DNA of 10,984 nucleotides from Holosporales bacterium. GTDB lineage: Bacteria; Pseudomonadota; Alphaproteobacteria; RUG11792. The translations under genes and the position numbers were made by a program. Numbering within the stretch: the first letter of the stretch is position 1; every line of letters begins with the position of its first letter. Positions 1 through 10,984 of this stretch are shown one piece after another. Location: NCBI GenBank assembly GCA_031257415.1, contig JAIROR010000107.1:1-10984 (forward strand). Reading direction: 5' to 3'. The notes under the pieces were generated by a model. That model had not been told where the DNA came from and ran no database searches. It was given only the letters and a program-made list of their open reading frames with translations.

Positions 1-17
1 ACAAAAATTATTTTTTA

Positions 18-193
18 TGGTAGAATTATTCGGGGGCACCTTTTGAAAAAATTCTTCAGAATTTGCACAATTTTTGAGCAGCAAATAAGTAAAACAAAAT
101 ATAGTATTCCGAATACTGAAGCTCGAAAAGTTAACAAAGTCTTAATTTTTGGTTGGTTTTGCTGATTATTTTTTTGGAGCTGGGTTTGGGGAA
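18..193 (+). repeat. Left arm of 176-bp inverted repeat
   Basis: This stretch matches the reverse complement of 10809-10984 over 176 bp without gaps. By eye there are 14 mismatches, 13 of them transitions. The arm starts at the sequence TGGTAGAATTATTCGGGGG and ends at GGGGAA; beyond that the two flanks diverge at once. It contains small palindromes: AGTATTC-C-GAATACT near 102-116, and AAATTC/GAATTT near 49-64. Its reading frames differ between copies mainly at amino-acid-changing positions, so it does not look like conserved coding sequence. It may be a dispersed repeat or the edge of a larger mobile or duplicated unit. The outer limit is unknown because the partner arm runs to the window end. 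Confidence 0.9.
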
Positions 194-412
194 GTAAAGT
201 CGATCGGAAGCCGGCACATGTACCAATCACCTGGGTTGATTCCAGAGAATCATTGTTTCCCTTTAGTTTTAGTTACTTCCTTAACAAACCATCTATTTGG
301 CAGAGAAAAGTTAAAAGGTTTTGATTCTTATTTGGGCAAGAGCTATTTTTTTAGCGTTCCCGGGGGAAGTTTGGTATACAATACGATTCACGGGTTCTGC
401 ATATGTTGAAAA
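194..412. other. Intergenic stretch upstream of lolC
   Basis: No convincing gene is seen here. An 86-codon open frame starting with TTG at 149 runs to the stop at 407-409, but it begins inside the inverted repeat and resembles nothing I know. A possible extended -10 element (TGG-TATACA, 372-380) lies about 33 bp before the lolC start and has no good -35 match. It could serve lolC, but the evidence is weak. Confidence 0.35.
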
Positions 413-1624
413 ATGTTTGAGAGATTTGTGAGCTTAAGGTACTTGCTATCCAACAATGGATTCACGGCCGTTGTAAACTGGTTCTCATTTATAGGAATAG
501 CTCTTGGAGTCGCAACTCTGGTTATTGTTACTTCTGTTATGAATGGATTTCGCGAAGACCTCCTTTCACGGATTGTCGGAATGAAGGGACACGTTGTTGT
601 TTCATCATCAGTTTCTGGTGATATCAGCGGATATCAGGCTATTACAGATGAGATAAAGAAGACTGAGCACGTGCGGCAGGCGATTCCGATGATCGAGAAG
701 CATGCCGTTCTGATGGCCAAAGGAGAAGCACGAGGAGTCATTGTGAATGGCATTTCAGAAGACGATCTCAAGAATAAGAGACTTATTGCGGATAATATAA
801 CGTTTGGAGATACAACGGAGATAATTATAGGCAGGCGAATGGCGGAGATATTGCAGCTTCGCGTCGGAGACTCGTTCTCTTTGATGGTACCCGGCGGGGT
901 TGCAACTCCTTTCGGAATGATTCCGAAAGAGGAAGCCTTCACAGTGTCTGGGATCTTCGAGGTTGGAATGATCGATTATGATAAGAACATCGTTATTATG
1001 CCACTGTCAAAGGCGCAGGACTTCTTCGGTATGGAAGACGCTGTAAGTCAAATAGATGTATTTGCAGATAATATTGAAGTGACTCCGCAAGTTACCAAAT
1101 TACTCAAGGTATTGTGCGGGAACAGCTATAGGGTCCTAGATTGGCGACATTCAGATGCCTCAATCTTTCACGCTGTTGAAGTCGAAAAGAACGTCATGAC
1201 ATTGATCCTCAGCATAATCATCATTGTTGCCGTGTTCAATATAATCTCTGGATTGGCCATGCTCACCAACAGCAAGGTGAAGGACATAGCAATTCTAAGA
1301 GCCATGGGCGCCCTGCCACATTCGATAAAAAAGATCTTCTTCATCGTGGGAGCATTCATAGGAACCCTTGGCACCTCGGTTGGGGTATCTCTTGGATTGC
1401 TCGTCTCCCTTAATATCGATAGAATAAAACAGTTTTTGGAAAGATTCTCAGACAGCAAGCTGTTTAGCGAAGAGATATATTTTCTCTCTAATATTCCTTC
1501 GCAAACCAACTTTACGGAAGTATTTGTAATTGCTGGCTCCTCGATCCTGCTGTGCTTTATAGCAACAATCTATCCCTCAACGAAAGCCTCGAAGCTTTCC
1601 CCGGCCGAAGCCCTCAGAATTTGA
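413..1624 (+). CDS. lolC: Lipoprotein-releasing ABC transporter permease (LolC/LolE family)
   Basis: This is an inner-membrane subunit of the LolCDE complex, which extracts mature lipoproteins from the inner membrane and passes them to LolA for transport to the outer membrane. The 403-residue length is normal. One transmembrane helix lies at about 18-43, followed by a large periplasmic MacB-like domain (about 44-255). Three more helices are at about 261-284, 309-333 and 369-387. The FtsX-type signature KVKDIAILRAMGA (288-300) and the C-terminal ending YPSTKASKLSPAEALR are typical of the family. Many alphaproteobacteria carry one such permease in place of a LolC/LolE pair, so the choice between the two names is arbitrary. 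The ATPase lolD is not downstream; the next gene is on the opposite strand. The ATG at 413 has only a poor ribosome binding site, but it fits the usual family N-terminus. Confidence 0.93.
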   Translation: MFERFVSLRYLLSNNGFTAVVNWFSFIGIALGVATLVIVTSVMNGFREDLLSRIVGMKGHVVVSSSVSGDISGYQAITDEIKKTEHVRQAIPMIEKHAVLMAKGEARGVIVNGISEDDLKNKRLIADNITFGDTTEIIIGRRMAEILQLRVGDSFSLMVPGGVATPFGMIPKEEAFTVSGIFEVGMIDYDKNIVIMPLSKAQDFFGMEDAVSQIDVFADNIEVTPQVTKLLKVLCGNSYRVLDWRHSDASIFHAVEVEKNVMTLILSIIIIVAVFNIISGLAMLTNSKVKDIAILRAMGALPHSIKKIFFIVGAFIGTLGTSVGVSLGLLVSLNIDRIKQFLERFSDSKLFSEEIYFLSNIPSQTNFTEVFVIAGSSILLCFIATIYPSTKASKLSPAEALRI

Positions 1625-1633
1625 TTGCGGCAG

Positions 1634-1661
1634 CTCCGAAGAATAATAGACTCGGAGTTTT
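1634..1661 (+). terminator. Possible weak intrinsic terminator after lolC
   Basis: The arms CTCCGA and TCGGAG are separated by 12 nt and followed by TTTT, 9 bp after the lolC stop codon. The stem is only 6 bp and the T run is short, so it may be inefficient. It lies between convergent genes (lolC and dapB) and has a T run only on the plus strand. Confidence 0.4.
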
Positions 1662-1688
1662 GGGAAGTGGCCACGGAGCGTTGATTTC

Positions 1689-2474
1689 CTAGGTAGATGA
1701 AGTGAATAATGAATTAATGATGTTGTTCAAAACTGGCGTGACGGCTTCTTTTGTTAGGTCTGTCATATTATAGAAGCCGGGCTTCTGCTGGAAGACCCAT
1801 TTGGCGGCCGAAACAGCGCCCCTGGCAAAAATCTCTCTCGAGAAGGCCTCGTGCCTTATTGATATGCATTCGTTGTCGTTGATAAAATCGACACTGTGGA
1901 TGCCGTTTACCCGGCCGCATCTCTTGACCGAGAATCCGATCTCTCCTCTTTTCCTTGGGTCGACAATACCGAATCTGGCAAAATTCGCCACATCGCTGAA
2001 GTTTTGTTTCCTTGCCTCAGCAACTGTCTTTCCAAGCATGATAGCCGTCCCTGAGGGAGCATCCTTCTTTAGCCTGTGGTGAGTCTCTGATATCTCGACT
2101 TCGAAGTCTTCATCGAGCAACTGGGCAAGTTCATAAACAATAACGTTTGTCAAGGCCACGAGGACGCTCATATTAGGGGTGCTGAAAATAGACGTGAATT
2201 CAGCGCATTGTCTCATGAGATTTATATGCAATTTCGAAAGCCCAGTCGTTCCAACAACAATTGGCGTATTTACCTTGCGATCATAGATATGCCGAAGCAT
2301 AGCCTCCGTGGCCACTGGACAAGAAAAGTCTATCACGACGTCGGCTCTTCTGAACAACATAGAGATATTGTCTTTGCTCGAAACCTTGTTCACGATACTG
2401 TGCCCATCTTGCAGGGCACACTTAATAACACTTCCCCCCATGGCGCCAGTCGCGCCGAGCACAGAAACTCTCAT
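1689..2474 (-). CDS. dapB: 4-hydroxy-tetrahydrodipicolinate reductase DapB
   Basis: DapB is the cytoplasmic NAD(P)H-dependent reductase that makes tetrahydrodipicolinate on the diaminopimelate/lysine pathway. Its product feeds peptidoglycan and lysine synthesis. The 261-residue length is normal. The N-terminal Rossmann loop GATGAMG is at 7-13 and VGTTG at 74-78. The substrate-binding and catalytic block ETHHRLKKDAPSGTA is at 130-144; it carries the conserved histidine pair at 132-133, the lysine at 136 or 137, and the SGTA loop. The ATG at 2474 gives the expected start, MRVSVLGATG. The gene lies 15 bp downstream of ssb on the same strand and is probably co-transcribed with it. Keeping dapB suggests that this organism still makes meso-DAP for its cell wall. 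Confidence 0.96.
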   Translation of the reverse strand: MRVSVLGATGAMGGSVIKCALQDGHSIVNKVSSKDNISMLFRRADVVIDFSCPVATEAMLRHIYDRKVNTPIVVGTTGLSKLHINLMRQCAEFTSIFSTPNMSVLVALTNVIVYELAQLLDEDFEVEISETHHRLKKDAPSGTAIMLGKTVAEARKQNFSDVANFARFGIVDPRKRGEIGFSVKRCGRVNGIHSVDFINDNECISIRHEAFSREIFARGAVSAAKWVFQQKPGFYNMTDLTKEAVTPVLNNIINSLFTSST

Positions 2475-2489
2475 TTCTTGATACAGTTC

Positions 2490-2939
2490 TCAGAAAGGCA
2501 TATCGTCGTCTAGAGGAATATCGGCAGGCGCCTCGTCAACATGGCTATCAATAATATCGTGCTCCACTTGGGTATCACCGCTGTTGCGCCTTGCGTCCAA
2601 AAGAATGATATCTCCCTTAAATCTCGATATAACAACTTCCGTTGTATATCTATCTATGTTATTCGAATCTGTCCATTTTCTGGTTTGTATTTGGCCTTCT
2701 ACATACAACTTCGAACCCTTCCTAACATACTTTTCGCATATGTCTGCTATACGATCACTAAATGCAACAATTTTATGCCACTCAGTCTTTTCCTTTCTTT
2801 CCCCACTCACCTTATCTTTCCACATCTCGCTCGTTGCCAAGCTGAAGGAAACAACACGAGTTCCATCAGGGAGAAATCTTATATCGGGATCTTTCCCGAC
2901 ATTCCCCAGGAGATATACCTTATTCAAAGATATCGACAT
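2490..2939 (-). CDS. ssb: Single-stranded DNA-binding protein SSB
   Basis: SSB coats single-stranded DNA during replication, repair and recombination, and recruits partner proteins through its C-terminal tip. The protein has 149 residues. An OB fold covers about 1-110, starting SLNKVYLLGNVGKDPDIR. The expected DNA-stacking tryptophans are at 40, 54 and 89 (MWKDK, EWHKIV, RKWTD). A short acidic linker leads to the tip DDDMPF, which matches the canonical DDDIPF with a conservative change. The ATG at 2939 is supported by the start MSISLNKVYLLGNVG. A promoter-like extended -10 lies at 2979-2987. dapB follows after 15 bp. I see no second ssb in the window. Confidence 0.96.
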   Translation of the reverse strand: MSISLNKVYLLGNVGKDPDIRFLPDGTRVVSFSLATSEMWKDKVSGERKEKTEWHKIVAFSDRIADICEKYVRKGSKLYVEGQIQTRKWTDSNNIDRYTTEVVISRFKGDIILLDARRNSGDTQVEHDIIDSHVDEAPADIPLDDDMPF

Positions 2940-2978
2940 ACAAACTTTCTACCAAAACCCAAACACTCCACACTATAT

Positions 2979-2987
2979 ATTATACCA
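2979..2987 (-). promoter_or_regulatory. Extended -10 promoter for ssb-dapB
   Basis: On the minus strand this reads TGG-TATAAT, a consensus -10 hexamer with the TG extension. It predicts transcription from about 2972 and a leader of about 32 nt before the ssb ATG. No well-spaced -35 is present; the nearest TTGATA is 21 bp upstream. It lies in the 95-bp gap after suhB. Confidence 0.55.
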
Positions 2988-3034
2988 TCTAAATCGCATG
3001 CGGGATATCAACAATTTTGCTTATTCTCCTAAAA

Positions 3035-3805
3035 TTATGAAGATGATTTCATCCATTCGCAGCAATCGCATAGATTGTTTAATATTTCTAATGAAGAAGC
3101 GGCTATTATATCATAGCTTCCGTCTGTGTATTTTTTGTATTTCACAAATCCTCCTGCTTCTTGAACTAGGAGAATTCCTGTTGCTATGTCCCATATCATG
3201 ACGTTTTTGCAAATGCTTGCCTCGTATCTACCGGCGGCCACATGTGCAAGATCGAGTGCGATAGATCCCATTTTCCTGATAATTGCCCCAGTCTTAACAA
3301 TTGAAGCTTCGAGGTGACTCGGGAGGTGCACAGCCATCAGTGATTCATTTGTGTTCGTTCTGCCGGAGACGCGGATTCTATTTCTGCTTCCAACAAACGC
3401 TCCACTTCCCTTTTCAGCAATGAAGCATTCGTTTCTGATCGGATCAAGTGTTATTCCGGCAACAATATCTGTTCTCTCCGATAGAGCGATACTTATTGCA
3501 AAATACGATACGCCTCGCATAAAATTAGTTGTCCCGTCTATTGGATCGACTATCCACACCAAGTCTGCCCTACTGTTGAGTTCTTCTCCGCGTTCTTCGC
3601 ATATAAAAGATATATCGGGGTGGGCCTTTGCCAAACTATATACTATGGTTTCCTCTGCCCTTCTATCAGCATTTGTTACAAAATTCTGAAACCCCTTCTT
3701 AGAAACCTGCAGTTTCTCGAGTTCTCCAAAATCCCGTATAATGCTTACCGACGCCTTTTCGGCAGCCTTCCTCATGATGTTCAAATATGCTGCCTTATCT
3801 CCCAT
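3035..3805 (-). CDS. suhB: Inositol monophosphatase family protein (SuhB-like)
   Basis: This is a Mg2+-dependent phosphatase of the inositol monophosphatase family. In bacteria SuhB hydrolyses inositol-1-phosphate and related sugar phosphates, and in E. coli it also joins rRNA antitermination complexes. The 256-residue length is typical. All family motifs can be read: NFVTNADRRAE (41-51), the metal-binding pair E70-E71, the core WIVDPIDGTTNF with D87 and D90, and WDIATGILLVQEAGG from W205 with the metal ligand D206. The start MGDKAAYLNIMRKAAEKA fits the family. The upstream gene on the same strand ends 11 bp inside this one, which suggests translational coupling. The exact substrate cannot be read from the sequence. 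Confidence 0.93.
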   Translation of the reverse strand: MGDKAAYLNIMRKAAEKASVSIIRDFGELEKLQVSKKGFQNFVTNADRRAEETIVYSLAKAHPDISFICEERGEELNSRADLVWIVDPIDGTTNFMRGVSYFAISIALSERTDIVAGITLDPIRNECFIAEKGSGAFVGSRNRIRVSGRTNTNESLMAVHLPSHLEASIVKTGAIIRKMGSIALDLAHVAAGRYEASICKNVMIWDIATGILLVQEAGGFVKYKKYTDGSYDIIAASSLEILNNLCDCCEWMKSSS

Positions 3806-4322
3806 ACAATTTCCACAGTATCATAATTTCGAATCTTTCGCGCAAAACCCACACACGGACAAGATCTATTGTAACATAAATCTCAATCCCCACACACGTT
3901 GTTCTTTTTGATTCGCATGTTGAGCCACATGTTTGATTCACACGGAAATTTGACCACAATACTTTCTGATATGGATGTTTCATTTCATAAACAGGCCCTT
4001 GCTGAATTACAATAGCAGCTCGAATTGGAATGAAACCAATCGGAGACGGCACTATACTAGCCACTTGAGAACTAACCACTTGAGATTGGTCTTGCAAGGT
4101 TTTTTTCTTGCCATTCTGAGAAGCATGTACCCAAACACCAAAAGATTGCCCGAGAGGAGGCAGGTTGCCATCGGTATCTCTGACGGGATTCCGGGTTGGA
4201 AAAATCCACAATTTTTCATTAATTTGGCATACACCAAACCCCTCCTGGTTAACCCTGGGGCTCTCAAAGCCAGAAAAGCCCGCAAGAACAGGTGTCCGTA
4301 ATATGGTAGCATGGTTTTTCAT
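3795..4322 (-). CDS. Hypothetical protein overlapping suhB start
   Basis: I do not recognise this protein. The frame is open for at least 633 bases (from an ATG at 4427), long for AT-rich DNA. The start at 4322 (MKNHATILRTP) gives 175 residues and avoids an odd upstream extension; it has no strong ribosome binding site. The stop lies within the first codons of suhB, an 11-bp overlap typical of coupled genes, and this is the best argument that the gene is real. Four cysteines cluster at about 129-145 (TCGSTC, then TTC). No signal peptide, clear membrane helix or known motif is seen. Overlapping frames on both strands are also partly open, so decayed sequence is an alternative. Confidence 0.45.
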   Translation of the reverse strand: MKNHATILRTPVLAGFSGFESPRVNQEGFGVCQINEKLWIFPTRNPVRDTDGNLPPLGQSFGVWVHASQNGKKKTLQDQSQVVSSQVASIVPSPIGFIPIRAAIVIQQGPVYEMKHPYQKVLWSNFRVNQTCGSTCESKRTTCVGIEIYVTIDLVRVWVLRERFEIMILWKLYGR

Positions 4323-4353
4323 CTTCGCGCAAGAAAAATTTTTGTCCCATCCG

Positions 4354-4379
4354 AAATGAAATTTATAAATGAAATTTAT
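4354..4379. repeat. Exact 13-bp tandem duplication
   Basis: The unit AAATGAAATTTAT occurs twice head to tail with no mismatch. It lies just downstream of the MORN-gene terminator and upstream of the hypothetical gene ending at 3795. It has the same length as the duplication that disrupts the MORN reading frame. Confidence 0.9.
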
Positions 4380-4427
4380 AAAAGTGCGTGGGGGTGAGGT
4401 GATTCCAGTAGGAGACGCGCCACGCAC
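4378..4427 (-). terminator. Intrinsic terminator of the MORN-repeat gene
   Basis: Read on the minus strand, GTGCGTGG pairs perfectly with CCACGCAC across 28 nt and is followed directly by TTTTAT. The enclosed sequence can form an inner hairpin (roughly GTCTCC/GGAATC around a 4-nt loop, imperfect), which would shorten the effective loop. It starts 29 bp after the MORN stop codon. It would also separate the MORN gene from the hypothetical gene and suhB downstream. Confidence 0.65.
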
Positions 4428-4455
4428 AATATGGTATACAAAGCGCGTGAACAGA

Positions 4456-5262
4456 TTATATCTTCATTTCTTCATTTTTATCTGTATACTTTCTTTCCAT
4501 TCTATCATTTCTCCAATTTCCTTCATATACATTCCCATTCCTCCATGTAAACTTACCTTTTCCTTCTTTTTTATCATTCTTAAAGTCTCCTTCATATACA
4601 TCTCCATTCACCCATACATACTTACCTTTTCCTTCTGCTGCATCATTCTTTACATCTCCTTCATATATGTCTCCATTTACGTGTACATGCTTACCTTTTT
4701 CTTCTCTTACTCCTTTCTTCCAATCTCCTTCATATACATCTCCATTGTTGTACATCATTTTACCTTTCCCTTCCATTACATCATTCTTAAAGTCTCCTTC
4801 ATATACATCTCCATTTACTAATACTAACTTGCCTTTCCCTTCCATTACATCATTCTTAAAGTCTCCTTCATATACATCTCCATTTACAAATACTAACTTG
4901 CCTTTTCCTTCCATTTTATCATTCTTAAAGTCTCCTTCATATACATCTTCATATACATCTCCATTTACAAATACTAACTTGCCTTTCCCTTCCATTACAT
5001 CATTCTTAAAGTCTCCTTCATATACATTCCCATTTGCAAATATATACTTACCTTTCCCTTCTCTTACATCATTCTTCCAATCTCCCTCATATACATCTTT
5101 ATTTACGTATATATACTTACCTTTTCCTTCTTTTGCTCCTTCCTTCCAATCTCCTTTATATACTTCTCCATTGTGGTACGTCATTGTTCCTTTTCCATCT
5201 CTCATCTCTTCGTCTTCTTCCCCAATAAAGTGTCCGTTGTATACTCCATCTCTATACGCCAT
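4456..5262 (-). CDS. MORN-repeat protein, separated from its signal peptide by a frameshift
   Basis: This frame encodes about ten MORN units of 23 residues (core NGDVYEGDFKNDVMEGKGKL), from about residue 31 to 255, then a charged tail. MORN repeats form elongated beta-hairpin rods that bind lipids or proteins; in bacteria they also occur in secreted and surface proteins. The ATG at 5262 lacks a usable ribosome binding site: the nearest AGGAG is about 17 nt upstream and serves an ATG at 5275 in another frame. An export-signal leader at 5252-5368 joins this frame if one copy of the 13-bp duplication at 5250-5275 is removed. The original product was probably a secreted protein of about 299 residues. 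One unit holds an in-frame DVYE duplication. A promoter upstream and a terminator downstream are intact. Confidence 0.8.
   Translation of the reverse strand: MAYRDGVYNGHFIGEEDEEMRDGKGTMTYHNGEVYKGDWKEGAKEGKGKYIYVNKDVYEGDWKNDVREGKGKYIFANGNVYEGDFKNDVMEGKGKLVFVNGDVYEDVYEGDFKNDKMEGKGKLVFVNGDVYEGDFKNDVMEGKGKLVLVNGDVYEGDFKNDVMEGKGKMMYNNGDVYEGDWKKGVREEKGKHVHVNGDIYEGDVKNDAAEGKGKYVWVNGDVYEGDFKNDKKEGKGKFTWRNGNVYEGNWRNDRMERKYTDKNEEMKI
4798..5027. repeat. Near-identical MORN coding repeats, 150 bp apart
   Basis: Positions 4798-4877 and 4948-5027 match over 80 bp with one visible mismatch, and the last 58 bp are identical. The 150-bp offset equals two 69-bp MORN units plus the 12-bp duplication at 4936-4959. 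Such identity at the DNA level points to recent duplication or conversion among units. Confidence 0.8.
4936..4959. repeat. Exact 12-bp tandem duplication inside a MORN unit
   Basis: TTCATATACATC occurs twice in tandem on the plus strand, encoding DVYE-DVYE on the minus strand. It is in frame and lengthens one MORN unit from 23 to 27 residues. Confidence 0.92.
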
Positions 5263-5275
5263 CTCTATACGCCAT
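5250..5275. repeat. Exact 13-bp tandem duplication that shifts the MORN frame
   Basis: On the minus strand ATGGCGTATAGAG is present twice (5275-5263 and 5262-5250) and is followed by ATGGAGTATAC. Because 13 is not a multiple of 3, the upstream frame meets TAG at 5252-5254. With one copy the frame reads MAYRDGVYNGH straight into the MORN repeats. Confidence 0.93.
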
Positions 5276-5368
5276 TACTCCTGTCTTTTGAAGTGTTGTT
5301 GCTTTACTATCGCTTACGCATGTTTGCGCCATCGCTATTGTTATAATCAAAAACGTTTTCCTAACCAT
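5252..5368 (-). pseudogene. Detached signal-peptide leader of the MORN-repeat gene
   Basis: This 38-codon open frame starts at ATG 5368 and stops at TAG 5252-5254. It encodes a short positive N-terminus (MVRK), a hydrophobic core (FLIITIAMA) and a plausible signal peptidase I site after A14 (AMA, then QTC). A polar linker follows and ends in VMAYRDGV. The last residues are the same as the first residues of the downstream MORN frame, because the DNA there is duplicated. This is strong evidence that the leader and the repeats were one gene. A promoter with good spacing lies just upstream. As it stands, translation from here yields only a signal peptide fragment, unless slippage or a population variant restores the frame. 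Confidence 0.75.
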
Positions 5369-5411
5369 AATTCACTATCCGTTGAATAAAAACACAGACT
5401 AATTCAATTTA

Positions 5412-5440
5412 ATAATACAATATAATGTGTCCAAGTTCAA
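5412..5440 (-). promoter_or_regulatory. Likely promoter of the MORN-repeat gene
   Basis: On the minus strand TTGAAC (5440-5435) and TATTAT (5417-5412) are separated by exactly 17 bp. The matches to the sigma-70 consensus are 4/6 and 5/6. The predicted start near 5405 leaves a leader of about 37 nt before the ATG at 5368, the start of the signal-peptide frame and not the internal ATG at 5262. Confidence 0.5.
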
Positions 5441-5525
5441 GTGGGAGTGTGACAAAAAAATTTCTTATAAAAAATAAAAAAGCATGCTAGTAGGGTTGTA
5501 TTTCATAAAAAATGACTTGTAATGA

Positions 5526-5570
5526 AGAAGCAGTAGTGGTAGTATTATTATTAGTAGTAGTAGTAGCTTG
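5526..5570. repeat. AGT/ATT-rich microsatellite in the divergent promoter region
   Basis: A run of trinucleotides (AGTAGTGGTAGT, ATTATTATT, AGTAGTAGTAGTAG) lies between the MORN gene and the acidic exported-protein gene, about 80-120 bp upstream of the latter. It is imperfect, but its length could vary by slippage. I see no clear promoter hexamers for the plus-strand gene here. Confidence 0.6.
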
Positions 5571-5645
5571 GTTATTTATACATCGGTTTTATGGTGTTTG
5601 GTTATTGATCAAGCTTGAATGTTCGTTTTTTGGGAGTGTTGAAAT

Positions 5646-6449
5646 ATGAAAAATAATTACAGAAGTTGGTTAGTAATTGTTCTTGGTGGGGGACTTATTG
5701 CTGGTAGTGCGAATTGTAGTGATAGTGATGATGATGATGATGTTTATCAGGATGGGGAGACATATATCTCTGATGATGATCAATTGAGAGAGAGTGAGTA
5801 TGCTGAAAATGGAGGCAGCGAATGGGATCTCTCAGATTCAGAAGCGAATGAACAAGTCCCGAATGGGTACTGTATCTTCGGACCAGAAGACGTTAAGGAA
5901 GTTCTTAAGGAGGGGTACAATTACTTCGGACAAGGCGAGATTGTTAATAAAGCTCTTGAGGAAGCACTGAAATCTCCAGATTTAGACCCAAATTCTCCAG
6001 GTTTAGATCCAAATTCAATGGCGATTCGTGGATGCCTAAAAGTAAAGGAGCACGGGATTTATGTTGGTGATGGTGGGACTCTCACGTATAGGGAAGCTAG
6101 CGCCCTGGCATATGTGATCAAAGACATTTTGATCCTAATGAGAAAGGAGGCCGATGTCTATTATAAATATGATGCTATTGTTGAGTGTTATGGTAAAGAA
6201 TATGCTAATACTATGGGTATGATGCAATGTAATAATGCCATTGACAGGTTAAAACTTATGTTTTCGTTGCCCCCGGATAACGTAATTGCAGCGGCTAAGT
6301 CTAAAGGAAAGGTAATTGGAGTAGAAGTGCAGGATCCAAGCAAAAAGAGATTTTCAGAGAAATTTTACGGTTACGGGAAATACCCTAGAAGTTACGATCC
6401 CTACGAGTACTGGCCTGGAGACTATGATACTTCGAAGAAGTATTTATGA
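5646..6449 (+). CDS. Exported acidic protein of unknown function
   Basis: I do not recognise this family. The start has a ribosome binding site (GGGAG, about 9 nt before ATG). The N-terminus is a signal peptide: MKNNYRSW, hydrophobic to about residue 20, then AGSA before NC. The cysteine at 24 resembles a lipoprotein site, but ANC is not a canonical lipobox, so cleavage by signal peptidase I after A22 is as likely. Next comes a very acidic region (about 25-70) with a (GAT)5 codon run at 5727-5741. An imperfect 7-residue tandem repeat (SPDLDPN/SPGLDPN) lies at about 110-123, then a probably helical middle, and a Tyr-rich tail. The gene is divergent from the MORN gene, which also has an export signal. 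Its 3' end may be frameshifted (see 6424-6528). Confidence 0.75.
   Translation: MKNNYRSWLVIVLGGGLIAGSANCSDSDDDDDVYQDGETYISDDDQLRESEYAENGGSEWDLSDSEANEQVPNGYCIFGPEDVKEVLKEGYNYFGQGEIVNKALEEALKSPDLDPNSPGLDPNSMAIRGCLKVKEHGIYVGDGGTLTYREASALAYVIKDILILMRKEADVYYKYDAIVECYGKEYANTMGMMQCNNAIDRLKLMFSLPPDNVIAAAKSKGKVIGVEVQDPSKKRFSEKFYGYGKYPRSYDPYEYWPGDYDTSKKYL
5973..6014. repeat. Imperfect 21-bp tandem repeat in the acidic exported-protein gene
   Basis: Two 21-bp units beginning TCTCCAG and ending CCAAAT lie head to tail, differing at two positions. They encode SPDLDPN and SPGLDPN, so the repeat is in frame. Confidence 0.85.
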
Positions 6450-6528
6450 AGCTAGGCGCCGAGGTTCTTCTCCGCATGATAATGATAGTCTTCCGCCACC
6501 ACTACCAAAAATTGAAACTGAAAACTAG
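6424..6528 (+). other. Possible displaced C-terminus of the exported protein
   Basis: Here the +1 frame relative to the gene starting at 5646 is open, from after a TAG near 6322 to TAG at 6526-6528. Beyond the annotated stop it encodes a protein-like tail, SIYEARRRGSSPHDNDSLPP, then PLPKIETEN. This could be the true C-terminus, cut off by a one-base shift near 6430-6445, or chance. No ribosome binding site supports separate translation from the ATG at 6424. Confidence 0.25.
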
Positions 6529-6548
6529 GAAAGTTATCACGACACATC

Positions 6549-6578
6549 ATCATGGAAGAAAATATCATGGAAGAAAAT
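6549..6578. repeat. Exact 15-bp tandem duplication
   Basis: ATCATGGAAGAAAAT occurs twice head to tail in the 225-bp gap between the acidic exported-protein gene and tlyC. Apart from this repeat and the possible displaced tail, I see no gene, terminator or RNA in that gap. Confidence 0.92.
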
Positions 6579-6674
6579 GGCGACGACCTTCTGTGAGGGT
6601 CTGGAGCATGGCGTAATGAGGGAGCTCAGCTGCCTTGTTTGCGCCTGCTCGCACCGTTCCAGTAATAGCTTTCA

Positions 6675-7505
6675 TTAACCATTTCTAATCTTTATGAGCT
6701 TTATTCTGCGCGGATCGGCGTCTAGTATTTCAAATTTCATATTATTTGTTTTATTAGAGATGATTGTTCCCTTGGCGGGGACGTTTCCTGAAATAGTAAA
6801 TACATATCCGCCTATGCTATCGATTGTTCTATCCTTTGACACTATCTTGATTTCCGTTGCCTTTTCTATTTCTTCAAGGGAGGCTCTTGCGTCGACCGTA
6901 TAAGAATCATCGCTATTTCTTATAATCTTGCTTTTGTTATCTTTGCTACTATTAGAATCTTGGATATCTCCTATGATTTCCTCTATGAGATCCTTGAAAG
7001 ACACGAAACCGTCGACTCCGCCATATTCGTCCACGACAACAGCGACTTTCGTTCCAGTATCCTTCATCTGGGTAATAAGATCGAGTATTTTCATTGTTGG
7101 CGGAATAAACAATACTTCCTTGGTGAAGATGCTAACATTAAATGGTTTATTCATTCGAAACCAGTTCGCGACATTTTTGAGATAGACAACGCCAATAATA
7201 TTGTCTATTGTGCCTTGATAAACGAGTATTGATGAAATCTGCTCTTCAACGAACATTGATATAAATTCTTCCACGTTTTCTGTAATTGAAAGAGCTTTGA
7301 TTTCAACTCTCGGAATCATTATATCTTGAACCTGGATATCCCTCAAGTTCAGGACATTCTCAAGCATTTCCTTTTCATCATCATCAATAGACGATGTTTC
7401 GTCTTCTTCGTTTATGAGTTCCTCTATTGTATCTCTGACAGTTATTTCCTGGTTTTTTTTATAAAAGATCTTTTTTAAAAACCTTAGATAATTCTTGATA
7501 TTCAT
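6675..7505 (-). CDS. tlyC: CBS-domain transporter-associated protein (TlyC/CorC family)
   Basis: This 276-residue protein has two CBS domains (about 62-120 and 127-185) and a C-terminal transporter-associated CorC_HlyC domain (about 195-275). The signature MIPRVEI is at 63-69, and the stretch from VVVDEYGGVDGF (157-168) through SFKDLIEEIIGDI is typical. It lacks the DUF21 membrane domain, so it is the short soluble type, as in CorC (linked to magnesium/cobalt efflux) and in the rickettsial protein named haemolysin C. The haemolysin name rests on limited evidence; a role in ion homeostasis is as likely. It follows ybeY by 15 bp, a pairing common in Proteobacteria. AGAGG sits just 3 nt before the ATG at 7505. 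Confidence 0.92.
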   Translation of the reverse strand: MNIKNYLRFLKKIFYKKNQEITVRDTIEELINEEDETSSIDDDEKEMLENVLNLRDIQVQDIMIPRVEIKALSITENVEEFISMFVEEQISSILVYQGTIDNIIGVVYLKNVANWFRMNKPFNVSIFTKEVLFIPPTMKILDLITQMKDTGTKVAVVVDEYGGVDGFVSFKDLIEEIIGDIQDSNSSKDNKSKIIRNSDDSYTVDARASLEEIEKATEIKIVSKDRTIDSIGGYVFTISGNVPAKGTIISNKTNNMKFEILDADPRRIKLIKIRNG

Positions 7506-7520
7506 ACACCTCTACTGTTA

Positions 7521-8027
7521 TTAACGAACTTCATAATGTGGCAACACAATTTCGAGATTTCTCAGAATGTCCGATTCCAGTGAGAGCATCTCCTCCTCAT
7601 CTGCTTCTGTTCCATGATCATAGCCAAAGTTGTGAAGAACTCCGTGGACGAAGAGATGAGCGACAGCATCAAGAAAGCTCCCAGAAATACTAGAAACAGC
7701 ATCGTTGATAACATTATATGACAAAACGACATCTCCCAACAACACATCTTTTAGATTTTTGAGTTCTTCCCGCGAGTATTGAGGAAATGACAAAACATCT
7801 GTTTCTCTGTCAATATTTCTGTGTTTTTTATTGAGAGCTCTTATACTATCGTTGTTGCTTAGCCAAACAGAGACCATATAACTTCCTTTCCTTTTTAATC
7901 TCTCCAGCACAGCCAGCAGAGGCCTTTCGAAGAAAATTTGCCAGTCACTCGGAGAACGACCTCCATTGTGGCGCTCAAGCCAGATTTCATCATGAACGCT
8001 CAGCCAAATCGTTGCTTTATTTTTCAT
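7521..8027 (-). CDS. ybeY: Endoribonuclease YbeY (rRNA maturation factor)
   Basis: YbeY is a zinc-dependent endoribonuclease needed for 16S rRNA 3' maturation and ribosome quality control. The protein has 168 residues. The metal-binding motif H-x3-H-x5-H is complete in HGVLHNFGYDH near residues 128-138. It is preceded by the conserved stretches DRETDVLSFP and LLGDVVLSY. The ATG overlaps the TGA of the upstream DsbA-like gene (ATGA), indicating translational coupling, and tlyC follows after 15 bp. In many alphaproteobacteria ybeY sits between phoH and corC; here the phoH position is taken by the DsbA-like gene. Confidence 0.95.
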   Translation of the reverse strand: MKNKATIWLSVHDEIWLERHNGGRSPSDWQIFFERPLLAVLERLKRKGSYMVSVWLSNNDSIRALNKKHRNIDRETDVLSFPQYSREELKNLKDVLLGDVVLSYNVINDAVSSISGSFLDAVAHLFVHGVLHNFGYDHGTEADEEEMLSLESDILRNLEIVLPHYEVR

Positions 8028-9079
8028 TCTTTTGGCAACTCTTCCAGCTTTTTGCCTGATCGTGTTTTAAATGGAGTTTCAATATTGCTTCCTCCGTTAA
8101 TTTTTTTGATTTCCTCCGCATACTTATCGTGAATTGCCAACATTTCTTTTTCGAATTTTTTACTGGCATTTGGATATGCCTCTACGATTTCATCATCTGA
8201 AAATTTGAATTCCGAGGCAATAACCTGAAACTTTATAAAATCAGGATCTTTCTTAGATCCAACGAATTTTTCTTTCTGCTTTTTTGTGGGTTTAACAAGA
8301 TCTATCCGAGCCATAGCTCTTTTTATATAATCTATAAATGTCCAATACATTACCCTGTGATCTGTTTCGTTTTTGTATTTATTGTGCAAAAGTTTTAAAA
8401 TGAATATATCCTTGGGGGTTGAAATAATAAATCTGACAACGACTCCGTGGATCTGTCCAAACTTATCGAAGAACGGATTAAGATCATCGGCTAGAAATTT
8501 GGCGCAGTGTAAACATGAAGGGACAACGTAAACAATAATTGGGTCCTCATCTTTTAAATAGCCGAACTTAAACTCCATATGAACCTTGGGAGATGCATTT
8601 TCGCTGTTCTTCTGCTGCAGCTTGAGTATTTCAGAGTGCTCTTCGTCTTCATATTCCTTTTCTAGATCAATGCTATTCATCTTCTCTGTCACTTCGTCCT
8701 CTGCTTCTTTGTCTTTATTATCCGTTTTCGTTTGATGTTTTGCGCTGGCAGACTTTGGAGTGTCTTCATCGTCTTTTGTTTCATCATTATCTTCATCTTC
8801 ATCTCTGGCAAGTTCCTCTTGTTGCTTTGGAGAAACAGACTCTTTGATATCATCATCAATTGCTTCATTTAAAATATCGCTACTGATTGTGGGAGGCTCC
8901 TCATCTTCGTCTGGCTCTTTAATCGAAACGACTTTGCCTGTATTGCTTTTTTCAGATTCTTTAACTGCCGACTTACTGGTCTCCTTGTTTTCTTCAACAG
9001 CTTTAGCATGCGAGTTTTGCGGGCAAACTTCCCCCGAGACCATCCACAATAGCAATATTCTCAAAATACCTAACATCAT
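8024..9079 (-). CDS. Exported DsbA-like thioredoxin-fold protein with acidic linker
   Basis: The 351-residue protein has three parts. Residues 1-25 look like a signal peptide (MMLGILRILLLWMVSGEV, cleavage probably after SHA at 25). Residues 26-165 are low in complexity and rich in Asp, Glu, Lys and Ser. Residues 168-351 resemble a DsbA/thioredoxin_4 fold: strand IIVYVVPSCLHC with the active-site motif C189-L-H-C192 at a helix start, a helical insertion, and a late ETPF (334-337) that could hold the cis-proline. A role in periplasmic disulphide chemistry is inferred from the fold. Ribosome binding site GGAGG lies 7 nt before the ATG at 9079. The gene is 27 bp after the PAAR-like gene and overlaps ybeY by 4 bp. 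The acidic spacer is unusual for DsbA and could tether the domain. Confidence 0.75.
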   Translation of the reverse strand: MMLGILRILLLWMVSGEVCPQNSHAKAVEENKETSKSAVKESEKSNTGKVVSIKEPDEDEEPPTISSDILNEAIDDDIKESVSPKQQEELARDEDEDNDETKDDEDTPKSASAKHQTKTDNKDKEAEDEVTEKMNSIDLEKEYEDEEHSEILKLQQKNSENASPKVHMEFKFGYLKDEDPIIVYVVPSCLHCAKFLADDLNPFFDKFGQIHGVVVRFIISTPKDIFILKLLHNKYKNETDHRVMYWTFIDYIKRAMARIDLVKPTKKQKEKFVGSKKDPDFIKFQVIASEFKFSDDEIVEAYPNASKKFEKEMLAIHDKYAEEIKKINGGSNIETPFKTRSGKKLEELPKE

Positions 9080-9106
9080 TGTTCTTCCTCCAAGTTTTTA
9101 TTATAT

Positions 9107-9490
9107 TTACATCACAGTAGCTTGCCCCGGAGCAACTATTGTTATCACTCCCCCAAATGAGCACATCGTTATATCTCCGAGATTTATGATAGGTGGGCCA
9201 CCGACCAAAATCTGCGGAGTCGAGGGGACCCACGGGGAAGTTACAGGGACGCATGGCATAGGAGTGAGCACTCCCATCGCGGCCGCAGTTGCCGCGGCAA
9301 CGGCTGGATTGGCAAGCGACTTGCAAACTCCAAACGGCATTATGTTGACGCACGGTATACAGCTTTGAATATTTCCACATGGAAGCCCCCCCGCCATCAC
9401 ACGAGCTGTCGGAATAACATTCAAAGTCGAAGGGGCCGCCCCAAACGGACACGTGCACACCGCTCCAGTTGTTGCCCTGATTACTCCCAC
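9107..9490 (-). CDS. PAAR-like domain protein (DUF4280)
   Basis: The 127-residue protein is a complete DUF4280/PAAR-like domain. Matching blocks run in order: GAVCTCPFG (9-17), PFGVCKSLANPAVAAATAAA (52-71), GVLTPMPC (73-80), PWVPSTPQILVGG (86-98), and CSFGGVITIVAPGQATVM at the end. PAAR and PAAR-like proteins form a metal-stabilised tip on type VI or related contractile spikes and can carry effectors. No toxin extension is present. It has eight cysteines (12, 14, 38, 44, 47, 56, 80, 110). The start is GTG at 9490; it gives the usual N-terminal length, while the in-frame ATG at 9499 is followed directly by TGA. There is no clear ribosome binding site. No VgrG, Hcp or sheath gene is in the window. 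Confidence 0.85.
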   Translation of the reverse strand: MGVIRATTGAVCTCPFGAAPSTLNVIPTARVMAGGLPCGNIQSCIPCVNIMPFGVCKSLANPAVAAATAAAMGVLTPMPCVPVTSPWVPSTPQILVGGPPIINLGDITMCSFGGVITIVAPGQATVM

Positions 9491-9536
9491 TTTTCACATA
9501 GCCCCAAAATAATAATTACACACACAAAGTCGAGGG

Positions 9537-10316
9537 CTATAATCGACAGCCAAAGCCGGCCTTGAATACCCACTCGCTTGATTGGAATTCGCTTTTCTCT
9601 ATATCTACAATCTTCTTGGCAAAAACTTTCTGTCCTCCAACTTTTACGTAAAAACACTGAGACAATGGCACTTCGACATCGACCCCAAGCAACCAGGACG
9701 GCTTGATACCAGTCCTCTTCTCTGTTCCTTTGCTCGACGAATCGTCCGATGAATCGCCAGAAGAACTCGTCTCGACTTTTTTGCCAGCGCTGTCAAACTT
9801 GATTCTCTCAAGCAAATACTTCCCAACAATTGTTCCACAATTCACAAACAAAACAGGGCCGCCAAGATTCAGACCGGCTCTCAACTTGAACTCGCATGCA
9901 TACTTACGCTGCAGCTTGGTCTCTTCCTGAGTTTTGTCCTCACGATGCGTGAGCCTAGTCGACGGCCTGGCCTTGTACTGAAGATTGAAATCCGCGAGCA
10001 CTCCAATGACAAGAGCCCCAATTTGCTTGTTACAACCAACGAATATATCACCAGAAAAACCAGTCTTTGTAGTTTCAGCGCTGTATTTGTCGTCCTCGTT
10101 GTCCGATGAATCATCCGTCTTTGCGGTTACAGCGGCAGTAGATCCAGGTTTCTTTCTGGAAATAATGTTTTTAAAAGTGCTCGTTCCTGCCTCCATCCCA
10201 ACCGTAAATCCAGTCGCAGTATAGCCGCCTCTTTTCCCACCATCTTCGCCCTCGTAGGCAGCCGCAGAAACGGACATCCCTAACAAAAAGGGCAAAACTT
10301 TCAGCACTCTTTTCAT
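9537..10316 (-). CDS. Outer-membrane beta-barrel surface protein
   Basis: The 259-residue protein begins with a clear signal peptide (MKRVLKVLPFLLGMSVSAAA, then YEGED). The mature part alternates Gly- and aromatic-containing amphipathic strands such as TGFTVGMEAG, TGFSGDIFVG, EFKLRAGLNL, SWLLGVDVEV and EWVFKAGFG. The overall size suggests a small barrel of about eight strands, of the opacity/OmpA-like type seen among surface antigens of intracellular alphaproteobacteria. Two Ser/Asp/Lys-rich stretches (about 60-82 and 170-191) fit exposed loops and are likely to vary between strains. The ending FGCRL lacks the usual terminal Phe. It is the first gene of a leftward run with the PAAR-like gene 46 bp downstream; a possible promoter lies at 10355-10385. 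The exact family is uncertain. Confidence 0.7.
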   Translation of the reverse strand: MKRVLKVLPFLLGMSVSAAAYEGEDGGKRGGYTATGFTVGMEAGTSTFKNIISRKKPGSTAAVTAKTDDSSDNEDDKYSAETTKTGFSGDIFVGCNKQIGALVIGVLADFNLQYKARPSTRLTHREDKTQEETKLQRKYACEFKLRAGLNLGGPVLFVNCGTIVGKYLLERIKFDSAGKKVETSSSGDSSDDSSSKGTEKRTGIKPSWLLGVDVEVPLSQCFYVKVGGQKVFAKKIVDIEKSEFQSSEWVFKAGFGCRL

Positions 10317-10354
10317 AAATAGCTATCCAAAATGCACATACACTTCACAATTCT

Positions 10355-10385
10355 ATTCTAGCATATTTCCCAAACAACGTTTCAA
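10355..10385 (-). promoter_or_regulatory. Possible promoter of the beta-barrel gene
   Basis: On the minus strand TTGAAA (10385-10380) is followed after 19 bp by TAGAAT (10360-10355), which carries a TG extension (TGC-TAGAAT). The predicted start near 10348 leaves a leader of about 30 nt before the ATG at 10316. The spacing is wider than ideal, partly offset by the extended -10. Confidence 0.45.
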
Positions 10386-10524
10386 AACTTCTTCGAATAG
10401 ACTCTAAAATTCACTTGGTTGTTGCAGTTTTGCATCGCGTTGATTTCTCTATACCCAAACTCCCAAAGATTCTGCACAAATTACTTTATGCCCATTATGT
10501 TTCAAGATGTTTCTTTATATTCAT

Positions 10525-10616
10525 GCAAGAAATATTTTTGTTCCATGAGAAGTGAGAAGAAACTTTGAGAGCCCGATTTCAAAACATATGACTCGTATAA
10601 CAACAATATTTCTTGC
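10525..10616. repeat. Spaced 18-bp inverted repeat
   Basis: GCAAGAAATATTTTTGTT (10525-10542) is complementary at 17 of 18 positions to 10599-10616, separated by 56 bp. A related direct copy occurs at 4329-4350, matching 10525-10546 at 20 of 22 positions. It may be a protein-binding site, a small hairpin RNA or a minor dispersed repeat. Confidence 0.6.
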
Positions 10617-10620
10617 GTAT

Positions 10621-10653
10621 AAAAAAGATTTCTAAGAATGGTATTCAGAAATC
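10621..10653 (-). terminator. Intrinsic terminator after the MORN-like remnant
   Basis: On the minus strand GATTTCT pairs perfectly with AGAAATC across a 13-nt loop and is followed by six T residues. The stem overlaps the stop codon at 10652-10654 of the small MORN-like frame. Confidence 0.6.
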
Positions 10654-10774
10654 ACTGTTTCAACCAACGTATAAACTTGCTTCCTGCATAGTAGTACTTT
10701 AATACTTTTCCATCCTTCGTCGTATATTCGCCTTCTCCGCATTTTTCTCCTAAGGAATTGTTGCTGCCGCTGGG
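10652..10774 (-). pseudogene. Remnant of a MORN-like gene (C-terminal fragment)
   Basis: A 40-codon open stretch bounded upstream by TAA (10775-10777) ends at TGA 10652-10654 and lacks a start codon. It encodes PSGSNNSLGEKCGEGEYTTK, then DGKVLKYYYAGSKFIRWLKQ. The Gly-x-Gly-x-Tyr, Asp-Gly-Lys and Tyr-x-x-Gly-x-Lys-Phe spacing resembles MORN or related toxin-antitoxin-like beta repeats, though only one unit is left. A terminator directly follows, so this is the 3' end of a former gene whose 5' part was lost or shifted next to the inverted repeat. A different frame enters from the repeat arm (VGFADYFFGAGFGE) and could be joined to it by a frameshift, but this is speculative. Confidence 0.45.
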
Positions 10775-10808
10775 TTACGATGGGTTTCAGTCTCGTGGGG
10801 CAAATTTT

Positions 10809-10984
10809 TTCCCCAAATCCAGCTCCAAAAAAATAATCAGCAAAACCGACCAAAAATTAAGATTTTATTAACTTTTCGGCCCTCAGTATTCGAGATACTA
10901 CATTCTGTTTTACTTATTTGCCGCTCAAAAACCGTGCAAATTCTGAAGAATTTTTTCAAAAGGTGCCCCCGAATAATTCTACCA
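10809..10984 (-). repeat. Right arm of 176-bp inverted repeat
   Basis: This is the reverse-complement partner of 18-193, about 92% identical with no gaps. It ends exactly at the window edge, so the repeat may continue outside. If the window is a whole contig, an assembly break at this repeat would explain the ending. Confidence 0.9.

Follow-up and report, generated by a model that had tools for sequence, protein, structure and literature searches.

A 13-bp tandem duplication separates the leader from the repeats in one member of a MORN-repeat family in a duplication-rich Holosporales genome

We analysed a stretch of 10,984 nucleotides (the window). It corresponds to contig C32 in the draft genome of a symbiont-like Holosporales bacterium, an assembly of 806 kb in 110 contigs that is 64% complete. 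A MORN-repeat gene in the window is divided into two open reading frames by an exact 13-bp tandem duplication. We consider it likely that mutation recently shifted the frame of one redundant copy within a probably exported MORN family specific to this lineage, and that the duplication is not a dedicated switch.

The 13-bp unit ATGGCGTATAGAG occurs twice in exact tandem on the minus strand. The first copy (5275–5263) lies in the leader frame, and the second, identical copy (5262–5250) is the source of the ATG of the MORN frame. The leader ORF (5252–5368, minus strand, 38 aa) is signal-peptide-like (MVRKTFLIITIAMAQTCVS...) and runs from ATG 5368 to TAG 5254–5252. The MORN-repeat ORF (4456–5262, minus strand, 268 aa) starts at ATG 5262, 8 nt upstream of the leader stop, and the two frames overlap by 11 nt. 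Its product matches Pfam MORN (PF02493) in 8 stretches with an E-value of 2.9e-68 and a score of 222.2 bits, against a curated cut-off of 22.5. Both the duplication between the two frames and the limits of the two ORFs are thus as the preliminary description of this DNA had given them. As the copy is exact, lies inside the gene and has a unit that is not divisible by three, this is a duplication-driven frameshift: the upstream stretch and leader common to the family (see below) are present, but in a different frame from the repeats. The exact periodic run measures 30 bp, or 2.31 units, which falls short of the tract of many units that marks a simple-sequence contingency locus. It is followed by a degenerate third copy (5240–5249, minus strand), a near-repeat on which slippage could act. 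The gene contains another exact tandem duplication (4935–4960, minus strand), with a 12-bp unit, which is in frame.

A consensus scan found a promoter-like pair, TTGAAC-17-TATTAT, upstream of the leader (5412–5440, minus strand), within the stretch that is conserved among the 19 leader copies described below. However, promoter-like matches in the region were no commoner than in shuffled sequences (5 versus a mean of 6.3), and the promoter proposed earlier for this gene is plausible only. The proposed terminator is plausible likewise: at the 3′ end, a hairpin (4384–4427, minus strand; fold z −3.0), whose arms recur at C75 and C6, is followed by TTTT, but it was not listed by the terminator scan, in which the loop limit was 8. 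An intergenic motif around ATGGGACAAAAATTTTT is found in the window at 4336–4355 and also at C86 (L095:1298–1367), where it is tandemly repeated.

Elsewhere in the window, a divergent orphan ORF without a Pfam match (5646–6449, plus strand) combines a signal-like start with an acidic stretch and also contains an inexact repeat of 21 bp. A further ORF (9107–9490, minus strand) encodes a DUF4280 protein (PF14107, E 8.6e-26). We take this family to be PAAR-like, which makes it interesting in the context of type VI secretion. The two ends of the window (18–193, plus strand, and 10770–10984, minus strand) carry the same dispersed repeat, inverted and 92% identical. It has 24 matches of various lengths in this genome, many near contig ends, and it probably breaks the assembly.

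We compared leader copies across 34 contigs of the same genome (the window, the contigs with MORN or leader matches, and C1–C3). Nineteen copies, with the consensus MIKKIFLITTIAIVPACA, lie below the common upstream stretch. Thirteen of them are in frame with Pfam MORN repeats, in 10 complete ORFs and in three that are ended by a contig edge (C38, C39 and C76); leader and repeats therefore form one gene type, as had been supposed, and are not chance neighbours. A search of the whole genome with one cassette recovered 17 of the 19 leaders (not those of C22 and C23) together with a doubtful match at C20, and yielded no further clear copy. The window gene is not the only member to be split. At C73 the repeats resume in another frame after a TA run, a lesion that differs from that of the window, and this is a second firmly split member. 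The leader at C56 is probably split from its repeats as well; the out-of-frame piece that follows it is MORN-like by eye, without a Pfam MORN match. At C101:4956 the contig end cuts the ORF, which contains a MORN-like stretch by eye and again gives no Pfam MORN match, while lone leaders without repeats stand at C84:1734 and C101:1474. No member of the family that was leaderless by design was seen, those without a leader being either cut by a contig end or split. Outside this genome, a search with residues 1–45 of the C85 member returned three candidates, none of them at an E-value of 0.001. Judged from the leader residues only, the family would be exported via the Sec route.

Other MORN genes begin with a different, second type of leader. 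At C84 (L093:2165–2218) such a leader is out of frame with its MORN repeats, and a run of six G (2213–2218) lies between ATG 2165 and the repeat frame. At C75 (L089:568–700, minus strand) only the 3′ end of a MORN gene is present, consisting of the last codons and the hairpin with no repeats upstream; it is 96% identical over 50 bp to the 3′ end of the window gene and is a sign of recombination or gene loss.

The preliminary description had named two signs that would speak against a switch at this locus: homologues starting at the internal ATG, of which none was seen, and decay of the leader, which is weakly present. Of the 19 leaders, that of the window has diverged furthest (mean identity 8.1 of 18, versus 9.4–12.1), and in it alone the Ala of the inferred cleavage site, position 18, is missing. 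Relaxed constraint on this leader is suggested, but nothing stronger, because the other unjoined leaders (C56, C84 and C101) show no unusual drift and the repeats of the window gene are well formed. Nor is decay advanced, since the MORN frame is intact and open over 268 codons, the repeats score well and the duplication is exact.

Among the 35 genomes examined from the taxonomic family, PF02493 was matched in this genome alone, where 150 of 303 candidates were scored; the order is represented by the same 35 genomes. There are about 30 MORN loci here. Loci with a related CorC gene (L034–L038) come from two Holosporales drafts, presumably from termite guts, from one Holosporaceae and from two genomes called proteobacterium. 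When the 11 window proteins were compared with them, only CorC and YbeY matched at L034–L037 and only CorC at L038, with no match to the MORN gene at any of them. The DNA of the window locus gave weak matches in at most 3 of 59 relatives. In the literature searched, no MORN proteins in bacterial symbionts were found, and the Holosporales papers among the matches listed were without MORN. Passages of a review (PMC11909080) place termite-gut clades among the Holosporales and rate type VI secretion the most credible of the candidate systems; the term MORN does not occur in the text of that review. MORN repeats are described, in an excerpt of PMC7725318, as protein–protein interaction modules, and the protein tested there showed no membrane binding. 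The size of this MORN family and its signal-peptide-like leaders suggest a role in the periplasm or at the surface, possibly in contact with a host.

Short tandem duplications are in excess throughout this genome. With overlapping ones merged, we counted 120 exact tandem duplications with units of 10–60 bp in 385,090 bp (54 contigs). In 490,604 bp from relatives (40 contigs, sampled as two or three low-numbered contigs each from 17 of the 34 other genomes) there were 16, so that the density differs 9.6-fold. The density was 0.312 per kb, and no relative was above 0.082 per kb. Contigs selected on the basis of MORN or leader matches contained 89 duplications in 239 kb, but the excess extends beyond them: 31 were found in the 146 kb of the other 23 contigs. 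Of the 54 contigs, 18 were without any. Taking overlapping runs apart, there were 102 exact tandem runs with units of at least 10 bp in 265 kb of this genome, compared with a mean of 0.0 in order-2 Markov controls (two replicates), which excludes a chance origin for the run in the window. In two-copy duplications the repeat continued past the second unit for 5.3 nt on average, compared with 1.1 nt for random duplications. This points to slippage between short pre-existing repeats, and the window's unit fits the pattern because the sequence that follows it is a near copy.

The reading frame is largely respected by these duplications. At 32 MORN loci listed by hand (at least C8 and C71:7488 were left out, whilst C101:4956 and C56, neither of which has a duplication, were included despite having no Pfam match), 15 of 18 duplications were multiples of three. 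The out-of-frame duplication in the window is therefore an exception; the two others are C14:4419, at the 5′ edge of its locus, and C85:3178, at the 3′ end. Multiples of three accounted for 55 of 58 duplications in ORFs of at least 150 aa and for 17 of 54 outside such ORFs, with 8 at edges. The figure of 55 of 58 is partly circular, since an out-of-frame copy shortens its ORF, a circularity that the MORN-locus count avoids. Such a frame bias is what blind mutation filtered by selection on genes would give.

Two candidate sources of the duplications were considered and set aside. For end joining of the Ku type, no Ku match was found in any of the 35 family genomes, this one included; for loss of MutS, MutS_V was matched in 32 of the 35, again including this one. 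We draw no inference from absent genes as such, because the genome is 64% complete. Longer arrays were also observed. At C28 (L080:3791–3892) an ORF that looks MiaB-like by eye carries 7.85 exact repeats of a 13-bp unit at its 3′ end, a more classical variable-number array than that of the window, and at C86 (L095:8222–8312) an 11-bp unit is repeated 8.3 times at the contig end.

A frameshift by accident would most likely have arisen through strand slippage between imperfect repeats at the leader–repeat junction, giving the out-of-frame 13-bp duplication, in a genome that makes or keeps short exact tandem duplications about 10 times as often as its relatives. The exactness of the copies suggests that the event was recent. 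As assembled, the promoter and leader would give only a 38-aa peptide, the repeats would not be exported and the gene would be off. Presumably this reflects loss of function in a decaying or randomly lost copy within a redundant family. The frameshift may be reversible in principle; slippage could also remove a copy and so leave a mixed population.

The preliminary description suggested a possible on/off switch. In such a switch, gain and loss of the 13-bp unit would have to be frequent enough to toggle MORN export in the population. The exact short duplication that separates leader from repeats stands, but the switch is not established by it and in our judgement is unlikely. The exactness of the duplication, the conserved upstream stretch and the intact repeats would suit a switch, as would a genome rich in short duplications and the precedent of capsule loss by tandem duplication given in part of PMC4022640. 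Nonetheless, we prefer an accident because the process is genome-wide, with duplications scattered rather than placed at this gene, because there are only 2.3 copies, where a section of one review ties the switching rate to repeat number (PMC11868660), and because the other broken members have different lesions. The drift of the window leader also argues against a switch, and only the two-copy state was seen, with no near-identical relative among the 120 best matches listed.

It is similarly doubtful that the lineage is a hyper-duplicating one, in which the roughly 30 MORN loci are reshaped by short duplications, those in frame remodelling the exported proteins and those out of frame silencing them randomly and reversibly. 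Were this so, each cell would show a different MORN set without a dedicated recombinase or a long repeat tract.

A re-purposed two-ORF arrangement, where ribosomes end the leader at 5254–5252 and restart at ATG 5262 so that the MORN protein stays intracellular, is somewhat more improbable. Restart is possible given a MORN start just ahead of the leader stop, and the overlapping frames and open repeats are consistent with it, but by eye there is no well-placed ribosome-binding sequence for 5262, that ATG is itself part of the duplicated unit, and no family member built without a leader was seen. An assembly artefact, with the second copy absent from the organism, is the least probable explanation: the draft does contain many similar paralogues among its 110 contigs, but the 13-mer has no further occurrence across the 54 contigs searched, so no paralogue on them supplies it, the duplications elsewhere respect the reading frame, as artefacts would not, and a 30-bp run would fit inside a short read.

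A more interesting result than the putative switch is the duplication-prone character of the genome, together with its roughly 30 MORN loci. If the duplications are active, the genome would be a natural experiment on the formation and reversal of short tandem duplications, and would show whether a higher duplication rate is enough by itself to diversify the exported proteins of a symbiont. If they are inactive, the locus would be no more than a broken gene copy of the usual kind within an expanding family. In both cases, a MORN family this large, found in one of 35 family genomes, is worth study as a possible host-contact repertoire.

The locus can be compared with several known systems. By sequence, the closest matches with a solved structure are MORN1 proteins, e.g. 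6t4r and 6t6q (best match E 1e-48); these share the same 23-residue repeats (PF02493) but are eukaryotic, as their entry names in part indicate, whereas the family described here has bacterial signal-peptide-like leaders. In pneumococcal capsule genes, as here, a short exact tandem duplication within a gene disrupts the frame and could later disappear; Waite et al. (2001, 2003) reportedly demonstrated switching there, phase variation by spontaneous tandem duplication according to their titles, whereas in the window one state was seen and duplications occur genome-wide. In principle, switching through tandem duplication is known: part of PMC4022640 describes pneumococcal capsule lost via a tandem duplication inside a capsule gene, with citations of studies on phase variation driven by duplication, and part of PMC12817950 deals with phase-variable tandem-repeat copy number in Mycobacterium tuberculosis. 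Simple-sequence-repeat contingency loci, as outlined in sections of PMC11868660, resemble the window in having a repeat-driven frameshift near the start of the gene for a probably exported protein, but they have a many-copy tract, whereas the window has 2.3 copies of a 13-bp unit that does not recur at other members. Finally, as with pseudogenes in expanding paralogue families, one redundant out-of-frame copy stands beside intact relatives; the difference is that the lesion in the window is exact and recent-looking, and the frame downstream of it is still open.
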